Part shown: positions 1 through 64,000 of the stretch, piece by piece
Position numbering within the stretch: position 1 is the first letter of the stretch
Layout of the letters: each line of letters begins with the position of its first letter
Assembly (NCBI RefSeq): GCF_000423905.1
Contig: NZ_AUIW01000001.1
Coordinates: 1-64,000 of the forward strand
Direction: 5' to 3'
From: Thermus antranikianii DSM 12462
GTDB lineage: Bacteria; Deinococcota; Deinococci; Deinococcales; Thermaceae
DNA: 64,000 bases
The notes under the pieces: generated by a model
Databases searched by the model: none
What the model saw: only the letters and a program-made list of their open reading frames with translations
What the model was told of the DNA's origin: nothing
Made by a program: the position numbers and the translations under genes

Positions 1-2
1 GG

Positions 3-107
3 GCAGAACGGAAACTAAAGGGGTTCTCGGAGGTGAAGGAGGTGCTGGAGAAGATGCTTCAGGAGCGGTATGCCCCCCGTACACAGACTCTTACACATAA
101 CTCTTGA
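3..107 (+). pseudogene. 3' end of a transposase gene, probably IS256 (mutator) type
   Basis: An open frame enters from the left edge and stops at 105-107. Its 34 visible residues (AERKLKGFSEVKEVLEKM, then LQERYAPRTQ...) resemble the C-terminal tail of mutator/IS256-type transposases, which often end in an arginine-rich RLRGF-like helix followed by a short ERY segment. The last codons lie in TTACACA-N6-TTGACAC, a pattern like the terminal repeats of that family, so the element end is probably near base 110. The family call rests on a short tail only. Whether the rest of the gene is intact lies outside the window. Confidence 0.42.
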
Positions 108-1407
108 CACGACCTACACCGCCCTTGAGGCCAATCGATACTTGGTCAGTTTGCTCTTTCAGGAAGCCGAGGCTCTGGCCGCTTACTTTCAAGGAAAAAA
201 GGAGAATGCTGCCCTCCTGGGCGTGCGCGTGACGCAACAACCCGAAAGCTACCTACCCCTTATTGGGGAAACCTCCAAGACGTTTGTGCTAAAAGGGGGA
301 GAAATCCGTGTGCTGGTGGCTGTACCCCTGGGGGAGGGTGCCTTGGAGGTGGAGCGCCGGGCCCGCCTATTTGTGCCCAGTGGGTGGCCCGGTTTCTTTT
401 TGACGGTGGTGGTAGGGGTTTGGACCTGGCTTAGGTTACATGGCCTAATTCGGAGAACCCTAGGTTTCCAATTGGGTGCCGCGCGCGAACGCCTATCGGT
501 ACTAGGTGGAGCCTTGGACAACCTGGACGAGGGAGTGCTGGTTTTGAGGGAAGATCTGGTGGAACTCTTAAACCCGCGGGCTTTGGAACTCCTTGCTCTG
601 CCCAAAGGGGCCATACCCCCTTTGTCCCTGGATAGGGTGTGGCCTGCCCTCCGGGAGGTGCTACGCCAAGGGGTGGAGGAAGCGATCCTGGCGCTTCCTA
701 GCCACCGCCGGGCACGGGTGCGGATTTTGGGAGGGGGGACCCGGCAGGTGGTTGTCATTCAGGATCAGGCGGAACTCCTTCGCTTGGCGGAGTCCCTCAC
801 CCAAAGCCGACGGACTTTGGATCTATTGCGGGCGCAAGCCCATGAGTTTCGCAACACACTTCATGTGCTAGGGGGGTTGCTGGAGCTGGGCAAGGTGGAG
901 GAGGCTCTTAGGCTCATTCAGGGGGAGCTGGGTGCTGAGGAGCATCTGGAGGCGCTTCTTTCCCATGTAGAGCTTCCCCTGGTGGCCGCTTTGCTCTTAG
1001 GAAAGGTCCGTAGGGCCCGTGAGCTAGGGGTGGAGCTGGAGGTGGAGGGGATCCTTCCCTTTCGATTTGCCCCTTTGGCTGAAGTGTTGGTAGCTGCGGT
1101 GGGCCACCTCTTAGAGAATGCTTTGGAAGCTGTTTCCAATCAGCCGAGGGGCAAGGTGGTAGTGCGTTTCTGGGAGGACAAGGGGTTGTGGCTGGAGGTG
1201 CGGGACAACGGCCCTGGTGTGCCCTCAGGGCTGAGCAAGGTTCTCTTCTCGCCGGGAGTAAGCGGCAAGGGCAGGGATAGAGGTTATGGCCTGGCCCTCA
1301 CCCGCTCGCAAGTGGAGGCATATGGGGGTAGGCTTGGGTACTATAGGGAGGGCGAATGGACGGTATTCTACGCCCATTTCCCGGAGGTTCTGTGGGCCGG
1401 TGCCTAA
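70..1407 (+). CDS. CitA/DcuS-type sensor histidine kinase, N-terminus lost at an IS junction
   Basis: Two-component sensor kinase of 445 codons. A remnant extracytoplasmic sensor part (about residues 18-103) is followed by a membrane segment (about 105-125) and a PAS-like linker (about 140-235). Next comes an H-box with phospho-accepting His258 in the QAHEFRNTLH context typical of the CitA/DcuS/MalK group, an N-box at Asn350 and a DNGPG G1 box at 379-383. The usual first membrane helix is absent: the first ~15 codons come from the transposon end, and the ATG at 70 lies inside the transposase frame. The kinase core looks intact, but membrane topology and ligand sensing are probably damaged. 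It overlaps the response regulator by 16 bases. Family members usually sense di- or tricarboxylates, which would fit the TAXI receptor downstream. Confidence 0.8.
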   Translation: MPPVHRLLHITLDTTYTALEANRYLVSLLFQEAEALAAYFQGKKENAALLGVRVTQQPESYLPLIGETSKTFVLKGGEIRVLVAVPLGEGALEVERRARLFVPSGWPGFFLTVVVGVWTWLRLHGLIRRTLGFQLGAARERLSVLGGALDNLDEGVLVLREDLVELLNPRALELLALPKGAIPPLSLDRVWPALREVLRQGVEEAILALPSHRRARVRILGGGTRQVVVIQDQAELLRLAESLTQSRRTLDLLRAQAHEFRNTLHVLGGLLELGKVEEALRLIQGELGAEEHLEALLSHVELPLVAALLLGKVRRARELGVELEVEGILPFRFAPLAEVLVAAVGHLLENALEAVSNQPRGKVVVRFWEDKGLWLEVRDNGPGVPSGLSKVLFSPGVSGKGRDRGYGLALTRSQVEAYGGRLGYYREGEWTVFYAHFPEVLWAGA

Positions 1408-2054
1408 TCGTGGAGGACGATCGTCGGGTGGCTTCCTTGCACCGGGCTTTTTTGGAGGCTGAAGGCATCCAAGTGGTATATGTGGCTCAAGGATTTAGAG
1501 AGGCCCTGGAGGCCCTGGAATCCCTTCGAGATCTGGATTTGGTTCTTTTAGATCTTTACCTGCCCGATGGTCATGGTTTGGATCTACTGCCTAAGCTCTT
1601 GGGGATATATACAATCGTGATCACCGCCGCCAAGGATGTGCCGACGGTGGAAAGGGCCCTTTTGGGTGGGGCCATGGATTATTTGGTAAAACCTTTTAGT
1701 AGAGGCAGATTCCAGGAGGCTCTGGTGCGCTTTCGAGCTTTTGTCTCCCTGAACACCAAGAGGGAGGTGTCCCAACAAGACCTGGACCGGATTTTGGCTC
1801 GGCGGCGCTTCGATAAGGGCTTCGATCCCCTTACTCGGGAGGAGGTGCTAAAGGTACTCTCTGCTTCGGGGAAGCCTGTGACAGCTGAGGATGTGGCCAA
1901 GGCCCTTGGAATTTCCCGGGTGACGGCCTGGAGGTACCTGGAAAGACTCTGCCAGGAGGGGGTGCTGGAGGTTCGCACCTCGTATGGCCAACCGGGTAGG
2001 CCTTCCCGGATCTATCAACTGAAGGGCTCGCAGGATAACCTAGGGAGTCGGTAG
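1392..2054 (+). CDS. CitB/DcuR-type response regulator
   Basis: Response regulator of 220 residues and partner of the kinase it overlaps. The GTG at 1392 is chosen because GGAGG lies at 1383-1387 and the protein then begins directly with the receiver beta-1 strand (MGRCLIVEDD). Acidic residues Asp9/Asp10, phosphorylatable Asp54 (LLDLYLPDG) and the conserved Lys in YLVKPF are present. The C-terminal ~75 residues hold a helix-turn-helix (VAKALGISRVTAWRYLERL) of the CitB/DcuR type rather than the OmpR or NarL type. The likely targets are carboxylate transport or metabolism genes, with the adjacent TAXI receptor gene the first candidate. No clear binding site was identified in the 243-base gap that follows. 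Confidence 0.88.
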   Translation: MGRCLIVEDDRRVASLHRAFLEAEGIQVVYVAQGFREALEALESLRDLDLVLLDLYLPDGHGLDLLPKLLGIYTIVITAAKDVPTVERALLGGAMDYLVKPFSRGRFQEALVRFRAFVSLNTKREVSQQDLDRILARRRFDKGFDPLTREEVLKVLSASGKPVTAEDVAKALGISRVTAWRYLERLCQEGVLEVRTSYGQPGRPSRIYQLKGSQDNLGSR

Positions 2055-2297
2055 GCGTTTGGATACCTCGGCCCTCGTTCGACGCTTTCGGTTGCAGGAG
2101 TGACCTCTGAGAATGCGTCGCTATGCCCAAACTTTGGCTACGCCGCAGAGGGCGCTGGCCGGGATCTGTCCTAGGGCCTAGACTTTTCCCTTTCAGGCCG
2201 GTTTGTGCCGGTTGCTAAGGATACGATAGGACCAGAAAGAGTGGGGAGTTCCTGTAAGTTGGCTTTTGGTAGACTTGTGTGCATCAGGGGGTGGTCC

Positions 2298-3290
2298 ATG
2301 AGGTGGAGCCTGCTCGCCTATCTCGTCCTGGGGGTCTTAAGCCCGGTTTTGGCCCAGAAGCCACAGGTCCTCATCGGTACCGGGGGTGTGGGAGGGGTTT
2401 ACTTTTACTACGGCACCGCGGTGGCGGAGATCCTCAACAAAGCGGGGGTGGTCCAGGCTCAAGCCATGCAGTCCGGGGGATCCATAGAGAATCTCATGCT
2501 CCTGCGCGATCGCACGGATGCCTCGAGGGGTGTCTATTACTGCGGAACCGCCCTCCCCGATGCGGCCCTGATGGCCCATCAGGGGGAGGAACGTTTTCAA
2601 GGGAAGCCTGCCCCCGTGCGGATCCTCTTCACCATGTACCCCAACTACTTCCACGTGGTGACCACGGAGGGTAGCGGGATTCGCGTGCTTCAGGATTTGA
2701 AGGGGAAGCGGGTCTCCACGGAGGTGCCCGGGGGTATCATCGAGTACGAGGCCCGGATCCTAATGTCCGCTGCCATTCCAGGGTTTGATCCACGGGTGCA
2801 CTTTGCCAAATGGGAAAGGACCCGGGTGGCTGAAAGCGCCCAGATGCTTTCCGAGGGCAACCTAGATGCCTTCTTCTGGTCGGGTGGGCTCCCTACGGGG
2901 AGTATCGTGGAGCTTGCGGGAAGCCTTTCCCGGAAAGGAAAGCGCCTATACCTTGTTCCGCTTCCCAAGGAGAGCACCTCGGTTCAGGTCCTTATGCGCC
3001 GCTTTCCCGGAGTGGTAGATACGGGGGTTATTCCCAAGAGTGTGTATAACACCCGCTACGATACGCCAACCCTTACCTTTTGGAACGTCTTTGTGTGCCC
3101 GGCTAGCCTTCCCGAGGACGTAGCCTACGGCATGGTCAAAGCTGTGTTTGAAAACCTTTCCGCCCTGCATGCGGCGGTGGCCCCAGCCCGGGACACCACC
3201 CTGGAAAACGCCGTGCGTTCCCGGGGAGGAAGGATTCCCTACCATGAGGGAGCCATACGCTTTTTCCGTGAGAAGGGGGTCTGGCGCTGA
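2298..3290 (+). CDS. TAXI-family TRAP transporter solute receptor
   Basis: Extracytoplasmic binding protein of 330 residues. The ATG at 2298 gives a clean signal peptide (MRWSLLAYLVLGVLSPVLA). The body has TAXI-family hallmarks: IGTGGVGGVYFYYGTAVAEIL near the mature N-terminus and SGGSIENLMLL shortly after, then the YPNYFHVVT and LKGKRVSTEVPG segments. TAXI receptors feed fused DctQM-type permeases with small acids such as glutamate or C4-dicarboxylates. No fused permease gene adjoins it. The nearest permease genes (4.8-6.5 kb) lie on the other strand with their own DctP receptor. The gene may be an orphan receptor, or its permease is elsewhere. Confidence 0.85.
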   Translation: MRWSLLAYLVLGVLSPVLAQKPQVLIGTGGVGGVYFYYGTAVAEILNKAGVVQAQAMQSGGSIENLMLLRDRTDASRGVYYCGTALPDAALMAHQGEERFQGKPAPVRILFTMYPNYFHVVTTEGSGIRVLQDLKGKRVSTEVPGGIIEYEARILMSAAIPGFDPRVHFAKWERTRVAESAQMLSEGNLDAFFWSGGLPTGSIVELAGSLSRKGKRLYLVPLPKESTSVQVLMRRFPGVVDTGVIPKSVYNTRYDTPTLTFWNVFVCPASLPEDVAYGMVKAVFENLSALHAAVAPARDTTLENAVRSRGGRIPYHEGAIRFFREKGVWR

Positions 3291-3302
3291 GCCGACTGCC
3301 TT

Positions 3303-4055
3303 TTAGAAGGGTTTCACCTCTACCCCTGCTTCCTCCAGCGCCCTGCGCACCGCCAGTGCCACCTCGGGGGCGTTGGGGTTGTCCCCGTGGATGCAAAGGG
3401 TTTCCGCCTTGACCTCCACCTCCCCGCCATCCAGGGCCTCGACTTTTCCTTCTAGAACCATCCTGAGGGCCCGCCTGGCTGCCTCCTTGGGATCGCTGAT
3501 CCAGCTTCCCGGGAGGGAGCGGGGGGCCAGCTGGCCGTTTTTCAGATACGCCCGTTCGGGAAAGGCCTCGAGGACCACCCTTAGCCCTGCCCTCCGGGCC
3601 TCCTCCTCGTACACCGTGCCGGGAAGCACCACCAAGGGCACTTCGGGGTCAAAGGCCTTCACCGCCTCGGCGATGGCCCGGGCGGTTTCCCGGTCGCGGC
3701 AGGCTCTGAGGTAGAGGGCCCCGTGGGGCTTCACGTGGTGAAGGCTTAGCCCTTCCGTCTTCAGGAAGGCGTAGAGGGCTCCTATCTGGTAGAGGACGTC
3801 CGCATAGACTTCCTCGGGGCTCAGGGCCATATCCCTGCGACCAAAGCCCACCAGGTCGGGGAAGCCCGGGTGGGCTCCCACCGCCACTCCATGGGCCTTG
3901 GCAAGGGCCACCGCCTCCCTTATGCGGGTGGGGCTTCCCCCATGAAAGCCGCAGGCCAGGTTCACCGAGGTCACCAGGGGAAAGATTTCCCGATCGTGAC
4001 CGTAGGTAAAGGTCCCATAGGATTCCCCAGCGTCAGCGTTGAGGTCTATGAGCAT
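3303..4055 (-). CDS. pxpA: PxpA / LamB-YcsF family protein (5-oxoprolinase subunit A type)
   Basis: Protein of 250 residues, the usual length for the LamB/YcsF family. The ATG at 4055 is chosen because the protein then begins with the family signature MLIDLNADAGESYG. Further conserved segments are SVNLACGFHGG, GAHPGFPD, HVKPHGALY and LCIHGDNP. Family members pair with PxpB and PxpC to cleave 5-oxoproline to glutamate using ATP. Neither partner is visible here, so the activity at this locus is uncertain and may concern another cyclic amide. It is the last gene of the minus-strand island, 10 bases after the metallo-hydrolase gene. Confidence 0.9.
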   Translation of the reverse strand: MLIDLNADAGESYGTFTYGHDREIFPLVTSVNLACGFHGGSPTRIREAVALAKAHGVAVGAHPGFPDLVGFGRRDMALSPEEVYADVLYQIGALYAFLKTEGLSLHHVKPHGALYLRACRDRETARAIAEAVKAFDPEVPLVVLPGTVYEEEARRAGLRVVLEAFPERAYLKNGQLAPRSLPGSWISDPKEAARRALRMVLEGKVEALDGGEVEVKAETLCIHGDNPNAPEVALAVRRALEEAGVEVKPF

Positions 4056-4065
4056 GGCCACCCCC

Positions 4066-4761
4066 TTACAGGGAAAGCTTAACCTCCCTTCCCCCATAGA
4101 AGAAGCCCAGCTCGGCCTGGGTTTCCGCCACAAAGGTGTTTCCCTTACGTGCCAAAGGGACATCGTGCCCGGGGAAGATGCGCGGGTATTGCAGGATGCG
4201 TCCCCGGGTTTCCAGGGCTAGCTGGGGGTTCCAACAGGGGGGCGCAGGAGGACCTTCCAGATCGAAGCGGCTCTTGAGCGCATCGCTTACCAGGATTCCC
4301 ACACCTTCCACCTCGAGGCCCAATAGACCCGGGGTGTGCCCGGGCAGGTGAAGAAGACGGAGCCCTGGGAGAAGTTCTTCCTCCCCCACGGTTACCTCGC
4401 GAATCCGCATTTGGTCCAGGAGGGGGAGGAGGGTGTAGAGGCAGGCGGGATCCTCGAGGGGATTTCGGGCTACCCTCTTTGCGTGTGTCCACTCCAGCTT
4501 GTGCAGAATGATCTCTGCTTGAGGGAAGAGGTCCACGTTGGCCGCATGGTCAAAGTGCAGATGGCTTACGACCACCACCTCCACCCTCTCAGGCGGTATG
4601 CCTAGGTCTTTGAGGCGGTGATAAAGCCCCTCCCTTTCGCCGAAGCCCAGGGTGTCGTAGAGAACCGTCCTGGATGCCAGGATCACGTAGGCGCTGGAGG
4701 CACCCAGGTAGCCGCGGTGGGTTTTTCCGGGAAAACCTGTCCACAAAGGGATGACCTGCAT
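4066..4761 (-). CDS. Metallo-beta-lactamase fold hydrolase (AHL-lactonase-like)
   Basis: Protein of 231 residues with the full metal-binding set: the HxHxDH motif as HLHFDHAAN, a later His in LPGHTPG and Asp in SDALKS. The arrangement and length resemble N-acyl-homoserine lactonase-type and related cyclic-ester hydrolases. The true substrate cannot be read from sequence. Only one base separates it from the dctM stop and 10 bases from pxpA, so it is very likely co-transcribed with the TRAP genes. This suggests it opens or hydrolyses the imported compound or a derivative. Confidence 0.82.
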   Translation of the reverse strand: MQVIPLWTGFPGKTHRGYLGASSAYVILASRTVLYDTLGFGEREGLYHRLKDLGIPPERVEVVVVSHLHFDHAANVDLFPQAEIILHKLEWTHAKRVARNPLEDPACLYTLLPLLDQMRIREVTVGEEELLPGLRLLHLPGHTPGLLGLEVEGVGILVSDALKSRFDLEGPPAPPCWNPQLALETRGRILQYPRIFPGHDVPLARKGNTFVAETQAELGFFYGGREVKLSL

Positions 4762-4762
4762 G

Positions 4763-6064
4763 TTATCCCCCGGTCATGGTTCGGGGTAGCCACGTGGCCA
4801 ACTCCGGGAACAGCACGAGGAGGACCACCATGAGGAGCAGCACCCCCATGAAGGGAAGGGCATAGCGAGCGATGTGGAAGAGGTCCTCCCCGGTTAAGGA
4901 CTGGATGACGAAGAGGTTGAAGCCCACAGGGGGAGTGATCTGGGCCAGTTCCACCATGATCACCAGATACACGCCGAACCACAAGGGGTCCACGCCGATG
5001 GCCTTCACCACGGGAAGGATCACGCTGATGGTGAGGACCACGATGGAGATCCCATCTAGAAACCAGCCCAGAACGATGTAAACCAAGCTCAAGAAGAAGA
5101 TGAGGGCCACGGGGGTGATCCCAGCTTCCACCGCCCAGGTGGCCAAGGCCCTGGGGATGCCGGTGAACCCCATGGCCAGGGTCAAAACCCCGGCTCCTGC
5201 CAGGATCAGGCCGATCATGCTGGTGGTGCGTATGGCCCCCATCAAGCTTTCAAAGAACATCCTGGGGGATAGCTCCCGGTTTAGCCCCGCCAGGAGGAGG
5301 GACCCCGCTACCCCTATGGCCGCCGCCTCCGTGGGGGTGGCTACCCCCAGGTAGATGGAGCCCAGGACCAGGAGGATGAGGAAAAGCACCGGGAAAACGG
5401 ATAGAAGGCCGACCAAGCTTTGGCAGAGGGGCTTCCGGGGTTCCCGAGGTAGTTGGTGGCGGTAGAGGAAGGCCAGAAGGGCCACCAGGAGCATGAAGAG
5501 CAAGGTTAAAACCGCTCCTGGCACCACTCCAGCCATGAAAAGCCGGGCTACGGAAACCTCGGCCATGACCCCGTAGACGATCATGATGACGCTAGGGGGG
5601 ATGAGGAAGCCTAGGGTTCCCGCCCCGGCTAAGGAGCCCAGGGCCAGGGGCTTGGGGTAGCCGCGGCGCAACAGCTCAGGCAGGGTAAACCGGCCCACGG
5701 TGGCGGTGGTGGCAGCGGAGGAGCCGATGACGGCGGCGAAGAGGGCGCTGGCCACCACGTTCACATGAAGGAGTCCCCCAGGAAGGCGGGAAAGAAGGGG
5801 GCTAAGCCCCTGGAAGAGCCCCTGGGCCAGCCGGGAACGGTAGAGAACCTCCCCCATCCAGACGAAAAGGGGCAAGGCAGCCAGGCTCCAGCCGGAGGTG
5901 GCGGACCATAGGGCGGTGGCCAGGTTGGCTCCCGGAGGAGCGGTGGTGAAAAAGACCAGGCCAGCGAGGCCCACCAGGAGGAGGGCTAGGCCCACGTAGA
6001 CCCCCAGGGCCAGGAGGAGGAAAAGAAGGCCCACCAGGATAAGGCTTTCCCATAGGAGGCTCAT
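4763..6064 (-). CDS. dctM: TRAP transporter large permease (DctM)
   Basis: Membrane protein of 433 residues with about 12 hydrophobic segments, the normal size for DctM subunits. Typical segments include VVASALFAAVIGSSAATTATVGRF-like and GFLIPPSVIMIVYG motifs and the C-terminal ELAQITPPVGFNLFVIQ. It forms the Na+/H+-driven translocation channel of a TRAP transporter with DctQ, whose stop codon region it overlaps by 4 bases (ATGA-type junction), and with the DctP receptor further upstream. The complete P-Q-M set is therefore in one operon. Confidence 0.95.
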   Translation of the reverse strand: MSLLWESLILVGLLFLLLALGVYVGLALLLVGLAGLVFFTTAPPGANLATALWSATSGWSLAALPLFVWMGEVLYRSRLAQGLFQGLSPLLSRLPGGLLHVNVVASALFAAVIGSSAATTATVGRFTLPELLRRGYPKPLALGSLAGAGTLGFLIPPSVIMIVYGVMAEVSVARLFMAGVVPGAVLTLLFMLLVALLAFLYRHQLPREPRKPLCQSLVGLLSVFPVLFLILLVLGSIYLGVATPTEAAAIGVAGSLLLAGLNRELSPRMFFESLMGAIRTTSMIGLILAGAGVLTLAMGFTGIPRALATWAVEAGITPVALIFFLSLVYIVLGWFLDGISIVVLTISVILPVVKAIGVDPLWFGVYLVIMVELAQITPPVGFNLFVIQSLTGEDLFHIARYALPFMGVLLLMVVLLVLFPELATWLPRTMTGG

Positions 6065-6546
6065 TCCTTTCCCTCCTTCCAGGTTTTCAGCCCCGCCTCG
6101 AGGAGGGCCAGGGCGAAGATGCTAAGGCCCACCGCCAGGAAGCTTTGGGGTAGCCAAAGGGGAAGGGGGAGAAGCCCTGGGGCCAGGTCTCCGTAGCGGA
6201 AGCTTTCCGCCACCCTAAGCCAGGTTTGAACCGAGGCATAAAGGGTCGTTAGGAACCCGAGCCCCAGGGCGAAGGTTTCCAGCGGGCGACGGGTCTTGGG
6301 GGGAAGCCTTCGCAAGAGAAGCCGCATCTGGATGTGCCCCCCGGCCCTCAGGGTGGGAGCAAGGCCCAGGAAGATGAGCCCGGCGGTGGCGAAGCCGGCC
6401 ATCTCTAGGGCGGAGGGCACCACGAAGCCCAGGTACCGTCCTGCCACCTGGGCCAGGATCACCAGGAGGATGAAAAGGCCCATGAGGGCCGCCAGGAACT
6501 CGGATAGACGGTAGAGGCCCTCGAGGGCCTTCTCCAAGAGGTTCAT
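6061..6546 (-). CDS. dctQ: TRAP transporter small permease (DctQ)
   Basis: Membrane protein of 161 residues with four hydrophobic helices, as expected for DctQ. The ATG at 6546 (MNLLEKALEGLYRLSEFLAAL) overlaps the dctP stop by four bases and is preferred over upstream in-frame starts that would add a non-hydrophobic, unconserved extension inside dctP. The segment RAGGHIQMRLLLRRLP is characteristic of the family. It bridges receptor and large permease in the transporter. Confidence 0.92.
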   Translation of the reverse strand: MNLLEKALEGLYRLSEFLAALMGLFILLVILAQVAGRYLGFVVPSALEMAGFATAGLIFLGLAPTLRAGGHIQMRLLLRRLPPKTRRPLETFALGLGFLTTLYASVQTWLRVAESFRYGDLAPGLLPLPLWLPQSFLAVGLSIFALALLEAGLKTWKEGKE

Positions 6547-7499
6547 CGTCCAAGGTACTGACGGTAGACCTTGACCCCCGTGGCTCCCGCCTGCTTTTGC
6601 CACTCCAGGATCATGGTTTGCCCCACCCTCTTGAGGTCGGCCAGGAGGGTGGGGGAGGGCTTGACCACCTGCATGCCCCGGCTCGCCAGGGTTTGCATGG
6701 CCTTTTCCTCCTGCTCCTGGCTCAGCCGCCAGCCCCGTTCCTCTGCCCGCTTGGCCGCTTGCAACAGGGCTTCCCGATCCTGGGGGGAGAGGCTCTCAAA
6801 GGCCCGCCGGCCGATGACCACCATGTTCTTGGGGATCCAGGCCTTCACGTCGTAGAAGTAACGGGCGAAGTCCCAAGCCTGGCTGTCCACCCCGGTGACC
6901 GGGGAGGTGATCATGGCCTCCACAATCCCCGTGGCGAAGGCCTGAGGGATGTCTGCGGCCTCCACCTGCACCGGGTGCATGCCGAGTAGCTCCGCCAGCC
7001 GGGCGGTGGCGGGGTTGTAGGCCCGAAACCGCAGGCCCTTGAGATCCGCCCCTGTATTCACGGGCCGCTTGGTGTAGAGCCCTTGAGGCGGCCAGGGAAC
7101 GGCGTAAAGAAAGACCACTCCCCTTTGGGCCAGCCACTTTTCCACCTCAGGGCGCTGGGCCTGGTAAAGCCGACGGGCCTCTTCGTAGCTGGTGGCCACG
7201 AAGGGGATGGAGTCCAGGTTGAAGATGGGGTTTTCGTTGGCGAGGAGGGACATGAGCACCTCCCCCATCTGCACCTGCCCGTTCCTCACCGCGGGCAGGA
7301 TCTGGGGATGGGGGAAGAGGGAGCCTCCAGGGTGGACGGAGATCTTGAGCCGGCCTCCCGTGGCCTCCTCCACTTCCTTTACGAACTGCTGAATGTTTTG
7401 CGTGTGGAAGTTGGCCGGAGGATACGGGGTGGCCATGTTCCAGGTCTGGGCTTGGGCTACTAGGGCCAATGGGAAAAGCCAGAAAAGGAGCTTACGCAT
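6543..7499 (-). CDS. dctP: TRAP transporter solute receptor (DctP)
   Basis: Periplasmic receptor of 318 residues. Two ATGs are close together (7505 and 7499). The second has GGAGG nine bases upstream and is preferred. A signal peptide (MRKLLFWLFPLALVAQA) is followed by the DctP fold, with segments such as ISVHPGGSLFPHP, GQVQMGEVLM and GLRFRAYNPATARLAELLGM. The Arg in FRAYNP matches the position that salt-bridges a substrate carboxylate in characterised DctP proteins. It is the first gene of the dctPQM-hydrolase-pxpA run. The imported acid is unknown. Confidence 0.93.
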   Translation of the reverse strand: MRKLLFWLFPLALVAQAQTWNMATPYPPANFHTQNIQQFVKEVEEATGGRLKISVHPGGSLFPHPQILPAVRNGQVQMGEVLMSLLANENPIFNLDSIPFVATSYEEARRLYQAQRPEVEKWLAQRGVVFLYAVPWPPQGLYTKRPVNTGADLKGLRFRAYNPATARLAELLGMHPVQVEAADIPQAFATGIVEAMITSPVTGVDSQAWDFARYFYDVKAWIPKNMVVIGRRAFESLSPQDREALLQAAKRAEERGWRLSQEQEEKAMQTLASRGMQVVKPSPTLLADLKRVGQTMILEWQKQAGATGVKVYRQYLGR

Positions 7500-7523
7500 A
7501 ATCATGCACCTCCAAGAATTATG

Positions 7524-8513
7524 TTACCGCTTGGGCACCCGGTCCACGAACTCATTGGTGTACGTGCGCTTGAGATCGATCCGGGCCCGGGCCACGTTGG
7601 GATCAAAGGCGGAAAGCACCGTGAGGGGCCTCAGGGGAGCGGTGTCGCTGAAGCGCCCCGTGGGAGAGAAGGACTCCAGGGAGTTCCTGAGGACCTTGAG
7701 GTAGAGGGCCCGGTCGCCCAGGAAGTACTCCTCCGGTAAGACGGCGGCGATTTCCTCAGGGGTTTTGCCCTGCATCCACCTCAGGCCCCGCACCATGGCG
7801 TTCACCAGCCGCTGGGCGGTGTCGGGGTTCCGCTCCAACCAGGCCCGGGTGGTGTAGAGGACGGCGGCCGGATACTCCCCACCCAAAACCTCCCGGGTTC
7901 CCTTGGTGGAGCGGGTGTCCGCCAGTACCTTGATGAGGCCCCTTTCCTCCAGGAGGGTGATGGCGGGTTCCACGTTGGAGATGGCGTCCACCTGACGGTT
8001 TTGCACCGCGGCCACCGCTTGGGCTCCCACGGAGACCCCGATCACGGACACATCCGTGGGCTTAAGCCCGTTTTTCACCAGGAGGTAGTTGAGGAAGAAA
8101 TGGGTGGAGCTTCCTGGAGCGGTGACCCCCACCTTCCGCCCCTTAAGGTCGGCGATGCTCCGCACCTGGTCCGCCAGGTCTGAGCGCACTCCCAGGACGA
8201 TGGCCGGGTAACGCCCCACCTGCACGAAGGCCACGATGTCTCTCCCCTGGGCCTGCATCTGGATGGTGTGGTCGTAGAAGCCCATCACCACCTCCACGCT
8301 TCCCCCCACCAGGGCCTGGAGGGCCCTCGAGCCCGCCTGCAGGTCCTGGATCACCACGTCCAGGCCTTCTTCCTTGAAGTATCCCAGGCGCTCCACCACG
8401 GTGAGGGGTAGGTAGACCACGGCCGTCTTTCCCCCTACCCCCAGCACCACCCGCTTCTGGGCTAAGCCCACCGCCAAAAGTAACACCAAAAGCGCCGCAA
8501 CCAGCCTCCTCAT
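7524..8513 (-). CDS. NitT/TauT-type ABC transporter substrate-binding protein
   Basis: Protein of 329 residues with a signal peptide (MRRLVAALLVLLLAVGLA) and an NMT1/SsuA-like fold: LPLTVVERLGYFKEEGLDV near the start, then LQALVGGSVEVVMGFYDH and LKGRKVGVTAPGSSTHFF. The family binds nitrate, sulfonates, taurine, pyrimidine precursors or aromatic acids, and the ligand cannot be assigned. A strong ribosome site (AAGGAGGGGAT) precedes the ATG. Downstream of its permease and ATPase genes on the minus strand, it completes one ABC importer. Confidence 0.9.
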   Translation of the reverse strand: MRRLVAALLVLLLAVGLAQKRVVLGVGGKTAVVYLPLTVVERLGYFKEEGLDVVIQDLQAGSRALQALVGGSVEVVMGFYDHTIQMQAQGRDIVAFVQVGRYPAIVLGVRSDLADQVRSIADLKGRKVGVTAPGSSTHFFLNYLLVKNGLKPTDVSVIGVSVGAQAVAAVQNRQVDAISNVEPAITLLEERGLIKVLADTRSTKGTREVLGGEYPAAVLYTTRAWLERNPDTAQRLVNAMVRGLRWMQGKTPEEIAAVLPEEYFLGDRALYLKVLRNSLESFSPTGRFSDTAPLRPLTVLSAFDPNVARARIDLKRTYTNEFVDRVPKR

Positions 8514-8538
8514 ATCCCCTCCTTTCCTCCTTCGACCG

Positions 8539-9306
8539 CTATTCCCCCTCCATTTTAGGGCGCCAACGGACTAGACGCTTTTCCACCTGGCCCACCACGG
8601 CATCCAACAGCAACACGAAGACCATGAGCACCACCATGCCGGCGAAGACCCCGGTGGTGTCAAAGACCCCTTCTGCCTGGGCGATGACGTAACCCAGCCC
8701 AGCGGCGCTTCCCAGGTATTCCCCCACCACGGCCCCAATCACCGCGAAGCCGATGGAGGTCCTTAAGCTGGAGAAGATCCAGCTGGCTGCGGAGGGCAGG
8801 TAGACGTGGCGGAGAAGGTGACCGGGCCTGGCCCCCAAGAGCTTGGCGTTTTGCAGGACCACAGGGCTTACCTCCTTAACCCCCTGGTAGGTGTTGAAGA
8901 AGGCCACAAAGAAGACCAGGGTGACCCCTAGGGCTACCTTGGAGAGCACCCCGAGGCCGAACCAGAGGGTAAAGATGGGAGCCAAGACCACCCGAGGGAT
9001 GGCGTTTAGGGCCTTGATGTAGGGGTCCAAGACCGCCGCCACGCTGGGGGCCAGGGCCAGCCAAAGCCCCAGGACCACCCCGAGCAGGGTTCCGAGGAAA
9101 AAGGCCAGGAGCATCTCCAGGGTGGTGATGTAAAGGTGCGGGTAGATCTCCCCGGTGCTGAACCAGCGCCAGATCCTTCCGGCGATCTCCGAGGGTTGGG
9201 AGAAGAAGAAGGGGTCCAGGCGGCCGGTCCTCGAGGCCCACTCCCACCAGGCGAGGAAGAGAAGGAGCAGCCCCACCTGCCAAAGCCGTAGCCTAAGCCC
9301 CCGCAT
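8539..9306 (-). CDS. NitT/TauT-type ABC transporter permease
   Basis: Inner-membrane permease of 255 residues with six predicted helices, like SsuC/TauC. The binding-protein-dependent transport signature (EAA loop) is seen around NAKLLGARPGHLLRHVYLP, with SLRTSIGFAVIGAVVGEYLG following. Its start overlaps the end of the ATPase gene by 14 bases, and the binding-protein gene follows after 25 bases, so the three genes form one operon. Confidence 0.92.
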   Translation of the reverse strand: MRGLRLRLWQVGLLLLFLAWWEWASRTGRLDPFFFSQPSEIAGRIWRWFSTGEIYPHLYITTLEMLLAFFLGTLLGVVLGLWLALAPSVAAVLDPYIKALNAIPRVVLAPIFTLWFGLGVLSKVALGVTLVFFVAFFNTYQGVKEVSPVVLQNAKLLGARPGHLLRHVYLPSAASWIFSSLRTSIGFAVIGAVVGEYLGSAAGLGYVIAQAEGVFDTTGVFAGMVVLMVFVLLLDAVVGQVEKRLVRWRPKMEGE

Positions 9307-10066
9307 GGGCCCGCATCACCTCCCCCCTTAGGAGTTCCCAAATCTCTCGGTGCAGGCGCAAGAACTCCGGGGTGAGCCGGATCTCCGCCACATCCCTGGG
9401 CCGGGGGAGGGGGATGGGGAACTCCCCGATGACCCGGGAGCGGGGCCCCGCCGACATGACCACCACCCGGTCGGAAAGGGCAATGGCTTCCTCCAGGTCG
9501 TGGGTGACGAAGAGCACGGTCTTGCGATCCTCCTGCCAGAGCCTGAGGAGCTCGTTTTCCATGAGCTGCCGCGTCTGCACGTCCAGGGCGGAAAAGGGCT
9601 CGTCCATGAGGAGGAGCCTGGGGTTGGCGATGAGCACCTGGGCCAGCCCCACCCGCTTGCGCATCCCCCCGGAAAGCTGGTGGGGATAGTGGCGGGGAAA
9701 CCGCCCCAGCCCCACCTTCTCCAGCCAGGCCTGGGCCCTTTCCCGGGCCTCCCTCAAGCCCACGCCCCGGAAGACCAAGGGCAGGGCCACGTTGTCCAGG
9801 GCGGTCTTCCAGGGCAGGATGGCGTCCTGCTGGAAAAGGTAGCCCGCCACCGGGTTCAACCCCCTAAGGGGCTTCCCTTCCAGGAGGACCTCCCCCTGGG
9901 TGGGGGCGAGAAGGCCTGCCGCCACGTTTAGGAGGGTGCTTTTCCCGCATCCCGTGGGGCCCACTAGGCTCACGAACTCACCTGGAGATAGACGGAGGCT
10001 TACTCCTTCCACGGCCACATAGGAACCGAAGGCCACGGAGACCTGCTTAAATTCCAGAAAGCTCAT
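9293..10066 (-). CDS. NitT/TauT-type ABC transporter ATP-binding protein
   Basis: ATPase of 257 residues with Walker A GPTGCGKST, the signature LSGGMRKR, Walker B LLLMDEPFSALD and the switch His in FVTHDLEEA. This is the SsuB/TauB subgroup, which powers the permease encoded just downstream. It starts 15 bases after the stop of the truncated AhpD-like gene, which suggests that the upstream cyclase gene and this transporter are transcribed together. Confidence 0.94.
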   Translation of the reverse strand: MSFLEFKQVSVAFGSYVAVEGVSLRLSPGEFVSLVGPTGCGKSTLLNVAAGLLAPTQGEVLLEGKPLRGLNPVAGYLFQQDAILPWKTALDNVALPLVFRGVGLREARERAQAWLEKVGLGRFPRHYPHQLSGGMRKRVGLAQVLIANPRLLLMDEPFSALDVQTRQLMENELLRLWQEDRKTVLFVTHDLEEAIALSDRVVVMSAGPRSRVIGEFPIPLPRPRDVAEIRLTPEFLRLHREIWELLRGEVMRAHAGA

Positions 10067-10081
10067 GGCTTGGACTCAAGG

Positions 10082-10333
10082 TTAGGCTTTATGCCTTAAG
10101 CGTTCGGTAGGTGAAGTGACGGCCATGGCTTCCCCCTCCTTCCGGGAGAGGAGACCCTCCCCCCGCATAAGGGGGCCGTAGTACCGGAACCAGAGGAGAA
10201 ACCTGGGGCTCAGGGCGAAGGCCCGGGCCACATTGGGAACAAAGCCCGTCTTCTCCCGGAACCGGGCGAATCGCTCCTGGACTTCCGGGCTCAACTCCTC
10301 ATCCCCAGGGAGGCGGGGCCAGGAGATCACCAT
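10082..10333 (-). pseudogene. Truncated AhpD-like / carboxymuconolactone-decarboxylase family gene
   Basis: The 83 residues match only the N-terminal half of peroxidase-related AhpD/CMD proteins: a WPRLPGDEELSPEVQERF-like start, then GFVPNVARAFALSPRFL and the LSRKEGEAMAVTS helix start. At this point family members continue into the helix carrying the catalytic CxxC pair. Here the frame ends after 11 unrelated residues, and the next gene begins 15 bases later. The catalytic part is therefore missing, most simply through a 3' deletion. It overlaps the cyclase stop by seven bases. It may still be translated, but should not be enzymatically active as an AhpD protein. Confidence 0.7.
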
Positions 10334-11136
10334 ACCGCCACCGCCCGCACGGGCCCTCCGGAGGCTCCCCGGTGCTTGGGGGCTCCCACGAAGATGAGGG
10401 CCCCGGCGGGAGGCACCTGAGCCAGGTTGGCCAGGTTTTCCAGGCCGTATTTCCCCGCGCCCAGGAGGGTCACGTGGGCCTTGAAGTCCTTGGAGGGGCC
10501 AAAGTCCAGGGAGAGGGTATCCACCCCTACCCCCACGATCTCCCGCTCCCGCACCAGAAACTCTGCTGCCTCCGGGGAGAAGCCGGGGAAGTGAAGGGTG
10601 CCCGTGGCGTCCTGGTTCAGAAAAGCCTTGGGGTCGCGCCAGCGGGCTTCCCAGCCGGAGTGCATGGCCACCAGGGCCCCCTTGGGCAGGCGGCCGTGCT
10701 GGCGCTCGTAGGCCAGGATGTCGTCTACGGTCACCTGGGCATCGGGGTTGCGGGCGGCCTTCTCGTGGATGTGGATCACGGCCAGGGGGGCGATGAGGGT
10801 TTCCACGGGCAGTTTTTCCGCGGTGAGCCCCCCTTCCGCGAAGTGGGCGGGGGCGTCCATATGGGTTCCCGAGTGCTCCCAGAAATCGATGCGGTTGCCG
10901 TAGTACCCGTTTTGCCGCACCGTGACCAGGGTGGTGATGCGCATGGGTTCAGCCCCGGGGAAGAGGGGGATCTCCGGGGAGAGCTCGTGGGTGAGGTCCA
11001 CCGCCCGGCTAAAGGCCTTGCCCTGTACCTGCGCCTGGGCCACGGCCCGGCTGGCAAGAAGCCCTAGGCCCACGCCCAACAAGGCCCTGCGGGAAATCTG
11101 CTTGGCCACTTCCTCCATCACCAGAGGGGCACACAT
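10327..11136 (-). CDS. Cyclase-family metal hydrolase (kynurenine-formamidase-like) with Tat signal
   Basis: Protein of 269 residues. The ATG at 11136 has AAGGAGGAAACC in front of it. The N-terminus carries a twin-arginine leader (SRRALLGVGLGLLASRAVA), so a folded, metal-loaded enzyme is probably exported. The family signature HSGTHMDAPAHF supplies metal-binding His and Asp residues. Relatives hydrolyse N-formylkynurenine, isatin or similar amides and lactams. The exported position and neighbouring importers suggest it hydrolyses an external compound whose products are then taken up. The substrate is unknown. Confidence 0.85.
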   Translation of the reverse strand: MCAPLVMEEVAKQISRRALLGVGLGLLASRAVAQAQVQGKAFSRAVDLTHELSPEIPLFPGAEPMRITTLVTVRQNGYYGNRIDFWEHSGTHMDAPAHFAEGGLTAEKLPVETLIAPLAVIHIHEKAARNPDAQVTVDDILAYERQHGRLPKGALVAMHSGWEARWRDPKAFLNQDATGTLHFPGFSPEAAEFLVREREIVGVGVDTLSLDFGPSKDFKAHVTLLGAGKYGLENLANLAQVPPAGALIFVGAPKHRGASGGPVRAVAVW

Positions 11137-11191
11137 GGTTTCCTCCTTGTTCAGGGGCAAGTTACCACGTGCTTGCAAAGGTATGCAAGCC

Positions 11192-11989
11192 CTAACGCCG
11201 GGGGTCCAGGCGGTCCCGGAGGCCGTCTCCCAGGAGATTAAAGCCCAAGACGGCCAGGGAAAGGGCCAACCCGGGAACCAGGGCGGGGTAGGGGGAAAGG
11301 GGGAGGAAGCTTTGGGCTTCCCGGAGCATCCGGCCGAGGCTTGGGTTTGGGGGCTGGACGCCAAGGCCTAGGTAGGAGAGGGCGGCCTCGGCCAGGAGGG
11401 AGGCGGCGAAGGCCAGGCTGGCCTGGACCAGAAGGGGTCCCAGGAGGTTGGGAAGGAGGTGGCGGCGCATCACCCAGCCCGGAGGGGCTCCCAGGGCCAA
11501 AGCGGCTTCCACAAAGGGGGCGGTCTTAAGGGCCATGGCCCCGGCCCGGGCCACCCGGAAGAAGGCGGGAACCATGGAAAGCCCCACGGCCAGCATGCTG
11601 CTGTAGATCCCGGGGCCCATGAGGGCAGCGAGAAGAAGGGCAAGCAGCAGGCCCGGAAGGGCATAGAGGGCCTCCATGAGGAGGCTTAACGCCCCGTCCC
11701 AGTGCCGGCCCAGGTATCCGGCAAGAAGGCCTGCGGCCACGCCCAGGGTAAAACCCACAGAAACAGCGATGCTCCCCACCAGTAGGGCGTTTCTTGCTCC
11801 GTGAAGGAGACGGGCCAGGAGGTCCCGGCCCAAGGGATCGGTCCCCAGGGGATGGGTGGGGGAAGGAGGGGCGAGGCGGTGGAGGAAGTCGGGGGCGTTG
11901 GGGTCCACGGGGTAGAGGAAGGAAGCCAGGGCCAGGAGGAGGAAGAGGCCCACCAGGAGGCTTCCCAAGAGGAGGCTTGGGCTACGCAT
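11192..11989 (-). CDS. dppC: Dipeptide/oligopeptide-type ABC permease (DppC)
   Basis: Permease of 265 residues. It shows the DppC-family N-terminus with [21 protein letters not shown], the EAA loop near ALGAPPGWVMRRHLLPN and the C-terminal signature GFNLLGDGLRDRLDPR. About six membrane helices are expected. It overlaps dppB by eight bases. No cognate ATPase genes (DppD/DppF) lie in this cluster, so the transporter must borrow ATPases encoded elsewhere. A second, decayed copy of the DppC C-terminus lies at 17.3-17.5 kb on the other strand. Confidence 0.94.
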   Translation of the reverse strand: MRSPSLLLGSLLVGLFLLLALASFLYPVDPNAPDFLHRLAPPSPTHPLGTDPLGRDLLARLLHGARNALLVGSIAVSVGFTLGVAAGLLAGYLGRHWDGALSLLMEALYALPGLLLALLLAALMGPGIYSSMLAVGLSMVPAFFRVARAGAMALKTAPFVEAALALGAPPGWVMRRHLLPNLLGPLLVQASLAFAASLLAEAALSYLGLGVQPPNPSLGRMLREAQSFLPLSPYPALVPGLALSLAVLGFNLLGDGLRDRLDPRR

Positions 11990-12917
11990 ACGCCACCCGC
12001 GGGTCCAAAAGGCCGTAGAGGAGGTCCACCAGGAGGTTGAAGAGGACGATGAGGGCGGCCATGACCAGCACCAGACCCTGGAGGAGAGGGTAGTCGCGGG
12101 CCTCGAGAGCCGTCAAGGCCAGGCTTCCCATGCCCGGCAGGGCGAAGACCACCTCCACCACCACCGCCCCGGTAAGGAGGAACCCTCCCTCTAAGCCCAG
12201 CACGGTGATCAGGGGAAGGCTTGCGGGCTTCAGGGCGTGCTTGATGAGCACCCAGGTCTCGGGGACCCCCTTGGCCCGGGCGGTGCGGATGTAGTCCTGG
12301 CCCATCACCTCTAGGAGGCTTCCCCGGGCCATGCGGAAGAGGATGGCTGCCCGGGAAAGGGCCAGGGTGAGGGCGGGGAGGAAAAGGTGGCGGAGGGCTT
12401 CCCATGGATGGGAAAACCCCGGGAAGCCGCTGGCGGGGAAAAGGGGCAGGTGCACTGCCAGGGCGTAGAGGAGGACCACCCCCAGAAAGAAGGTGGGCAC
12501 GGATTGCAAAAAGGCCATAAGGCCGCTTAGGGCCAGGTCGCATAGGGGAAACCTAAGGGCTAGGAGGGCCAGGGGTAAGGCCAGGAAAAGGGCGCCGCCA
12601 AGCCCCAGGAAGACGAGGCTCAGGGTGAGGGGGATCCGCTCGCCCAGGAGCTCGCCCACGGGCTTTCCGTAGCGGATGGACTCCCCCAGGTCGAAGCGGA
12701 GGATGCGGGTGAGCCAGTCCACGTAGCGTTCCCAGGGGGGCTTGTCCAGGCCGAGGGCGCGTTCCAGGGCCTGCCGGGCACCTGGCGAAGCCTCGAGGCC
12801 CAGGATGGCCTGCACCGGGTCCCCCGGGAGGAGGAGGAGGAAGGCGAAGACCAGGCTGGAGGCCAGCCACAGGGTGGCCAGGGCCAGGAGGACCCGCCTC
12901 AGGAGGAAGCTTCGCAT
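11982..12917 (-). CDS. dppB: Dipeptide/oligopeptide-type ABC permease (DppB)
   Basis: Permease of 311 residues with the DppB pattern: first helix RRVLLALATLWLASSLVF, the motif LLPGDPVQAILG, a large loop after helix 1 (GLDKPPWERYVDWLTRILRFDLGES region), the EAA loop around GLTLALSRAAILFRMARGS-like sequence, and the C-terminal DLLYGLLDPRVAYA. It starts one base after the binding-protein stop and overlaps dppC by eight bases, so the three genes form one unit. Confidence 0.94.
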   Translation of the reverse strand: MRSFLLRRVLLALATLWLASSLVFAFLLLLPGDPVQAILGLEASPGARQALERALGLDKPPWERYVDWLTRILRFDLGESIRYGKPVGELLGERIPLTLSLVFLGLGGALFLALPLALLALRFPLCDLALSGLMAFLQSVPTFFLGVVLLYALAVHLPLFPASGFPGFSHPWEALRHLFLPALTLALSRAAILFRMARGSLLEVMGQDYIRTARAKGVPETWVLIKHALKPASLPLITVLGLEGGFLLTGAVVVEVVFALPGMGSLALTALEARDYPLLQGLVLVMAALIVLFNLLVDLLYGLLDPRVAYA

Positions 12918-14402
12918 TTAGCGGTTCAAGTACACCCGGGTCACGTTGAGGCTCGGGGTGGGCTGGTTTTGCCACCAGCCCATGACCTCCTTGCGCATGG
13001 CGGCGATGTAGGGGGCGTTCATCACCCAGAGGTTCACCGCATCCTGGGCGAGAAGGCGCTGCATCTCCTTCATGATCTCGCAGGCCCGCTTGGGATCGGG
13101 GGTGCGCAGGTACCTGGTGTAGAGGTCGCGGAAGCGGGGGGAGTCGTAGCGGAAGTAATAGTTGGGGTTGGCGTAGATGCCGATATCGTGAGGCTCGGAG
13201 TGGCCGATGATGGTCATCTGGTAGTCGGCTCCTCGGAAGACCCTGGAAAGCCAGGTGGCCCATTCCACCACTTCCAGCCGTGCCTGGACCCCGATCTGGG
13301 AAAGCTGGGCAGCGATGGCCTCCCCAAGCCGCCTCTCGTAGGGGTAGGGGGCGGCTAGGGTGAAGGTGAAGCGCAAGGGGTTGTTGGGTCCGTAGCCGGC
13401 CTCTTGCAAAAGGGCCCGGGCCTTGGCGGGGTCGTAGGGGTAGTAGCCGGAAAGATCCTCGTAGCAACTCTCCCCTGGGGAGCGGTGGCTGCCGATGGGG
13501 GTGCCAAAGCCCAGCATCACCCCCTCCACCAGGGTCTTCTTGTCCACGGCATGCTGGATGGCCCGCCGTACCCGGATGTCGATGAAGGGGGGGCGGCTGT
13601 TGTTCATGCCCACGGTGATCTCCGTGGTGGTAAAGCCCGTGATCACCTTGAAGTTGGGATCCCGCTGGAGCACCAGGGCGTTTTCCGGGCTCACCCCGAG
13701 GCCGATCACCTGGATGTCCCCCGCCCGCAAGGCGGCAAGCTGGGCGTTTGGATCCGGCAGGAAACGGAAGAAGACCCGGTCCAGATAGGGGAGGCCGGGC
13801 TCATAGTAGCCTTCAAACCGCTCCAGCCTCACCCCAACCCCCCGCTCCCAGGCCACGAAGCGGAAGGGTCCGGTTCCAATGGGCTGGGTTTTCTGTTCCT
13901 CCACCCTGCCCTTGGGGCCGATCACGGAATCCGGGCGGGCCAGGTTGAAGAGGAAGTCCTGGTTGGGCTGGCGCAGGCGGAAGACCACGGTGTAGGGATC
14001 CTTGGCCTCCACGCTCTGGATGTCCCGGTAGTACTCGGGGTGGGTGTGGCCAGACTTGGGATCCCGGGCGCGGTTGAACTTGAAGACCACGTCCTCGGCG
14101 GTGAAGGGGGCACCGTTGTGGAAACGAACCCCCCGGCGCAGATAGAAGGTCCAGGTGAGGCTGGAAGGGCTTCCTTGCCAGCGCTCGGCCAACGCGGGGA
14201 CGATCTCCCCCTTCTCGTTGAACTTCACCAGCCCCTGGAGGACGTTGTCGTAGAGCATGCGGGGAATCTCCTGGCTGGTGGAGGCCGTGGGATCCAGGAC
14301 AGGAGGCTCAGCCAGGATCGCCACCCTAAGCTCTCCTCCTTTGGGCTGGGCCAGGGCCAAGCAGAGGCCCAGCAGAAGGAACCACGCCAACCGCTTCTTC
14401 AT
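12918..14402 (-). CDS. dppA: Peptide/nickel-type ABC transporter binding protein (DppA/OppA family)
   Basis: Binding protein of 494 residues, SBP family 5. The ATG at 14402 follows GAAAGGGAGGGAAGAC and opens a signal peptide (MKKRLAWFLLLGLCLALA). Family landmarks are LDPTASTSQEIPRMLYDNVLQGL, LAERWQGSPSSLTWTFYLR and GVRFHNGAPFTAEDVVFKF in sequence, then IGTGPFRFV. The frame stays open far upstream into the M20 gene, but only the region from 14402 is conserved. The ligand may be a peptide, an opine or another compound, and the M20 hydrolase gene upstream suggests an N-acylated or peptide-like substrate. Confidence 0.94.
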   Translation of the reverse strand: MKKRLAWFLLLGLCLALAQPKGGELRVAILAEPPVLDPTASTSQEIPRMLYDNVLQGLVKFNEKGEIVPALAERWQGSPSSLTWTFYLRRGVRFHNGAPFTAEDVVFKFNRARDPKSGHTHPEYYRDIQSVEAKDPYTVVFRLRQPNQDFLFNLARPDSVIGPKGRVEEQKTQPIGTGPFRFVAWERGVGVRLERFEGYYEPGLPYLDRVFFRFLPDPNAQLAALRAGDIQVIGLGVSPENALVLQRDPNFKVITGFTTTEITVGMNNSRPPFIDIRVRRAIQHAVDKKTLVEGVMLGFGTPIGSHRSPGESCYEDLSGYYPYDPAKARALLQEAGYGPNNPLRFTFTLAAPYPYERRLGEAIAAQLSQIGVQARLEVVEWATWLSRVFRGADYQMTIIGHSEPHDIGIYANPNYYFRYDSPRFRDLYTRYLRTPDPKRACEIMKEMQRLLAQDAVNLWVMNAPYIAAMRKEVMGWWQNQPTPSLNVTRVYLNR

Positions 14403-14440
14403 GTCTTCCCTCCCTTTCCCCATACTATGCCCAAAGGCAC

Positions 14441-15598
14441 TTACCCCAGATAGAGCACCGCCAAGGCGGCGTAGACCCGGGCTGCCTGGACCACTTCCCT
14501 TAAGTCCACCCACTCGTCCACCTGGTGGGGCAGGGTTTTCCCCCCAGGGCCCATGACCACCACGGGAAGACCCGCCCATGCCTGGAGGAAGGTGCCGTCC
14601 GTGGCCCCGGGTACCCCGCCGTGGCGCACGGGAAGGCCGAGAAGCCTTAGGGCTTCCTCCGCTGCCTGCACCAAAGGATCCTCCCTGGGGGTCTCCACGG
14701 GGGGGCGGTCCTCCAGGACCTCCACCTGGGTTCCCGCCAGGGCCTGGATCCTGGCCACCAACTCCTCGTGGTCCAACCCCGGCACGGTGCGCACGTCCAT
14801 GGCCACCTCCGCTTCGGCGGGGATAACGTTGAGCTGCCCCTCCCCGGCGGTGGCCAGGATGCGGGTGGGGGTGAGGTAGGGAAGGCCCAGAAAGGGGTGG
14901 GAATGAACTTCCTGGAGCTCCCGTTGGAGGCTTTCCAGCTCGAGGATGAAGCGGGCTGCCTTGGGTATAGGGTTTTCCCCGGCGTAGGGCATGGCCCCGT
15001 GGGCCATGCGTCCGGGGAAGCGGAGGGATAGGCGCAGGGCTCCCTTCTGCCAAAGGCAGACCTCCATGGCCTCAGGCTCGGCCACCAAGGCACCGCGGAA
15101 GCCTCGCGCCAGCCCTCCTCTCACGAAGGCCTTCACCCCCAGCATCATTCCCTCCTCATCGGCCAAAGCGGCGAGGCGTAGGGGGTGCCGGGGCTGGCCT
15201 AGGGCTCGCTTCACCGCCAGCAGGGCTCCTATCAAGGCGGCGAGGCCTCCCTTCATGTCGCAGGCTCCTCGGCCGTACAGCCGGCCTCCCTCCACCACCC
15301 CTTCGTAGGGAGGGTAGCGCCATAGGCTTTCTGGGCCGGGGGTGACCACATCGGTGTGCCCCTCGAGGATCAACCCCCCCTCCCCCTCCCCCAGGTCCGC
15401 CACCAGATTGGGCCGGCCCAAAGCCGCTTCCTGCCGGAAGGGGCGGAAACCCCGCTCCCTCAGGTACTCCTCCAGGAAGGCCACCACCCCCTCTTCCCCG
15501 GGTCCGGGATAGTGGCTTGGAATCCGCACCAGAGCCCTTAGGAGCTCCACCACTTCCTTTTCGTCCACCGCTTCCGCCGCCAGGAGGGCCTTTTCCAT
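14441..15598 (-). CDS. M20-family metallohydrolase (ArgE/DapE/CPG2 type)
   Basis: Protein of 385 residues. Zinc site features are visible in order: the His-Asp pair in LEGHTDVV, Asp in GRGACDMKGGLAA, Glu-Glu in ALADEEGMML, and a late His. The lid domain sits between. M20 enzymes cleave N-acetyl, N-carbamoyl or peptide bonds of amino-acid derivatives. Annotation as acetylornithine deacetylase would be over-specific, because the neighbours are an importer and not arginine genes. It is the first gene of the island, starting about 11 bases after a likely transcription start. Confidence 0.88.
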   Translation of the reverse strand: MEKALLAAEAVDEKEVVELLRALVRIPSHYPGPGEEGVVAFLEEYLRERGFRPFRQEAALGRPNLVADLGEGEGGLILEGHTDVVTPGPESLWRYPPYEGVVEGGRLYGRGACDMKGGLAALIGALLAVKRALGQPRHPLRLAALADEEGMMLGVKAFVRGGLARGFRGALVAEPEAMEVCLWQKGALRLSLRFPGRMAHGAMPYAGENPIPKAARFILELESLQRELQEVHSHPFLGLPYLTPTRILATAGEGQLNVIPAEAEVAMDVRTVPGLDHEELVARIQALAGTQVEVLEDRPPVETPREDPLVQAAEEALRLLGLPVRHGGVPGATDGTFLQAWAGLPVVVMGPGGKTLPHQVDEWVDLREVVQAARVYAALAVLYLG

Positions 15599-15616
15599 AT
15601 GGGGTTCCCGAGGGGG

Positions 15617-15645
15617 ATTATACCGCGGTATGCTGGCCTAAACGA
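15617..15645 (-). promoter_or_regulatory. Probable promoter of the M20-dpp operon, with a palindrome
   Basis: On the minus strand a perfect TATAAT (15622-15617) lies 18 bases before the M20 start codon, giving a near-leaderless transcript. The -35 (TCGTTT around 15640-15645, 17-base spacer) is poor, so an activator may be needed. The -10 abuts the perfect palindrome TACCGCGGTA (15621-15630), a possible operator shared with the divergent SDR gene, whose own -10 could be TATGCT at 15629-15634. This is pattern-based only. Confidence 0.45.
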
Positions 15646-15657
15646 AAGGAGGTGGCG

Positions 15658-16449
15658 GTGAACTACCGGCAACTTTTCGACCTAGGAGGGCAGGTGGCTT
15701 TGGTGGTGGGGGCGGCCTCCGGAATCGGGCGGGCCTCCGCGGAGGCCCTGGCGGCCTTTGGGGCTAAGGTGGTGCTGGCGGACCGGGATGAGAAGGGTCT
15801 AAAGGAGGTCCTCGAGGCCATCCGCAGACAAGGTGGGGTGGCGGAGGCCCACCCCCTTGACCTGGCGGCCAGGGGCCAGGCCGAGGCGTTGGTGGAGAGG
15901 GTGCACCGGGCCCATGGCCGGCTGGATACCTTGGTTTCCACCCCGGCCATCAACGTGCGCAAGCCCCTTCTGGACTACACCGACGAGGAGATCGACCGGG
16001 TGGTGGACCTGAACCTGAAGGGAACCTTGCGGCTTTTAAGGGCGGGGGGACGGGTGATGCGGGAGCAAAGGGGGGGAAGCCTCATCGCCTTTGCCTCCAT
16101 AAGGGCCCTGGTGGTGGAACCAGGGCAGGGGGTTTATGCGGCCACCAAGGCGGGGATCCTCCAGATCATGCGTACCCTGGCCGCGGAGCTTGGGCCCTAT
16201 GGGGTGCGGGCCAACGCCATCGCCCCTGGGCCCATCGAAACCCCCCTCACCGCTCCCATCCAAACCCATCCCGATTGGTACCGGGCCTATGCGGAGAAAA
16301 CCGCCCTCTTGCGCTGGGGAAAGCCCGAGGAAGTGGCCATGGCGGTGGTGTTCCTGGCCTCGCCGGCTTCCAGCTACGTGACCGGCACCCTCTTCCTGGT
16401 GGATGGGGGTTGGACGGCGGTGGACGGGCGGTTTACCCCGCCCCTTTAG
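15658..16449 (+). CDS. Short-chain dehydrogenase/reductase
   Basis: Classical SDR of 263 residues. The GTG at 15658 has AAAGGAGG ending six bases upstream. The Rossmann motif is VVGAASGIGRA (TGxxxGxG variant with Gly-Ala-Ala), and NVRKP replaces the usual NNAG-type context. Ser in FASIRA and Tyr-x3-Lys in YAATKAG form the catalytic set. A C-terminal GTLFLVDGGW matches the family. It probably oxidises an alcohol or sugar-like substrate with NAD(P). It diverges from the M20-dpp operon across a 59-base gap and may be co-regulated with it. Confidence 0.9.
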   Translation: MNYRQLFDLGGQVALVVGAASGIGRASAEALAAFGAKVVLADRDEKGLKEVLEAIRRQGGVAEAHPLDLAARGQAEALVERVHRAHGRLDTLVSTPAINVRKPLLDYTDEEIDRVVDLNLKGTLRLLRAGGRVMREQRGGSLIAFASIRALVVEPGQGVYAATKAGILQIMRTLAAELGPYGVRANAIAPGPIETPLTAPIQTHPDWYRAYAEKTALLRWGKPEEVAMAVVFLASPASSYVTGTLFLVDGGWTAVDGRFTPPL

Positions 16450-16461
16450 CCAAGCTGGGCC

Positions 16462-17232
16462 CTAGCCCTTCAGGGCCACCAGGACCATCCGGCGCTTGAT
16501 GAGGGTGCGATCCCCTGGCCCTTCCTGGACCACCAGGGGGCGGATTCCGGGGGAAGCCTGGGCCAAAACCTCCTCCACCCGCTTCGCTTCCCACCCTTTT
16601 GGGTCCAGGGGATAGAGCCACTCAGGCCAGGTCACTTCCTCCTCAAATGCCTCCAGGTGGAGGAGGCTTAAGCCCACCTCTTGAATGAGCCCTTGCCATT
16701 CCTCCACGGTGTACGCCTGCACGTGGAAGTTATCCCGGGCTGCCTCGAGGGCGTTGAAGAGTTGGGCGGCTTCTGGGTTTTCCGGGGCCACCATGTCGGC
16801 GATTCCCAGACGGCCTCCTGGCTTCAGCACCCTGGCCATCTCGGCTAAGGCCCTGGCGATGCGGGGAAAGTGATGGGCAGCCCTCCGGGTGGTGACCAGA
16901 TGGAACTCCCCCTCAGGAAAGGGCAGGGACTCGGCGTCTCCCACCAGGAAGCGGACATTGCGCAAGCCCCGTTCGCGGGCCGCCTGGCTGAAAGGTATGG
17001 CCATTTCTGGGGTCAGGTCGATCCCGATGACTTCCCGCACAAAAGGGGCCAGGGCCAAAGCCGTGTGGCCGGGACCCGTGGCCACATCCAGGGCTCTTTC
17101 CGAGGACCTGGGTTCTAAAAGCTCCAGCAACCTCTTCAGATCGCGGCCCCCGGCGTGGCTGATGCTTTGGGCATACTCCTGGGCGTGGCGGGAGGAAAAG
17201 CTCCGGGCCAGCTCCTTCTGTTTTTTGTCCAC
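16462..17232 (-). CDS. Class I SAM-dependent methyltransferase (UbiE-like)
   Basis: Protein of 256 residues starting at a GTG with GGAGGAAGCC upstream. SAM-binding motifs are clear: motif I ALDVATGPGHTALAL, an acidic residue at the end of beta-2 (GIDLTPEM), FLVGDAESLPFPEG and VLKPGGRLGIADM. The UbiE/Coq5-like layout fits methylation of a small molecule, but the substrate is unknown. It converges on the SDR gene with only 12 bases between the stops. Confidence 0.88.
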   Translation of the reverse strand: MDKKQKELARSFSSRHAQEYAQSISHAGGRDLKRLLELLEPRSSERALDVATGPGHTALALAPFVREVIGIDLTPEMAIPFSQAARERGLRNVRFLVGDAESLPFPEGEFHLVTTRRAAHHFPRIARALAEMARVLKPGGRLGIADMVAPENPEAAQLFNALEAARDNFHVQAYTVEEWQGLIQEVGLSLLHLEAFEEEVTWPEWLYPLDPKGWEAKRVEEVLAQASPGIRPLVVQEGPGDRTLIKRRMVLVALKG

Positions 17233-17256
17233 GGCTTCCTCCGGGTTTCATTTTAT

Positions 17257-17484
17257 TTGCTGGCCGATTACAAGGTGGGGGTTGCTATCCTTACCGCTGC
17301 TGGGCAGTCCTTTATCGGCTTTAGCGTACACTCGCATACCCCGGCGTGGGGGCCATGGTGGCGGAAACCCGTAGCGCTAGGGCCGGGGTTCCATGCGGCC
17401 ACGGCCTTAGCGGTAGGGATGCGGTTCAGGGTTTTGGCCTTTAACCTCCTGGGGGATGGGCTTAGGGATGTGCTGGACCCCAGG
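17257..17484 (+). pseudogene. Remnant of a DppC-type permease C-terminus
   Basis: In one plus-strand frame this stretch reads GVAILTAAGQSFIGF, then HTPAWGPWW, and ends with VLAFNLLGDGLRDVLDPR. These match, in order, the AALSYLGLG, PNPSLGRML and NLLGDGLRDRLDPR segments of the intact dppC at 11.2-12.0 kb, with similar spacing. No plausible start or upstream half is present: the frame runs into the antisense of the methyltransferase gene. It is a gene fragment left by a deletion or rearrangement, sandwiched between the methyltransferase and nagA. Confidence 0.75.
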
Positions 17485-17491
17485 GGGGGCA

Positions 17492-18559
17492 CTAGGCCAG
17501 CTGTTTCCCCTCGAGGTACACTTCCAGCACCCTTAGGGCCTCGTCCAGCACCACGAGATCCGCCCGCTTCCCCAAGGCGATCTCCCCCCGGTCCGAAAGG
17601 CCCAGGTACCGGGCCGGGTACAGGGATAGCCGCTTGGCCGCTTCCTCCAAGGGCACGCCCCAGGCCACCAGGTTCCTTAAGGCCTGGTCCAGGGTAAGGG
17701 TGCTCCCCGCCAGGGACTCCCCCAGCCACACCCCCTCCTTCCGCTTTTCCACCCGATGGGCCCCCAGGGGATAGGTGCCCTCCGGCATCCCCGCTGCGGC
17801 CACGGCGTCGCTCACAAAGTACAGCCCGGGAATGGTCTTCAAAGCCAGCCGGATGGCGGCCGGGTGCACATGCAGGCCATCGGGGATGATCTCGGCCCAT
17901 TCCCCCCGTTCTAGGGCCAGGCCCACCACCCCCGGGGCCCGGTGGTGCAGGCCGGTCATGGCGTTATAGAGGTGGGTGAAGCCCACCGCCCCTGCCTCCA
18001 GGGCGGATAGGGCCTCCTCGTAGCGGGCTCCCGTGTGCCCGAGTTGGACCCGGATGCCCTTTTCCGCCAGGAAGCGGATGAGTTCTAAGGCCCCGGGAAG
18101 CTCGGGGGCCAGGGTCACCACCCGCACGGGAGCCAGGGAGAGAAGATGGCTGGCTATTTCCCGGTCCGGGGGAAGGGGGAAGGGGGGCTGGGCCCCCAGG
18201 CGGTTTGGGCTGATGAAAGGACCCTCCAGGTGAACGCCCAGGAGGGCCTTTCCCCAAGGGCCTTCCATGGCCGCCTTCGCTCCTTTGAGGGCTCTTTCCA
18301 GATCGGCCAGGGGGGCGGTGACGGTGGTGGCGAGGAGGCCTGTGGTGCCGTGCTGGAGGTGGAAGCGCAAGGTGGCTTCTACTCCCTCCTGGCCCTCCAT
18401 CACCTCCCTTCCGCCTCCCCCGTGCACGTGGAGGTCCAAGAAGCCCGGGAGGATGTAGGGGCCCTCCACGGGAGCCTCCTCTATGGCCTCTATGCGCTCG
18501 CTGAAGTGAAGCCTGCCCTGTACGAAGCCTTGGGGAGTCAGGATGGAGCCTGCTAGCAC
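17492..18559 (-). CDS. nagA: N-acetylglucosamine-6-phosphate deacetylase
   Basis: Amidohydrolase of 355 residues. The GTG at 18559 is chosen because AAGGAGG lies just upstream and the protein then begins like NagA (strand-rich composite domain, LAGSILTPQGF). Metal and catalytic residues are seen in HVHGGGG, the Glu of GVHLEGPFI, His in LGHTGA and THLYNAM, and catalytic Asp in FVSDAVAAAG. It converts GlcNAc-6-phosphate to GlcN-6-phosphate for wall recycling or chitin-type sugar use. No nagB or transporter adjoins it. Confidence 0.93.
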   Translation of the reverse strand: MLAGSILTPQGFVQGRLHFSERIEAIEEAPVEGPYILPGFLDLHVHGGGGREVMEGQEGVEATLRFHLQHGTTGLLATTVTAPLADLERALKGAKAAMEGPWGKALLGVHLEGPFISPNRLGAQPPFPLPPDREIASHLLSLAPVRVVTLAPELPGALELIRFLAEKGIRVQLGHTGARYEEALSALEAGAVGFTHLYNAMTGLHHRAPGVVGLALERGEWAEIIPDGLHVHPAAIRLALKTIPGLYFVSDAVAAAGMPEGTYPLGAHRVEKRKEGVWLGESLAGSTLTLDQALRNLVAWGVPLEEAAKRLSLYPARYLGLSDRGEIALGKRADLVVLDEALRVLEVYLEGKQLA

Positions 18560-18792
18560 AACCGCCTCCTTATCCGGGTTCCACCCGTTGCCCGGCTCAG
18601 CACGTTCACCTGGGTGCCGGGGCAGCAAATGGCCCGGAACACCCGGAGGAGCGGTGCTGGGTAGGGATACCGCTCAGGTGCATGCATCCATGGTATTCCG
18701 GAGGGCCTTACCGGGGCCGGATATGGCTTCCTCCGAAGTGAAGAGGAATCCACTGGCGGATGGGGGATTTAGGACGCAAATCCGGTTTGCGG

Positions 18793-18831
18793 TTGCCGAA
18801 AGAGGCGAAGGAAGTATGATGGAAGCGCTTC
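18793..18831 (+). promoter_or_regulatory. Promoter with LacI/CcpA-like operator before the amylase gene
   Basis: TTGCCG (18793-18798), a 16-base spacer and TATGAT (18815-18820) form a good promoter. Immediately downstream, at the expected transcription start, is the perfect palindrome GAAGCGCTTC (18822-18831), whose AAGCGCTT core is typical of LacI-family operators and cre-like sites. Repression in the absence of the sugar inducer is the natural reading. The regulator gene is not adjacent. Confidence 0.6.
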
Positions 18832-18856
18832 TATGTGGGTAGGAAAAGGAGGGGAT

Positions 18857-20995
18857 ATGGGGAGAATCCTGGCGGTGTGGGTATGGCTTAGCCTGGCCCT
18901 GGCGGTCCCGGTGACCTTCCGCTACACACCTCCTTCGGGCCTCGAGGTGCGCTCGGTAAGCCTCCGGGGCTCCTTCAACAGCTGGAGGGAAACCCCCATG
19001 CGGAAGGAGGACGGGTCCTGGGCGGTAACCGTGGACCTGGATCCAGGGGAGCACCAGTACAAGTTCTTCATCAACGGCCAGTGGCCCAGGGACATGTGCA
19101 ACGATCCCACCTTCGGCACGCCCATGGTGGACCCGAAGGCGGCAGGGTGTGTGGACGATGGCTTTGGGGGTCAGAACGCCGTGATCGTGGTCCAGGCCCC
19201 GGTAGCCCCCACCCCTCCTGCGGGGCCCGTGGCCCTGGACTTCACCCATGATCCGTTGGACGCCCAGTTTGTCTCCCATGCCGACGGCAAGCTTTCCGTG
19301 CGCTTCCGGGCGGGGGAGGGGGCGGTGGCGGCCGCCTGGGTAGAGGTGGAAGGAAAGAGGGTCCCCATGCACCTGCAACTGAGTTTTCCGGGAAGCGAGG
19401 TTTGGCGTGGGACCTTACCTGGGGGCGTGGGAGCCTACCGCATCCTGGTGCGGACCCAGGATGGGAAGGAGGAGGTGTTCGGTCCCTTTAACCCTCCCGA
19501 AAGGCCCTTTGCCGAGGTGGCCTGGGTAGGCGAGGGGGTGGGTTACCAGATCTTCCCCGAGCGCTTCTACAACGGGGATCCCGGCAACGACGCCCTGGCC
19601 CTGGAAACCGACGAGTACCGCTTTAACCAGGTGTGGCAGCGCTCCTCCGGGCCCAAGCCCCATCTCTCCCACTGGAGCGATCCCCCCTCGCCCCTGCACT
19701 GCTGCCACCAGTACTTCGGGGGGGATCTTGCCGGGGTGCTGGCCAAGCTTCCTTACCTAAAGGCGCTGGGGGTTAGCGTCCTCTACCTGAATCCCATCTT
19801 TGATTCCGGGTCGGCCCACGGCTACGACACCCACGACTACCTCAAGGTTTCCCCCAAGTTCGGCGACAAATCCCTCTTGCGCAAGCTGCTGGACGAGGCC
19901 CATCGCCTCGGCATGCGGGTGATCTTTGACTTTGTGCCCAACCACACCGGCTTGGGCTTCTGGGCCTTCCAGGATGTGGTGCGGCGGGGGCCTAGGTCCC
20001 CTTACTGGAACTGGTACTTCATCAAGCGCTGGCCCTTCCTGCCCGGCGATGGTTCCGCCTACGAGGGATGGTGGGGCCTGGGTAGCCTCCCCAAACTGAA
20101 TACCGCCGACCCGGGAGTGAAGCGCTACCTGATCGAGGTGGCCAAGTACTGGGTACGCTTCGGCTTTGACGGGGTGCGGGTGGATGTGCCCGGGGATGTG
20201 CTAAATCCTCACGCTTTCTTTAAGGAAATGCGGGCCGAACTGAAGGCCATCAAGCCCGACGCCTACCTGGTGGCGGAGATCTGGCAGAGGGATCCTAGCT
20301 GGCTCCGGGGGGATGAGTTTGACTCCCTGATGAACTACGCCATCGGCCGGGATATCCTCCTTCGCTTTGCCAAGGGGGGAAGCCTGGCCCTGTACAACGC
20401 CCGCCGGGCCTTGGCGGACCTGGCCCGGGTTTACGCCCTTTACCCGGAGGCGGTGGCCGGGATGGGCTTCAACTTGATCACCTCCCACGACACGGCCCGC
20501 CTCCTTACCGAGCTTGGGGGCGGGGGCCTGAAGGACGTTCCCAGCCCGGAAGCCAGGGCCCGGCAGCGGCTTGCGGCGGCCATGCTCTACGCCCTTCCCG
20601 GTCTCCCCGTAACCTTCCAGGGGGATGAGTGCGGTTTCACCGGGGAAAGGCCAGCCGACCCCCCCCACGAGCTCAACCGGTATCCTTTCCAGTGGGAGAA
20701 GTGCCACGGGGAAACCCTGGTCTTCTACCAGACCTTGGCCGGGCTACGCCGGGAGCTTCCCGCCCTTCGGAGCGCGGTTTTTCGCAGTTACTATGGCGAG
20801 GGTTACCTGCTGGCTTTCCTCCGGGGGGAGCCGGGGGAAGGGGAGGTGCTGGCAGCGTTTAATAGTGGCCTCGAGGCCGCCACCCTACCCCTGCCCCCAG
20901 GTGGCTGGCGGGACCCCCTGGAGGGGCGGACCTACCGCAAGGAAGTGGCCGTACCGCCCCTTGGCTTCCGGTATTTACTCCACCTGGGTCGCTAG
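18857..20995 (+). CDS. Secreted GH13 amylase/neopullulanase-type enzyme
   Basis: Protein of 712 residues. The ATG at 18857 follows AGGAGGGGAT and encodes a signal peptide (MGRILAVWVWLSLALA). An N-terminal starch-binding/E-set-like domain (VSLRGSFNSWRETPM, then PGEHQYKFFINGQW) is followed by a second beta domain. The catalytic GH13 barrel has DFVPNHTG, nucleophile Asp443 (FDGVRVDV), acid/base Glu474 (LVAEIW) and transition-state Asp545 (ITSHDTARL). A C-terminal beta domain ends the protein. Domain order fits neopullulanase/maltogenic amylase-like extracellular enzymes that cut starch or pullulan. Specificity between alpha-1,4 and alpha-1,6 bonds cannot be decided from motifs alone. Confidence 0.92.
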   Translation: MGRILAVWVWLSLALAVPVTFRYTPPSGLEVRSVSLRGSFNSWRETPMRKEDGSWAVTVDLDPGEHQYKFFINGQWPRDMCNDPTFGTPMVDPKAAGCVDDGFGGQNAVIVVQAPVAPTPPAGPVALDFTHDPLDAQFVSHADGKLSVRFRAGEGAVAAAWVEVEGKRVPMHLQLSFPGSEVWRGTLPGGVGAYRILVRTQDGKEEVFGPFNPPERPFAEVAWVGEGVGYQIFPERFYNGDPGNDALALETDEYRFNQVWQRSSGPKPHLSHWSDPPSPLHCCHQYFGGDLAGVLAKLPYLKALGVSVLYLNPIFDSGSAHGYDTHDYLKVSPKFGDKSLLRKLLDEAHRLGMRVIFDFVPNHTGLGFWAFQDVVRRGPRSPYWNWYFIKRWPFLPGDGSAYEGWWGLGSLPKLNTADPGVKRYLIEVAKYWVRFGFDGVRVDVPGDVLNPHAFFKEMRAELKAIKPDAYLVAEIWQRDPSWLRGDEFDSLMNYAIGRDILLRFAKGGSLALYNARRALADLARVYALYPEAVAGMGFNLITSHDTARLLTELGGGGLKDVPSPEARARQRLAAAMLYALPGLPVTFQGDECGFTGERPADPPHELNRYPFQWEKCHGETLVFYQTLAGLRRELPALRSAVFRSYYGEGYLLAFLRGEPGEGEVLAAFNSGLEAATLPLPPGGWRDPLEGRTYRKEVAVPPLGFRYLLHLGR

Positions 20996-21142
20996 GTCCC
21001 GAGGGGGCTTTTGGCCAGCGGGGGTTCCGGGATGATCCCGGGCCCTGTCGGGGAGTGGAAGGCCCCCCAAGCCCTGCAGGATACCCTGGCCCGCAACCGG
21101 TCAAGGGCCTTATGCCACCCCACGCGGGGTCCCGGTAAACCA

Positions 21143-21172
21143 CCCCCAGCCCGCCGCCAGGCGGGCTGGGGG
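21143..21172 (+). terminator. Strong hairpin terminator after the amylase gene
   Basis: A perfect 13-bp stem (CCCCCAGCCCGCC paired with GGCGGGCTGGGGG) closes a GCCA loop, 148 bases after the amylase stop. There is no long T run after it, which is common for thermophile terminators that rely on very stable stems. Confidence 0.7.
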
Positions 21173-21249
21173 CCCGGTTGTGCCTTAACCAAGGGACTTG
21201 TGTGGCCCCTCATGAAGTAGGGGTATTATCCTGAGGAGGGTTAGACCGG

Positions 21250-21879
21250 ATGGAAACGCCTCCCGTACGCCGCTTTTTTTGAGCCTGGCCCTTTTCCTTT
21301 GGGCCCTTTCCCACCTCTATAGCCTTCTTCTTTGGGTCTTCCTGGCCTTTACCCTGGCCGGGGCTTTGGATCCCCTGGTGGGGCTCTTTGCGCGAAGGTT
21401 CCCCCGGCCTTCCGCGGTTTTCCTGGCCTACCTCATGGTCCTGGGGGTGATGGGCTTGGGGTTTTACCTGGCTGCACCCCTCCTGATCCTGCAGTTCCAC
21501 CACCCGGGGGAACTCTTGCCCATGGTCCTCCAGTGGCTTCAGGATAACCTGGCCCTTTCCCTTCCTGACCTGGCCTCCTCCCTGGCTTCCTCCGCCCACG
21601 TGGCCGGGGATCTTCTCCTCAGGGTGGGGGAGACGGTTTCCGAGATGGTTTTGGCCCTGGTTCTTGCGGTGATGATCGCCCTCGAGCCCCACTTGGTGCC
21701 CGGGCGGCGCCATACCTTCCAGGGAGCGGCTGGACCGAGGTGCTGGAGGATACCTGGAAGCGCATGGGCTGCTCCTCGCCATCTTCGCCTTCGGTAAGCT
21801 CTTCGGTTTTCTGGGTATATTCCTGGCGGTACCCATGACCATCCTGGGGGCGGGAATTCTGAAGCACTGGCGGCGCTAG
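21250..21879 (+). pseudogene. Broken AI-2E family transporter gene
   Basis: Pieces of an AI-2E/PerM-type membrane protein appear in order but in different frames. After a GAGGAGGG site, the ATG at 21250 opens METPPVRRFF, which stops at a T7 run. The next frame from 21279 carries helices LLLWVFLAFTLAGALDPLVG through VLALVLAVMIALEPHLVPG. A short piece (LPGSGWTEVLEDTWKRMG) is in another frame near 21713-21767, and the C-terminal IFAFGKLFGFLGIFLAVPM...ILKHWRR segment ends at 21879. Roughly the middle third of the protein, with several helices, is deleted. A TATTAT at 21224-21229 may be the old -10. Confidence 0.8.
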
Positions 21880-21880
21880 C

Positions 21881-21984
21881 CCCCCACGTGCACGAAGGGG
21901 CGTTGGCTCCGATCGGGTTCGGTGCGGCGCAGGATCTCATGGGTAAGGGTGGGTACATCCCCTTCTCCGAAAAGGAGGAAGTGT
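21881..21984 (-). pseudogene. Unidentified 3' gene fragment cut by the IS200/IS605-like end
   Basis: On the minus strand, in one frame leaving the element end, the sequence reads LLFGEGDVPTLTHEILRRT, then EPDRSQRPFVHVGG, with G/C-rich third positions as in real genes here. It has no start, and the family was not recognised. It may be the tail of a gene interrupted by the element to its right. The evidence is weak and rests on composition and codon pattern. Confidence 0.3.
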
Positions 21985-22400
21985 GACGACTCCCCGGACT
22001 AAAGTCCGGGGCTTCTCGGGGTGTTTCCCTGCGGGAAAGCACGCGGGGTTTCCCCCGAAGGCCCCGTCCGGGCCCAGAAAGACCTTGACTCCGTATCGGC
22101 AGGCGAGCGCAATGCTTCTGGCTCTGCCACGGGTGTTCGTTTGGAGTTTTACCCATCGGACTACCCGATGGAACCCCCTACTCCAAGTTTCAAGGTCCAC
22201 GGGAAACTTTGTCCCCAAGAACATTGTACCCAATCCGTGTCCACCTGTGGTGGACGTGGGGGAGCTAAGCTCCCTTCGGTCGCATGTAGCTGCAAGGTAC
22301 GCTTTGCGTGACCGCTGACCCATGTATCCCCGGTTTGGTCAGCCTGTAGGGCTATCTTGGAAACCGGGGGATTATAGCTCCCCCACACCCCCTCTTTTCT
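21985..22400 (-). mobile_element. Decayed IS200/IS605 (TnpB-type) end with structured RNA-like sequence
   Basis: Read on the minus strand, the segment ends in GAAGCCCCGGACTTTAGTC followed by CGGGGAGTCGTCAC, the hairpin plus tail typical of the right end of TnpB-bearing IS605-group elements. Upstream of it lies a chain of hairpins: GGGAGCTTAGCTCCC (near 22250-22270), GTCCACCACAGGTGGAC (near 22233-22252), CATCGGGTAGTCCGATG and GGGGCCTTCGGGGGAAACCCC. No tnpA or tnpB reading frame survives. The stacked hairpins just inside the right end are where such elements encode their omega/guide RNA, so this may be a non-autonomous copy or RNA-only relic. About 70 further bases up to cobD show no gene. Confidence 0.5.
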
Positions 22401-22472
22401 CTAAACTGCCTTGCGCCACGATACGAATGTACACCCAAGCCCCCCTTGGGACAACGGGGAAAAGCTCTTTAG

Positions 22473-23342
22473 CTACCGCCTCAGGGTGAGAAGGGCCAGG
22501 AGGAAGCCCGCGCCGTAGCCCACCGCTAGGGCTAGCCGCAAGGCCTGGTGGGTGGTCTTGGGCGTGGGGGAGGGGGCAGAGGCGTTTAAGGCGTAGGCTC
22601 CCCGCTTACGCAGGCGCACCCCTAGCCTCAAGGCCAAGGCGGCCATGGGGAAGCCGGCATTGGGGGAAAGCGTCTTCCTGGCTTCCTGGAGGAGCCTGGG
22701 CCAGAGCCGGGGAGGGCAAAGGAGAAGGCCCGTGATCCGGGCCGGGACCAGGTTTAAAAGGTCGTCGGCCCGGGCGGCAAACGCTCCCCTCCTTCCGTGC
22801 TCGAGGTAGCCCCACATGGCATCGGCGGTGTTGGCGTACCGGTACAGGGCGGCTCCGGCCAGCCCCAAGAGGGCGTAATAGAGGAGAGGGGCGATGACGC
22901 TATCGGAAAGGTTCTCCCCAAGGCTTTCCAAGGCGGCTTCCCGAACCTCCTCTGGGGAAAGGTCTTCTGTGGGGCGGCTCACGATCCGGGCTAGGCGCCG
23001 CCGGGCTTCTGCAAGGGAATCCGGCCCCTGCAGAGGCCCATAGGACAGGGCTTCCTCCACCCTACCCACCTCCCAAAGGAGCATCCTCAAGCTGAAGAGG
23101 GGCTTGAGGAAAAGCCCCAGAAGAAGCCAGCCCCAGGCCAAGGGCCTGAGGATCAGGTCCAGGAAAAGGGCGGGGAGGGTGAAGAGGAGGGCCCCCAGGG
23201 TCCAGTAGAAGGCCCCCGTCCAGAAACCCCGCACCTGGGGCCAGGCCCAGGCCAGGTACCGGCCCATGAGCACCACGGGGTGGAACCGGGCAGGGGGTTC
23301 CCCAAAGAGGAAGTCCAAGAGAAGAGCCAGAAGGAGGCTCAC
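22473..23342 (-). CDS. cobD: Adenosylcobinamide-phosphate synthase (CobD/CbiB)
   Basis: Membrane protein of 289 residues opening with [20 protein letters not shown], the CbiB signature. It also has [17 protein letters not shown] and the NTADAMWGY and [15 protein letters not shown] segments. It amidates adenosylcobyric acid with aminopropanol (phosphate), attaching the nucleotide-loop arm. It overlaps cobC by four bases and is the second gene of a minus-strand pair that diverges from cobT. Confidence 0.94.
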
Positions 23343-23857
23343 GGGTTTGGAATCAAGCGGTCCAGGACCCGCTTAGGCCAGTCCAGGACCACGGCGCTGC
23401 CAGGAGGGAGGAGGGCATCCTCTCCCAAGGCCCGGAGCACAGCCCGGATCACCCCTCCATGGGTAAAGAGAAGGGCTGGTCCTGTGAGGCTTTCCAGAAA
23501 GCGGAAAACCCTTTCCTGGAAAGCCTCGAGGCTCTCCCCTCCTGGGGGGGCAAAGCCCTGGAAGCGCAGGAGGGCTTCCTGGTAGGCGGGGTCCAGCTCC
23601 TGCCAGAGGGCTCCTTCCAGAAGGCCGAAGTGGATTTCCCTTAAGGCGAAGACGGGTTGGGGCTGAAACCCCGCCAGTTCCGCCGTCCTTTGGGCCCGAA
23701 GCAGGTCGGAGCTGAAGGCGGGAAGCCCCGGCAGAACCCCTCGGAGGGCCTTGGCCTGGGCCTCCCCCAGGGGGGTGAGGGGGAGGTCGGTCCAGCCCAA
23801 GAGGCGGCCTTCCCGGTTCCAAAGGGTTTCCCCGTGGCGCACCAGCCATAGTTCCAC
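23339..23857 (-). CDS. cobC: Histidine phosphatase, probable alpha-ribazole phosphatase (CobC)
   Basis: Protein of 172 residues starting at a GTG. It has the phosphoglycerate-mutase-type motif [10 protein letters not shown] with the phospho-accepting His near residue 8, catalytic Glu in [10 protein letters not shown] and a second His in [10 protein letters not shown]. Such phosphatases are common, but the position directly before cobD and opposite cobT supports removal of the 5' phosphate from alpha-ribazole phosphate or cobalamin phosphate in the nucleotide-loop pathway. Confidence 0.85.
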
Positions 23858-23866
23858 GCTCCAAAG

Positions 23867-23874
23867 CTTATACT
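23867..23874. promoter_or_regulatory. Overlapping divergent -10 elements between cobC and cobT
   Basis: The 26-base gap between the two start codons contains TATACT (23869-23874) for the plus strand and TATAAG (23872-23867) for the minus strand. Both lie about 10 bases from their start codons, so both transcripts would be almost leaderless. Good -35 boxes are not evident. Confidence 0.4.
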
Positions 23875-23883
23875 CCTTGCCGT

Positions 23884-24897
23884 ATGGACTACCGTGAAAC
23901 CTTGCAAGCAGCGTGGAGGCGCATGGAGAGACTCACCAAGCCCCCTAGGTCCCTGGGCCACCTGGAGGAGGTGGCGGTGCGGCTTGCCGCCATCCAGGGA
24001 AGGCTGAAACCGGAACTGGGCCTGGGGGCGGTGGTGGTGGCTGCTGCAGACCACGGGGTGGTGGCGGAGGGGGTCTCGGCCTACCCCCAGGAGGTCACCC
24101 GGCAGATGGTGCTGAACTTTCTCCGGGGGGGTGCCGCCATCAACCAGTTCGCTCGGGTGGCCGAGTGCGAGGTGTACGTGCTGGACGTGGGGGTAAAGGG
24201 GGAACTTCCCCAACACCCGCGGCTTCTTTCCCGCAAGGTGCGGGAAGGGACAGACAACCTCGCCCAAGGCCCCGCCATGAGCTTGGAGGAGGCGGAAAGG
24301 GCCCTCCAGGCGGGCCGAGAGGCGGCGAGGCAGGCCATAGCCCAGGGCGCCACCCTCCTTGCCGCTGGGGACATGGGGATTGGCAACACCACGGCGGCAG
24401 CCGCCCTTACCGCTGCCCTCCTCGGCCTTCCTCCTGAGGCCGTGGTGGGCCGGGGAACGGGGGTGGGGGAGGAGGGCCTAAGGCGCAAGCGGGAAGCGGT
24501 GGCCAGGGCCCTTGCCCGCCTCCGCCCTGGCATGGGGCCCCTCGAGGTGGCCGCCCAGGTGGGGGGGCTTGAGCTTCTCGCCATCGCCGGGATCTACCTG
24601 GAGGGCTACGAGGCTGGGCTTCCTTTGGTGCTGGACGGCTTTCCCGTGACGAGCGGGGCCCTCCTCGCCTGGAGGCTTGCCCCGGGGATCCGGGAGCACC
24701 TCTTCGCCGGCCACCTCTCCCGCGAGCCCGGCCACCGCCGCCAGCTGGAGGCTATGGACCTCAAGCCCCTTTTGGACCTGGACCTGGCCTTAGGGGAGGG
24801 TACGGGGGCGGTGCTGGCCATGCCCCTCCTCAGGGCTGCGGCCCGCATCCTGCACATGGCCACCTTTGAGGAGGCAGGGGTTTCCGACCGCCCTTAA
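23884..24897 (+). CDS. cobT: Nicotinate-nucleotide-dimethylbenzimidazole phosphoribosyltransferase
   Basis: Protein of 337 residues, standard CobT length. Recognisable segments are the N-terminal LTKPPRSLGHLEEVAVRLA, VVVAAADHGVVAEGVSAYP, FLRGGAAINQFAR, GDMGIGNTTAAAAL, VVGRGTGVGEEGL and the C-terminal catalytic-Glu region LALGEGTGAVLAMP. It makes alpha-ribazole phosphate from NaMN and dimethylbenzimidazole. It begins with a near-leaderless start and leads the plus-strand cob operon. Confidence 0.96.
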   Translation: MDYRETLQAAWRRMERLTKPPRSLGHLEEVAVRLAAIQGRLKPELGLGAVVVAAADHGVVAEGVSAYPQEVTRQMVLNFLRGGAAINQFARVAECEVYVLDVGVKGELPQHPRLLSRKVREGTDNLAQGPAMSLEEAERALQAGREAARQAIAQGATLLAAGDMGIGNTTAAAALTAALLGLPPEAVVGRGTGVGEEGLRRKREAVARALARLRPGMGPLEVAAQVGGLELLAIAGIYLEGYEAGLPLVLDGFPVTSGALLAWRLAPGIREHLFAGHLSREPGHRRQLEAMDLKPLLDLDLALGEGTGAVLAMPLLRAAARILHMATFEEAGVSDRP

Positions 24898-24901
24898 GCC
24901 C

Positions 24902-25600
24902 ATGCTGCGGCTTCTGCGCCTGGCCCTAGGCCTTCTTACCGTCTTTCCCCTGGCTCCCCGGGAGGCCAGCCCGGAGGATTTCCGACGGAGCACGCTGTTC
25001 TTCCCCCTGGCGGGCTATGCCCTTGGGCTTCCCCTCTCTCTTCTCGCCCTTCTCCCCCTTCCCGAAGAGTTCCTGGCCGCCTTGCTGCTCGCTTGCCTTC
25101 TCTTCCTCACGGGGTTTTTGCACCTGGATGGGCTTTTGGACGCCGCCGATGCCCTCCTGGGCTCGAGGCCCAGGGCAGAGCGGCTTCGCATTCTCAAAGA
25201 CCCCCACCTGGGTCCCTTCGCTTTCGGGGTAGGAGGGCTCTACCTCCTCCTCCTCTGGCAGGCTCTGGCCCTGGTGCGGGATCCCCTTTTCCTCCTCTTC
25301 CTCCCCGGCTTTGCCCGTTTCGCCATCCTGCCCTTTCTGAACCGGTATCCCCTTCTGCACCAGGGGATGGCTGGACTCATCCGGGGGGGACCGGTTTGGG
25401 GAGCCTTCCTCCTTGCCCTTCCCTTTCCCGTTCTTTACCCCTGGTCCGCCCTTTTGACCCTGTTCACCGCCTACCTGGTGGCCCGCTTCGCGCTTGCCCG
25501 CCTGGGCGGCATCAACGGGGATGTCCTCGGGGCCATGATCGCCCTGGGAGAACTTGGGGGCCTGGTAGGCTACGTGCTATGGAAAGCCCTAAGCGGGTAA
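24902..25600 (+). CDS. cobS: Adenosylcobinamide-GDP ribazoletransferase (cobalamin synthase)
   Basis: Membrane protein of 232 residues, started at the ATG at 24902, four bases after the cobT stop. Family motifs are [13 protein letters not shown] at the start, [32 protein letters not shown] with the metal-binding Asp residues, [15 protein letters not shown]-type sequence and [12 protein letters not shown]. It joins alpha-ribazole (phosphate) to adenosylcobinamide-GDP at the membrane. It overlaps cobO by 22 bases. Confidence 0.94.
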
Positions 25601-26142
25601 AGCCCTACACCCGGCCCACCGGGGAACGGCGGGGCCTCCTTTTGGTCTACACCGGGGACGGCAAGGGAAAGAGCACCGCAGCCTTTGGCCTGGCCCTTCG
25701 GGCTCATGGCCGGGGCCTGAGGGTGAGGATCTTCCAGTTCATCAAGCATCAAGGGGCCCGCTTTGGGGAACACCGGGCCTTCTCTGCCCTGGGGATTCCC
25801 GTGGAGGGCTTGGGGGATGGGTTCACCTGGAAAAGCCGGGACCTGGACCACTCGGCGGCCCTGGCTAGGGAAGGCTGGGAAAGGGCGAGGGCGGCCCTTC
25901 TTTCCGGGGAGTGGGACCTGGTGGTTCTGGATGAGGCCACCTATCCCGTGCGTTACGGCTGGATTCCCCTGGAGGAGTTCCTTGGGGTCCTGAGGGAACG
26001 GCCCCCCCACGTGCACGCGGTGGTGACGGGTCGGGAAGCCCCGGAGGCCCTCCTGGACCTCGCGGACACCGTGACCGAGATGCGCAAGGTGAAGCACGCC
26101 TTCGACCAGGGGGTGCCAGCGCTACGGGGGATAGAGCACTAG
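25579..26142 (+). CDS. cobO: Corrinoid adenosyltransferase (CobO/BtuR type)
   Basis: Protein of 187 residues. The ATG at 25579 lies inside the cobS end. The P-loop [19 protein letters not shown] and segments [35 protein letters not shown] and [21 protein letters not shown] identify the CobA(Salmonella)/CobO group, which adds the 5'-deoxyadenosyl ligand to reduced corrinoids. The open frame extends far upstream, but only the part from 25579 is conserved. Confidence 0.95.
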
Positions 26143-26199
26143 GGCTAAAGGGCTTGGCCTCCCTGGGCTATGGGTGGATTCCCTCACAGGGAAGGTAGA

Positions 26200-26808
26200 A
26201 TGGTACGCATGACCGATAAGAGCCTTGGCCGTTTTTATGTCTTGGCCCAGGAGTTCTGGTCCCAGCTTCCCCCCTCCGCCCGTTTCCGCCCCCTGGAGGA
26301 CGCCAGGGCTTTTTCCCGGCACAAGGAGCTCATGAGGGGCTGGGTGGGCCAGGTGGTCCAGGGCTTCTACGACACCCTCTTCGGCCACCCCGCCACCCGG
26401 GCCATCTTCCGGGAAGGGGAAAGGCCAGCCCGGGAGAGGACCCTAAGGGACTGGTACCTGCGCACCGTGGAGGGCCCCTTTAACGGGCAGTATTTCGCCT
26501 GGCAGACCCTGGTGGGGCTGGTGCACGTACGCCGGGGGGTGACCAACGCCATGATGGCCGCCATGTGGAACTGGGTGGTGGATACCGTCTCCCGCCTGGC
26601 CCGGGAGCACCTTTCCCAGGAGGAAGCCCAGGCCCTGGCGGATGCCTGGCGCCGGCTGGGCTTTACCGTAATGGCCTTGATCTCCGAAGGCTATCTCCAT
26701 GCCTACCTCGAGGCCCTGGCGCATGCGGAAGGGGTGGAGGTGGGGGTTTTCCTGCAAAGGGCCCAGGAGGAAGCCGCCCGCCTCCTGGCGAGCCTTTCTC
26801 CAGGCTAA
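26200..26808 (+). CDS. Protoglobin-domain protein inside the cobalamin operon
   Basis: Protein of 202 residues resembling protoglobins. Helices include HKELMRGWVGQVVQGFYDTLF, a central YLRTVEGPFNGQYFAWQ segment, LVGLVHVRRGVTNAMMAAMW and a long C-terminal helix. A His in the LVGLVHVRRG helix is a candidate proximal haem ligand. Two start codons are possible: 26200, with GGGAAGG four bases upstream, or 26209. No signalling domain is fused, so it is a stand-alone haem sensor or redox protein. It lies 57 bases after cobO and four before cobB. A role in oxygen/NO sensing or in reductive handling of corrinoids is inference from position only. Confidence 0.8.
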   Translation: MVRMTDKSLGRFYVLAQEFWSQLPPSARFRPLEDARAFSRHKELMRGWVGQVVQGFYDTLFGHPATRAIFREGERPARERTLRDWYLRTVEGPFNGQYFAWQTLVGLVHVRRGVTNAMMAAMWNWVVDTVSRLAREHLSQEEAQALADAWRRLGFTVMALISEGYLHAYLEALAHAEGVEVGVFLQRAQEEAARLLASLSPG

Positions 26809-26812
26809 GGCC

Positions 26813-28150
26813 ATGGTGAGGCTCCCCCGGCTGGTTCTGGCCGCCCCCCATTCGGGGGCGGGAAAGACCACCGTGGCCCTGGCCCTTCTCCAGGCTCTTG
26901 GGGAGCAGGGTCTTAAGGTCCAGCCCTTCAAGGTGGGGCCGGATTACGTGGATCCCAGCCACCTAGAGGTGGCCTCCGGGCGCAGGGTTTACAATCTGGA
27001 CGGCTTTTTCCTGGACGAAACCGGCCTCCTTTCCCTCTTTCAGCATGGAGCCAAGGGAGCCGACCTGGCCCTGGTGGAGGGGGTCATGGGGCTCTTTGAC
27101 GGCAAGGACCCCTTGGGCCAGGTGGGCTCCACGGCCCAGGTGGCCAAGCTCCTCAAAGCCCCCGTGGCCTTGGTGGTGGATGCTTCCGGCATGGCGGGTT
27201 CCATCGTCCCCCTAGTGCAGGGCTTCCGGAACTTTGATCCTGGGGTCCAGGTGGTGGGCGTCTTCGCCAACCGGGTGGGTTCTCCCCGGCATGCGGAACT
27301 CCTAAGGGAGGCCCTCGGCCAGGTGGGCCTGCCCCTTTTGGGCTGGCTTCCGCAAGACCCCCTTCTGGAGATCCCGGAGCGCCATTTGGGCCTGGTCCTC
27401 GCCGGGGAGATACGCCCGCCTTTAGTTGCCTTGCGCCGGGCTTTCCAGGTGGACCTGGAAGCGGTCTTGCGCCTGGCCACCTCCGCCTTGCCCCTGCCCA
27501 AGGCTCCTCCTTTCCTCCCCGAGGGGAAGCCGGCCTGGGTGCGGGTGGCCTACGCCTGGGATCAAGCCTTCCGCTTCTACTACCCCGAAAGCCTGGAGCT
27601 CCTAGAAGCCATGGGGGCGGAGCTTGTCCCCTTTAGCCCCATAGGGGATTCGGCCCTTCCGGAGGCAGAGGCCCTCCTCCTCGGAGGAGGTTACCCCGAG
27701 CTTTTCGCAGAGCAGCTTGCGGAAAACCGGGCCATGCGGGAGGCCATCCGTCGTTTCCCTGGCCCGGTGGTGGCGGAGTGCGGGGGGTACATGTACCTGT
27801 CCCAGGGGCTTTGGGTGGGGGAGGATTTCTTCCCCATGGTGGGCCTGGTTCCGGGGGAGGCCCATATGGCGGAAAGGCCCATCCTGGGCTACCGGCAGGT
27901 GGAGGCCTTGAGGGATAACCCGGTGGCCAAAAAGGGAGAGGCCTTCAAGGGGCACGAGTTCCACTACGCCCGGATGGAATCCTCCCCAAGCCCCGCCTGG
28001 CGGCGGGTGGGGGGAGAGGAGGTGGAGGGCTACACGGATGGGCGCATCCTGGGAAGCTTCGTCCACCTCTACCTGCCGGCCTGCCCGGAGGGAGCCGGAA
28101 GGTTCCTGGCCTTGGCCCATGGGAAGGCGAAGTTACGCAGGCCCAGGTGA
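26813..28150 (+). CDS. cobB: Cobyrinate a,c-diamide synthase (CobB/CbiA)
   Basis: Protein of 445 residues. The N-terminal ATPase domain has the P-loop APHSGAGKTTVALALLQAL, then KVGPDYVDPSHL and VEGVMGLFDGKDPLG. The C-terminal class-I glutamine amidotransferase domain has nucleophile Cys in VVAECGGYMYLSQGL and the late FKGHEFHYAR segment. It amidates the a and c side chains of cobyrinic acid using glutamine and ATP. It is the last gene of the plus-strand cob run and converges on sat. Confidence 0.95.
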   Translation: MVRLPRLVLAAPHSGAGKTTVALALLQALGEQGLKVQPFKVGPDYVDPSHLEVASGRRVYNLDGFFLDETGLLSLFQHGAKGADLALVEGVMGLFDGKDPLGQVGSTAQVAKLLKAPVALVVDASGMAGSIVPLVQGFRNFDPGVQVVGVFANRVGSPRHAELLREALGQVGLPLLGWLPQDPLLEIPERHLGLVLAGEIRPPLVALRRAFQVDLEAVLRLATSALPLPKAPPFLPEGKPAWVRVAYAWDQAFRFYYPESLELLEAMGAELVPFSPIGDSALPEAEALLLGGGYPELFAEQLAENRAMREAIRRFPGPVVAECGGYMYLSQGLWVGEDFFPMVGLVPGEAHMAERPILGYRQVEALRDNPVAKKGEAFKGHEFHYARMESSPSPAWRRVGGEEVEGYTDGRILGSFVHLYLPACPEGAGRFLALAHGKAKLRRPR

Positions 28151-28185
28151 GGGCCTTTCCGTCTTCCGGGGAAGCCTTGGCTGCC

Positions 28186-29238
28186 CTAGACTCCTTCTTG
28201 AAGGATAGGGATCAGTTCAGGTCGTACCAGTTCGGCGGGTGGGGTTTTGCCTTCCCTTAAGAGGGACCGCACCTTGGTCATGCTGATGGAGATCCGCCTC
28301 TCCCGGTGGTGGTCGGGGCAGGTTCTTTCCGAGGCGATCCCGCCGCAGATGGGGCAGTGAAAGACCGCGCCCACCTTCACGATCTCGATGCCCAAGGGGG
28401 GAAGCTGGTCAAAGATGCGGTGGGCTGCGTAAGGATCGTAAAAATCTCCTACCCCTGCATGATCCCGGCCCACCAGGAAGTGGGTGGCCCCGAAGTTCTT
28501 GCGCACAAGGGCGTGGAATACCGCTTCCCGGGGGCCGGCGTAGCGCATCGGGGTGGCAAGGCCAAACAGGGCCACCCGTTCCCGGGGCAAAAAGCCTTCT
28601 ATGAGGGCTTGGTAAGCCTTAACGATGACCTCCGTGGGGAAGTCGTCCTCTTTCTTGGCACCCAGGATGGGATGGACTAGAACTCCATCGGCCAGCTCCA
28701 GTCCCAACCGGATTAGGTACTCGTGGGCCCGGTGGGGGGCGTTGCGGGTTTGAAAGGCCACCACCCTACTCCAGCCCTTTTCCCGGAAGAAAGCCCGCAT
28801 CTCCTCAGGGGTTTTCTCCAGCTGTGCAGACCGGGGTCTCCAGGCCAACACCTCTACTCGTCCCCCGAGGGCGTAGGGCCCCTTGGTGAGGAGCTTCTTG
28901 ACCCCGGGGTGGGCTTCGCTTTCCGTACCGAACACCTGGCGGGCCAGGGCCTTGAGGTCCAGCTCGTAGGCGTCCTCTACCTGGAGAAGGGCCACCGGCT
29001 TTTCCCGGTGCACGAGGATCACCTGATCCCCCTTGTCCACCCGGGGTCGCTCCTGGAGCTGGAGGAGGATGGGAATTGTCCAAACTTCTCCCGAAGGAAG
29101 GCGCATCTCCTGGGCCACGGAAAGGGTTTCCTCCCGAGTCATAAAGCCTCGCACAGGGTGGAAGGCTCCCGTGGCCAGGTTTTCTAGGTCCAGCCGCTCG
29201 TCCTCGCCAATGGTCACCTGGGGTAGGGTTTCCACCAT
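28186..29238 (-). CDS. sat: Sulfate adenylyltransferase (ATP sulfurylase)
   Basis: Protein of 350 residues, the homo-oligomeric Sat type. The ATG at 29238 follows GGAGGTTTGACC. Diagnostic segments are [16 protein letters not shown], the nucleotide-binding [30 protein letters not shown], a Cys-rich stretch [15 protein letters not shown] that is a plausible zinc site, and [16 protein letters not shown]. It activates sulfate to APS, the substrate of the cysH product. It is the last gene of the sulfur operon, two bases after cobA. Confidence 0.95.
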
Positions 29239-29240
29239 GG

Positions 29241-29966
29241 TCAAACCTCCGCAAGGGCCCAAGCCTGTGGTGTTTTTTGGAGAACGTCAAAGACCTCCAC
29301 CACCTTGCCGATCACCCAGACCGCTGGGGCGGCCACCTCCACCTTCCCCTCCGCCACCTCTTCCAGCCGGCTTAACACCCGCGCTTCCTTGGGGGTGGTG
29401 GCCCTCTCCACGAAGAGGCAAGGTTCCTTGGGATCCCTTCCCAACCGGATGAGCTCTTGGGCAATCCATGCCCGCCTTCTCACCCCCATGAGGACCACTA
29501 GGGTGGGTACCTTGGCGGAGGTGCTTAGGTCCGGGTATCCTCCACCCTCTAAAACCCCGGAGACCACCGCGAAGCCCGAGCTAAGGCCTCGGTGGGTTAG
29601 GGGAAGTCCTGTGGCCAGGATGCTGCTTACCCCAGGTACTACCTCCACCGCCACCCCATGGGCGCTGAGGAAAAGCACCTCCTCGCCCCCTCTTCCGAAG
29701 ACGAGGGGGTCCCCCCCCTTGAGCCGGACCACAAAGGGATAGGTCCGGGCGTAGTGGAGGAGAAGCCGGTGGATGGCTTCCTGCTTGCCGCTTTCCCCTT
29801 CCGCCTTGCCCACCTCCACCCTTTTCCCCCGGATTAGGGCCAGGATCCTCCCGTCCACCAGCCGGTCGTGGAGGACCACCGGGGCTTCTCTGAGGAGGCG
29901 GTAGGCCTTCAGGGTGAGGAGGTCGGGATCTCCTGGCCCGGCTCCCACCAGGTAGACCTTAGCCAT
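29241..29966 (-). CDS. cobA: Uroporphyrinogen-III C-methyltransferase
   Basis: Protein of 241 residues. Its start [21 protein letters not shown] is the SUMT signature. Further motifs are [36 protein letters not shown] and LVVLMGVRR. It makes precorrin-2 from uroporphyrinogen III with two SAM molecules. In this operon the product feeds siroheme for sulfite reductase, and it could also supply cobalamin synthesis. Its start overlaps the TauE-family gene by eight bases. Confidence 0.95.
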
Positions 29967-30699
29967 GGGCCACCCCCCGCCAGACCAGCTGAGCACCGAT
30001 GAAGAGAAGCCAGAGGAGGAGGGCTACCCGGAAGGGCTGCTTGGGCACGCGGGTGGCCACGAGGGCCCCCAGGCTGGCCCCCACGATCCCTCCTAGGCTT
30101 AGGGAAAGGAGGAGCTTTGGGTCCACCTGGCCGAAGTGGAGGTGCACCCCACCCCCCACCAGGGAGAGGACCAGGCCGAAGAGGATGTCCGTGCCCACCA
30201 CCTGCTGGGGGGTAAGGCGGGTGGCGTAGAGCAGGAGGAGGCTGCCCAGGGCCCCTGCTCCTGCCGAGGAGAAGCCCACCTCGAGGCCAATCCCGAAGGC
30301 GGCGGGAGGCAGGAGCCAGGGCCGTTCCCGGCTCAGGGTTAGCCGGGCTAGGCTCCGGTAGAGCCCAAGTCCCGCTGAAACCACCACGGTGAGCCCCACC
30401 AGGAGGAGGACCATGTCCTTGGCCCCCTTAAGGTGAACCAGGAGGAGGCTGCCCAGCAGGACCCCGGGGAGCCCCCCCAAAAGGAGGAGGCCCAGCACCC
30501 TACCCGCCACCTGGCGCCTAAAGAGGTAGACGGCGCCGGCGGGAACCTTGACCAGAAAACCGAAGAGAAGGGCCGTGCCCACCGCGATCTCCGGGGAAAG
30601 GCCCAGGCCCAGGATGAGGAGGGGGGCGGTGATGGTGCCGGCCCCCACCCCAGTGACCCCAATGGCGAAGGCGATCAGGAAGCCCATGAGGAAGGCCAT
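29959..30699 (-). CDS. TauE/SafE-family membrane permease
   Basis: Integral membrane protein of 246 residues with about eight helices. The ATG at 30699 follows GGAGGGAGTAGC. The family signature GFLIAFAIGVTGVGAGTITAPLL occurs twice in weaker form (second copy FGIGLEVGFSSAGAGALGSLLL). Relatives export sulfite or organosulfonates, or import sulfate-like anions. Between cysH and cobA in the sulfate-reduction operon it may import sulfate or relieve sulfite stress. Confidence 0.85.
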   Translation of the reverse strand: MAFLMGFLIAFAIGVTGVGAGTITAPLLILGLGLSPEIAVGTALLFGFLVKVPAGAVYLFRRQVAGRVLGLLLLGGLPGVLLGSLLLVHLKGAKDMVLLLVGLTVVVSAGLGLYRSLARLTLSRERPWLLPPAAFGIGLEVGFSSAGAGALGSLLLLYATRLTPQQVVGTDILFGLVLSLVGGGVHLHFGQVDPKLLLSLSLGGIVGASLGALVATRVPKQPFRVALLLWLLFIGAQLVWRGVAHG

Positions 30700-30700
30700 G

Positions 30701-31369
30701 CTACTCCCTCCTTCCGTGCAGGTGGATGCCACACTCCAGCTTGCCCTTGCCTACCCAGCGGCCGGAGCGGGGGTCCTTGGGGTCTAGGGGCTTGGCCGTA
30801 CAGGGAGCGCAGCCGATGGAGAGGTAGCCTTGGTCATAAAGGGGAAGGTGGGGGAGATCGGCCACAGCCAGATAGGCGAAGACCTCCTTCAGGGTCCAAT
30901 CGTAGAGGGGGTTCACCTTGATGAGGCGGTGGCCGCTTTCGAGGATGGCTTCCTCCCGGGGCTTCAGGTGGGCCCGGGTGGGGGACTGCTCCCGTCTAAG
31001 CCCTGTGAACCAGGTGTCGTAGTCCTCGAGGGCCCGGAATAGCGGGTCCACCTTGCGGATCTGGCAGCAGCGGGTGGGGTCGGTCTCGTAGAGCTTCCCG
31101 TAGAGGCGTTCCTGCTCCTCCCGGGAAAGGCTTGGGGAGAGGTTGATGAGCTGGAAGCCAAGCTTCTCCTTTAGGGCATCCCGGTAGGCGTAAACCTCCG
31201 GGAAGTGGTAGCCGGTGTCCAGGAAGAGGACGGGGATGTCGGGTTTCTCCTCCAAGAGGAGATGGAGCACCACCACGTCCTCTGCTTGGAAACTGCACGT
31301 GAAGCAGGGCTTTTGGCCTTCCGCTAGGGCGTCCCGGATAAGGGCCTTGGCGCTTGTTACCTTGTCCAT
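30701..31369 (-). CDS. cysH: Adenylylsulfate (APS) reductase, iron-sulfur type
   Basis: Protein of 222 residues in the PAPS/APS reductase family. Two Cys pairs, Cys101-Cys102 (TRCCQIRK) and Cys187/Cys190 (GCAPC), are the ligands of the 4Fe-4S cluster found in APS-specific enzymes. Catalytic Cys213 sits in the C-terminal ECGIH motif. The nucleotide site shows FLDTGYHFPEVYAYRD. With sat encoded in the same operon and no APS kinase, direct APS reduction to sulfite fits well. Confidence 0.94.
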   Translation of the reverse strand: MDKVTSAKALIRDALAEGQKPCFTCSFQAEDVVVLHLLLEEKPDIPVLFLDTGYHFPEVYAYRDALKEKLGFQLINLSPSLSREEQERLYGKLYETDPTRCCQIRKVDPLFRALEDYDTWFTGLRREQSPTRAHLKPREEAILESGHRLIKVNPLYDWTLKEVFAYLAVADLPHLPLYDQGYLSIGCAPCTAKPLDPKDPRSGRWVGKGKLECGIHLHGRRE

Positions 31370-32007
31370 GGCTGAACCTCCGCAAGCACTTCCTCCACCT
31401 TTTCCTTGGCCCTGGTCAGGCCGGCCTCCGGATCCAGGTCAAGTTCCTCTAAGGCCAAATCCACTAGGCGGTACCAAAGCCGCTTGCGCTCTTCGAAGCA
31501 GGGGATCTCCGCTATCCGTGGCCTAAGGTGGCGCAGGTAGGCTACAAGTTCCCCGTACTCTGGACCCAAAAGCCGAAGAAAACGCTCCTTTAGGCGCACC
31601 GCCAAGGCAGGGGCAGCCCCAGAGGTGGAAAGGGCCACCACCAACTCCCCCCTTCGCACCACGGCGGGGAGGATGGCGGTGGCGTTTTCCGGGTCGTCCA
31701 CCGCCACCAAAAACACCCTTCGCCTTTCCGCTTCTGCCTTTACCTGGGGGTGGATCCCCTTGTCCCGGGGATGGCTCACCACCAGGAAGAAGCCCTCGAG
31801 GTCCCCTTCCCGATAACCTCGGGGAAGCCAGCGGATCCTTCCCTCCTTGGCCAAGTCCGCCAGATTCCAATGGTCCTCCTCAGCCAGGACGGTAACCTGG
31901 GCCTGGGCCTCCAAGAGGGCTTGGAGCTTGGCCCCCGTCTCCGGGCCGCCGGCGATTAGGAGAACCGGCCTGTCCCTCAGGTTCAGCATGAGGGGAAAGT
32001 AGGTCAT
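31357..32007 (-). CDS. Precorrin-2 dehydrogenase / sirohydrochlorin ferrochelatase-type protein
   Basis: Protein of 216 residues resembling the N-terminal CysG/Met8p domain: PLMLNLRDRPVLLIAGGPETGAK (NAD-binding glycine-rich loop), WLPRGYREGDLEGFFLVVSHP, VFLVAVDDPENATAILPAVVRRGELVVALSTSG-like sequence with the catalytic Asp, and ALAVRLKERF. It oxidises precorrin-2 and may insert iron, making siroheme. It overlaps cysH by 13 bases and hemD by four. Confidence 0.9.
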   Translation of the reverse strand: MTYFPLMLNLRDRPVLLIAGGPETGAKLQALLEAQAQVTVLAEEDHWNLADLAKEGRIRWLPRGYREGDLEGFFLVVSHPRDKGIHPQVKAEAERRRVFLVAVDDPENATAILPAVVRRGELVVALSTSGAAPALAVRLKERFLRLLGPEYGELVAYLRHLRPRIAEIPCFEERKRLWYRLVDLALEELDLDPEAGLTRAKEKVEEVLAEVQPWTR

Positions 32008-32762
32008 GCCACCCCCCGGTACAGGCGTAAGAAGCCCTGGAGCATGCTTCCTAGCCGCTCCTGCTCATCCACGTAGAAGGGCTGCACCCCCCACTCCCTT
32101 AAGGCATCCGCGGTAACCCGGCCCACGGCCAGGGCCTTTACCTCGTGCTGGAAGGTTTTCCTTAGGTCCGAGGGGTTCCGGGCTCCCTCAAACAGGAATT
32201 CCACCTGGATGGCGGCTACAAAGGCTACCGCTTCCACCTCTTTGGCCAAAATGGTCTCCTCCAGAAGGCGGATCCCCTCAGGGTCCGGCAGGTGGCGGTA
32301 AGGCATGAGGGGGAGAACCTCATAGCCCCTTTCCTCCAACGCCTGTTCCAGGAGGGGTAGGGGCTTGCCGTAAAGCTGGAGGGCGGCCACTCCAGGCCCT
32401 TGGGGTAGGAGAGGCAGGAGGCTTGGCGTGGTCCCGTCTCCTACCCCATGAGGGGCAAGCCCTAGGTCCCTGAGTACCCGGGCGGCCTTGGTCCCCCGGG
32501 CCAAGCGGAGGGCTTTCTCCAGGCTCCCCTTCAGGTCTAGTTCCAAAACCCGCCCTCCTTCCAAAAGCTCCCTTACCCCTATCCCGGTGGTGGCCACGAA
32601 GAGATCCACCCCTTCTCCCAGCCGCCGGAGATGGTCCTGGTATTCGGGAACGGGTACCTTTTCCGTGGCCTGAACGGGGAGAAGGAGGGGGATTAAGCCT
32701 AGCTTTGTCGCCAGGGATTTGAACTCTTCCCTCCTCCTGAGGCCGGCATAGGCGATGCGCAT
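32004..32762 (-). CDS. hemD: Uroporphyrinogen-III synthase
   Basis: Protein of 252 residues. The ATG at 32762 has GGAGG six bases upstream, which makes it a better start than the TTG two codons earlier. Weak but typical HemD features are visible: IAYAGLRRREEFKSLATKLG at the start, DLFVATTGIGVRELLEGG, YRHLPDPEGIRLL and a late VGRVTADALREWGV. It closes the tetrapyrrole ring and makes the substrate of CobA. Its place between sulfite reductase and the siroheme enzymes supports the call. Confidence 0.85.
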   Translation of the reverse strand: MRIAYAGLRRREEFKSLATKLGLIPLLLPVQATEKVPVPEYQDHLRRLGEGVDLFVATTGIGVRELLEGGRVLELDLKGSLEKALRLARGTKAARVLRDLGLAPHGVGDGTTPSLLPLLPQGPGVAALQLYGKPLPLLEQALEERGYEVLPLMPYRHLPDPEGIRLLEETILAKEVEAVAFVAAIQVEFLFEGARNPSDLRKTFQHEVKALAVGRVTADALREWGVQPFYVDEQERLGSMLQGFLRLYRGVA

Positions 32763-32774
32763 TCCCAACCTCCC

Positions 32775-34505
32775 TTACACCGCGCACTCCCCACGGCCTA
32801 GCTGCACCCGGAAGGTTTCCCCTTCCGCCCCCAGGTCCTGGTAGTACTCTGGGGCTTCCTCATAGGAAGGAATAGTCTGGAGGTCCTCGAGAAGGGGCTT
32901 GAAGGAGGCGGCCCCCACCCGGTCCAAATAAGCCTGGAAACTTTCGCCCTGCTCCCGTTCCTCCTGGTAGCGCTTCAGGATCCTTTCCACCGCCTCAGGA
33001 GTGCGCCGGGCAGGAATCCGAGCCACTACTTGGCCAAAACGGGCCTCCCCCTCCCGGGTGCGCCCCCCCAGGAGGAGGGTGTAGTGAGGAACTTCGTTTT
33101 CCCCTACCTTACGGCTTGAGCCGTAAAGGCCGATATCGGCTATGTGGTGTTGACCGCAGGAGTTGGGGCAACCGGAGATCTTGATGCTAATGGACCGCAC
33201 CGCTGGATCATGGGTCAGAGGAAGGGTGTGGAGGTGCGCTTCCAGGGCCTGCGCCAGTCCCCGGGAGCGGGTGATGGCCAGGTTGCAGGTGTCAGCTCCA
33301 GGGCAGCGGGTTATGTCCAGGATGGTGTGGGCCTCAGGATGGGCCAGGCCCACCCGCAACAGGGCTTCGTAAAGCCCACCCAAAGCGTCCTCGGGCACGA
33401 AGCGAAGGAGTAAGTTCTGGCTGATGGCACTCCTTATTTCTCCAGCGTAGGTTTCGGCGATATCCGCCAGCGCCCTGAGCCCTTCCGGGGTGATATCCCC
33501 AAGGGGAAGGCGCACGGCCACGGTGTAGTAGCCCTCTTGCTTTTGACGAAAGAGGTTGGTGCGGCGCCAGGCATCAAACCCGGGAGCGAAGGAGAAGGGC
33601 TTCCTGGGAGGGGAGGGAAGGCTTGGGGGTGGGAGGTCCTGGGGAGGTTGCCAGGCCTTTAGGTCCTCACCGCTTGCGGTGAGCTTCACGATCCGCCTTT
33701 CCTCCCTTACCGCCTCGCGGAAGGCGGCAATTCCCCACTTCTTTACCAGAAACTTGAGCCGGGCTTGGGTTAGGACCTTGCGGTTACCGTGGCGGTCAAA
33801 GAGGCGGATGATGGCCAGCATGGTGGGGAGGAGGTCCTCTTCTGGGGTAAAGGGTTCCAAAAGTTCCGCGCTCATGGGAGCCGCTCCCAAGCCCCCGCCC
33901 ACATAAAGGCGGAAGCCCCTTTTGCCCCCCTCCACCGCGGCCACCACCCCGATGTCGTGAATGGGGGTACGGGCATGGTCTGTGGCGCACCCCTCAAAGG
34001 CAATCTTGAATTTGCGGGGCAGGTTCTGCCCCACGGGGTGACGGAGGAAGTAGCGGTAGGCGGCCTCGGCATAGGGAGTCACGTCAAAAGGCTCTTCAGG
34101 GGAAACTCCGGCGTACGGGCAGCAGGTGATGGCTCGGATGGAGTGGCCGCAGGCCTCGCGGGTAGTGAGGCCTACCCTGTTTACAGCCCGGAGGACGTGG
34201 GGTACGTCCCTTCGGTGCACGTGGTGGAGCTGTACCGCCTGCCGGGTGGTTACGTGGGCCAGACGGTTTTCTGCATACCGCTCCGCCACCTCTGCCAGAA
34301 CCCTTAGGGCCTCCGGGCTTACCCGGCCCACGGGGAGTTTGATGCGCACCATGTGGTGCTCTGGCCTTCCCCGAATGCCGTAGATGCCGTTTTTCAGGCG
34401 GTAGACCCGGAAGTCCTCGGGGTCTTCCTCCCCCGCCTCGAGGCGGGCAATCATGGCCTCCAGATACTGGATTTCGGCTTCGACCTCCGCGCTGAGTCCT
34501 GCCAT
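32775..34505 (-). CDS. sir: Ferredoxin-type nitrite/sulfite reductase (siroheme, 4Fe-4S), probably sulfite reductase
   Basis: Protein of 576 residues with the duplicated nitrite/sulfite reductase fold. The ATG at 34505 follows AAAGGAGGCAGG. The first half has VRIKLPVGRVSPEALRVLA and TTRQAVQLHHV. The second half carries the four cluster/siroheme Cys residues in TRCPGADTCNLA and SGCPNSCGQHH. With sat and cysH in the same operon, six-electron sulfite reduction to sulfide is the likely role, although nitrite reductases share these motifs. It leads the operon, 39 bases after a good promoter -10. Confidence 0.92.
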   Translation of the reverse strand: MAGLSAEVEAEIQYLEAMIARLEAGEEDPEDFRVYRLKNGIYGIRGRPEHHMVRIKLPVGRVSPEALRVLAEVAERYAENRLAHVTTRQAVQLHHVHRRDVPHVLRAVNRVGLTTREACGHSIRAITCCPYAGVSPEEPFDVTPYAEAAYRYFLRHPVGQNLPRKFKIAFEGCATDHARTPIHDIGVVAAVEGGKRGFRLYVGGGLGAAPMSAELLEPFTPEEDLLPTMLAIIRLFDRHGNRKVLTQARLKFLVKKWGIAAFREAVREERRIVKLTASGEDLKAWQPPQDLPPPSLPSPPRKPFSFAPGFDAWRRTNLFRQKQEGYYTVAVRLPLGDITPEGLRALADIAETYAGEIRSAISQNLLLRFVPEDALGGLYEALLRVGLAHPEAHTILDITRCPGADTCNLAITRSRGLAQALEAHLHTLPLTHDPAVRSISIKISGCPNSCGQHHIADIGLYGSSRKVGENEVPHYTLLLGGRTREGEARFGQVVARIPARRTPEAVERILKRYQEEREQGESFQAYLDRVGAASFKPLLEDLQTIPSYEEAPEYYQDLGAEGETFRVQLGRGECAV

Positions 34506-34543
34506 CCTGCCTCCTTTCCCCCCTCCCCGGGGGATTGCCCGGC

Positions 34544-34573
34544 ATGATATACCATTGAGTGTGTGAAAGTCAA
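34544..34573 (-). promoter_or_regulatory. Promoter of the sulfate-reduction/siroheme operon
   Basis: Minus-strand TTGACT (34573-34568) with TATATC (34551-34546, 16-base spacer) or TATCAT (34549-34544, 18-base spacer). The start codon of the reductase lies about 40 bases downstream, behind AAAGGAGG. Confidence 0.6.
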
Positions 34574-34618
34574 GGGTATATGCCCTGTTCCCCAGGCCGG
34601 GTTTTCGAGAGCCCCGCA

Positions 34619-34627
34619 TGCTATAGT
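34619..34627 (+). promoter_or_regulatory. Extended -10 promoter of the thiamine operon
   Basis: TGCTATAGT combines a TGn extension with the -10 TATAGT (34622-34627) and lies seven bases before the TPP riboswitch begins. No good -35 is seen, as is usual for extended -10 promoters. Confidence 0.5.
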
Positions 34628-34633
34628 GGAAGG

Positions 34634-34729
34634 GACAGGCTAGGGGTGCCCCAATGGAGGGGCTGAGAGCTGGGTTTCTCCCAGCAACCCTTAGAACCTG
34701 ATCCGGGTAATGCCGGCGGAGGGAAGCCT
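34634..34729 (+). ncRNA. TPP (THI-box) riboswitch
   Basis: The conserved thi-box core is plainly present: AGGGGTGCC at the 5' side, GGCTGAGAG (34661-34669), a variable stem-loop (CTGGGTTTCTCCCAG), then ACCCTTAGAACCTGATC-CGGGTAATGCCGGCGGAGGGAA in the expected order (34687-34725). It precedes thiE-thiS-thiG-thiO-thiC. When TPP is bound, thiamine synthesis should be turned down. The expression platform is described separately. Confidence 0.97.
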
Positions 34730-34759
34730 ATGCGGAAGAATCCCCTTACAAACCGACCT

Positions 34760-34828
34760 CTCCCCAGGCCGCGTGGGCCCTGGATACCCGCTTGAGGCTT
34801 TACCCGTAGGGCACATGCGCTGGGGAGG
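34760..34828 (+). promoter_or_regulatory. Predicted anti-Shine-Dalgarno stem of the TPP riboswitch
   Basis: CTCCCCAG (34760-34767) is exactly complementary to CTGGGGAG (34820-34827), which contains most of the GGAGG ribosome site (34824-34828) of the TTG-started thiE. This is the layout expected for translational control. An inner GGCC-GCGT-GGGCC-type hairpin (34767-34780) could nest inside. Confidence 0.5.
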
Positions 34829-34835
34829 TGAAAGC

Positions 34836-35456
34836 TTGCTGGGAAGGCTCTACCTGGTGGTGACCCCGAGGCCCGGTTGGTCCATGGTGGAGGTGCTGGA
34901 TCGGACGGAACGGGCCCTGGCGGGTGGGGTGGAGGTCGTGCAGCTTCGGGCCAAGGACTGGGAGGCGAGGCCCATCCTGGACCTGGGGGAAAGGATGCTG
35001 GCCCTGGCCCGACGGTATGGGGTGCCCTTCTTCCTCAACGACCGGCCGGACCTGGCGGCTCTTCTGGGAGCGGATGGGGTGCACCTTGGCCAGGGGGACC
35101 TGACGCCCGCGGAGGCCCGGCGCTTCTTTCAGGGGATGGTGGGCCGCTCTACCCACGCTCCCGAACAGGCCCTAAGAGCCCTCGAGGAAGGAGTGGACTA
35201 CCTCTCCATAGGCCCTGTGTGGGAAACCCCCACCAAGCCGGGGAGGCAGGCCGCGGGCCTGGGTTATGTGCGCTGGGCCCGGGAGAACCTGGGGGAGAGG
35301 CCCTGGTACGCCATCGGCGGCATCACCCTGGAGAACCTGGGGGAGGTTTTGGAGGCCGGGGCGCGCCGAGTTGTGGTGGTCCGCGCCATCCTGGACGCTG
35401 AGAACCCCGAGCGGGCGGCCCAGGCATTCAGGGAGCGGCTTTATGGTGTGGCTTAA
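34836..35456 (+). CDS. thiE: Thiamine-phosphate synthase
   Basis: Protein of 206 residues, normal ThiE length. The start chosen is TTG at 34836, seven bases after GGAGG. An ATG at 34815 is in frame but has no good ribosome site and would add unconserved residues. Motifs are LYLVVTPRPG, VQLRAKDWEARPIL, FLNDRPDLAALLGADGVHLGQ, VGRSTHAPEQALRALEEGVDYLSIGPVWETPTKPG and YAIGGITLENL. It couples the pyrimidine and thiazole phosphates. Its end overlaps thiS. Confidence 0.95.
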   Translation: MLGRLYLVVTPRPGWSMVEVLDRTERALAGGVEVVQLRAKDWEARPILDLGERMLALARRYGVPFFLNDRPDLAALLGADGVHLGQGDLTPAEARRFFQGMVGRSTHAPEQALRALEEGVDYLSIGPVWETPTKPGRQAAGLGYVRWARENLGERPWYAIGGITLENLGEVLEAGARRVVVVRAILDAENPERAAQAFRERLYGVA

Positions 35457-35637
35457 CGGGGAGGCTAAGCCCCTCGAGGGCAAGACGCTCAGGGAGGTTC
35501 TGGAGGAGCTGGATGTGGATCTTTCCCGGGTGGCGGTCCTCCTCAACGAGGAGGCCTACCTGGGGCGGGAGCTTCCTCACCACGTCCTGAAGGAGGGGGA
35601 TGTGGTGGAGGTGGTCACCCTCATGCAAGGAGGCTAG
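35443..35637 (+). CDS. thiS: Sulfur carrier protein ThiS
   Basis: Small ubiquitin-like protein of 64 residues, MVWLNGEAKPLEGKTLREVL at the start and ending in the Gly-Gly tail (VVTLMQGG) that is adenylated and converted to a thiocarboxylate. It overlaps thiE by 14 bases and is followed directly by thiG, its partner in thiazole formation. No ThiF gene is present in the window. Confidence 0.95.
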   Translation: MVWLNGEAKPLEGKTLREVLEELDVDLSRVAVLLNEEAYLGRELPHHVLKEGDVVEVVTLMQGG

Positions 35638-36423
35638 ATGGACACCTGGAAGGTCGGGGACATAGAGCTTGAAAGCCGTCTTATCCTGGGCTCGGGCAAG
35701 TTCCGGGACTTCGGGGTGATGCGGGAGGCCATAAAGGCTGCGGGGGCCGAGGTGGTCACCGTGGCCATCCGCCGGGTGGAGGCCAGGATGCCCGGGCATG
35801 TGGGTCTCCTCGAGGCCTTAGAGGGCGTGCGCCTCCTGCCCAACACAGCAGGTGCCAGGACGGCGGAGGAAGCGTTGAGGATAGCCCGGCTGGGCCGGGT
35901 CCTCACCGGGGAGAGGTGGGTGAAGCTGGAGGTGATCCCTGACCCCACCTATCTCCTCCCCGATCCCGTGGAGACCCTGAGGGCGGCGAGGATGCTCATC
36001 GATGAGGGCTTCCTGGTCCTGCCCTACATCGGTCCTGACCTCGTCCTGGCCAAGAAGCTTTCGGAGCAGGGCACGGCTACGGTGATGCCCCTGGCGGCCC
36101 CCATCGGCTCCGGCTGGGGGGTGAAGACCCGGGCCCTTTTGGAGCTCTTCGCCCGGGAGAAGACCTCATTGCCCCCGGTGGTGGTGGATGCAGGGCTTGG
36201 CCTCCCTTCCCATGCAGCGGAGGTGATGGAGATGGGTTTGGACGCCGTGCTGGTGAATACCGCCATTGCCGAGGCCCAAGATCCCGTGGCCATGGCTGAG
36301 GCCTTTCGTTTGGCTGTGGAGGCGGGGAGGAAAGCCTTTTTGGCCGGCCCCATGCGACCCCGGGAGGTGGCGAGCCCCTCGAGCCCCATGGAGGGCATCC
36401 CTTTGGGAGGTCCTAAGCCGTGA
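35638..36423 (+). CDS. thiG: Thiazole synthase
   Basis: Protein of 261 residues starting right after thiS. Segments [83 protein letters not shown] and [19 protein letters not shown]-type sequence are characteristic, including the Schiff-base Lys in VKLEVI. It builds the thiazole from deoxyxylulose phosphate, dehydroglycine and ThiS thiocarboxylate. It overlaps thiO by four bases. Confidence 0.96.
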
Positions 36424-37355
36424 GGGTAGAGGTGGCGGTGGTGGGGGCGGGGATTATCGGAACCCTCGCCGCCTACGAGCTCAGGAAGCGGGGGCTTTCC
36501 GTCCTCCTCCTAGATGCCGGTAAGGAGGGAGCGGCTACCCTGGCCAGTGCGGGGATGCTGGCTCCTTATCCCGAGGGGCTTTCCGGGGAGGTTTTGGAGG
36601 CGGCCCTTTTCGGCCTAGAGTACTATCCAGGCCTCCTCGAGGAGCTTGCCGCCAAGGGATGGAAGGTGGAGGCGGGGTTTAGCGGCACCCAGGTGGTGGC
36701 CCTGTCCCAGGTGGAAAAGGAGGCCTGGGAGGCCCAGGAGTCCTTGTCCTACCCGGTTCGGGGTGGAAGGGGAGCGCGTACCTTCCCTGGGGGGTATGTC
36801 CATCCCAAGGCCCTCCGCGAGGCCTTACTGAAAGCTTTGGAGGTCATGGAAACCCCTTTCCTTCAAGCCGAGGTGGAGGAGGTGAAGGAAGGGGGAGTGC
36901 GAGGGCGCTGGCGGGAGGAGCCCTTTACCGCCCAGGCCCGGTTCGTCCTCCTGGCCGTGGGCGCCTGGGGTAGCCGATTTGGCCTTGGGGTCCGGCCCCT
37001 GAAGGGGGAGGCCTTGGTCCTCGAGGGCCCGGCTCCTCCTGCCCCCCTTTTCGCTGGGGAAGGGTACCTCCTTCCCCGGGAGGGTGGGGTATACGTGGGG
37101 GCCACCCAGCGAGAGGGATGGGCTCAAGGAGTGGATCTATTCGGCCTAAGGTGGCTTTCCGACTACGCCCACGAGCGCTTTCCCCTGCTGGCAGGGGCCA
37201 GGTTCCGGGAGGCCCTTTGGGGGTACAGGCCGGTGGGAGAGCTTTTCGTGGGTGAGGTGGAAAGGGGAGTGCTGGCTGCGGTGGGCCATGGAAGGAACGG
37301 CGTCCTCCTGGCCCCGTGGACGGCGAAGAGGATTCTCGAGCTTTTGGGGGTGTAG
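36420..37355 (+). CDS. thiO: Glycine oxidase
   Basis: FAD-dependent amine oxidase of 311 residues starting at GTG (36420). The dinucleotide-binding motif [21 protein letters not shown] is at the N-terminus, [13 protein letters not shown] follows, and the late segment [35 protein letters not shown]-like region closes the FAD site. It supplies dehydroglycine to ThiG by oxidising glycine with oxygen, as in Bacillus, consistent with an aerobic organism and no thiH gene. Confidence 0.93.
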
Positions 37356-37357
37356 CT

Positions 37358-38689
37358 ATGACCCAGCTGGAAGCGGCAAGGAAGGGCATCGTGACCGAGG
37401 AGATGGCTTATGTGGCGGAGAAGGAGGGGGTTTCCCCTGAGTTTGTGCGGGAAGGGGTGGCGTCCGGGCGGATCGTGATTCCTAGGAACCCCAACCACCG
37501 CACCCTTCGGGACTTCAAGGGGATCGGGGAAGGGCTCAGCGTGAAGGTGAACGCCAACCTGGGTACTTCCTACGACTACGTCAACCTCGAGGAGGAGGTG
37601 GAAAAGGCCAGGGTGGCCATCCAATACGGGGCGGACACCATCATGGATCTCTCCACAGGGGGGGACTTGAAGGCCATCCGGGAAAGAATCCTCGAGGTGG
37701 CCACCGTTCCTTTGGGCACCGTGCCCATCTATGAGGCGGAGTTCCGCGCCGCCAAGCGGAAGAGCTTCTTCGACATGTCCGCGGACGAGCTTTTCGAGGT
37801 CATAGAGGAACACGGGCGGCAGGGGGTGGACTACATCACCGTGCACGTGGGGGTTACCCTGAAGAACCTGGAGGTTTACCGGAATTCCTCCCGGACCACG
37901 GGGATTGTGAGCCGGGGTGGAGGGCTTCTCGCCGCCTGGATGCTCCACCGGGGAGAGGAGAACCCCCTTTACGCCCGCTTTGACGACCTCCTGGACATTG
38001 CCCGCACCTACGACATGACCCTCTCTTTGGGCGACGGCCTCAGGCCGGGGTCCCTGGCGGACAGCACCGACCGGGCCCAGATCGCCGAGCTCCTCACCAT
38101 CGGGGAACTGGTGGAAAGGGCCCGCCGGGCGGGGGTGCAGGCGATGGTGGAAGGACCGGGCCACATTCCTTTGAACGAGGTGGCCACCAACGTGCAGATC
38201 CAGAAGAAGCTCACGGGCCATGCTCCCTTCTACATCCTGGGGATGCTTCCCGTGGATACCGCCGCTGGCTTCGACCACATCGCCGGGGCCATCGGAGGCG
38301 CCTTGGCCGGTTGGATGGGGGCGGATATGCTCTGCTACCTGACCCCGGCGGAGCACCTGGGCCTGCCCACCCCTGAGCACGTGAAGGAAGGGGTGATCGC
38401 CTTTAAAATCGCTGCCCATGCCGCCGATGTGGCCCGGGGGAACCCGCGGGCGTTGGAGAGGAACCGGCGCATGTCCGAGGCCCGCTACCGCCTGGACTGG
38501 GAAGGCCAGTTCGCTCTTTGCCTTTATCCTGAGGAGGCCCGCCGCCTCAAGGAGGAGCGGGGCTCGAGGACCAAGGCCTGCAGCATGTGCGGCCCCTTCT
38601 GCCCCATGAACCTGGTGGAGGCGGTCTTACGGGGCAAGGCCCGGATGGAGCTTCAAGGTGCACCCTACGTCCACGACCCCGTGGGCTAG
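37358..38689 (+). CDS. thiC: Phosphomethylpyrimidine synthase
   Basis: Radical-SAM enzyme of 443 residues. The ATG at 37358 lies two bases after the thiO stop. Segments include VKVNANLGTSYDYVN, YGADTIMDLSTGGDL, IPLNEVATNVQIQKKL-type sequence and the C-terminal cluster motif CSMCGPFCPMN (CxxCx4C). It converts aminoimidazole ribotide to the thiamine pyrimidine. Its stop overlaps the toxin gene on the other strand by four bases. Confidence 0.96.
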   Translation: MTQLEAARKGIVTEEMAYVAEKEGVSPEFVREGVASGRIVIPRNPNHRTLRDFKGIGEGLSVKVNANLGTSYDYVNLEEEVEKARVAIQYGADTIMDLSTGGDLKAIRERILEVATVPLGTVPIYEAEFRAAKRKSFFDMSADELFEVIEEHGRQGVDYITVHVGVTLKNLEVYRNSSRTTGIVSRGGGLLAAWMLHRGEENPLYARFDDLLDIARTYDMTLSLGDGLRPGSLADSTDRAQIAELLTIGELVERARRAGVQAMVEGPGHIPLNEVATNVQIQKKLTGHAPFYILGMLPVDTAAGFDHIAGAIGGALAGWMGADMLCYLTPAEHLGLPTPEHVKEGVIAFKIAAHAADVARGNPRALERNRRMSEARYRLDWEGQFALCLYPEEARRLKEERGSRTKACSMCGPFCPMNLVEAVLRGKARMELQGAPYVHDPVG

Positions 38690-39072
38690 GGCGGGGGGTC
38701 AAGATGCTGACGAAAAGCTTTGGCCACGTCCCCCACCTCCTGATGGCACTGGGCAACCCCCACCACCAGGGAGAAGGCCTCCTCGTCGCTAAGGGTAAGC
38801 CGGAAACCGGAAAGGCGCAGGTAGATATCGGCCACGGCGAAGGCCGTCCGCTTGTTGCCTTCCACAAAAGGGTGGCCTTTGGCGATGCCGGTAAGGTAAG
38901 CTGCGGCCTTTTCCCAGGGGGTTGGGAAGATTTCCTGCCCGGCGAAACCAGCCCACGGGCGTTCCAAGGCAGCCTCAAGCCTGCCCAGGTCCAGTATCCC
39001 GGGGCTTCCCCCATAGCGTCGGAGGAGGTCCTCGTGGATGGCCAGGACCAAGGAGAGGGGAAGCTTAGGCAT
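38686..39072 (-). CDS. doc: Fic/Doc-family toxin (death-on-curing type)
   Basis: Protein of 128 residues with the Doc motif HPFVEGNKRTAFAVADIYL and the N-terminal LSLVLAIHEDLLRRYGGSPGILDLGRLEAAL typical of type II Doc toxins, which phosphorylate EF-Tu. It overlaps the upstream antitoxin gene by eight bases. The pair sits between thiC and thiD on the opposite strand, interrupting an otherwise continuous thi run. Confidence 0.93.
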   Translation of the reverse strand: MPKLPLSLVLAIHEDLLRRYGGSPGILDLGRLEAALERPWAGFAGQEIFPTPWEKAAAYLTGIAKGHPFVEGNKRTAFAVADIYLRLSGFRLTLSDEEAFSLVVGVAQCHQEVGDVAKAFRQHLDPPP

Positions 39073-39286
39073 CGGCCAGGCGCCGGTAAAGTGCTTCGCG
39101 CTCCCTTAGGGACTGGAGGTAGGCCATCAGGGCCTTCAAGGTTTCTAGGCTGGGCCCAGGCTCTGCCACCAGCAAGGTTCCTTCCCACCCCAGCACCTCC
39201 ACCTCCTGGCCCGGCTTTAGCCCGGGGGCATGCCCCTCGAGGACCAAAGCCAAGTGCCCGTCCAGCTCCATCACCTTGGCGCGCAT
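39065..39286 (-). CDS. AbrB/SpoVT-type antitoxin
   Basis: Small protein of 73 residues from the ATG at 39286. The N-terminal half (MRAKVMELDGHLALVLEGHA, PGLKPGQEVEVLGWEGTLLV) looks like a swapped-hairpin AbrB DNA-binding domain. The C-terminal helix (SLETLKALMAYLQSLRERE) probably binds and blocks the toxin. It overlaps doc by eight bases, as typical antitoxin-first operons do. An ATTATG/CATAAT element (39292-39297) just upstream may serve as -10 for this gene. Confidence 0.8.
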   Translation of the reverse strand: MRAKVMELDGHLALVLEGHAPGLKPGQEVEVLGWEGTLLVAEPGPSLETLKALMAYLQSLREREALYRRLADA

Positions 39287-39311
39287 ATCCTCATTATGCC
39301 CGAGGTGAGGC

Positions 39312-40088
39312 ATGCAAGTAGCGCTTACCATCGCTGGTTCCGACTCCGGGGGCGGGGCCGGGGTGCAGGCGGACCTCAAGACCTTTTTCCGCTTTAGGGT
39401 CTATGGGGTAAGCGCCCTTACCCTGGTCACCGCCCAAAACACCCTAGGGGTGCAACGGGTGGAACTCCTACCTCCTGACCTGGTTTATGCGCAGATCCAA
39501 AGCGTGGCGGACGACCTCCCCATCCATGCTGCCAAGACGGGGGCTTTGGGCAACGCGGCCATTGTGGAGGCGGTGGCCGAGGGGGTGAAGCGGTATGGGA
39601 TCCGTCCCCTGGTGGTGGATCCGGTGATGGTGGCCAAGGGCGGGGACCCCCTCCTTTCCCCAGAGGCGGTCCGGGCGCTAAAAGAAAGGCTTTTCCCCCT
39701 GGCCACCCTCATCACCCCCAACCGCCTCGAGGCGGAGGCCCTCCTTTCTAAGCCCATCCGGACCCTGGCGGAAGCCCAGGAGGCGGCCCGGGAACTTTTG
39801 GCCCTTGGCCCCCAGGCGGTCCTACTTAAAGGCGGCCATTTCGAGGGGAGGGAGGCGGTGGACCTTCTAGCTACTCGGGAAGGTATCCAGGTTTTCCGTG
39901 CCCCCCGCATTCCTACTCGTAACACCCATGGCACGGGCTGCACCCTTTCCGCAGCCATCGCTGCCCTCCTGGCCCTGGGAAAGCCCCTGGAGGAAGCCGT
40001 GGCCGAGGCCAAGGCCTACCTCACCCGGGCCTTGGAAACCGCGCCTTCCTTGGGTCACGGCCATGGCCCCGTGAACCACTTCGCCTAG
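39312..40088 (+). CDS. thiD: Hydroxymethylpyrimidine (phosphate) kinase
   Basis: Ribokinase-fold protein of 258 residues beginning [23 protein letters not shown], the ThiD signature. Other segments are [58 protein letters not shown] and the catalytic [17 protein letters not shown]. It phosphorylates HMP twice to give the pyrophosphate used by ThiE. A GAGGTGAGGC site precedes it. The toxin-antitoxin pair separates it from thiC, so it probably has its own promoter. Confidence 0.96.
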
Positions 40089-40089
40089 T

Positions 40090-40848
40090 TCAGAGGGCGG
40101 TAGCCCCGCCGTCTACGGGAAGGACGGCTCCAGTGATGTAGTCGGAGGCCGGGCTTGCCAGGAAGAGCACTGCTCCTCCTAGCTCCCCGGGTTTCCCGGG
40201 ACGCCCCAGAGGCAGGGTGGTCTTCAGGAAAGCCTCGACCTTGGGCAGGACCTTTTCCGTCATGCGGGTGGGGAAAAACCCAGGGGCTAAGGCGTTCACC
40301 CGAATACCGAACCGGCCCCATTTCACCGCCAAGTCCCGGGTAAGGGCGATGAGCCCACCCTTGGAGGCGGAGTAGCCCACGGCGTCCAGGACCTCAGGGT
40401 ACTCTCCCTTGAGCCCTGCCACGGAGGCGATGTGGATGATCTTGCCGTAGCCCCTCTCCCGCATGCGCTGGGCAGCGGCGCGGCTTGCCAGGAAGGCCCC
40501 CACCAGGTTGACCTCGAGGACCTCCCGCACCTTTTCCACGGGCATCTCCCAGGAGGGGGCCCCCCAGGAGATCCCCGCGGCGTTCACCAGGATGGTGAGG
40601 GGCCCAAGTTCCCGCTCCACCTGGTCCACCACCGCGAGGAGCCGCCCTTCGTCCCGCACATCCCCTTCCAGGTAAAGGGCTTCCCCAAGGTGCTTTTTGG
40701 CCTCCTCAAAGAAGCTGGCCCTCCGGGCCAAAACCGCCACCTTGGCCCCGGCTTCCTTGAGGGCTAGGGCTGCTTCGAGGCCAAGCCCCCGAGATCCCCC
40801 CGTCACCAGGGCTACTTTGCCGTCCAGGCGAAACTGCTCCAGGAACAT
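40090..40848 (-). CDS. Short-chain dehydrogenase/reductase (FabG-like)
   Basis: Protein of 252 residues with TGGSRGLGLEAALALKEAG, ILVNAAGISWGAP, catalytic Ser in HIASVAGL, Tyr-x3-Lys in YSASKGG and GAVLPVDGG. FabG-like SDRs reduce or oxidise 3-hydroxyacyl or other alcohols. It lies nine bases after the acyl-CoA synthetase gene and is the last gene of the liv-fadD unit, so an acyl-chain role such as a 3-hydroxyacyl-CoA dehydrogenase is plausible. Confidence 0.9.
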   Translation of the reverse strand: MFLEQFRLDGKVALVTGGSRGLGLEAALALKEAGAKVAVLARRASFFEEAKKHLGEALYLEGDVRDEGRLLAVVDQVERELGPLTILVNAAGISWGAPSWEMPVEKVREVLEVNLVGAFLASRAAAQRMRERGYGKIIHIASVAGLKGEYPEVLDAVGYSASKGGLIALTRDLAVKWGRFGIRVNALAPGFFPTRMTEKVLPKVEAFLKTTLPLGRPGKPGELGGAVLFLASPASDYITGAVLPVDGGATAL

Positions 40849-40857
40849 AGTCCCCCC

Positions 40858-42471
40858 TTATCCCTCTGAGGAATCGTGGAACAGGTCCTTATACTGTTCC
40901 CTGAGGGCACGCTTTAGGAACTTCCCCGCGCTGGTGCGGGGGATCTCTTCCACGAAGACGTAGGCATCGGGAAGTTGCCACTTGGCAAAACCAGCCTTTA
41001 AGAGATGTTCCCGAAGCTCCTCCTCGCTGGGTTTCTCTCCCCTGGGCACCACCACGGCTAAGGGCCTTTCCTGCCACTTGGGGTGGGGAATGGCCACCAC
41101 CGCCGCCTCTTTCACCTTGGGATGTCCCATGAGGGTGTTTTCCAGATCCACGCTGGAGATCCACTCCCCACCCGACTTGATTAGGTCCTTGAGCCGGTCT
41201 TTGATCTCCAGATAACCCTCCTCATCCCACACGGCGATGTCTCCTGTTCGGAACCATCCGTCGGGGGTTAGGGCGTTACGGCTAGCCTCCTCGTTCCGGT
41301 AGTACCCTCCGGTGATCCAGGGTCCCTTGAGCTGGACCTCTCCCATGGTTCTGCCGTCCTTGGACACCGGGCGACCTTCCTCGTCCGCAACCCGAAGGCG
41401 TACCAGGGGGATGGGGAGGCCAGTTTTGGTCTTGAGGCGGATCCTTTCCTCCCAGGGGAGGCTTTCCAGGTGGCTTTTCACAAAGTTCTGCACCACCACC
41501 GGAGAAGTTTCCGTGAGGCCATAGCCCTGCCGCACCTCTATGCCCATGCGCTCAAAACGCTCCACTAGGCTTCTCGGGGCGGCGCTTCCCCCCACCACCA
41601 GGCGCCGCAGGGTCTTGAGGCGGTGTCCCGTGCTCTCCAGGTAATCGGCCAAGGCCAGCCACACCGTGGGCACTCCGGCGGTAAAAGTTACTCCTTCTCC
41701 GTCAAAGAGTTCCACCAAGGAGGCGGGATCTAGCTTGGGTCCTGGCAGGACCTGTTTGGCTCCCACCAAGGTGGCGGCATAGGGTAGGCACCAGGCGTTC
41801 ACGTGGAACATGGGTACTACTGGGAGGACACAGTCCTTTTCCGAGAGAGCCGTGCCATCCTCGAGGCTCGCTGCCAGGGTGTGGAGGACCAAGGCCCGGT
41901 GGCTGTAAACCACTCCCTTGGGAAGACCGGTGGTCCCCGTGGTGTAGGCCATGCCGCAGGCGGCCCGTTCGGGTACCCGGATGGGGTCCGCCTCCTCGCC
42001 CAACACCTCCTCGTAGGCCAAGTATCCCTCTGGCGCCTTCTCGTCCATTACCACGAAGTGGCGCACGGTGGAAAGCTCCGGGCGCAGGGTCTCCACCAAG
42101 GGAAGGAGCTGGGGATCAAAGAGAAGGACCTTGTCCTCCGCATGGTTCAGGATGTAGGCGATCTCCTTGAGGGAAAGCCGGGGGTTTGCGGTGTGGAGGA
42201 CCGCCCCCATTCCTGGCACAGCGAAGTAGGTTTCCAGGTGGCGGAAGTGGTTGAAGCCCAAGGTGGCCACCCGGTCTCCCACCTCCACTCCCAGCTTCCT
42301 CAGGCCCCCCATGAGCCTTCTAGCCCGCAGGTAAATTCCGGCATAGGAGGTGCGATGAACTTCCCCTGTGTGGAGCCGGGATACCACTTCCTTCCTGGGA
42401 AAAAGCTCTGCCGCCCGTTCCAGGAAGTCCCACAGATTGAGTTCCTCCTCCATCATGGTGCTCGGAAACAT
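40858..42471 (-). CDS. Medium/long-chain acyl-CoA synthetase
   Basis: AMP-forming synthetase of 537 residues. The ATG at 42471 follows GGAGG by five bases. Motifs are MAYTTGTTGLPKGVVYSHRA (P-loop), GYGLTETSPVV, GWFRTGDIAVWDEEGYLEI and the C-terminal catalytic Lys in TSAGKFLKRAL. It activates a carboxylic acid to its CoA ester. The upstream liv-type importer and downstream SDR, together with the acyl-CoA dehydrogenase/hydratase unit nearby, suggest a beta-oxidation-like route for an imported branched, aromatic or fatty acid. Confidence 0.94.
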   Translation of the reverse strand: MFPSTMMEEELNLWDFLERAAELFPRKEVVSRLHTGEVHRTSYAGIYLRARRLMGGLRKLGVEVGDRVATLGFNHFRHLETYFAVPGMGAVLHTANPRLSLKEIAYILNHAEDKVLLFDPQLLPLVETLRPELSTVRHFVVMDEKAPEGYLAYEEVLGEEADPIRVPERAACGMAYTTGTTGLPKGVVYSHRALVLHTLAASLEDGTALSEKDCVLPVVPMFHVNAWCLPYAATLVGAKQVLPGPKLDPASLVELFDGEGVTFTAGVPTVWLALADYLESTGHRLKTLRRLVVGGSAAPRSLVERFERMGIEVRQGYGLTETSPVVVQNFVKSHLESLPWEERIRLKTKTGLPIPLVRLRVADEEGRPVSKDGRTMGEVQLKGPWITGGYYRNEEASRNALTPDGWFRTGDIAVWDEEGYLEIKDRLKDLIKSGGEWISSVDLENTLMGHPKVKEAAVVAIPHPKWQERPLAVVVPRGEKPSEEELREHLLKAGFAKWQLPDAYVFVEEIPRTSAGKFLKRALREQYKDLFHDSSEG

Positions 42472-42559
42472 ATGGGCCTCCCTCTCAACATTTCCGCTCT
42501 GCTTGGAAGGGATTGGACGTACCTGGTGTCGGCAAACCCTGGCTTCACGTTCGCCTTCA

Positions 42560-43261
42560 TTAGCGTATGCCCAAGTAGCTTTCGCGCACGCGCGTATCCT
42601 GCAGCATATCCTTTGCTGGCCCCTCCAGTACCACCCGCCCCTCCTCCAGCACATAAACGCGGTCAGCGAGCTCTAGAGTCAAAGCTACGTTCTGCTCAGC
42701 AAGTAAAATTGGAACCTCTGCCTTGAGGTTGGACAGGAGCCGAAGTAGCTCAGTTCCAAGGCGGGGTGCAAGACCCAACGTGGGCTCGTCCACTAGAAGC
42801 AACTTGGGAGCGGACATCAGGGCTCTTGCGATGGCTAACATTTGTTGTTCCCCTCCGGAAAGCGTTCCAGCAAGTTGTTTTTCCCGGTTCTTTAGAATGG
42901 GGAATAGGGTGTAGACCTCGCTTAGACGTTCCTTAAACCTTTGGCGAGCCATGGGCCGGTAAGCCCCGACAAGAAGGTTCTCATATACGGTCATTTCAGG
43001 GAAAAGGCTCCTACCCTCGAGGACTATGGCTATCCCAAGATGAGCTATTCTGTGGGGGGGGAGGTGTTCTATGGATTTACCCTGGAAGACTATTTTCCCG
43101 CGACGCCAGGTTAAACCCATCAGCGCCTTTAAAAGCGTGGTTTTGCCAGCCCCATTGGGTCCCAGGAGGGCTACCATTTCCCCAGGTCGTACCACTAGGC
43201 TTACGTCTGAGATGACTTGGAAAGGCCCATAGCCTGCCTCGAGACGGTGAACTTCGAGCAT
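42560..43261 (-). CDS. livF: Branched-chain-amino-acid-type ABC transporter ATPase (LivF)
   Basis: ATPase of 233 residues with Walker A LLGPNGAGKTTLLKALMGL, signature TLSGGEQQMLAIARAL, Walker B LLLVDEPTLGLAP and no extra long insertion, as in LivF. Its ATG overlaps the livG stop by one base. HAAT-family transporters carry branched amino acids, amides, urea or aromatic and fatty acids, and the genes downstream favour a carboxylic acid. Confidence 0.95.
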   Translation of the reverse strand: MLEVHRLEAGYGPFQVISDVSLVVRPGEMVALLGPNGAGKTTLLKALMGLTWRRGKIVFQGKSIEHLPPHRIAHLGIAIVLEGRSLFPEMTVYENLLVGAYRPMARQRFKERLSEVYTLFPILKNREKQLAGTLSGGEQQMLAIARALMSAPKLLLVDEPTLGLAPRLGTELLRLLSNLKAEVPILLAEQNVALTLELADRVYVLEEGRVVLEGPAKDMLQDTRVRESYLGIR

Positions 43262-43974
43262 CAGATCACCCCCCCGGTGTAGGCTTCAATCACCTTGGGA
43301 TCCTGGGCTATAGCTTCAGGGGGACCCTCGGCGATCAGGGAGCCGAAAGATAGCACATAAACCCATTGCGTTAGGCGGAATACGGTCTTCAGATCGTGCT
43401 CCACTACGAGGAGGCCCAGGTTTCGTTCCTTAGCCAAAATTTCGACTTGTTCGGCAAGCTCTGCTTTTTCCCTGGGGTTGAGGCCGGCGAAAACCTCATC
43501 TAGTAGGAGATAGCGAGGTTCAGCAGCTAGGGCGCGGGCAAGTTCCAACCTCTTCAGTTGGCTTACGTTAAGTTGTTCGACTGGAACATCCGCGATTTTT
43601 AGTAAGTCGAGGACTTCTAGGGCCTTTTGGGCACTTTTTTCAGGGTTCGGAGCTCGACCCGTAAAGCGAGCGAAAACGAGAGCGTTCTCATACACGGTGA
43701 GGCCAGGAAAGGGACGGGGGATCTGAAACGTGCGGCCTACGCCAAGCCGGGCCCGTGTCTCTGGGGAAAGGTGGGTGATACGGTGTCCATCGAGAAAAAC
43801 CTCACCTTCCTGAGGTCGAATGTGCCCGCTTAGAACCGAGAAAAGGGTGGTTTTACCTGCGCCATTTGGGCCAATAAGTCCCACCCTGTATCCAATCTTT
43901 ACCTCAAGGGTAACCCCTTGTAGGGCGAGAAGCCCTCCAAAACTCACCTTAATGTTTTGGGCGTAAAGTGGCAT
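43261..43974 (-). CDS. livG: Branched-chain-amino-acid-type ABC transporter ATPase (LivG)
   Basis: ATPase of 237 residues. The ATG at 43974 follows GGAGGATCGAT. Walker A is LIGPNGAGKTTLFSVLSG, the LivG-specific segment GVGRTFQIPRPFPGLTVYEN follows, and Walker B is LLLDEVFAGLN. The signature loop is unusual: it reads LNVSQLKRLELARAL where LSYGQQRRLELARAL is expected, so the normal LSGGQ-type Ser-Gly is degenerate (VSQL). This may lower ATPase activity or be tolerated because LivF supplies one canonical site. Confidence 0.92.
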   Translation of the reverse strand: MPLYAQNIKVSFGGLLALQGVTLEVKIGYRVGLIGPNGAGKTTLFSVLSGHIRPQEGEVFLDGHRITHLSPETRARLGVGRTFQIPRPFPGLTVYENALVFARFTGRAPNPEKSAQKALEVLDLLKIADVPVEQLNVSQLKRLELARALAAEPRYLLLDEVFAGLNPREKAELAEQVEILAKERNLGLLVVEHDLKTVFRLTQWVYVLSFGSLIAEGPPEAIAQDPKVIEAYTGGVI

Positions 43975-44884
43975 ATCGATCCTCCAAAAAGCCAAAAAGC
44001 CCCCGCCGAAGGAAAAGGATCACCAAAACCACCAACAGGCCAGTCAGGATGTGGTAACCCCTTTCTAGAAGTTGTTTAACCACTAGCTCCGCCCCCAGAT
44101 AAAGCCCAAAAGTGCCGAGGATAGGTCCCACCACGGTCCCTTTTCCTCCTAAGAGGGCAGCCACGAGGGGGTAGATCGACCACTCAGGGCTAAAGGCGTA
44201 AGGTGGTTCTAGGAACCGGATGTACAGTGCTTGAAAAGCACCGGCCAAGCCCGCAAGACCAGCGCTGGCAAAGAGGGCCAGAGCTTTCAGGCGAAAGACG
44301 GGTACTCCACCTGCTTGGGCTGCTTCCTCTTCATGGAGAGCGGCAAGCCCTAGCCCTAAAGGTCCGTACCGGAGGTAGAAGGTTACGCTAGTTCCCAGGA
44401 CCAGAAGAACGAGAGCTATGTAGAAGTTTGGCAATTTTGCGCTAAGATCGATGCCCGCTAGATGTAACGCAGGGATATTGAATAAGCCTGCTGCTCCTCC
44501 GGTCAGGTTCTCTGCGAGGATTGCAAGAGTTCTTAGAACCTCTGCATAGGCCAGCATCGCCAGCGCAAAGTAGGGACCCCTGAGGCGGAGAGTAGGGAGC
44601 GCTATAGCTCCTCCCAGCAAGGCGATACCGCTTCCGAGGAATAAAGCTAACCATGGATTAAATCCATTTTTGGCAAGAATTCCTGCCCCATATGCTCCGA
44701 GGCCAAAAAAAGCTGCGTGGCCGAAGGAGATTTGGCCTGCGAAGCCCCCTAGAATATTCCAGGAGAGGGCGAGTAGGGCAAGGACTAGAGCAGTGATTAA
44801 GAGGTGTCGAAGGTAGTCATCAAGGAAGAGGGGTAGGAACGAAAGCCCAGCGAACAGGATGAGAATGGGTAGCCTTTCCTTCAT
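43949..44884 (-). CDS. livM: Branched-chain-amino-acid-type ABC permease (LivM)
   Basis: Permease of 311 residues with the LivM pattern: NILGGFAGQISFGHAAFFGLGAYGAG, LPTLRLRGPYFALAMLAYAEVLRTL, GGAAGLFNIPAL, AAQAGGVPVFRLKALALFASAGLAGLAGA-like sequence, and GGKGTVVGPILGTFGLYLG at the C-terminal end. It overlaps livG by 26 bases and livH by four. Confidence 0.94.
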   Translation of the reverse strand: MKERLPILILFAGLSFLPLFLDDYLRHLLITALVLALLALSWNILGGFAGQISFGHAAFFGLGAYGAGILAKNGFNPWLALFLGSGIALLGGAIALPTLRLRGPYFALAMLAYAEVLRTLAILAENLTGGAAGLFNIPALHLAGIDLSAKLPNFYIALVLLVLGTSVTFYLRYGPLGLGLAALHEEEAAQAGGVPVFRLKALALFASAGLAGLAGAFQALYIRFLEPPYAFSPEWSIYPLVAALLGGKGTVVGPILGTFGLYLGAELVVKQLLERGYHILTGLLVVLVILFLRRGLFGFLEDRYATLRPKH

Positions 44885-45741
44885 GCTCTCCTCCTTTTCC
44901 CAAAAAGCCCTTCAGGCTTAAAAAGGAGGATCAGGATGAATACGGAAAATGTCAGAAGCTCTCCCAAGGCAGGGTTTAGGAGGGTGCTCAGGCTCTCCAC
45001 TGTGCCAAGGAGTAGCCCGGCCAGGGCTACGCCCGAGGGCGATAGCAAGCCTGCCAAGACCACTACCACAAAGGCTTTGACGGTGAAAAGGGGAGCTGCT
45101 ACCGGGGAAATGGGTTGAACGGCAACTAGAAGGCTACCCGCAAGAGCGGCCAGCGCCGAGCCAAGGGCGAAAGCCGAGGCTTCTGCGGAGAGAGGTGGAA
45201 TTCCCAGGGAAATGGCTGCTTCTCTATGCTGAGCCAAGGCTCGAACTCCGAGGCCCATCCAAGTTTTTGTAAGGAACCAGGATACTCCGGCTACAGCCAA
45301 AAGCGCAATCCCTGTGGTAAGGAGTTCTCCTAAGGCGAGCCGGATTGGGCCTAGGATCACAGGCTTCACCCATTCTTGGTAGGCCAGGGTGCGAAGATTT
45401 GCCCCGAAGAGTTCTAAAATACCGTAAAGGAGAATTAAAGCTGCCCCATAGGTTATTACCATGCTGCTTAAGGGGGGCTCTCGTCGTGCCGGTAGGAGAA
45501 GCAAGAACAAGAATAACCCAAGCAGCGCCCCCAGGGCACTGCCAAGGAAAATGGCTAGAGGAAGAGGTAGACCTGCGCTGGCTGCTATGTAGGTCAGAAG
45601 GGCTCCGGCTACCAGCACCTCACCGTGAGCCAAGTTAACCACATGCATGGCTCCAAAGATCAGAGAGAGCCCCACCCCAATGAGAGCGTAGATTCCCCCT
45701 TGGGAAAGGCCCGAAGCTAATGTACTCAGCAACAGTTCCAT
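44881..45741 (-). CDS. livH: Branched-chain-amino-acid-type ABC permease (LivH)
   Basis: Permease of 286 residues. ATG at 45741 shares one base with the livK stop (TGATG). Features are LASGLSQGGIYALIGVGLSLIFG, MHVVNLAHGEVLVAGALLTY and the late VVVLAGLLSPSGVALAGLLLGTVESL. The usual EAA-like cytoplasmic loop lies at LAQHREAAISLGIPP, with PVAAPLFTVKAFVVVVLAG beyond. It forms the channel with LivM. Confidence 0.94.
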   Translation of the reverse strand: MELLLSTLASGLSQGGIYALIGVGLSLIFGAMHVVNLAHGEVLVAGALLTYIAASAGLPLPLAIFLGSALGALLGLFLFLLLLPARREPPLSSMVITYGAALILLYGILELFGANLRTLAYQEWVKPVILGPIRLALGELLTTGIALLAVAGVSWFLTKTWMGLGVRALAQHREAAISLGIPPLSAEASAFALGSALAALAGSLLVAVQPISPVAAPLFTVKAFVVVVLAGLLSPSGVALAGLLLGTVESLSTLLNPALGELLTFSVFILILLFKPEGLFGKRRRA

Positions 45742-46892
45742 CACCAGGGAACCTTAGGATATACGAAGCGACCGTATGCTCGCTCCCGAGGCCAAACCGG
45801 AACGCCTTTCCCTCCCTGGACTTGGGAAACCACGGTTCGATAGAGGATGTTATCCCCCTTTTCGTCAAAGCGAACCTCCGAAACCAAGGTTTCTCCTCGG
45901 CTTGACGCCAAGGCATCTCGAACAGCCTGGGGAGTGGGGTTACCGGAGGCTACCGCTTTAGCTAAGGCTTCAAGTAAGAGTTGTGTTTGAACGTATCCCA
46001 ATGCAGCAAGGTATCCAGGCCGTTGCCGGAATCGGTCACGGTAGTCCCGAACAAACTTTGCTTCTTGGGCTCGAAGCCTCAGAGGAGCGGAACCATCTGT
46101 CCAGGGTTCTGTTCCATAGACTCCCTCCATGAGGGGCCCCAAATCTTGGAGAAGTGAGGGGGTGATTAGGCTATAGAGGCCCACAAAGGCATTCACCTTT
46201 GGTCGAACGACTTGTGCTCCCCTTAGGACTGTGGCGTAATTATTCTCGTAGCCGATGAAAACGAGCACATCTGCTCCTGAGCGACTGACTTGTTCAAGAA
46301 GAGGCTTCAGATCCGTAGCACGTCCCGGGTAGCTACTGTCAAAAACCAGTCTTAGCCCTAGGGCCTGAAGCTTGGCCCGAACTGCTCGGGCTACGTCCGT
46401 TCCTCCTGCTCCGTCATCGTGGGCTAGGGCCACCTGCTTAGCTCCAAAGCCCTTGGCGATTAGGTCAGCTACTACCGTATAGCCTTCCACGTTGGTGAAC
46501 CGGAAAAAGTAGCGGAACCCGCGTTCGGTGAGATCCCGGGCTAGGCCTCCACTTGTGATGTAAGGTACCCGGGCTCGCTCAGCTACTTCCGACGCAGGAC
46601 CAATGATGTTGGAGCCGTATCCCCCCGTAATGCCCAGGACTCGTTCTCGGCCCACAAGACGCTCTACAGCAGCCACAGCTTTGGCGGGTGAACTTTCGTC
46701 GTCAAGGAGAACCAGCTCTACTCGGAACGGTGCGCGAGCGTTAAAGTGTTCGACCGCGAGTTGCACGCCGTTGGCCATTTCGTTTCCGATACGAGCCAGG
46801 TTGCCTGTCAGTGGTAGGTGCGCGCCAATCTTATATTGGCCAAAGGCCAAACCTGAAGCGAAGAGGAGAAGGGCTATGAACTTCCTGATCAT
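45741..46892 (-). CDS. livK: Branched-chain-amino-acid-type ABC binding protein (LivK family)
   Basis: Binding protein of 383 residues. The ATG at 46892 has GGAGG eight bases upstream. A signal peptide (MIRKFIALLLFASGLAFG) is followed by YKIGAHLPLTGNLARIGNEMANG, VELVLLDDESSPAKAVAAVERLV and ITGGYGSNIIGPASEVAERARVPYITSGG in sequence. This is the periplasmic-binding-protein type I receptor fold used by LivK and by relatives that bind aromatic or fatty acids. It is the first gene of the liv-fadD-SDR unit and follows a 120-base leader carrying a TetR-type operator. Confidence 0.93.
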   Translation of the reverse strand: MIRKFIALLLFASGLAFGQYKIGAHLPLTGNLARIGNEMANGVQLAVEHFNARAPFRVELVLLDDESSPAKAVAAVERLVGRERVLGITGGYGSNIIGPASEVAERARVPYITSGGLARDLTERGFRYFFRFTNVEGYTVVADLIAKGFGAKQVALAHDDGAGGTDVARAVRAKLQALGLRLVFDSSYPGRATDLKPLLEQVSRSGADVLVFIGYENNYATVLRGAQVVRPKVNAFVGLYSLITPSLLQDLGPLMEGVYGTEPWTDGSAPLRLRAQEAKFVRDYRDRFRQRPGYLAALGYVQTQLLLEALAKAVASGNPTPQAVRDALASSRGETLVSEVRFDEKGDNILYRTVVSQVQGGKGVPVWPRERAYGRFVYPKVPW

Positions 46893-47001
46893 ACGGGTCA
46901 CCTCCGACAGTCGCTTGTCCGCGGGGTATTGAGAGTGCCGAGGTGGTGCTGCTCAAAGGTTGCTCCGCACATGGTGCGCCTTCCATACCCTAGGGGATCT
47001 C

Positions 47002-47051
47002 ACCGACCGGTCGGTAACCTCGTTTTACTCCTCCCCTTAAGGGACTGTCAA
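47002..47051 (-). promoter_or_regulatory. livK promoter with PfmR-like TetR operator
   Basis: Minus-strand -35 TTGACA (47051-47046) is followed after 17 bases by a weak -10 GTAAAA (47028-47023), or TAAAAC one base further on. Seven bases downstream is the perfect palindrome ACCGACCGGTCGGT (47002-47015), flanked by TA on the -10 side. The same palindrome occurs at the tetR promoter with nearly the same spacing. Binding there would block transcription initiation of livKHMGF. Confidence 0.7.
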
Positions 47052-47251
47052 GCCCCTTCCTAGGGGCCCTTATGGGGTTTGGGTGACTCCCGGTGGCTTA
47101 AGGCGGTGCCCAGAAACGAGGATTGCCCCATGCGCCCCCTCTCCTCCCTGGAGAAACTCTCCTTTGGGGCCCCCGCACCCCAAACAAACTACCCATGCTG
47201 ATAGCCGCACCTCGGCTTGGAACCCACTCGGGCAAGTAGGCTTTTCATGCG
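47052..47251. other. Non-coding gap without recognised gene, 3' flank of the MaoC gene
   Basis: Between the livK promoter and the MaoC stop there are 200 bases with no credible gene. The stretch is GC-rich, contains short hairpins (see the terminator entry) and an open but unconserved-looking plus-strand frame (47083-47283). It may include old mobile DNA, but nothing specific was recognised. Confidence 0.4.
47150..47184 (-). terminator. Possible tandem-hairpin terminator of the tetR-ACAD-MaoC unit
   Basis: TTTGGGG (47163-47169) pairs with CCCCAAA (47178-47184) around an 8-base loop, and directly beyond it GGAGA pairs with TCTCC (47150-47162). They lie about 70 bases past the MaoC stop on the transcribed minus strand. 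There is no T tract. Confidence 0.35.
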
Positions 47252-47701
47252 CTATTCCTGGGGTTTCCTGCGGACCAAGGTGACGAATTCCCCTTCCTGA
47301 ACCACCTCGTCCCGCTGGTTCAGGACCCGTACCCGCTGTACCACCACACCCCGGTCGGGCTTACTGGTTTCATGCTTCTCCAGGATCTCGCTTTCCCCCC
47401 TCACGGTGTCCCCTATAAATACGGGCTTCAGGAACTTGTAGTTGCGGATCTCCATCCAGGCGATAATGGTGCCCTCAAAGTGTCCGCTCCGCTGCCGAAG
47501 GCCGGTGAGCATGGAAAGGACCAGAAGCCCATGGGCGATGCGCTGGCCGAAGGGGGTGTTCTTCGCAAATTCTGCGTCGGTGTGGATGGGGTTGTAGTCC
47601 CCGGAAACTCCGGCAAAGTTCACCACGTCTGCCTCGGTTACCGTGCGGGCTGGGGTGGTGAAGCGCTGGCCTACCTGGAAGTCCTCAAAGTACATGGGCA
47701 T
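47252..47701 (-). CDS. MaoC-type (R)-specific enoyl-CoA hydratase
   Basis: Hotdog-fold protein of 149 residues. The ATG at 47701 has AAGGAGGTGATAAGG upstream. The hydratase-2 motif with catalytic Asp and His is seen in VNFAGVSGDYNPIHTDAEFA, and GQRIAHGLLVLSMLTGL is typical. It hydrates 2-enoyl-CoA esters. It lies 13 bases after the acyl-CoA dehydrogenase gene, so the two catalyse consecutive beta-oxidation-like steps. Confidence 0.9.
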   Translation of the reverse strand: MPMYFEDFQVGQRFTTPARTVTEADVVNFAGVSGDYNPIHTDAEFAKNTPFGQRIAHGLLVLSMLTGLRQRSGHFEGTIIAWMEIRNYKFLKPVFIGDTVRGESEILEKHETSKPDRGVVVQRVRVLNQRDEVVQEGEFVTLVRRKPQE

Positions 47702-47714
47702 CCTTATCACCTCC

Positions 47715-48857
47715 TTAGCCTTCTCCAAAAGCTTTGATCCCGGTGAGGTGGGCTCCGATCACCAGGGTCTGCACCTCGCTGGTTCCCTCGTAAAGGGTGA
47801 GGATGCGGGCATCCCGATAAAGCCGGGCCACCTCGTACTCCTCGAAGAAGCCGTAGCCCCCGTGGACCTGGATAGCCCGGTAGGCCACGCGGTTGGCAGC
47901 TTCGGAAGCAAAGAGCTTGGCCATGCTGGCCTCGAGGGTATACCGCTCCCCCTTAAGCTTCTTGGCCACCGCCTGGTAGGTGAGGAGGCGGCTTGCCTCG
48001 AGGTCCAGCTTCATCTGGGCCAGATGCGCCTGTACTAGCTGAAAGCTGGCGATGGGCCTTCCAAACTGGTGCCTTTCCTTGGCGTAGCGTAGGGATAGGT
48101 CCAAGGCCCTTTGCATCAGCCCCACCGCTCCCGCCGCCAGGGAAACCCGGCCGGTATCCAGGGTGGAAAGGGCGATTTTGAAGCCCTGTCCCTCCTCTCC
48201 CAAAACCCTGTCCTTGGGTATGCGCACCCCCTCCAGGAAGATCATACCCGTGTCCGCAGCCCTAAGCCCCAGTTTCCCCTTTAACGGCGTGGTGCGTACT
48301 CCGTCCTCCCGTTCCACCAGGAAGGCGGTAATGCCCCTGCTGCCCTTCTCTGGATCGGTTTTGGCGAAGATGAGGAACACCTGGGCCACGTTGGCGTGGG
48401 AGATGAAGGTCTTCTGTCCTTCCAGCACATAGTGATCGCCCTCCCGGTGAGCCCGGGTGCGGAGGCTTCCTGCATCTGAGCCCGCCTCAGGCTCGGTCAG
48501 GCCGTAGGCCCCTAGGATCTCCCCCCGGGCCAGGCGGGGGATGTAGCGCTTCTTCTGCTCAGGGGTGCCGTAGGTGAGGAGAGGGGTGAGGACCAGGCTT
48601 TGCTGCACGGAAAGGATGGAGCGCAGCGAAGCGTAGCCCCCAAGCTCCTCCAGAAGGGCGATGTAGGCCCAAAAGTCCAGGCCAGCTCCTCCCAGCTCCT
48701 CGGGCACGAATACCCCCAGGAAGCCCAGCTCCCCCATCCGCTTCACCAGGGGCCAAGGAAAGGCTTCCTGGGCCTCGTACTCCGCCAAAGCAGGACCTGC
48801 TTCTTCCAGAAAGCGCCTAGCTAGCTGTCGAATTTCCTTGTGCTCGGGAATCTCCAT
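47715..48857 (-). CDS. Acyl-CoA dehydrogenase
   Basis: Flavoprotein of 380 residues with the ACAD signature segments GAYGLTEPEAGSDAGSLRTRA, KTFISHANVAQVFLIFAKTD, RHQFGRPIASFQLVQAHLAQM and YEGTSEVQTLVIGAHL. The catalytic Glu position for short/medium-chain enzymes falls in the LYEGTSE motif. It oxidises acyl-CoA to 2-enoyl-CoA. Its start lies within the last 41 bases of the TetR gene, indicating tight co-transcription and probable regulation by that TetR. Confidence 0.94.
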   Translation of the reverse strand: MEIPEHKEIRQLARRFLEEAGPALAEYEAQEAFPWPLVKRMGELGFLGVFVPEELGGAGLDFWAYIALLEELGGYASLRSILSVQQSLVLTPLLTYGTPEQKKRYIPRLARGEILGAYGLTEPEAGSDAGSLRTRAHREGDHYVLEGQKTFISHANVAQVFLIFAKTDPEKGSRGITAFLVEREDGVRTTPLKGKLGLRAADTGMIFLEGVRIPKDRVLGEEGQGFKIALSTLDTGRVSLAAGAVGLMQRALDLSLRYAKERHQFGRPIASFQLVQAHLAQMKLDLEASRLLTYQAVAKKLKGERYTLEASMAKLFASEAANRVAYRAIQVHGGYGFFEEYEVARLYRDARILTLYEGTSEVQTLVIGAHLTGIKAFGEG

Positions 48858-49419
48858 TTTCTAACCCCCTAAGGATGAGATCGAAGTAGAACCTGGCTAC
48901 CTCCTCCGCCCGCAAGGGCCCGCCCGGGCGGAACCAGCGGATCATCCAGTTGAGGAGGGAGAGGATGGCCCGGGCTGTGAGGCTCACATCCAGGGGGCGG
49001 AAGACCCCCATTTCCATGCCCCGCTCCAGGATGCTTCGGAGCATGCCCTCGTACCGGTCGCGTAGGGAGATGGTGAGGGCTCTCTTGTCGGGAGAGAGAC
49101 TCTGCAGGCCCTGAAGCATGGCCACGAAAAAAGGCCGGTTCTCCTCAAAGAAACGGGCATGGCCTTCCATGAAGCGCAGAAGGGCTACCTTGGGGTTGGG
49201 TTCGGATAGGGCCTTTTCTCCTTGGCGGCGAAGGCCTTCCAAGGCCTGCAGGCTGATCTCGTAGAGGACCTCCTCCTTGCTCCGAAAATGGTGGTACAAC
49301 GCCGCCTTAGAGAGGCCCAGCGCCTCGGCCAGATCTTGGACACTGGTCGCCTCGTAGCCTCTTTCCGTAAAAAGCCGGGCGGCTTCTTCCAGGATGCGGT
49401 CGCGTGTGGCGGTTCCCAT
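48817..49419 (-). CDS. TetR-family regulator, PfmR/FadR-like
   Basis: Protein of 200 residues. The N-terminal helix-turn-helix is canonical: ILEEAARLFTERGYEATSVQ, then DLAEALGLSKAALYHHFRSKEEVL. The C-terminal ligand domain includes MLQGLQSLSPDKRALTISLRDRYEGML-like helices and IRWFRPGGPL. It is encoded ahead of acyl-CoA dehydrogenase and hydratase genes. A perfect palindromic site lies over its own transcription start and an identical one at livK. T. thermophilus PfmR, as I recall, binds a TACCGACC-type half-palindrome, which supports an acyl-CoA-responsive repressor. Confidence 0.85.
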   Translation of the reverse strand: MGTATRDRILEEAARLFTERGYEATSVQDLAEALGLSKAALYHHFRSKEEVLYEISLQALEGLRRQGEKALSEPNPKVALLRFMEGHARFFEENRPFFVAMLQGLQSLSPDKRALTISLRDRYEGMLRSILERGMEMGVFRPLDVSLTARAILSLLNWMIRWFRPGGPLRAEEVARFYFDLILRGLENGDSRAQGNSTAS

Positions 49420-49424
49420 ATCTC

Positions 49425-49473
49425 ACCGACCGGTCGGTAAGTACACTCTACCCCTGGAGAGGTGGATAGTCAA
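49425..49473 (-). promoter_or_regulatory. tetR promoter with autoregulatory operator
   Basis: Minus-strand TTGACT (49473-49468), a 17-base spacer and TAGAGT (49450-49445) form a good promoter. Six bases downstream lies ACCGACCGGTCGGT (49425-49438), a perfect 14-bp palindrome identical to that at 47002. It ends six bases before the ATG, so the operator covers the transcription start and early leader. Confidence 0.75.
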
Positions 49474-49490
49474 GATGGCTTCGAGGACTC

Positions 49491-49567
49491 TTCCATATTT
49501 CCAAGGATTTTGGTGCGGCTAGGTGGGTGTGGGTTGCGAACCGGAACATAAATGTGGAAATATGGAA
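49491..49567. promoter_or_regulatory. Widely spaced 13-bp inverted repeat before the aldolase/phosphatase gene
   Basis: TTCCATATTTCCA (49491-49503) and its exact reverse complement TGGAAATATGGAA (49555-49567) are 64 bases apart centre to centre. Each arm is AT-rich against a GC-rich background and is built from two TGGAAA-like half-sites. They may be two regulator sites for looping, or the arms of a long-loop mRNA hairpin ending 16 bases before the start codon. Confidence 0.65.
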
Positions 49568-49583
49568 AGCGAGGGGGGAGCTT

Positions 49584-50675
49584 ATGAAGATTACCCTTAG
49601 TGTCCTCAAGGCCGACATCGGTTCCATCGGAGGCCACACCTTGCCCAGCCGCAGGGTGTTGACCAAGGTGGAGGAGGTGGTACGGGAGGAGGTGGGCCGT
49701 TTGCTCTTGGACGCCCACGTGTTCCATATTGGGGACGACATTGTCCTCCTCTTCTCGCATATCCACGGCATTCGAAACGCAGCCATCCACGAGCTGGCCT
49801 GGAAAGCCTTCCGGGAAGGCACCCAGGTGGCCAAGGAGGAGGGTCTTTATGGGGCCGGGCAGGATCTTTTGAAGGATGCCTTCTCCGGTAACCTCCATGG
49901 CCTGGGACCCCAGGTGGCGGAGATGGAATTCGAGGAGCGGCCCGCTGAGCCCTTTATGGTCCTGGCCGCCGATAAGACCGAGCCCGGGGCCTTCAACCTC
50001 CCCCTATACCTGGTCTTCGCCGACCCCATGTACTCCTCCGGCCTCTTGCTCTCCTCGGAGTTGCGTCCGGGTTTCCGTTTCCGCATTATGGACCTAGCCC
50101 AGACGGAGAGGGATAGCTACATTGTTCTGGATGCTCCCGAAAGGCTTTATGACATAGCCGCCTTACTTAGGGACTCCCACCGCTTTGGGATAGAGTCCAT
50201 TTGGTCCCGGCGCTATGGGGAGATAGCCGCGGTGGTGAGCACCACGCGCTTGCGGAACATTGCCGGGCGCTACGTGGGTAAAGACGATCCCGTGGCCATC
50301 ATCCGCACCCAGAAAATCTTCCCAGCAACGGAGGAGTTCGGTCCACCCTTTGCCCTGGCACCCTTCGTGGCCGGGGATACCCGGGGAAGCCACCACCTGC
50401 CCCTCATGCCCGTCAAGGCCAACACTCCCGCTTCTACCTTTTTCTGCGTGCCCATGGTGTGCGGGCTGGCCTTTTCCCTCAAGGAGGGTCGCTTCTCTGA
50501 GCCTGTGGATCTCTTTGCGGATCCGGTGTGGGATACGGTGCGGGCCAAGGTGGTGGAAAAAGCTCAGGAAATGCGCCGCCAGGGATTTTACGGCCCCGCC
50601 ATGTTGCCCATGGAGGAGCTGGAGTACACGGGCATTGCCGAGCGGCTTAAGGAGCTTGAACGGGAATTCTCCTAG
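49584..50675 (+). CDS. fbp: Fructose-1,6-bisphosphate aldolase/phosphatase (archaeal-type, class V FBPase)
   Basis: Protein of 363 residues, started at the ATG at 49584 behind GAGGGGGGAG. It shows the bifunctional FBPA/P signature: KITLSVLKADIGSIGGH, HIGDDIVLLFSH, LYGAGQDLLKDAFSGNLHGLG-type sequence, ADKTEPGAFNLPLYLVFADP, and Tyr230/Lys233 in GRYVGKDDPV, the pair used for Schiff-base aldolase chemistry in the characterised archaeal enzyme. It makes fructose-6-phosphate from triose phosphates in gluconeogenesis in one active site and is known from archaea and early-branching or thermophilic bacteria. Confidence 0.94.
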   Translation: MKITLSVLKADIGSIGGHTLPSRRVLTKVEEVVREEVGRLLLDAHVFHIGDDIVLLFSHIHGIRNAAIHELAWKAFREGTQVAKEEGLYGAGQDLLKDAFSGNLHGLGPQVAEMEFEERPAEPFMVLAADKTEPGAFNLPLYLVFADPMYSSGLLLSSELRPGFRFRIMDLAQTERDSYIVLDAPERLYDIAALLRDSHRFGIESIWSRRYGEIAAVVSTTRLRNIAGRYVGKDDPVAIIRTQKIFPATEEFGPPFALAPFVAGDTRGSHHLPLMPVKANTPASTFFCVPMVCGLAFSLKEGRFSEPVDLFADPVWDTVRAKVVEKAQEMRRQGFYGPAMLPMEELEYTGIAERLKELEREFS

Positions 50676-50752
50676 AGCTTCGAAGGGCCCCCGGGCTTAG
50701 GGGCTTAGCGCTACGTACCCGGTTACGAGGTAGACTTGCCGGGGAGGGCGGT

Positions 50753-52342
50753 ATGGACCTTACCCATTATCCTTACCCTTCCCGGCGTTATGTGGTTCTT
50801 GGCCGGCGTGGGGCGGTGGCCACCAGCCAACCCCTGGCGGCTTTGGCGGGGATGGAGATGCTGCTTAAGGGGGGAAACGCGGTGGATGCGGCCATCGCCA
50901 TGGCGGCCACCCTCACGGTGGTAGAGCCCACCAGCAATGGGATCGGGGGCGACCTTTTTGCCATGGTGTGGGATGGACGGCTCCACGGGCTGAACGCTTC
51001 TGGGAAAAGCCCCTTAAGCCTGACCCCCGAGCGGATTCCCGAGGGGGGAATGCCGGAGAGGGGCTGGCTCCCGGTGACGGTGCCCGGAGCGGTCTCGGGG
51101 TGGCGGGCTTTGCACGAGCGCTTCGGCAGGCTACCGTTCCCCGAGGTTCTTTCCCCCGCCATCCGCTACGCGGAGGAGGGCTTCCCCGTGGGACCGGAGA
51201 CGGCCCGGGCCTGGCGCAGGGCGGAAGGGATTTACCTTCCCCTCAAGGGCCCGGAATTCCGGCCTTTCCAGGAAACCTTTTTTCCCCAAGGAAGGGCCCC
51301 CCGGGCCGGGGAGGTGTGGCGAAGCCCGGGACACGCCAAGACCTTGCGGGAGATCGCCCATACCTACGGGGAAAGCTTTTACCGGGGGAGATTGGCTGAG
51401 GCCATGGCGGGGTTCAGCGAGGCCACGGGAGGCCTCCTCAGCCTGGAGGACCTCAGGGCCCACGAAGCGGAGTGGGTGGAACCCCTCTCCCTGGAGTACC
51501 GGGGCCTTACCGTCCACGAACTGCCGCCCAACGGGCAGGGAATCGCTACGTTGTTGGCCCTGGCCATTCTGGAGGGCTTCGAACTCAGACCGGAAGACCC
51601 CTTCAGCTATCACCTGCAGATCGAGGCCATGCGCCTGGCCCTGGCGGACGCCTTCCGCTACGTGGCCGACCCCCGGTACCTGGAGAAGCCTCCCCAGGCC
51701 CTGCTTTCCCCCGAATACGTGGCCTCCCGCCGAAAACTCATCGGGGAACGAGCCCTGCCCCAGGCCCTCCCTGGGGTGAGACCCGAGGGAACCGTCTACC
51801 TGGCGGCGGCGGACGGGGAACTCATGGTCTCCCTCATCCAGTCCAACTACCAGGGTTTCGGCTCGGGGATCCTGATCCCGGAAACGGGGATTGCCTTGCA
51901 GAACCGGGGACTAGGCTTTTCCCTGGAGGAGGGCCACCCCAACCGGGTGGGACCGGGTAAACGGCCCTACCACACCATCATCCCGGGATTTCTCACCCGG
52001 GAGGGCAAGGCGCTGGGCCCCTTTGGGGTGATGGGGGGCTATATGCAGCCCCAGGGACACCTGCAGGTGGTGGTGGGCCTGACGAACTTTGGCTTGAACC
52101 CCCAGGCGGCGCTGGACCGGCCGCGGTGGCAGGTGGTGCCGGGTAGGGGAGGGGAGGACCGGGTGGTGCTGGAACCGGGGATTCCGCAGGCCACGGCCTT
52201 GCTCCTGCGGGACCTGGGCCACCGGGTGGAGTACGGGATGGAGCCCGGATACTTTGGGCGGGGCCAGGTGATCCTGCGTCAGGGTGAGGTGTTGGTGGCG
52301 GGTTCGGATCCTAGGGCGGAGGGGTTGGCCTTGGTGTGGTAG
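50753..52342 (+). CDS. Gamma-glutamyltransferase family protein
   Basis: Ntn-hydrolase precursor of 529 residues. Segments ATSQPLAALAGMEMLLKGGNAVDAAIAMA, PTSNGIGGDLFAMVWDG and VTVPGAVSGW are typical of GGT. The autocleavage/catalytic Thr is most likely Thr347 in PEGTVYLAAAD, where well-studied GGTs read TTHLSVVD, so the second Thr and the His are replaced. There is no signal peptide, unlike secreted GGTs, so it should be cytoplasmic. The replaced residues suggest a GGT-like hydrolase whose substrate may not be glutathione. Confidence 0.88.
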   Translation: MDLTHYPYPSRRYVVLGRRGAVATSQPLAALAGMEMLLKGGNAVDAAIAMAATLTVVEPTSNGIGGDLFAMVWDGRLHGLNASGKSPLSLTPERIPEGGMPERGWLPVTVPGAVSGWRALHERFGRLPFPEVLSPAIRYAEEGFPVGPETARAWRRAEGIYLPLKGPEFRPFQETFFPQGRAPRAGEVWRSPGHAKTLREIAHTYGESFYRGRLAEAMAGFSEATGGLLSLEDLRAHEAEWVEPLSLEYRGLTVHELPPNGQGIATLLALAILEGFELRPEDPFSYHLQIEAMRLALADAFRYVADPRYLEKPPQALLSPEYVASRRKLIGERALPQALPGVRPEGTVYLAAADGELMVSLIQSNYQGFGSGILIPETGIALQNRGLGFSLEEGHPNRVGPGKRPYHTIIPGFLTREGKALGPFGVMGGYMQPQGHLQVVVGLTNFGLNPQAALDRPRWQVVPGRGGEDRVVLEPGIPQATALLLRDLGHRVEYGMEPGYFGRGQVILRQGEVLVAGSDPRAEGLALVW

Positions 52343-52407
52343 GGAGGAGATAATTAGCACAAGCTATTTTCATCGTGAAAGCGTACACAAACCACACACA
52401 CCACCAC

Positions 52408-54189
52408 CTACCACTCACGCCAACCCCTTTCCAAGGCATACAGGTACACCACCGCTGCCGCATCCCATGCCTGGGGCCTGCAAGCCACGGGATAGGGAAC
52501 CGGAGGCAAGCCTTCCTCTCTGGGAAACCCCCCTACGAGTTCGGGCAGGCGCATGTCAGGTTGGGAGAGGGCCAGGTCCAAAAGCGCTTTGACCACCTTC
52601 TGGCCTTCTTCCCGGAAGCCGTATCGAAACAATCCCCCCGCCAAAAGCGCCGTGTCGTGGGGCCATACTGAACCGTTGTGGTAGGAGAGAGGGTTATAAC
52701 GCACCTCTCGGGCACCCAAGGTGCGTATTCCCCAGCCCGACCACAATTCCTCGGAGAACAAGGTTTCCAGCAATTCGGGCAGGACTTCCCTAGGGACGGC
52801 CCCAGCCCAGAGAAGATGGCCAGCGTTGGAAGCCTTGACCTTAAGAGGCTCTTTATAACGGTCCAAGGCCAGGGCGTAGGTGGAAAGCTCGGGAAGCCAA
52901 AGCTTTTCCTGAATGATGCGGAAAAGACCTTCTGCACGTTCCAGTAAACGCTTGGCTTTATCCTTTTCCCCTAGAACCTGGTAGAGCTTTGCTCCTTCCA
53001 GGTAGGCAGCGTAGGCGTATCCCTGCACCTCGCTCACCGCCAAAGGAGGCTCGGCCAAGCGGCCATCCCGGTGGCTCATGGAATCATGGGAATCCTTCCA
53101 GGCTTGAATGGCCAGGCCTGTGCCGCTTGGCTGAAACTCCAAAAGCCCATCCCCATCCAGATCCGCTTGATCCAACCAGGCCAGGGCAGCCTCCCACTGT
53201 GGCCGAAGCTCCCGAATCAGGGCTAGGTCCCCTACCAAATCCAGGTACCGGCCCAGAAGAATGAGGAAGAGGGGAGTGGCGTCTACGGTGCCGTAGTACC
53301 GGAAAAAGGGTACCTGGTGGGTACGGGAAAGCTCTCCAATCCGCACCTCGTGCAGGATTTTTCCCGGCTCCTCCTCCCGCCATGGGTCAAAAACCGCCCC
53401 CTGCCTTGCGGCCAGGTAGCGGAGAACTCCCTGGGCCACTCCCTTTCCCCAAGGGAGGATCATGAAGGCAGTGATGAGGCTATCCCGGCCGAATGGGGCC
53501 ACAAACCAGGGAATTCCGGCAGCAGGTACAGGCCCCTGGGGGGTGGAAAGGAGGAGGGCCCTGAGGTCCAAGAGGGCCTGGCGCAAAGGACCTTCCCAGG
53601 AACCCTCTCCTTGAGGAAAGGCCTCGAGGAACTCCTCGTACCCGGGTAGGGAGCCCGGAGCCTCGAGGGGACTTTCCAACCGTACCTCCCAACCCACCTC
53701 CCCAATTCCCCTGGGGGGTAGGTACAGACGAAAACCTCCCTCCGGCGGCTCAGGAACAAACACCACCCGCTGCTCCACTCCATCCGCGGCCCGGTAGAGA
53801 AAACCCATGCCGTTTCCCACCCTCGGGTGCCATCCCCGGGCCTGGAAAAGATCGGAGAACTCGCCCTGGGCCTGCACCTCCACCCGCACTTCCTCAGGCT
53901 CAGGGGAAAGGTTTAGGAAGCTTAACCGCTCCTCCACTTTCCCCCGATGAACCCGCAAGAGGCGGCGCAGGTAGAGCTCCCCTTCTGGACCACGAAAACG
54001 GGCCCAGTCCTGAACCAGGTGATCGGGCCTTGGGGAGCGGCTTTCCAAGAGCACTAGGCCTTGGGGCAATAGAAGGCGGTAACGGGAAAGGAAGCGAGTG
54101 TCGTGCCGGTAAAACCCCTCCGCCCCCTCCTCAGCAAAACCCTCTTCGTTCAGTACCAGGTAGGTGTCGTCCTCCTTGAGAGGCACCAT
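52408..54189 (-). CDS. Amylo-alpha-1,6-glucosidase-like glycoside hydrolase
   Basis: Protein of 593 residues of the glycogen-debranching N-terminal plus (alpha/alpha)6-barrel type. The N-terminal beta domain (DTYLVLNEEGFAEEGAEGFY, RHDTRFLSRYRLLLP) is followed by a helical barrel with WFVAPFGRDSLITAF, RTHQVPFFRYYGTVDATPLFL and QAWKDSHDSM in order, and NGSVWPHDTALLAGG near the end. Acidic residues in GRDSL and KDSHDS are candidate catalytic groups. It is the last gene of the LacI-controlled sugar operon, three bases after the permease gene, so it probably acts on the imported oligosaccharide inside the cell. The exact bond cleaved is unknown. Confidence 0.85.
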   Translation of the reverse strand: MVPLKEDDTYLVLNEEGFAEEGAEGFYRHDTRFLSRYRLLLPQGLVLLESRSPRPDHLVQDWARFRGPEGELYLRRLLRVHRGKVEERLSFLNLSPEPEEVRVEVQAQGEFSDLFQARGWHPRVGNGMGFLYRAADGVEQRVVFVPEPPEGGFRLYLPPRGIGEVGWEVRLESPLEAPGSLPGYEEFLEAFPQGEGSWEGPLRQALLDLRALLLSTPQGPVPAAGIPWFVAPFGRDSLITAFMILPWGKGVAQGVLRYLAARQGAVFDPWREEEPGKILHEVRIGELSRTHQVPFFRYYGTVDATPLFLILLGRYLDLVGDLALIRELRPQWEAALAWLDQADLDGDGLLEFQPSGTGLAIQAWKDSHDSMSHRDGRLAEPPLAVSEVQGYAYAAYLEGAKLYQVLGEKDKAKRLLERAEGLFRIIQEKLWLPELSTYALALDRYKEPLKVKASNAGHLLWAGAVPREVLPELLETLFSEELWSGWGIRTLGAREVRYNPLSYHNGSVWPHDTALLAGGLFRYGFREEGQKVVKALLDLALSQPDMRLPELVGGFPREEGLPPVPYPVACRPQAWDAAAVVYLYALERGWREW

Positions 54190-54191
54190 GG

Positions 54192-55553
54192 CTACTCCCT
54201 CAGGGCACCCAGGCTGGGCCCCTCCACAAAATAGCGCTGGAAGACCATGAAAAGCACCAAGACCGGGATCATGGAGAAGAATCCCCCTGCCAGGATCAGC
54301 CCCCAGTCACCCACCTGACCGTAGGCATTGCGAAAGGAAAGCAGTCCTAAGGGCAAGGTGTAGATGTCCCGGGGGCTGGTAAGGACCACAAAAGGCCAGA
54401 AGAACTCGTTCCAAGCTCCCTGGAAGGTCAGGATCGCCAGGGCTCCCAGGGCGGGCGTGGACATGGGCAGCACAATGCGGAACAGGGTCTGTACCGGAGT
54501 AGCGCCATCAATGAGAGCCGCCTCTTCTACCTCCCGAGGGATGGACTCGAAGAACTGCCTCATGATAAAGACTGCCCCTGCACCCACCAGTCCGGATAAG
54601 ACCAAGCCAGTATAGGTGTTGAGGAGGGTATCCACACCAAAAAGCTTAGAAAGGCCGAATATCCCGTCCCGGAGGACCAGGTAGTTGGAAATAAAGGTTA
54701 CCTGCGCCGGTACCATCATGGAAAAGAGCATGAACAAAAAGAGAGGTTGCTTGCCGGGAAATCGCAGCCTGGCCAGGGCGTAGCCCGCCATGGAGGCGAA
54801 CACCAAGGTGGTCAGAACCTTCACCGAGGCAAGGAGGAAGGAATTCAACGTCCAGCGGAGGAAGAGGCTTTCTCCTGTTTCCAGACTCCGGGTTTCCCGG
54901 AAGGCCCGCACGTAGCTGTGAAAGACATAGCCCAGAAGCCCAGGAACAACGTTATCCCAGCTGGCCACCCGTCCCCGCCGCTCCAGCCGGGTGGGATCCA
55001 GGGTTGCCCCCACTAGGACCACTCCGCGCGGCGTTTCAAGGTCTAAAGGCACCCGCTCCAGAAAGGGACCTTCCCCCGGGTAAATCAGGCGTAGCCGATA
55101 GCGAAAAACGGTCCCCTCCTGATCCCCCAAGGTGGCCGCCCTAACCTCCACCAGCTCGGGTCCCTCGAGGCGCACGTAGTCGGCAGCATAGGGAGCCTCA
55201 AACACCGCTCCCATGCCGGCTCCCGGCCTTCTGCGAGGAATCACCGCCAGGACCTCGGGCTCCTGCCCTCCAGGGCTGAAGTAGGCCACATCGAACGCGA
55301 GAGACCTGCCCGGCGCCATGCCGCCCAACCATGGGTTTCCTGCGCCCTCCCAACCGAGGCGCCAGGCTGCCGTCCAGTTTTTAGGATTCACCTGAGCAAA
55401 GCGCAGGGTAAAGGGCCACTCCAGGGGATTGGCCTTGAGGCTGGCCAGGAAGCCCATAACGAAGGGACCGATGAAGAATACTCCAAAGGCCAGCAGTAGC
55501 CCGTAAACCCACGCCAGCCTGGTCCATATGCGCAAGGGGGCCACTAGGACCAC
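54192..55553 (-). CDS. Sugar ABC permease (MalG type) with a large periplasmic-side insertion
   Basis: The C-terminal ~220 residues are a standard MalG-family permease: SFLLASVKVLTTLVFASMAGYALARLRFPG, the EAA loop EEAALIDGATPVQTLFRIVLPM, and QGAWNEFFWPFVVL. The N-terminal helix LAWVYGLLLAFGVFFIGPFVMGF is also normal. Between them (about residues 45-225) lies an extra beta-rich stretch absent from ordinary 280-residue MalG proteins, giving 453 residues. It includes FLERVPLDLETPRGVVLVGATLDP-like sequence and sits outside the membrane. It starts at GTG and overlaps the MalF-type gene by 10 bases. Confidence 0.88.
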   Translation of the reverse strand: MVLVAPLRIWTRLAWVYGLLLAFGVFFIGPFVMGFLASLKANPLEWPFTLRFAQVNPKNWTAAWRLGWEGAGNPWLGGMAPGRSLAFDVAYFSPGGQEPEVLAVIPRRRPGAGMGAVFEAPYAADYVRLEGPELVEVRAATLGDQEGTVFRYRLRLIYPGEGPFLERVPLDLETPRGVVLVGATLDPTRLERRGRVASWDNVVPGLLGYVFHSYVRAFRETRSLETGESLFLRWTLNSFLLASVKVLTTLVFASMAGYALARLRFPGKQPLFLFMLFSMMVPAQVTFISNYLVLRDGIFGLSKLFGVDTLLNTYTGLVLSGLVGAGAVFIMRQFFESIPREVEEAALIDGATPVQTLFRIVLPMSTPALGALAILTFQGAWNEFFWPFVVLTSPRDIYTLPLGLLSFRNAYGQVGDWGLILAGGFFSMIPVLVLFMVFQRYFVEGPSLGALRE

Positions 55554-56647
55554 CCCCTTTCCCCCACGCCAAAGCGTCGTTGAAGAAGTACGATGGCCAG
55601 GGTAAGCACCGCCAGGACCAAGGCGGCAGCCGAGGCCAGGCCTACCCGGGGCGAGGCCCCGGCGGGGAAGACGTTTCCGTACACGTAGTAGGCCAGGGTG
55701 ATGGTACTCTCCAAGGGCGCACCCCCTGCACCCCCTACGAAGAGCACCTGGTCAAAGAGCTGCAGGGTGCCGATGAGGCCCAGGGTGATGACCAAAAAGA
55801 GAACCGGTCTCAGAAGGGGTAGGGTGATACGCCAGAACATCGTCCAAGAAGAGGCACCGTCCAGGGCAGCCGCTTCGTAAAGGCTTCTGGGGATGCCTTT
55901 AAGCCCTGCCAGGAAGATGACCATGAAGGTAGGGATGGTGGTGTAGGTGTTCATGAGGATGATGGCCCAGAGGGGGTAGGGGAGACCTAAGAGGGTGGCC
56001 CGGCTGGTAAACCAGGGAATGTCCACCTGGACCTCCCGAGCAGGAGGCCAACCCAAGTGCCCCAGGGCGTACATCCCGAGGAGGGCCAAGGCAAGGGAAG
56101 CTAGGGCCAGACCGGGGTCCCAGAAGGGGGTGGGGAATCCCTGTCGCCTTCGCCAGAACGCCTGTAGGCCCTGCAAAAGGGCAAAGAGCCCCGCCCCGAT
56201 TAGGAGGTGGGGCAGGTAGCTGAGCATAAGGGACAGCCCCTGGTTTACCACGCCGGTGCGCTGGAATAGCCAAAGGAGGAGAAGGCTCGCTGCAGCGGTA
56301 GAGACCACAGAAGGAAGGTAATAAACGGTGCGGAAAAAAGTAACGCCCCTCAAAGGTCGATTCAGGGATAGGGCCAGAAGAAGGGCCAGGGCTGTTTGAA
56401 GGCTGGTGACGATCCCGCTGTAAGCTAAGGTGTGCTTTAAGGCGGTCAGGAAAAGGGGGTCTTGAAATAGGCGTAGATAGTTCCTCAGGCCCACCCACTG
56501 GGGTGGCTTGAAGAGGTCGTAGTCGGAGAAGCTAAAAAATAAAGTGCGTAGAAAGGCGTAGAGGAAGAAGACCGCTAAGGTAAAAACAAAGGGGAAGAGG
56601 AGGAGAAGGGCGTAAAAGCCCTCGAGGGTCCGCGCCTTGAAACGCAT
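55544..56647 (-). CDS. Sugar ABC permease (MalF/UgpA type)
   Basis: Permease of 367 residues. Landmarks are LLLLFPFVFTLAVFFLYAFLRTLFFSFSDYD, WVGLRNYLRLFQDPLF, YYLPSVVSTAAASLLLLWLF and the EAA loop YEAAALDGASSWTMFWRITLPLL. An additional region (about residues 150-215, LFALLQGLQAFWRRRQGF onward) makes it longer than typical UgpA-like permeases. It starts 44 bases after the binding-protein stop, with a strong hairpin in that gap. Confidence 0.92.
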   Translation of the reverse strand: MRFKARTLEGFYALLLLFPFVFTLAVFFLYAFLRTLFFSFSDYDLFKPPQWVGLRNYLRLFQDPLFLTALKHTLAYSGIVTSLQTALALLLALSLNRPLRGVTFFRTVYYLPSVVSTAAASLLLLWLFQRTGVVNQGLSLMLSYLPHLLIGAGLFALLQGLQAFWRRRQGFPTPFWDPGLALASLALALLGMYALGHLGWPPAREVQVDIPWFTSRATLLGLPYPLWAIILMNTYTTIPTFMVIFLAGLKGIPRSLYEAAALDGASSWTMFWRITLPLLRPVLFLVITLGLIGTLQLFDQVLFVGGAGGAPLESTITLAYYVYGNVFPAGASPRVGLASAAALVLAVLTLAIVLLQRRFGVGERGWS

Positions 56648-56659
56648 AGGGGTTCCCTT

Positions 56660-56686
56660 AAGGGGGGCGGCTTAGCCGCCCCCCTT
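56660..56686 (-). terminator. Intra-operon hairpin between binding-protein and permease genes
   Basis: A perfect 12-bp stem (AAGGGGGGCGGC with GCCGCCCCCCTT) with a TTA loop lies between the binding-protein stop and the MalF-type start. Such hairpins attenuate or protect the upstream message, giving more binding protein than permease. Confidence 0.65.
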
Positions 56687-56691
56687 GACGA

Positions 56692-57924
56692 TCACCTTCT
56701 GCCCGTAAGGCGATCCAATGCGGCCTGGGCATCCCTTATGGCTTGATCCACGCTCTTTTGCCCGCCGATCACCGCCTGGATCGCTTCGTTGATGGGCCTC
56801 ATCCAGTCACCGCCGAACCCCCGGAAGCTGAAGGGGTAAACATTCCCTCCTTGCGCAGTAGAACCCTGGAAGACCACCCGGTTCAGTTCCGACTCCTTGG
56901 TGGGGCGTTGGAAGTAGGGGTTGTTGGCCAGAGCGCGGCGGCTGGGGATGGCGAGGCCACGTTCCAGCACCCACTGCTGGGCCTCAGGGGAGGTGAGAGC
57001 CTTTAAAACCTTAACCGCCGCTGCCTTGTTGGTGCTGGCCGCGTTAAGGCTCCAGGAAACGGTGAAGATGAAGTTTCCGCGCTTCCTGGTGACAGGATCC
57101 AGGGGCAGGAAGGTGGTGCCGTACCTCAGGTTGGGGGCCTTGTCCCTTAGGAATCCTGCGATCCAAGCTCCCTCGAGGGCTGTGGCAGCCTTCTCGCTAC
57201 CGAAGCACCCTCCGGTCCAGCCTTCACCCAGGTCCTGGGCAAACTTTGCAGCACCTCGCCGGATGAGGCCGGTGTACCACTCGAAGGCCCGCCGGAAGTG
57301 CTGGTCCAGGACCGAGTGCCCCTTCTCGTCAAAGGGCTTCCAACCGGTGGCAAAGGCAAAGGCTCCAAAGCGAGCAAAGTCTGCCACCAAGCATATCCCC
57401 GCCACATCCTTCAACCGAGACTGCACCTGACGGATCTTGGCTTCAAAGGTCTCCCAGGTATCCTGCTGATTCGGGTAGAGGACCTTGGCCTCATCGAAAA
57501 GGTCCTTGTTGAAGACCAAGGCCAAGGTGTTGAAGTCCTTGGGGATTCCGTAGAGCTTCCCCCGGTACGTGAAGGCCTGGACCAAGTTGGGGAGGAACTC
57601 GCCCACTTCCTGTTTGCTAAAGTGGGCGTCCAGGGGCTCTACCCTTCCCGTGGCAAAAAGGCTCTCCGCCCAGAAGATGTCCACATAGAAGAGGTCGGGG
57701 GCTGTGCCAGCGGAGAGGGCATTGAAAAGCCACTGCGTGTAGTCGCCTTCGATGGGTTGGTAGATAACGCGTATCCCTTCCCGGTCCAGCTTAGGCTGAA
57801 CCACTTCTTTGAGAAGGCCGTTGACAATTGCGATGTCCGTACCGCCCCAGCCAGAAATACGTACCTGGGTCTGGGCCAAGGCCAGCCCGAGCATGGCCAC
57901 AAAGACAACCAAAATTCTTAGCAT
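56692..57924 (-). CDS. Sugar ABC transporter substrate-binding protein (family 1)
   Basis: Binding protein of 410 residues with a signal peptide (MLRILVVFVAMLGLALA). Family-1 features are QVRISGWGGTDIAIVNGLLKE, GDYTQWLFNALSAGTAPDLFYVDIFW, YRGKLYGIPKDFNTLALVFNKDLF and TALEGAWIAGFLRD. It delivers an oligosaccharide to the MalF/MalG-type permeases. No dedicated ATPase gene is present, so a shared MsmK/UgpC-type ATPase is assumed. The divergent GH130 gene hints at mannose-containing rather than malto-oligosaccharides. Confidence 0.92.
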   Translation of the reverse strand: MLRILVVFVAMLGLALAQTQVRISGWGGTDIAIVNGLLKEVVQPKLDREGIRVIYQPIEGDYTQWLFNALSAGTAPDLFYVDIFWAESLFATGRVEPLDAHFSKQEVGEFLPNLVQAFTYRGKLYGIPKDFNTLALVFNKDLFDEAKVLYPNQQDTWETFEAKIRQVQSRLKDVAGICLVADFARFGAFAFATGWKPFDEKGHSVLDQHFRRAFEWYTGLIRRGAAKFAQDLGEGWTGGCFGSEKAATALEGAWIAGFLRDKAPNLRYGTTFLPLDPVTRKRGNFIFTVSWSLNAASTNKAAAVKVLKALTSPEAQQWVLERGLAIPSRRALANNPYFQRPTKESELNRVVFQGSTAQGGNVYPFSFRGFGGDWMRPINEAIQAVIGGQKSVDQAIRDAQAALDRLTGRR

Positions 57925-57992
57925 ACCCTTCCTCCTTTACCAGTCTGCCTAAAGCCTATAGCCTGAAGCCGATCGGGTGAGAGATCCTTTCC

Positions 57993-58967
57993 CTATTCCA
58001 CCTCCCTTCGCGCCGTAGAACCCCTGGGAACCAGATGAACAGGCACCCGCTTCCCATACGGGCTCTTTCCCTGCAGGGCTTCCCGGAGAAGCCTTACCGC
58101 CTCGCGGGCAATGGTGGGAATGTCCTGATGGATGGTGGTGAGCCTTTCCCCTACCTCGGGAAGGTCGTCGTATCCCACCAGGCTCACGTCAGCAGGAACA
58201 TGAAGGCCCAAATCCTCCAAAGCAGCCCAGGCCCCCAGGGCCATCTCGTCGGAGGCGGCAAAAAGAGCCGAGAAGCGCAAGCCCCCTTCCCATGCCCGCC
58301 TCACCGCCCGGTAGGCATGAAGGGCATCAAAGTTGCCGTCCAGAATCAGCTTCGGGCGTAACCTTAGCCCCGCTTCCAGAAGGGCCCTCTTGTACCCAAG
58401 AAGCCGCTCCCTTCCCGCCTGGTGATGCAAGTGCCCCGTGAGGTGAGCAATGTCCCGGTGACCCAGTTCCAACAGGTGGCGGGTAGCCTTGTAGCCCCCG
58501 TCCTCATCGTCCGGGGCTACCCAGAAGGTTCCCGGATAACTGCCGATGAGCACAAAGGGTACGTTGTCCTTTCGTAGGGTCTCGATACGGGGGTCGTGGT
58601 CATGCGCGCCCAGTAAGAGGTACGCCCTGGCCTTCTCTAAAGGCAGGCCGCGGGCATCCGTGGCGACCTCCATTACCCGCAAACCCAGGCGCCAGACCTC
58701 CTCGGAGAGGGCTTCCAGCAGAAGGGTGAAGTAGGGTGTGTAGCGCCGCACTCCTGGGGCCAGAAGAAGGCCAACGGCCGTGGATTGCCCTACCAGTTCC
58801 CTGGCAGCGGCATTGGGAACAAAACCCTGGGTACGAACCACCTCTAACACCCGGGCCCGGGTTTCCGGGCTAACCCCAGGCCGGCCATTGAGGACTCGGC
58901 TCACGGTACCTACGGAAACGTTTGCAAACCTAGCGATTTCCCTTATAGTCAGCCTCTTCTTGGTCAT
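57993..58967 (-). CDS. LacI-family transcriptional regulator
   Basis: Regulator of 324 residues. The ATG at 58967 gives the classical headpiece MTKKRLTIREIARFANVSVG, TVSRVLNGRPGVSPETRARV with the hinge helix NAAARELVGQSTAVG. A periplasmic-binding-protein-like ligand domain follows (VPFVLIGSYPG, HLTGHLHHQAGRERLLGYKRAL, FAASDEMALGAWAALEDLGLHVPADVSLVGYDD in order). It is the first gene of the operon that continues with the sugar transporter and hydrolase, and it probably represses itself, that operon and the divergent GH130 gene from one operator. Confidence 0.94.
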   Translation of the reverse strand: MTKKRLTIREIARFANVSVGTVSRVLNGRPGVSPETRARVLEVVRTQGFVPNAAARELVGQSTAVGLLLAPGVRRYTPYFTLLLEALSEEVWRLGLRVMEVATDARGLPLEKARAYLLLGAHDHDPRIETLRKDNVPFVLIGSYPGTFWVAPDDEDGGYKATRHLLELGHRDIAHLTGHLHHQAGRERLLGYKRALLEAGLRLRPKLILDGNFDALHAYRAVRRAWEGGLRFSALFAASDEMALGAWAALEDLGLHVPADVSLVGYDDLPEVGERLTTIHQDIPTIAREAVRLLREALQGKSPYGKRVPVHLVPRGSTARREVE

Positions 58968-58973
58968 TATCGT

Positions 58974-59015
58974 AAACGTTTCCCCCAGCTTAACCCACCC
59001 CCTACCCCCCGTCAA
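58974..59015 (-). promoter_or_regulatory. lacI-operon promoter and LacI-type operator
   Basis: Minus-strand TTGACG (59015-59010), a 17-base spacer and TAAGCT (58992-58987) form the promoter. At the expected start point lies the palindromic core AAACGTTT (58974-58981), a LacI-family operator with the central CG. It is seven bases from the lacI ATG, indicating autorepression. Confidence 0.65.
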
Positions 59016-59031
59016 GCCAACGTTGGCCCGC

Positions 59032-59037
59032 TAGGAT
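59032..59037 (+). promoter_or_regulatory. -10 element for a leaderless GH130 transcript
   Basis: TAGGAT lies six bases before the GH130 ATG at 59044, so transcription should begin at or next to the start codon. There is no ribosome site, which agrees with a leaderless message. The -35 region is weak. Confidence 0.45.
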
Positions 59038-59043
59038 AGGGGC

Positions 59044-60090
59044 ATGGGAATATCCGACTTGGAAGAAACCCTGAGGGCCAAGGCGGAAACGTTTTTGGCC
59101 CAAAGGCCAGGCTCCCGAGCTGAGCACACGGAGGACGTGTTTGCCCGGCGCTTTTACCTTTCCCCGGAGCGGGTAGAGGTGGTGAACCACTTGAGGCGAA
59201 AGCCCTTGGCGGTATTTAACCCCGGGGCGGTGTACAGGGACGGAGTGGTGCACCTTTTTGTCCGCCTGATCTTCGATTACTACGGCTACGCCTCCAGCGT
59301 GGGGTACGTGGCCCTTCCCCTGGAAGACCTGCTCGCCGGTCAGTTGCCTGACCCTTTGTCGGTGGAGATCGTCCTTTACCCAACCGAAGTCTGGGAGGCC
59401 TCGAGGGGATGCGAGGATCCCCGGGCCCACACCTGGGGTGCAGGCTTCCTCCTCTTCTATACCGGCGTGGGCAAGTTGGGTGAAGCCCGCCTCACCGACC
59501 ACAAGGATGTCTTTTTCCCAGCCTTGGCCCTGGCCGAGTTCGATCCGGACCTAAAGCTCCGGCGCAAGGGATTGGTGCGAATAGGCCCGGCAGGAAAGAG
59601 CCTCCTTTTGCCGGCTAAGGGGGCCACGTTACTCCAGGGGAATGCCGTTCTTCTAAGGCCCAGCCTTCCCGGAGTTCCAGACCTCGGTTGGCGAGGGCGG
59701 TTGGATTGGAACAACCTCTCCATCGACCAGCTGGAACCCATCCTGGCCCCAGAGTCCTTTGAGTTCAAGGTGGGGTGGTCCACCAACGCCTATCCCGTGG
59801 GGGATGGTACCTATCTAGTGGCCTACCACGGCATCCTCCGCTGGGACTTGTCCTATCGCCACGGTTTCGCATTGCTTTCCGGCGACGGTGAACTTCTTGC
59901 TCTGTCCTCCTACCTTTTGGCCCCTCAGGGTCTTGTGGAAACGTACGGGGACCGGCCATTTACCTTGTACGGTAACGGCCTCTTCCTGCACGGGGACGAA
60001 TTGGTTTTCGTGGGTGGGGTAGGGGACTACGCCGTGGGTGTTTTCACCGCCCCTTGGCGAGAGGTGCTTCGGCGGCTCAAGCCCCTGTAA
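59044..60090 (+). CDS. GH130-family glycoside phosphorylase (beta-mannoside type)
   Basis: Five-bladed beta-propeller-type protein of 348 residues. FNPGAVYRDGVVHLFVRLI, the family signature GCEDPRAHTWGAGFLLFYTG, DHKDVFFPALALAEF, FKVGWSTNAYPVGDGTYLVAYHG and a final VFVGGVGDYAVGVFTAPW identify GH130. The family mostly phosphorolyses beta-mannosides such as mannosyl-glucose, mannosyl-GlcNAc or beta-1,2-mannobiose, giving mannose-1-phosphate. The catalytic Asp is expected in the CEDPR motif. It diverges from lacI, and the transporter/hydrolase operon probably supplies its substrate. Confidence 0.85.
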   Translation: MGISDLEETLRAKAETFLAQRPGSRAEHTEDVFARRFYLSPERVEVVNHLRRKPLAVFNPGAVYRDGVVHLFVRLIFDYYGYASSVGYVALPLEDLLAGQLPDPLSVEIVLYPTEVWEASRGCEDPRAHTWGAGFLLFYTGVGKLGEARLTDHKDVFFPALALAEFDPDLKLRRKGLVRIGPAGKSLLLPAKGATLLQGNAVLLRPSLPGVPDLGWRGRLDWNNLSIDQLEPILAPESFEFKVGWSTNAYPVGDGTYLVAYHGILRWDLSYRHGFALLSGDGELLALSSYLLAPQGLVETYGDRPFTLYGNGLFLHGDELVFVGGVGDYAVGVFTAPWREVLRRLKPL

Positions 60091-60145
60091 TGGATCACAC
60101 CACAAAGGTCTCCGAGGGAGCAGCCGGAAAAACCAACGTAGGGTA

Positions 60146-60175
60146 TTGACGGTTTACCCCAACAAGTTGTAGCCT
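60146..60175 (+). promoter_or_regulatory. Candidate promoter of the B12-riboswitch operon
   Basis: TTGACG (60146-60151) with an 18-base spacer to a weak -10 TAGCCT (60170-60175). The stem-loop GGACACCC/GGGTGTCC (60183-60207) follows directly and belongs either to the leader or to the end of the GH130 transcript. Confidence 0.4.
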
Positions 60176-60199
60176 CCTGGGTAGGACACCCAAAACTTA

Positions 60200-60390
60200 G
60201 GGTGTCCCGGCCGCGATGCCAGGCCGACAGGCCTGGACGCCAGCAGGCGGTGGGGGAAGTCCGGTGAAAGTCCGGCGCTGTCCCGCAACGGTAACCGGCT
60301 CTGTCCGGAAGCCCGAGTACCCGCTTCGCGGTCCTACCCCGTAGCCCTCGAGGCAAGGGTGAAGGTGGTGATGCCTGTGGGACCTTAGAT
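60200..60390 (+). ncRNA. Cobalamin riboswitch
   Basis: The B12-box layout is clear: GGGGAAGTCCGGTGAAAGTC beginning at about 60252, CGCTGTCCCGCAACGGTAAC (60278 onward), and the GAAGCCCGAGTACCCGC element (60308-60325). ACAGGC (60227-60232) can pair with GCCTGT (60373-60378) as the closing stem. Both ends are approximate. Downstream are a thioesterase gene, metE and nrdB, so bound B12 should shut off B12-independent enzymes. Confidence 0.93.
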
Positions 60391-60394
60391 TCCT

Positions 60395-60468
60395 AACCCC
60401 CCAGAACCCGGTGGCCCAAGATCCTTGGGCCAGACAACCTTAGGCAAGATCTTGCCCAGCAGGGGGTT
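60395..60468 (+). promoter_or_regulatory. Probable expression platform of the B12 riboswitch
   Basis: AACCCCC (60395-60401) can pair with AGGGGGTT (60461-60468), enclosing two perfect hairpins: TGGCCCAAG/CTTGGGCCA (60412-60432) and the self-complementary GGCAAGATCTTGCC (60443-60456). The layered structure suits transcription attenuation, although there is no T run. The next start codon lies about 70 bases on. Confidence 0.5.
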
Positions 60469-60537
60469 ATTCCCTTGGGCAGGTAGAAGGGATGGCCTAG
60501 CTTTTACGGGCCCGAAGGCGGCCCTCGGAGGTCCGTG

Positions 60538-60918
60538 GTGAAGGAAACGCGCATGGTCTACCCAGTTTTCCCTGGGGAAACCAACCATTACGGGACCCTT
60601 TTTGGCGGCACCGCCATGGCCTGGATGGACCAGGCAGCCTTCGTGGCTGCAACCCGCCACGCCAGGCGCAAGGTGGTGACGGTGCACTCGGATGCGGTGG
60701 ACTTCAAGCGCCCCGTACCCCTGGGCTCCATTGTGGAGCTGGTGGCCCGGGTGGTGGGGGTGGGCCGCACCTCCATGCGGGTCGAGGTGGAGATGTGGGT
60801 GGAACCCATTGAGCCAGGTAAGGAAGCCTATTTGGCGGCTAAGGGCGGATTCGTGCTGGTAGCGGTGGATGGGGAGGGGCGCCCTGTTCCCGTGCCACCT
60901 CTGGAGGGGAAGGAATGA
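60538..60918 (+). CDS. Hotdog acyl-CoA thioesterase (YciA/BFIT type)
   Basis: Protein of 126 residues with the acyl-CoA thioesterase motif NHYGTLFGGTAMAWMDQAAF, whose Asp is catalytic in relatives, and VTVHSDAVDFKRPVPLGSIVEL. Tandem GTG codons at 60535 and 60538 follow GGAGG. The second gives the better spacing (6 bases). It hydrolyses acyl-CoA esters. Its place as first gene under a B12 riboswitch is unexpected: it overlaps metE by four bases and so must be co-expressed with it. A link to propionyl/methylmalonyl-CoA handling without B12 is speculation. Confidence 0.85.
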   Translation: MKETRMVYPVFPGETNHYGTLFGGTAMAWMDQAAFVAATRHARRKVVTVHSDAVDFKRPVPLGSIVELVARVVGVGRTSMRVEVEMWVEPIEPGKEAYLAAKGGFVLVAVDGEGRPVPVPPLEGKE

Positions 60919-63116
60919 TCCGTACGCTGGCTTACGGTCTTCCACGGCTCGGTCCTAACCGGGAATACAAAAGGCTTCTGGAGGGCTTCTGGTCAGGTTC
61001 CATATCGCGGGAGGATTTTCTCGAGGGCCTGGAGGCTCTCGAGGCCCTAAGGCTCGCCACCTACCGGGAACAGGTGGACCTTTACCCGGCGGGCGAGCTG
61101 AGCCTTTATGACCCCATGCTGGACTTGGCGGTGGCCTTGGGCCTTTACCCCCTGGATCCCGGGGACCTGGAGGGCTACTACGCCCTGGCCCGGGGCAAGG
61201 AAGCCCTGCCCCTCCGAAAGTGGTTCGGCACCAACTACCACTACTTGGTTCCACGCTTGCCAGAGAGGCCCCGGTATACCCCCCAGCCGGGCTGGGGCCT
61301 ACCCTATCCCGTAGGCCGGAACCAGGCTTTGAAGGAGGGGCTCCCGACCCTGCTCGGACCCTACACCCTTCTGCGCATGGCGCAAAACCCCCCGGATCGC
61401 CTGGGAGCACACCTGGAAGCCCTAACGGAAGCTTACGTGGAGCTGGTCCAGCCGGTCAGGGGAAGAACCGTGCTCCTCCAAGAACCCGCCTTGGGGTTGG
61501 ATGGGGCAGAGGAGGACCTCCCCCACCTTCTGGCCTTCTACGGTACCTTAGCGCAGGAGGTTTCCTTGGTCCTCCTGCCCTACTACCTACCCCCCGCCCC
61601 AAGGGTGGTTGAGGCCCTGGCCACCCTTCCCCTTCGCGGTTTAGGGGTAATCCTGGCCCCAGGGGTGTCCTTACCCCAAGTACCCAAGGGCACAGCCCTG
61701 GTGGTGGAGGTGGTGGAGGGTCTTGGGGTGTGGCGCACCAACCTCCTTGCCCTTGGGGAGGTTCTATCGCCTCTGGCAGAGACCGGGCAGGAGGTGTGGG
61801 TGGCTCCCAAAGCACCCTTGTACCACCTGCCGTGGGAAGTAGCGGAACCTTTGCCCGGAGCCTTGGCAGGCCGGTTGGCCTTTGCCCGAGAGCGACTTAA
61901 GGAGCTTGCCCTGTTGAAGGCCATCCTCCTAACGCGGACCACCTCCCAGGAATCACCGCCCTCGCCTGAGGAGGAAACTGCCTTCGCACAAGCCCGGGCC
62001 TGGTACACCCCACCCCCGCCTTGGGACTTCCGCCCCTCCCCAGTGCCGGCCTCGAGGCCACCCAGGGAAGAGCGCTCCAAAGCCCAGCAGAACCTGGCCC
62101 TTCCCCTTTTCCCCACCACCACCATAGGAAGCTTCCCCCAGACCAAGGAGCTTCGCGACTTCCGGAAAAGATTGCGCTCCAGGGCTCTTGACCAGACGGC
62201 CTACTGGCTGCACATCCAGGAAGCCATCCGGGCGAACATCCGCCTCCAAGAGGAACTGGGCCTGGACGTTTTGGTCCACGGAGAGCCCGAGCGCAGCGAT
62301 ATGGTGGAGTTTTTCGCGGAGCGTTTAGAAGGCTTCTATCCCACCCAGAAGGGTTTCGTCCTCTCCTACGGGAGCCGCGTCTGGCGCCCACCCATCCTCT
62401 TCGCCCCGCCCCGCCGGAGGGAGCCTTTGGTCCTTAGGGAAACCCTGTTCGCCCAAAGCCTCACCCCTAAACCGGTAAAGGCCATCCTTACGGGACCCAT
62501 CACCCTGGCTGCCTGGAGCTACCTACCCCAGGGGGTGGAGTTCAGAGAAGCGGTAATCGCCCTGGCGGAGGCCCTGCGGGAGGAGGTAAAGGAAGTGGCT
62601 TCCCACGGAATCCGGGTGGTGCAGGTGGACGAGCCGGCGCTTCTGGAGAAGCTCCCTTTGAAGGCAAAGGAGCGCCCTGGGTATTTAGCCCTGGTGGGGG
62701 AGGCCTTCCTGCGGGTAGTGGGGGAGCTTCCGCCGGAGGTCCAGGTGCACCTCCACCTCTGCTACTCCGATTACGCCGCCTTGCGCCCCTTCCTGGAGGT
62801 CATGGACCCGGATGTGGTGAGCCTTGAGGGAGCAAGGCAAGACCCCAGCTTTCTCCAAACCCTCACAGGGCTTTCCCTAGGCCTGGGCCCCGGAGCCTTT
62901 GACGTCCACTCCCCCCTGGAGGTTCCGGCGGAGGAAATCCTTACTCGCCTTCAAGCCTACCTCCGGTACCTGCCTGCGGAAAGGCTATGGGTGAACCCGG
63001 ACTGTGGTCTTAAGACCCGGAAGCCCGAGGAGGCCCTGGCCAACCTCAAGAACATGGTGGAAGCAGCCAAGAGGCTTCGGAAGGCCTTTGGAGGGAGCCA
63101 TGCTCACGGATCCTAG
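60915..63116 (+). CDS. metE: Cobalamin-independent methionine synthase
   Basis: Protein of 733 residues with two homologous halves. The N-terminal half begins LAYGLPRLGPNREYKRLLEGF. The catalytic half starts near LPLFPTTTIGSFPQTKELRDF and holds ILTGPITLAAWSYLPQGV and VQVDEPALLEKLPL. Zinc ligands match those of E. coli MetE: His614 and Cys616 in HLHLCYSD, Glu638 in VSLEGAR and Cys697 in NPDCGLKTRK. It methylates homocysteine from 5-methyltetrahydropteroyl-polyglutamate. Control by the upstream B12 riboswitch is textbook logic, with the B12-dependent MetH presumably encoded elsewhere. Confidence 0.96.
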   Translation: MIRTLAYGLPRLGPNREYKRLLEGFWSGSISREDFLEGLEALEALRLATYREQVDLYPAGELSLYDPMLDLAVALGLYPLDPGDLEGYYALARGKEALPLRKWFGTNYHYLVPRLPERPRYTPQPGWGLPYPVGRNQALKEGLPTLLGPYTLLRMAQNPPDRLGAHLEALTEAYVELVQPVRGRTVLLQEPALGLDGAEEDLPHLLAFYGTLAQEVSLVLLPYYLPPAPRVVEALATLPLRGLGVILAPGVSLPQVPKGTALVVEVVEGLGVWRTNLLALGEVLSPLAETGQEVWVAPKAPLYHLPWEVAEPLPGALAGRLAFARERLKELALLKAILLTRTTSQESPPSPEEETAFAQARAWYTPPPPWDFRPSPVPASRPPREERSKAQQNLALPLFPTTTIGSFPQTKELRDFRKRLRSRALDQTAYWLHIQEAIRANIRLQEELGLDVLVHGEPERSDMVEFFAERLEGFYPTQKGFVLSYGSRVWRPPILFAPPRRREPLVLRETLFAQSLTPKPVKAILTGPITLAAWSYLPQGVEFREAVIALAEALREEVKEVASHGIRVVQVDEPALLEKLPLKAKERPGYLALVGEAFLRVVGELPPEVQVHLHLCYSDYAALRPFLEVMDPDVVSLEGARQDPSFLQTLTGLSLGLGPGAFDVHSPLEVPAEEILTRLQAYLRYLPAERLWVNPDCGLKTRKPEEALANLKNMVEAAKRLRKAFGGSHAHGS

Positions 63117-64000
63117 GCCCCACTACCGTCCCTACGAGTATCCGAGGCTTTTAGCCTACCGGGACGCCATCCGGCACAGCTACTGGCTCCACACGGAGTT
63201 CAGCTATGCGGCAGACGTCCAGGACTACGCCCTGGCGGGTCCTGAGGTGCGCTCGTTGGTGGAGCGCTCCCTTCTTGCTATCTCCCAGGTGGAGCTTTCC
63301 GTGAAGCTCTTCTGGGCCCGAACCTACGAGGTCTTCCCGAAGCCAGAGGTGGCCGAGGTGGGCATGACCTTCGCCGAGAGCGAAGTGCGTCACGCCAACG
63401 CCTACGCCCACCTTTTGGATCTCCTGGCCCTCGAGGACCGCTTTGCCCGGGCCTTGGAGGAGGAGACCGCCTTAAGGGAACGGCACCGCCACTTAACCGA
63501 GGTCCTGGGGTCCGCCTTCCGAGGCGACCTGAGGGGACACGCCCTCGCCCTCCTTCTCTTTTCCGCCTTCACCGAACACGCCTCCCTTTTCTCCCAGTTC
63601 TACGTGCTTATGGCCCTGAACAAGCGCCTTGGGCGCTTCAAGGGGATCTCCAACGCCATCGAGGCCACCAGTAAGGAGGAAAACCTGCACGGCCTCTTTG
63701 GGGTAGAGCTCCTCAGGATCCTTAGGGAAGAGCGGCCGGACCTCTTCGGGCCCTCCTTTACCGAGGAGGCCCTGGATAGGGTAGAGGCCTTCTTTCGCAC
63801 GGAGGAGGCCCTTTTGGAGTGGATCTTCGCCCGGGGGGACACCGAGGCGGTGAGGGGAGAGGAGGTCCTGGAGTTCCTTAAGTGGCGGTACAACCAGGTT
63901 CTTTCCCTCCACGGCCTGCCCGCGCCCTTCCCCGTGCGGAAGGAGTGCCTAAGGGATACGGAGTGGTTTGACCTGGAGCTTTTGGCGGACAAGGAAGTGG
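63100..64000 (+). CDS. nrdB: Class I ribonucleotide reductase beta subunit (R2), 3' end beyond the window
   Basis: Open from the ATG at 63100, inside the last 17 bases of metE behind GGAGGGAGCC, to the window edge: 300 codons without a stop. The ferritin-like R2 ligands are all present: Glu65 (QVELSVKLFW), Glu95 and His98 (AESEVRHANAY), Glu159 (FTEH), Glu194 and His197 (SKEENLHG). Tyr102 sits four residues after His98, where the radical tyrosine of E. coli R2 is. The first ligand is Glu where E. coli has Asp84. It supplies the radical for oxygen-dependent, B12-independent deoxynucleotide synthesis, and nrdA is expected nearby. Confidence 0.9.
   Translation, partial: MLTDPRPHYRPYEYPRLLAYRDAIRHSYWLHTEFSYAADVQDYALAGPEVRSLVERSLLAISQVELSVKLFWARTYEVFPKPEVAEVGMTFAESEVRHANAYAHLLDLLALEDRFARALEEETALRERHRHLTEVLGSAFRGDLRGHALALLLFSAFTEHASLFSQFYVLMALNKRLGRFKGISNAIEATSKEENLHGLFGVELLRILREERPDLFGPSFTEEALDRVEAFFRTEEALLEWIFARGDTEAVRGEEVLEFLKWRYNQVLSLHGLPAPFPVRKECLRDTEWFDLELLADKEV

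Follow-up and report, generated by a model that had tools for sequence, protein, structure and literature searches.

The constant partner of the cobalamin (B12) riboswitch in the Thermaceae is a YciA-like acyl-CoA thioesterase (TE), and metE, which can lie in the same operons, is labile, gained or lost. Such a thioesterase also turns up behind B12 riboswitches in many bacterial phyla, which points to a third backup, so far overlooked, that would free coenzyme A when a B12-dependent pathway stalls. In the window—the whole 64,000-nucleotide stretch of Thermus antranikianii DSM 12462 DNA analysed here—the riboswitch is followed by genes for TE, metE and nrdB, with overlapping reading frames, and nrdA comes just past the end of the window:

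60191..60342, + strand: cobalamin (B12) riboswitch aptamer, above the Rfam RF00174 gathering score; the same site lies ahead of TE-nrdBA in 25 Thermus genomes
60281..60287, + strand: putative L5 loop UCCCGCA, kissing-loop partner, read from the sequence; identical letters in the 28 Thermus leaders compared
60356..60386, + strand: putative P13/L13 hairpin, with L13 UGUGGGA at 60376-60382; placed by complementarity to L5 and by a conserved leader block
60371..60388, + strand: candidate 5-codon upstream ORF, ATG CCT GTG GGA CCT TAG (MPVGP-stop), inside L13/P13
60538..60918, + strand: YciA-like 4HBT hotdog acyl-CoA thioesterase (Pfam 4HBT; start from an alignment of relatives)
60915..63116, + strand: metE, B12-independent methionine synthase (Pfam PF01717 and PF08267, Meth_synt_1/2; PRK05222)
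63100..64000, continuing to contig position 64071, + strand: nrdB, ribonucleotide reductase (RNR) small subunit, class Id-like (Pfam PF00268)
contig 64081-65751, outside the window, + strand: nrdA (TIGR02510, 968 bits)

We think it probable that the riboswitch acts as an OFF switch on a set of proteins that need no B12: an RNR, often MetE, and a thioesterase that frees CoA from stalled propionyl-/methylmalonyl-CoA. Judging by the known riboswitch family, B12 would shut down one transcript that carries this emergency set. When B12 is present the dependent enzymes would serve; when it is short, class Id-like NrdB/NrdA would take over from NrdJ, and MetE from MetH. The third AdoCbl-dependent step would be that of the methylmalonyl-CoA mutase family: as the mutase stalls, TE would relieve the stall by hydrolysing the propionyl-, methylmalonyl- or isobutyryl-CoA that accumulates, and coenzyme A would be set free.

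B12 riboswitches are known to control uptake and synthesis as well as the isozymes that make methionine and deoxynucleotides. The last of these are listed as a regulon class, ‘isozymes of B12-dependent enzymes’ (PMC3766115), and examples have been described in nrdDG of delta-proteobacteria (PMC545781) and metE of P. megaterium (PMC9600662). The window resembles these cases of metE and nrdAB/nrdDG control in that a riboswitch precedes MetE or a B12-free RNR in a genome with MetH or NrdJ, but differs in that both isozymes, and a thioesterase with them, are on one predicted transcript. The sequence-only reading of this DNA had proposed looking for metH and nrdJ in the rest of the genome, and both are there: MetH (TIGR02082, 1196 bits) and NrdJ (TIGR02504, 604 and 523 bits). 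So are two methylmalonyl-CoA mutase-type large subunits, and hence all three B12-dependent counterparts—MetH, NrdJ and acyl-CoA mutase—share the genome with the riboswitch operon.

The thioesterase and its changing neighbours

The core that Thermus keeps constant is riboswitch-TE-nrdB-nrdA, present in 25 genomes, and metE is full length in nine of these operons and a remnant in two. That earlier reading had put the metE-nrd pairing first and treated the thioesterase as an odd extra. The pairing is real, but its emphasis must be reversed, since TE is the constant partner and metE the labile one. Nor can MetE be the reason for TE, an idea we rejected because most Thermus operons are without metE.

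Among 50 Thermaceae genomes, 42 have a TE ortholog, and in every one of the 42 a B12 riboswitch lies upstream in the same operon. The layouts vary—TE-nrdBA, nrdI-nrdE-nrdF-TE, or TE-nrdAB—as does the position of metE, and since TE accompanies at least three RNR types, a bond to any one of them was also rejected. In seven of the eight genomes that have no TE, the nrd riboswitch operon was likewise not seen. The eighth (G033) is the sole Thermaceae genome with riboswitch-nrdIEF but without TE, and it has prpCDB, a pattern (prpCDB in place of TE) that speaks for a link of TE to propionyl-CoA but counts as one event. Against that link, another genome (G037) carries prpD as well as TE; an apparent internal stop in its TE proved to be the natural end of the gene.

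Beyond the Thermaceae, TE lies behind B12 riboswitches in six more groups. There it accompanies MetE, NrdAB or a BtuF-like protein, or stands alone, as in Longimonas, Myxococcus and Melainabacteria. In Alpha- and Betaproteobacteria the riboswitches score 115-131 bits and are ~100-120 bases upstream of TE.

The riboswitch might instead control these operons while TE itself is a general acyl-CoA housekeeping enzyme, kept there by conserved gene order and with no B12-specific role. We regard this as unlikely. Conserved order is hard to reconcile with a riboswitch link that persists through repeated changes of order and partners, or with a lone TE behind the riboswitch in the three groups just named. 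YciA-type enzymes are broad, as a housekeeping role would have it, and no riboswitch was found with the TE-nrdIEF clusters of D. radiodurans and Deinococcus NW-56. The Thermaceae genomes examined also contain a ~45% identical paralog of TE, which could point the same way, but when the tables were matched by hand no Thermaceae paralog was seen near a riboswitch.

The thioesterase and the acyl-CoA mutases

TE matches Pfam 4HBT with an E-value of 2.6e-23 (82.6 bits against a gathering score of 20.6). Alignment with relatives moves its start to the GTG at 60538, with a Shine-Dalgarno GGAGG at 60527. Against the NCBIfam YciA equivalog PRK10694 it scores 71.4 bits and does not reach the cut-off of 162, so YciA specificity cannot be assumed; by sequence it is a YciA-like 4HBT protein that we do not file as YciA. 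The nearest solved structure, 2EIS, is that of T. thermophilus TTHB207, which like YciA belongs to the same 4HBT hotdog family. TTHB207 is encoded on pTT27 of strain HB8, within a riboswitch-TE-nrdBA locus, and is ~86% identical to TE; our literature search found no paper that names it.

The substrate and physiological role of TE are what we infer, and a precedent speaks for them: in P. putida without prpC/prpE, H. influenzae YciA releases propionate in vivo by acting on propionyl-CoA (PMC9399607). A further link to propionyl-CoA comes from two Paracoccus genomes, which have a TE relative at the head of a methylcitrate operon, TE-prpD-prpC-prpB. This placement is one reason to consider it very unlikely that TE serves methionine or RNR metabolism directly, by clearing homocysteine thiolactone when MetH stalls, for example. 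Most loci do place TE next to metE or nrd genes, but most Thermus have TE and nrd without metE, Shinella has TE with metE in a unit separate from nrd, and others have neither. Hotdog thioesterases, moreover, normally use CoA or ACP thioesters.

Relief of a stalled mutase fares better. Of 45 further genomes, all 16 with a riboswitch-linked TE have an AdoCbl-dependent acyl-CoA mutase (PF01642), all 18 that are free of the mutase are without the riboswitch-TE link, and the remaining 11 bear a mutase and a TE with no confirmed riboswitch upstream. Fisher's test gives p 2e-5, which overstates independence, because the mutase-free genomes come mostly from two lineages. A weak riboswitch match (L147, 22 bits) was left out of the linked count, and two loci that seemed linked by coordinates (L158 and L194) were rejected after direct Rfam scans of both showed no riboswitch. 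Within the Deinococci the same comparison is uninformative and was dropped, since mutases are near-universal there (104 of 111 genomes).

More tentative, and a little easier to doubt than to believe, is the general proposal that a dedicated TE under B12 riboswitches across many phyla provides AdoCbl-dependent acyl-CoA mutases with a relief that needs no B12 and so joins MetE and class I RNR as a third arm, with the Thermus riboswitch perhaps using a conserved candidate 5-codon upstream ORF. Among the papers searched we found none that ties a thioesterase to a B12 riboswitch, and none with a matching regulated answer to methylmalonyl-CoA mutase stall when B12 runs out. If the proposal is true, a widespread riboswitch-controlled thioesterase is that answer, a protein of solved structure (TTHB207) acquires a function, and the role can be tested in a genetically tractable thermophile, at a locus on the megaplasmid pTT27. 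A predicted acyl-CoA hydrolase, ‘achX’, may figure in regulon tables of the Rodionov group as a gene that follows B12 elements in some proteobacteria; in that case its regulation had already been seen there, without explanation.

The operon of the window and its leader

The 4-base overlap of TE with metE (TE ends at 60918, metE starts at 60915) and the 17-base overlap of metE with nrdB (ATG at 63100, metE end at 63116) are as first described, and nrdA, which had been expected past 64000, begins after a gap of only 9 bases. A consensus-based scan, weak for Thermus, found no promoter-like site on the + strand of the operon, and from the aptamer to the end of nrdA the only + strand terminator-like site is one within the nrdA coding sequence; the next are ~60-110 bases past its stop. 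No separator was thus found between metE and nrdB, and the earlier claim that both B12-free isozymes sit in one operon under one riboswitch stands. That the aptamer governs the first gene or genes only, with metE and nrdBA transcribed mainly from unrecognised internal promoters and the isozymes not co-switched, is very unlikely. The weakness of the promoter scan speaks for it; the overlapping frames, the 9-base gap and the scans' outcome for terminators and promoters speak against it.

MetE has both of its domains and passes PRK05222 (614.6 bits, cut-off 541); against TIGR01371 it scores 588 bits and does not reach the cut-off of 930. NrdB (Ribonuc_red_sm, E 1.5e-39) has 8dq3, 6sf4, 5olk and 6cwo-q as its best solved relatives, among them the class Id proteins 6sf4, 5olk and 6cwq, and those of NrdA are 6dqx and 6dqw. 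Both subunits are nearest to solved class Id subunits (Mn2, NrdAi/NrdBi), and by sequence the RNR of the operon resembles that class.

The riboswitch, first recognised from the sequence alone, was found by Rfam as well: RF00174 matches 60191-60342 on the + strand with 39.4 bits (gathering 31.5, E 1.8e-6). Because the leader scan found no intrinsic terminator in the expression platform, control would be at translation initiation or by Rho. The Thermus leaders compared have a strongly conserved block, GAAGGUGGUG...GUGGGACC, at the putative P13/L13. The letters of the putative L5 and L13 complement each other in the window, as they do in most of these leaders; in three (L057, L062 and L066) the match is weaker.

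The Thermus riboswitch may act via the candidate upstream ORF, whose ribosome site, an SD-like GAAGG at 60361-60365, would be masked by the B12-bound kissing loop. An ATG-started ORF of five codons (MPVGP, MRMGP or MRMDP) is present in 20 of 28 Thermus leaders, and all three stop codons occur among them. Short ORFs are also found in the leaders of the M. tuberculosis metE and ppe2 B12 riboswitches, where they may couple translation to the switch (PMC11260477); the Thermus candidate differs in lying within the L13/P13 hairpin, far from the first gene.

The operon and its leader

Rfam finds two riboswitches in the whole window, one of the TPP type (34632-34741, 83.9 bits) and one of the cobalamin type, which heads the genes listed here. 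Elsewhere in this Thermus-like genome (2.16 Mb, 33 contigs, with the window as the opening 64 kb of contig C1) just one more B12 riboswitch was found; it precedes an ABC transporter, read as btuFCD, on the same contig (C1:291011-291169).

Features of the riboswitch operon
60191-60342: Cobalamin riboswitch (Rfam)
60371-60388: candidate five-codon ORF, ATG-CCT-GTG-GGA-CCT-TAG (MPVGP-stop), inside the putative L13/P13 hairpin
60538 (GTG) to 60918: TE, a YciA-like 4HBT thioesterase gene, downstream of the aptamer
60915-63116: metE, downstream of TE
63100 to contig position 64071: nrdB, downstream of metE
64081-65751 of the contig, past the window end: nrdA

The sequence-only reading had a single B12-type riboswitch governing overlapping TE, metE and nrdB genes, and the Rfam match and reading frames agree: TE and metE overlap by 4 bases, metE and nrdB by 17, and nrdA, sought downstream of 64000, follows nrdB after a gap of 9 bases. 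Consensus scans of the + strand found no promoter-like site in the operon region and, over the stretch that starts with the aptamer and closes with nrdA, no terminator-like site except one within the nrdA coding sequence; neither kind was found between metE and nrdB, where either might have split the transcript. Two terminator-like sites lie ~60-110 bases past nrdA. The B12-dependent MetH and NrdJ that such control presupposes are encoded in the same genome. NrdJ is represented by two genes: one, of class II, has a 1985-aa frame containing two intein-like interruptions (locus L014, 3715-9672), and a second, NrdJ-like, encodes 586 aa (locus L013, 5527-7287). The genome also encodes two methylmalonyl-CoA mutase-type large subunits.

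The solved structures nearest to NrdB (6SF4, 5OLK, 6CWO-Q) and NrdA (6DQX, 6DQW) are of class Id, a manganese subclass (PMC6754362; PMC8463856). Among solved structures, TE is nearest to TTHB207 of T. thermophilus HB8 (PDB 2EIS); the operon of the matching HB8 gene, on pTT27—riboswitch (32.7 bits), TE, nrdB, nrdA—lacks metE, unlike that of the window. Control of metE and nrd genes by B12 riboswitches is already known (PMC545781; PMC9600662; PMC3766115). No report of a thioesterase in such a regulon was found in the literature searched; an older key regulon paper fell outside that search, so earlier notice is possible.

Aptamer loop L5 (UCCCGCA) can pair with UGUGGGA of the conserved hairpin downstream, as a putative L5-L13 kissing loop. 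An SD-like GAAGG accompanies the short ORF, and of 28 Thermus leaders 20 contain an ATG-started five-codon ORF (16 MPVGP, 3 MRMGP, 1 MRMDP), ending variously in TAG, TAA or TGA. Because the kissing loop may account for part of this conservation, the ORF is only a candidate; like the translated uORFs of M. tuberculosis (PMC11260477), it lies within a B12 riboswitch leader. Scanning the leader turned up no intrinsic terminator, and this favors regulation of translation initiation or Rho-dependent control.

Conservation within the Thermaceae

In 50 Thermaceae genomes, counted by hand from tables, 42 have a TE ortholog, and in all 42 a B12 riboswitch (Cobalamin or AdoCbl-II) lies upstream in the same operon. 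The eight without TE are three Thermus that lack a class-Id-like RNR, four genomes with 1-2 riboswitch matches in which no nrd operon was seen, and one other, G033. The order in Thermus is riboswitch-TE-[metE]-nrdB-nrdA; in Meiothermus, Calidithermus and relatives, where the RNR is class Ib, it is riboswitch-nrdI-nrdE-[metE]-nrdF-[metE]-TE.

MetE occupies three different operon positions and belongs to two lineages (~39% identity). It is complete in 9 of 25 Thermus operons, and remnants persist in those of G046 and G056 (loci L050 and L064). What is left there, after TE and before nrdB, covers residues 1-44 in one case and residues 1-104 and 636-733 in the other, and shows loss of metE from the operon. 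Since metE is labile while TE, riboswitch and RNR are kept, the stable unit, judged by this comparison, combines a B12 riboswitch with a class I RNR and TE, metE being optional. Near-identical riboswitch-TE-nrdB-nrdA copies (97-99% over ~6 kb) occur in several Thermus species (L068, L069, L070, L071, L074), some of them in addition to a divergent copy, and these point to horizontal transfer.

The thioesterase beyond the Thermaceae

Riboswitch-TE-nrdA-nrdB recurs outside the family in G001, G009 and, with a class-Id-like RNR and a riboswitch slightly below cut-off (31.2 bits), G108. Named genomes were also scanned using a TE alignment, and plasmid records added. In Chloroflexota the riboswitch-linked TE is accompanied by metE or by a BtuF-like binding protein. 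Its partners in Rhodothermota/Bacteroidota are nrd genes, sometimes joined by metE, and some loci there have TE by itself. The link also occurs in Myxococcota, Acidobacteriota and Lysobacter (nrdA-nrdB-TE, riboswitch 105-108 bits), and in Myxococcus and one Melainabacterium TE stands alone behind the riboswitch. Among plasmid records, Alpha- and Betaproteobacteria have the linkage too. Shinella WSC3-e has riboswitch-metE-TE, then riboswitch-nrdHIEF, and Azospira riboswitch-TE-nrdA-nrdD. In Sinorhizobium medicae, Shinella sumterensis and Sphingomonas the riboswitch (121-131 bits) lies ~100-120 bases upstream of TE, which adjoins a DUF1852 and methionine synthase pair (an arrangement noted at loci L211, L212 and L214), possibly another B12-independent methionine synthase system. 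D. radiodurans pMP1 (L208) and Deinococcus NW-56 (L207) carry TE-nrdI-nrdE-nrdF-thioredoxin, with no B12 riboswitch detectable at either locus.

Chance is an unlikely source of the association. In 45 genomes (~220 Mb) there are about 110 riboswitch matches. At that density, by hand estimate, a match on the same strand would be expected in the 5 kb upstream of ~0.1% of random genes; direct Rfam scans confirmed riboswitch-linked TE in 16 of the 45. In a TE tree of 123 columns, with few forks resolved and parts made unsure by long branches, linked proteins fall mainly into two sets, separate from an unlinked marine gamma/delta clade. Two sequences, filed as Candidatus Bipolaricaulota (L130) and Comamonas (L176), resemble Thermus and Myxococcus sequence and are likely contamination or mislabelling.

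A possible role for the thioesterase

Besides those that MetE and class I RNR answer, the third common B12-dependent enzyme is the AdoCbl-dependent acyl-CoA mutase family. Mutase co-occurrence, a Paracoccus prp operon, the gene content of G033 and the activities of YciA lead us to favor a reading in which TE would release CoA from stalled propionyl/methylmalonyl-type CoA esters. Within the 45-genome set, a PF01642 mutase is present in 16 of 16 genomes with confirmed riboswitch-linked TE (in Lysobacter, only an IcmF-like one), and TE is unlinked in 18 of 18 mutase-free genomes (Fisher p 2e-5, too optimistic because lineages are non-independent). Two apparent linkages, L158 and L194, proved to be coordinate coincidences and were taken out of this table; a weak match, L147, was left out.

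In Pseudomonas putida without prpC and prpE, H. influenzae YciA cleaves propionyl-CoA to give free propionate (PMC9399607), and YciA also acts on methylsuccinyl-CoA and mesaconyl-CoA (PMC9529712). Full-length PrpD occurs among the Thermaceae only in G033, which has a prpC-prpD-prpB methylcitrate locus (L203, 6099-9539), and in G037. Within the family, G033 alone has a riboswitch-nrdIEF operon while lacking a TE ortholog; as G037 has both PrpD and TE, this pattern counts as one suggestive event. On two Paracoccus plasmids, a TE relative is the first gene of a prpD-prpC-prpB operon.
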